NCBI GenBank assembly: GCA_018899795.1
Contig: JAHIHJ010000322.1
Span: forward strand, 1 to 5,163
Direction: 5' to 3'
Source: Methanobacteriota archaeon
GTDB taxonomy: Archaea > Halobacteriota > Methanosarcinia > Methanosarcinales > Methanoperedenaceae
Length of the DNA: 5,163 nt
The notes beneath the pieces are model-generated. The model saw only the letters and a list, made by a program, of their open reading frames with translations. It had not been told where the DNA came from and made no database searches. The position numbers and the translations under genes are program-made. Positions 1 to 5,163 of the stretch are shown here, piece by piece (the stretch's first letter is position 1; each line of letters opens with the position of its first letter).

Positions 1-1
1 A

Positions 2-175
2 TCAGATTTTTCCAGCGCTCCTTGCAGTTCTTTTAAGAAGTTATGCCAGAAAGTAAGAAACAAAGTGGCAAAAGACCTGCTTGCTCTACTGCGAACTCAT
101 GCACGACGGCAGGGAGTGTCAACAGAGACGCTGATAAACCTTTGGCTCCGAGAAAAGGTGACGAAAGTGGCGTAG
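2..175 (+). CDS. C-terminal part of a ribbon-helix-helix (CopG/BrnA-like) antitoxin, 5' end outside window
   Basis: An open frame enters from the left edge and runs 57 codons to TAG at 173-175. Its last ~40 residues read as a short strand (KVRNKVA), a helix (KDLLALLRTHARRQG), a turn and a second helix (STETLINLWLREKV). This is the strand-helix-helix layout of ribbon-helix-helix DNA-binding antitoxins, and the GVSTETLINLWLREK ending resembles CopG/BrnA-type antitoxins of type II toxin-antitoxin systems. Such proteins usually bind their own promoter and neutralise a toxin encoded next to them; BrnT-type toxins normally precede the antitoxin, which would put the toxin to the left of the window. 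The part before the strand contains two Cys and looks like a variable linker. The gene converges on the minus-strand operon. The family call rests on pattern recognition of a fragment; it could be a stand-alone RHH regulator. Confidence 0.62.
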   Translation, partial: SDFSSAPCSSFKKLCQKVRNKVAKDLLALLRTHARRQGVSTETLINLWLREKVTKVA

Positions 176-238
176 GGGAGTGCTGAGTTATTTGATAGGC
201 AAATATTAATGGAAGCGTAATTCTAAGCATTATCTATT
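176..238. other. convergent intergenic gap
   Basis: These 63 bases separate the ends of two convergent genes: the RHH gene stop at 173-175 (+) and the operon's last stop at 239-241 (-). The stretch is AT-rich. It has no long T run on either strand and no strong hairpin, only a 5-bp TAATG/CATTA inverted repeat at 207-211 and 228-232. Transcription from both sides probably ends here or within the opposing gene, but no terminator can be called confidently. Confidence 0.5.
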
Positions 239-1288
239 TCAAAAAACCGCGCCGCGCATCTTCACTGCTGTGCTGTAGCCCACTGCGCCGCCTATTATGC
301 CCCCTATGACGCTTATTCCTATGTTCATCCAGGCATACCATGGAGCATAATAAACATGCCACACAACAGGAGCGAACAGGAAATAGAAAGTCCAGTAAGC
401 CACCATGCTCCTCGCTATTCCATATACGATCGCAGTGGAACGCCTGTCAGCATAATCCATCCGGAACAGGAAAACAAGCACATCTACGACCACACCTTCC
501 ATCATGTACCACCCAAGCCAGACCGTGATGTTTGTTCCCCATATTATCATGCCCACTAAGAGGTCTGTGGTAAACAGCAGCGTGGCTGTGCCAGGTTTTC
601 TCACAAGCTGCAGCGCCACGATCATCAGTGCTGTCGTTGGTATAGTAGAAAGCAGTCCGCCAAATGGTCCAAGGAGATCATTAAATGTCTGCCAGAACCA
701 TCTGAAAACCACGCCAGTAAGGGCGGCAAGCAGAGCTATTGTGATTAGATCAACCGTTGTGAATCTCTCAAGAATATTAAATTTCCCAAAAGCCACCAGT
801 GCAAAAACAATTATAATTATGCTTGCCAGCACAGTACCATATATCGCCCATGAGGGGGGTGGAATTATCTCAATTTCGTGGGAAAAAGTTTCTGTATGCG
901 GGCCTGCCGAATCAACATAGTTAACTTTGATCTCAAAAGAGGATTTCTCTCTAAGGGGGATAGAGTCAGGCGGCTTTACACTGAATACTATGGATATTGA
1001 CTCACCCGGCATAATTTCCTCAAAGGAGTTAATAATCGTATTTGTTTTTGTTACATCATCCTGCAAACCCAGACTGTGAGGCACCTTGATTTCGATACTT
1101 ACATTTTTTAGAGGTTCACTTCCATGATTTTCAAGGATTATTTTCCCCCTCTCAAGAGTGCTGCCCGCCACAATCACATCAGGAGCATAGGCATGATCCT
1201 TCATGGGGATCACCATTTCGATATTGGCACTCCCTCCGGCAGCAGCGCTTAGCATGAGAAGCAGCACCGCTGCAAGAATCATTTTCAA
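239..1288 (-). CDS. NEW3/COG1361-like ectodomain fused to an ECF S-component-like (YkoE-type) membrane domain
   Basis: The protein is 349 aa when started at TTG 1288. Residues 1-20 are a signal peptide or first membrane helix (MKMILAAVLLLMLSAAAGG). Residues ~22-145 form a beta-rich extracellular domain with the NEW3/COG1361 signature: ILENHGSEPLKNVSIEIKVP, then a MPGESISIVFSV strand pair; N62-V-S is a glycosylation sequon. A membrane helix follows at ~149-168, then a six-helix membrane domain (~178-198, 207-229, 234-253, 258-276, 284-310, 318-342). That domain resembles ECF-transporter S components: six helices, an AxxxA motif (A185, A189) in its first helix, and VRKPGTATLL at ~229-238, like the RKPGAA segment of YkoE/PF09819 proteins. 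S components bind vitamins or metals and normally need EcfA/EcfT partners, none of which is in this window. Start choice: GGAGG lies 5 nt before TTG, and TTG overlaps the previous stop as TTGA. ATG 1282 and ATG 1306 are alternatives (347 and 355 aa). This is the last gene of the operon. The fold is well supported; the substrate is unknown. Confidence 0.72.
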   Translation of the reverse strand: MKMILAAVLLLMLSAAAGGSANIEMVIPMKDHAYAPDVIVAGSTLERGKIILENHGSEPLKNVSIEIKVPHSLGLQDDVTKTNTIINSFEEIMPGESISIVFSVKPPDSIPLREKSSFEIKVNYVDSAGPHTETFSHEIEIIPPPSWAIYGTVLASIIIIVFALVAFGKFNILERFTTVDLITIALLAALTGVVFRWFWQTFNDLLGPFGGLLSTIPTTALMIVALQLVRKPGTATLLFTTDLLVGMIIWGTNITVWLGWYMMEGVVVDVLVFLFRMDYADRRSTAIVYGIARSMVAYWTFYFLFAPVVWHVYYAPWYAWMNIGISVIGGIIGGAVGYSTAVKMRGAVF

Positions 1289-2217
1289 TGCTTCCTCCTC
1301 GTCCATAACACAACTGCTGCAGTTATTAAAATCACTGCGATTACAGGCAGGGGGATCTCGGATTTACCAGACAAGCTCTGCTCATGAATGATTATATTAT
1401 CTTCTCCCTGACCATCATATTCTACTGCTAAAATTGCATTTAATGGATGGAGATATGCCTCGCCTCCTCTTTCAAACCTGACAATGTTTTCCGCAGTAAT
1501 ATCCTTCTTGACATCAAATTCATCAATATCAAAATACGAACCGTTTTTTCCCTTCGCTACATCTTTACCCAGAAAGCGAGAGTTGAAATAGAGCATGTCA
1601 TCTTCCCTGGGAGTGCCAGCTATCTGCACGGTCCATAAAGCAGCATTCATGGCATTTTCAGGTGCATCCCCAAAAGATACCGCCATTTCATCTTTTTTTG
1701 TTGTATAAGCCAGGGCATAGTTCCCCTCTGTGATCCAGAATCTTGTGAACCTATCCTGTTGCTCATAAACTACAACAAGTACAACTCCGTAGGGACCGCC
1801 ATTTGGATTTTTATAGGAAACACTCACATTAACCTCGCTCTTCTTGATTTTCCGGCTCACATTATAAGCATACTGCGCAGTGCCAAAAGCAGCTACATAA
1901 TCCGGTTTCTCCCTCACTCCAAGGCTTTCATTGTTCAACCTGACATCCAGGGTATCTCCTTTATTATAGTTCCACACGGGCACATAGAGTCTTGCAAATT
2001 TGATTTTTGCATCCGGGATATTAAAATGCTCTTCATAGGGATTCTCCTGCGTATATCCATGCCCTCCAGCCACGTAAACACTACCGTGGATTGTGCCTTC
2101 TGCAATCGTATATAAAGGAGTGCCCTCGCCCCTCCATCCTCTTTCTCCATCCATGGTTAATATTATTATTATTATTGCAATAATTGCGATTCCAAGGAAA
2201 ATGATAAGCTTTTTCAT
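1285..2217 (-). CDS. membrane-anchored DUF3344 protein
   Basis: The protein is 310 aa. Residues 4-21 are a very hydrophobic, isoleucine-rich helix after MKK (signal peptide or uncleaved anchor; no clear cleavage site). Residues ~35-280 are a beta-rich extracellular domain of the DUF3344 type. The call rests on blocks shared with the paralogue at 4075-5043: an early HG.V.. segment (44-49), KIKFARLYVPVW (71-82), GVVLVVVYEQQD..TRFWITEG (144-165), a LYFNS strand (209-213) and NAILAVEY (260-267). Sequons at N96, N119, N130 and N225 suggest glycosylation outside the cell. The C-terminus has a short IPLP turn, a helix (~289-305) and the basic tail RRKH, a tail-anchor layout resembling archaeal CTERM sorting signals, though it does not match PGF-CTERM exactly. 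DUF3344 has no established biochemical role. The ATG overlaps the permease stop by 4 nt (ATGA) and has no good Shine-Dalgarno sequence (nearest GAGG is 13 nt away), so it probably depends on translation of the permease. Confidence 0.8.
   Translation of the reverse strand: MKKLIIFLGIAIIAIIIIILTMDGERGWRGEGTPLYTIAEGTIHGSVYVAGGHGYTQENPYEEHFNIPDAKIKFARLYVPVWNYNKGDTLDVRLNNESLGVREKPDYVAAFGTAQYAYNVSRKIKKSEVNVSVSYKNPNGGPYGVVLVVVYEQQDRFTRFWITEGNYALAYTTKKDEMAVSFGDAPENAMNAALWTVQIAGTPREDDMLYFNSRFLGKDVAKGKNGSYFDIDEFDVKKDITAENIVRFERGGEAYLHPLNAILAVEYDGQGEDNIIIHEQSLSGKSEIPLPVIAVILITAAVVLWTRRKH
1294..1298 (-). promoter_or_regulatory. ribosome binding site deciding a TTG start
   Basis: GGAGG on the minus strand, inside the end of the preceding DUF3344 gene, sits 5 nt before TTG 1288 but 11 nt before the next ATG (1282). 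The upstream ATG at 1306 has no Shine-Dalgarno sequence in front of it. Spacing therefore favours TTG, which also gives the N-terminus a Lys directly after the initiator, as expected for a signal peptide. Confidence 0.65.
2162..2176. repeat. (ATT)5 triplet run inside a signal helix
   Basis: Five tandem ATT triplets (AAT on the minus strand) encode a run of isoleucines within residues 12-20 of the downstream DUF3344 protein. As an in-frame triplet tract, slippage would change the hydrophobic length of the N-terminal helix rather than the frame. It is probably only codon bias in a poly-Ile segment. Confidence 0.6.
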
Positions 2218-3413
2218 ATCTGCCGCAGTGCCTCAAGTGGATTCAATTTCGCTGCCCTTCTTGCAGGATATAAGCCAGAAACAACCGACAGAACAAGAGA
2301 GATAATGAATCCGGCAACAAGAAGCGATGGGGTGATAACAGTAATGTGGGTGGATTGTAATCTTTCTCCCATTTCACCAAGCTGGCTGACCAGGAAGGGT
2401 TTGCCCAGAATATCGATCATCATAGAAAAAGCAGATCCCAGCAAAATGCCTAATATCCCTCCCATAACCCCTATGATCATACTTTCGGCAAGGAACATCT
2501 TCATGATATCAAAATCAGATGCTCCCAGAGCTTTTGACAATCCTATTTCCTTTGTACGCTCGTAAACCGAGATTGTCATTGTATTTATTATCATTAATCC
2601 CCCAACGATAAGCGATATCCCTGAGAAAAAACCCAGAACAAGGGTTATTGCAGCCATCAGGCTGTTCACTGCATCGATTTCATCCTGAGCAGAATACCCC
2701 TTCAATCCAAGTCTCTCGATCTTAGTTCTCACAGAAGAGGTAAATACCGGGTCATCCACTTTAACAAAACCGCCGTCATAAGCCTCCTTTTCATCCATTT
2801 CCCTTGCTTTGTTAATGTCAAGCATCACCTGATTATCGTGCTCCCCTCCTGTGGGTTTCATAACACCAACTATTCTGAATACCGCAGTTTTATCCCTCGG
2901 ACGTCCTTCCTCTCCGTATAATCTGAGCATGACAGTGATCTCATCGCCAGGTTTAATATTTTCTATCTTTGACAACTTATCGGCAGCATCTCGCCCAAGC
3001 ACGACCTGATTGGTGTTTTCCTGAAACCAGTCTCCTTTTTCCAGATGCAGGTTCTGAACATGGTTATAATCTTTAGTAACTCCTTTAAAAGTAAGATAGG
3101 TCTTGTTCATCGTTACATATGGGTCTTTTACGTACTGAGCTGCCAGCATAACATGCTCAGTTCTCCTGATATCATTTATTTTTGAATCAGTCAGCAGAAT
3201 CGTGCTTCCTTTATCTGATCCTGCCGATACCTCTATTATTGTTAGATCATGGGATGCTTTGATCTTATCGACTGCCTGAATTCGCAAGCCTTCTCCCAGG
3301 GAGGTTACCCCAATGACTGCTGCAACCCCTATAGCTATTCCCAGCACTATGAGAAATACCCTCAGTTTTTTCCTGGCAAGCTGCCTGAATGCTAAGGAAA
3401 ACAATTCCCTCAT
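2214..3413 (-). CDS. MacB/FtsX-type ABC transporter permease
   Basis: The protein is 399 aa, a normal length for the MacB_PCD plus FtsX architecture. A short cytoplasmic amphipathic N-terminus (RELFSLAFRQLARKKLRVF) leads into TM1 (~18-38). An extracellular domain follows at ~40-245. Then come TM2 (~252-280), TM3 (~311-335) and TM4 (~362-383). The cytoplasmic loop after TM2 carries the family hallmark YERTKEIGLSKALGAS (284-299), which contacts the ATPase. The protein ends with the typical LYPARRAAKLNPLEALR motif. There are no cysteines and no lipobox. It should dimerise and pair with the ATPase encoded just upstream; the gene overlaps that stop by 4 nt (ATGA) and has its own strong ribosome-binding site. 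In bacteria this fold moves lipoproteins, drugs or peptides by mechanotransmission, or signals to surface hydrolases (FtsEX). In a single-membrane archaeon an outer-membrane partner is not expected, so the neighbouring surface proteins are the likely clients or partners (inference). Confidence 0.93.
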   Translation of the reverse strand: MRELFSLAFRQLARKKLRVFLIVLGIAIGVAAVIGVTSLGEGLRIQAVDKIKASHDLTIIEVSAGSDKGSTILLTDSKINDIRRTEHVMLAAQYVKDPYVTMNKTYLTFKGVTKDYNHVQNLHLEKGDWFQENTNQVVLGRDAADKLSKIENIKPGDEITVMLRLYGEEGRPRDKTAVFRIVGVMKPTGGEHDNQVMLDINKAREMDEKEAYDGGFVKVDDPVFTSSVRTKIERLGLKGYSAQDEIDAVNSLMAAITLVLGFFSGISLIVGGLMIINTMTISVYERTKEIGLSKALGASDFDIMKMFLAESMIIGVMGGILGILLGSAFSMMIDILGKPFLVSQLGEMGERLQSTHITVITPSLLVAGFIISLVLSVVSGLYPARRAAKLNPLEALRQI

Positions 3414-4075
3414 TGAATCCTCCCGTCCATTATGCTGATCACTCTATCAGCTGTATGTGCTACATCCATATCATGGGTTACCAGCATAATGGTTTTTCCC
3501 TCTTCTTTGTTTAAGCGTCTCATCAGGTCAAGTATGGTTTTTCCTGTCTTAGAGTCGAGATTTCCCGTAGGTTCATCTGCAAGGATAAGCATTGGATCAT
3601 TGGCAAGCGCCCTTGCTATAGCAACACGCTGCTGCTCACCACCTGAAAGCTCTGTGGGAAGATGGTTGGCGCGGTTTGTTAAGCCTACAGACTCAAGCAG
3701 CATCATCGCCCTCTCCCTTCTCTTGATCCATGGAGTTTTATTGAAATACATCGGGTACTCGATGTTCTGCGCAGCAGTCATGGCTGGCATAAGATTAAAT
3801 GTTTGAAACACAAACCCGATTAATTTTCTGCGCAGCAACACCAGCGAGGAGTTATTTTTGAAATCAACCCTGCTGCCATTTAGAGATACCTCTCCCCTCG
3901 ATGGTGAATCAATGCATCCAAGAATATATAAAAGCGTGGATTTCCCGGAACCCGATGGGCCAATAACCGAGATAATCTCACTTTCCTCGATGGTAAGATT
4001 TACGCCTTCCAGAGCAACTACTTTTTCTTTGCCTTGAGAGTAATACTTTGTTAAATCCATCGTATTAACCATCAT
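3410..4075 (-). CDS. LolD/MacB-type ABC transporter ATP-binding protein
   Basis: The protein is 221 aa, a single complete nucleotide-binding domain of standard LolD length. All catalytic motifs are intact: Walker A GPSGSGKST (39-47, K45), Q-loop Q91 in FVFQTFNLMP, ABC signature LSGGEQQR (143-150), Walker B MLILADEP (162-169, D167 and catalytic E168), D-loop GNLDSKTG (171-178) and H-loop H201. The ADEPTGNLDS wording and the FQ-FNLMP Q-loop are typical of the LolD/MacB/FtsE subgroup that serves FtsX-fold permeases, matching the next gene. It acts in the cytoplasm as a dimer, powering the permease by ATP hydrolysis. The ATG at 4075 shares one base with the previous TAA (TAATG) and is preceded by GAGGAG 8 nt upstream; a second ATG follows directly and a third at codon 6. 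Confidence 0.96.
   Translation of the reverse strand: MMVNTMDLTKYYSQGKEKVVALEGVNLTIEESEIISVIGPSGSGKSTLLYILGCIDSPSRGEVSLNGSRVDFKNNSSLVLLRRKLIGFVFQTFNLMPAMTAAQNIEYPMYFNKTPWIKRRERAMMLLESVGLTNRANHLPTELSGGEQQRVAIARALANDPMLILADEPTGNLDSKTGKTILDLMRRLNKEEGKTIMLVTHDMDVAHTADRVISIMDGRIQ
3419..3424 (-). promoter_or_regulatory. ribosome binding site of the permease gene
   Basis: GGGAGG on the minus strand, within the last codons of the ATPase gene, is 5 nt before the permease ATG at 3413. It is strong and well spaced, so the permease can be initiated independently as well as by coupling through the ATGA overlap. Confidence 0.75.
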
Positions 4076-5043
4076 TAGCGATTCTCCTCTATGTACAGTA
4101 TTGCATTAGTAAGCATCATATAATCGTAGTTATCCTGTACTGCGGCAAAATTATTTGATGGCTTCATATAATTGGAAACATCCCGCTCATCAACTCCAAT
4201 CTGGACGATATCGTTTGAAAAATACACATCACTCCAGATTCCGCTCTCGTATCTGAACACCAATTTAAGCAATTCCTTCAGAAATGAAAAGCTGCCAAGT
4301 CCGCTCTCCTCTTCGTTAAAATAGAGCCTGTTGTGGGCAGTTTCTCCACTTGCCGTATATCCCGCTGATGGAGCTGCGGTTATTAAGGAAGCTTTTTTTA
4401 TATTTTTTAATTCTACGTCTCCGTTAAAGTATATCTTACTGGTTGCCATCCCTGGAGTGATGCCGTAGTCTGCATAGAGCATATCAGCACCCTCATTGAC
4501 CCAGTACTCAACAAGCGGGCAATCCTGGCATTCGTATATTACCAGTAATCCGATTCCCTGCGTGCAAAACGTGCTTCCATCCGCATCTGCATTTTTAATA
4601 GCTGCCTGGTAGTTTTCGCTAACACGATTGGTCACATCATATACATTAACGCCTGAAAAGAAATCGTACAACCCCACAAATCCTTTGTTATCAGTATAGT
4701 TAGCAGCCTCTGTCAGAATAACATCATCATCGATTACCTCCATAGTTGGGTACACGCCTATGGTTCCGTCCTTGCTCCAGACATAGTATGCATATAGTCT
4801 GGCGAGTTTAACTTTTGCGTTCATAGGCATGCCGACATCGAAGTTAACAGTGTATGTTTCATTGTAATTTATCACACCGCTATATCTGCTGTCCCCAGGC
4901 GTGAAAAATACCTTGCCGTGAACTTTATCATGAAATACCGTATTAAGCGGTTTATCGCCTGCATACGAGCCAGATGCACTGGATACAAGCAATAAAATCA
5001 GAGCAAAAACAATCTTAAAAAGTGTACGTGATCTCATCTGCAT
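4075..5043 (-). CDS. secreted DUF3344 protein
   Basis: The protein is 322 aa from ATG 5043. The N-terminus is a clear signal peptide: RSRTLFK, a hydrophobic stretch at ~11-20, then SSASGSYAG with likely cleavage near residue 28. The rest (~30-322) is beta-rich and has no second membrane helix or lipobox, so the product is probably released or held by protein contacts. It is a paralogue of the protein at 1285-2217: HGKVFF (42-47), AKVKLARLYAYYVW (76-89), GIGLLVIYECQDCPLVEYWVNEG (163-185, aligning with its FWITEG region), RLYFNEEESG (239-248) and NAILYIEE (313-320). Unlike the paralogue it has three cysteines (C160, C172, C175), including a CQDC pair suited to a disulfide or metal site. Sequons lie at N61 and N115. 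A longer frame opens at ATG 5094, but GGGAGG 6 nt before ATG 5043 and the signal peptide right after it favour the shorter form. It overlaps the upstream CARDB gene by 29 nt. Function is unknown for the family. Confidence 0.82.
   Translation of the reverse strand: MQMRSRTLFKIVFALILLLVSSASGSYAGDKPLNTVFHDKVHGKVFFTPGDSRYSGVINYNETYTVNFDVGMPMNAKVKLARLYAYYVWSKDGTIGVYPTMEVIDDDVILTEAANYTDNKGFVGLYDFFSGVNVYDVTNRVSENYQAAIKNADADGSTFCTQGIGLLVIYECQDCPLVEYWVNEGADMLYADYGITPGMATSKIYFNGDVELKNIKKASLITAAPSAGYTASGETAHNRLYFNEEESGLGSFSFLKELLKLVFRYESGIWSDVYFSNDIVQIGVDERDVSNYMKPSNNFAAVQDNYDYMMLTNAILYIEENR
4084..4089 (-). promoter_or_regulatory. ribosome binding site of the ATPase gene
   Basis: GAGGAG on the minus strand, inside the last codons of the upstream DUF3344 gene, is 8 nt before ATG 4075 and 11 nt before the adjacent second ATG. 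It favours the first ATG. Confidence 0.65.
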
Positions 5044-5163
5044 TATTGTCCTCCCTTGACTCTCTAACATTGTTTTTTTCATCCACGACCACACGTATGA
5101 TATGGTCTCCTCTCCCCACTGCTATGGAAAGTTTTTCAATGGTAGATGTTCCCCCTTCCAGCG
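5015..5163 (-). CDS. C-terminal end of a CARDB-domain surface protein, 5' end outside window
   Basis: A minus-strand frame enters from the right edge and ends at TAA 5015-5017, giving 48 complete codons. It reads as the last strands of a CARDB (cell adhesion-related, Ig-like) domain: a short GGTSTIEKLSIAVGRGDH stretch, the strand HIIRVVVDEK, the hallmark turn NNVRESREDNN (like the D-x-x-x-V-x-E-S-x-E-x-N-N motif of the family), and a final ADEITYTF strand. The domain is extracellular and usually repeated in archaeal and bacterial surface proteins; in methanogens it often accompanies DUF3344. The product ends right after the domain, so it has no C-terminal anchor. It overlaps the downstream DUF3344 gene by 29 nt in another frame, so the two are surely co-transcribed. 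The rest of the protein cannot be seen. Confidence 0.85.
   Translation of the reverse strand, partial: LEGGTSTIEKLSIAVGRGDHIIRVVVDEKNNVRESREDNNADEITYTF
5050..5055 (-). promoter_or_regulatory. ribosome binding site deciding the DUF3344 start
   Basis: GGGAGG on the minus strand is 6 nt before ATG 5043 and 12 nt before a second ATG at 5037. Nothing comparable precedes the in-frame ATG at 5094. This places the start at 5043, directly in front of the signal peptide. Confidence 0.75.

Follow-up and report, generated by a model that had tools for sequence, protein, structure and literature searches.

The window (the whole stretch of DNA that was analysed, 5,163 nt) carries six open reading frames on the minus strand, packed as tightly as in an operon:

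5015..5163, minus strand: 3' end of a CARDB-domain gene, truncated at the window edge (CARDB, E = 9.3e-06)
4075..5043, minus strand: DUF3344-A (D1), with a signal-like N-terminus (alignment; PF11824, E = 2.2e-62 on the longer frame 4075-5094)
3410..4075, minus strand: ABC ATPase of the MacB/LolD type (ABC_tran, E = 2.9e-32)
2214..3413, minus strand: ABC permease (alignment; MacB_PCD ectodomain, E = 7.8e-28; FtsX, E = 5.8e-24)
1285..2217, minus strand: DUF3344-B (D2) (alignment and hydropathy; PF11824, E = 2.2e-35)
239..1306, minus strand: fusion protein with a signal-like N-terminus, an ectodomain and an S-component
854..1234, minus strand: Ig-like ectodomain of the fusion (residues 25-151)
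242..766, minus strand: S-component domain of the fusion (residues 181-355)

Adjacent frames overlap by 29, 1, 4, 4 and 22 nt when the longest starts are used, and it is on these overlaps that the view of the genes as made together rests. The last overlap shrinks to 4 nt with a TTG start at position 1288, probably the conserved start of the fusion, which gives a protein of 349 aa. The overlapping set of gene families put forward in the original prediction was borne out: the minus-strand frames are present and Pfam agrees on the family calls, with both DUF3344 matches far above the cut-off. DUF3344 is a Pfam family with no assigned function, and its name turned up in just two papers of the full-text collection searched. 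Hydropathy gave DUF3344-B membrane-like segments at its N-terminus and C-terminus, and in the alignment DUF3344-A does without the C-terminal tail carried by its relatives in ANME-type loci. The predicted CARDB domain is also there, but probably not as a separate CARDB-only gene, since the fragment shares 47.9% identity with the end of a 586-aa protein of a relative (L001) that joins DUF3344 and CARDB. It is probably the end of a DUF3344+CARDB surface protein, so that, judging by this match, the window would show parts of three DUF3344 proteins. Outside the operon, positions 2-172 (+) hold the convergent 3' end of a frame resembling CopG/BrnA-type antitoxins, with sub-threshold scores for both BrnA (24.1 against a cut-off of 60 bits) and CopG_antitoxin (18.3 against 28).

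The proposed fusion of a NEW3-like domain to an S-component was upheld by fold prediction for both halves, although each falls below its Pfam cut-off (NPCBM_assoc/NEW3, 17.5 against 24.4 bits; ABC_cobalt, PF09819, 23.3 against 25.2 bits). Folded as a single protein, the S-domain was predicted to adopt the S-component fold, and the sole S-component in its list of fold matches was 5edl, about 14% identical, which we take to be the thiamin-binding YkoE. PF09819, presumably the YkoE-type family, is precomputed for many relatives of the fusion, one of which (L031) clears its cut-off at 26.7 bits. PF01891 (CbiM/NikM) gave no row for the fusion at E<=1. As modelled, the fusion is an S-component fold with its own Ig-like ectodomain.

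The neighbouring ATPase and permease have the domains of a type VII ABC transporter (MacB superfamily), namely MacB_PCD, FtsX and an ABC ATPase, encoded by two separate genes and not as a single MacB protein. The hydropathy profile of the permease has five peaks, two of which abut, against the four membrane segments of type VII.

Scanning GTDB genomes with alignment A1 yielded 35 loci. Most are from Methanosarcinales, three are of Methanomicrobia type (L015, L019, L027) and four come from MAGs, whose labels are Helarchaeota (L029), Firmicutes (L031), Proteobacteria (L034) and delta proteobacterium (L035). Some contigs end within the locus; a DUF3344 cluster was present in 33 of the 35, an EcfT cluster in 25 and the gene for the MacB permease in 17. 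DUF3344-B stands directly 5' of the fusion in 32; the exceptions are L029, where EcfT lies between them, and L034 and L035, which have no DUF3344. EcfT and EcfA are absent from the window itself. The identity of EcfA was established on L006 and L034, whose double ATPases clear the ECF_ATPase_1, ECF_ATPase_2 and cbiO cut-offs, and Pfam assigns the EcfT of L021 to CbiQ, although it stays under the NCBIfam CbiQ equivalog cut-off. In Methanosarcina, the MacB-type ATPase remains beside DUF3344-A and the permease beside DUF3344-B, with the ECF genes between them or distant. In one Methanosarcina locus (L040, 8362-10180, minus strand), a DDE transposase gene splits the ATPase gene, and the permease elsewhere looks whole. 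A DUF2117 gene adjoins the permease in 8 of the 35 loci, including L021 (6052-7227, minus strand). In L006, a small histidine-containing frame (7185-7397, plus strand) lies between the fusion and a DUF3344+CARDB gene; it has no Pfam or NCBIfam match above cut-off, and the frame in the same gap of L001, L005, L046 and L047 looks conserved by eye. No riboswitch was found in the seven sources scanned, nor a shared operator among the loci compared.

We surveyed the class to which G014 belongs, the Methanosarcina genome that holds L021; it comprises 237 genomes, many of them drafts. The E-value cuts were of our own choosing: 1e-5 for the fusion, 1e-100 for DUF3344-A, 1e-40 for EcfT followed by 1e-76 to separate type 1 from type 2, and 1e-60 for the permease, placed in the gap that complete matches leave between 1e-108 and 1e-41, so that weaker permeases are uncounted. 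The fusion was found in 39 genomes and EcfT type 1 in 40, the two together in 38 of the 39 fusion genomes (G045 has only the fusion; G038 and G048 have only EcfT type 1). In 28 of these 38 the two genes are 931-2175 bp apart, in three they are separated by 33 kb to 1.1 Mb, and in seven they lie on different contigs. The permease subfamily (E<=1e-60) occurs in 24 genomes, each with the fusion on the same contig at a distance of 945-3916 bp, and no permease of this subfamily was found in 15 of the 39 fusion genomes, which are drafts and in some cases incomplete. The DUF3344-A subfamily (E<=1e-100) is present in 23 genomes, every one among the 24 with the permease, at up to 15 kb from it in 15, at 40 kb to 1.1 Mb in three and on a different contig in five. 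Outside this class few genomes carry the fusion: 3 of 232 in the class of G012, and 1 of the 10 in that of the Firmicutes-labelled MAG.

These counts mark the ECF core as the constant part, and the MacB permease and DUF3344-A, neither of which turned up outside core-bearing genomes, as an add-on. The fusion and DUF3344-B are a conserved pair, and their genomes nearly always also have the matching EcfT and fused EcfA pair. The original prediction had tied the transporter pair to DUF3344 and the fusion, and this association stands: the fusion is near the permease in 24 of 24 genomes, and the transporter pair was not seen to occur without DUF3344 and the fusion in most genomes. What found no support was the placing of the MacB pair at the centre of the set, given the 15 fusion genomes in which its permease was not found; the centre is the ECF importer, composed of DUF3344-B, the fusion S-component, EcfT and the fused EcfA pair.

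Neighbouring genes were examined in 45 genomes: every fusion genome of the class but G046, a contig-edge fragment (38 of 39), together with G009, G012, G017, G018, G020, G023 and G024. Eight of them (G001-G004, G034, G014, G023 and G024) have a NikR_C gene no more than 6 kb from the permease, the DUF3344-A or the S-component gene; the other 37 have none at that distance, though 44 of the 45 have one somewhere. CobN was seen nearby in at least four (G015, G016, G094 and G020), three of which are related archaea, its distance to the permease or fusion being 1.5-5.3 kb. Among the matches listed, CobN occurs somewhere in 38 of the 45 and was not seen nearby in about 41. A rough chance expectation at these distances, which assumes 2 NikR and 4 CobN per 3 Mb and ignores shared descent, is below 1 of 45 for NikR and about 1 of 45 for CobN. 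Methanosarcinia genomes are rich in CobN paralogues, with at least 12 matches in one genome, and some CobN open frames among the matches listed reach 1,900-2,150 aa, lengths far beyond those of the ECF-linked copies.

The window holds no NikR-family gene. In L034 and L035 the order is NikR, TonB receptor, radical SAM protein, EcfA pair, EcfT and a bare S-component, and the NikR of L034 clears two NCBIfam equivalog cut-offs. A related small radical SAM gene accompanies ECF genes in these two loci (L034, 7137-7847; L035, 3434-4144) and in L029 (3-284), which bear Helarchaeota or Proteobacteria labels. At the four positions that we take to be the nickel ligands of NikR, L034 and L035 retain all four and L036 has one changed; in the ANME-type loci, three of the four are lost in L001, L002, L006 and L047, and all four in L005. 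This loss suggests that the ANME-type protein may sense something else, possibly as a regulator with a new ligand. The ligand-poor genes lie by the permease (L001, 16095-16427; L002, 6683-7153; L005, 10005-10475; L006, 12215-12703; L047, 4932-5348).

The Firmicutes-labelled contig, a label taken here as given, has the following genes in a single run: three DUF3344-type genes, ExbB, DUF2149, EcfT, DUF3344-B, the fusion, the EcfA pair, CobN, ChlID and ChlI. One DUF3344 protein of this contig bears SLH domains, which indicate that it is placed at the surface. The contig (L056-L062) spans 139.6 kb and holds four CobN, several ChlID-type genes and two fusion-type ECF operons, as well as CbiM, BtuR, FmdE and Opp-like ABC genes; its gene content suggests an island for metals or tetrapyrroles.

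The EcfT profile also picks up, in the surveyed class, a second EcfT type that scores more weakly (23 rows, with E from about 1e-46 to 1e-53). CobN lies 2137-4140 bp from this EcfT in all 13 copies checked, 12 archaeal and one in the Firmicutes-labelled MAG, one match being a contig-edge fragment. It is also beside the second-type EcfT in L070 and L071, the other 9 of the 23 rows falling outside the count. Five archaeal loci of this sister system encode CobN, a 520-553-aa protein, an EcfA pair, EcfT, an ATPase and a permease; the permease is ABC-2-like by eye, and the ATPase/permease pair is downstream of EcfT in 5 of 5. The S-domains of the 520-553-aa proteins align with that of the fusion (hhalign, 96.7%, 184 columns, one template). 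Taken singly, two of the five sister fusions (L068 and L070) are matched by the fusion profile and the other three are not at E<=1; their kinship rests on the joint alignment, where the E-value is for one template. Fusions of an ectodomain with an S-component, joined to an ECF engine, frequently also to a chelatase and frequently to an additional ABC pair, thus seem to form a small family, with the window's system as its DUF3344/MacB branch.

Overall, we give roughly even odds (about 0.5) to the explanation that the operon encodes the capture unit of an ECF importer, together with an accessory MacB-type pump, for a metal-bearing substrate. Its parts differ in strength. That the system is an ECF importer is highly likely. 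The nickel regulators or metal chelatases near the system in some relatives argue that a metal-bearing compound is probably imported; for a metal complex or metallo-tetrapyrrole as the substrate, the chances fall slightly short of even. From the architecture and co-occurrence observed above we infer this substrate class as well as the role of the MacB pair, which we tentatively, and with clearly less confidence, propose to be a hand-over helper. Surface DUF3344 proteins would bind a scarce metal-bearing compound, for instance a metallo-tetrapyrrole or a chelate of nickel or cobalt, and hand it on to the fusion. The loaded fusion would dock with EcfT and the EcfA pair, ATP would drive the import, and in some relatives a CobN/ChlID-type chelatase would then handle the metal. 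The MacB pair, in the weaker part of the scheme, might drive release or hand-over of the compound by type VII mechanotransmission outside the membrane. That a type VII pair can pass molecules on to a partner outside has a precedent in YbbAP-TesA, according to the available part of a report on it (PMC12646458).

The second ABC pair of the sister system, seen in all five loci read, indicates that import and export pairs recur together. This fits a shuttle in which the MacB pair exports an emptied ligand or else a chelator, which the ECF half brings back in its loaded form. We consider such a shuttle improbable: no chelator-biosynthesis genes were noticed among the genes identified in the mapped loci, a set that takes in a minority of the unlabelled ones, and the permease was not found in 15 of the 39 fusion genomes.

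NCBIfam comparisons bear on another reading, in which the MacB pair would act like LolCDE, extracting or placing DUF3344 surface proteins independently of ECF transport. The best row for the permease is indeed lolCE, at 109.3 bits, but its cut-off is 362.45; the best rows for the ATPase, LolD and MacB, are likewise under cut-off (LolD, 240.1 against 307.75 bits), and the MacB scores were 100.2 and 225.3 against 966 bits. The ATPase adjoins DUF3344-A in the window and many relatives, and the DUF3344-A subfamily tracks the permease in 23 of 24 genomes; against this, DUF3344 genes without this permease are plentiful (for example, L010, L014, L016 and L027), and the permease is near the fusion in 24 of 24 genomes. 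We regard a Lol-like role as doubtful.

Similarly, we think it unlikely that the system is an ordinary vitamin importer, with an S-component that binds thiamin or something similar and with incidental metal neighbours. The fold match to 5edl, the thiamin-binding YkoE, and the PF09819 assignments among relatives speak for it. Speaking against it are the NikR-family or CobN genes found nearby in several lineages, and the CobN that adjoins the sister system. The leaning of the original prediction towards a surface machine for adhesion or S-layer assembly, without small-molecule uptake, has very little chance of being right: S-component and EcfT are near-constant companions, despite the SLH-bearing DUF3344 protein and the entry of DUF3344, in the part of a fibrillar-adhesin study available to us, in a table of clusters of ambiguous function (PMC9210967).

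Returning to the ECF importer with a capture unit, its closest known relatives include Group I ECF transporters with a YkoE-type S-component, with which it shares the S-component fold and, in relatives, a CbiQ-type EcfT and a fused double EcfA. It differs in the fusion of the S-component (about 14% identical to 5edl) to an Ig-like ectodomain, in the added DUF3344 surface proteins and, in a subset, in the MacB-type pair. CbiMNQO/NikMNQO resemble it in that its EcfT and EcfA are related to CbiQ and CbiO, and NikR-family genes neighbour some relatives, but the window's S-component is not CbiM, as there is no PF01891 row. MacB, LolCDE, FtsEX and YbbAP-TesA share the MacB_PCD+FtsX permease, the separate ATPase and the encoding alongside outside proteins; here, however, the partners are DUF3344 proteins and an ECF S-component, and the MacB, LolCE and LolD cut-offs are missed.

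The Firmicutes-labelled relative, in turn, recalls hmuYRSTUV, the heme-metal salvage system of Bacteroidota, by combining CobN, ExbB and DUF2149 (compare hmuS, U and V), which the sections of the source at hand name as hmuYRSTUV genes (PMC10434189). It has an ECF importer and DUF3344 where Hmu has HmuY and HmuR, and ChlID is present. Its CobN looks cytoplasmic by eye, whereas HmuS, according to the consulted part of its description, has membrane segments at both ends and a methionine-rich insertion (PMC12583661). The window contains no CobN/HmuS, ExbB or DUF2149. A more specific scheme, which we regard as a long shot, would have the type VII pair strip a tightly bound metallo-tetrapyrrole or a nickel or cobalt complex from DUF3344 surface receptors and feed it to the S-component, with CobN/ChlID acting inside, as an archaeal counterpart of heme-metal salvage; if true, it would give some unexplained archaeal CobN proteins a job.

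In the portions of the literature on DUF3344, ECF, CobN, NikR, YkoE, HmuS and type VII ABC transporters that we consulted, we found no description of this system, and a PLSDB plasmid search gave no match. The closest published set, likened by gene description only and from part of the source, is an island on the Methanoperedens plasmid HMp_v1, which brings together CbiMNQO, NikR, DUF3344 and EcfT/EcfA and was called a possible biotin transporter by its authors (PMC9674854). Large nickel and cobalt proteomes have been reported for such organisms, as stated in the part of the report available (PMC2667541). The analysis links DUF3344 and, through some relatives and the sister system, part of the unexplained CobN proteins with a defined importer. 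Methanosarcina has this importer and is open to gene deletion, so that its substrate and role can be put to the test. If the proposed explanation is true, an ECF transporter would here be served by surface proteins dedicated to capture and by a helper of the MacB fold.
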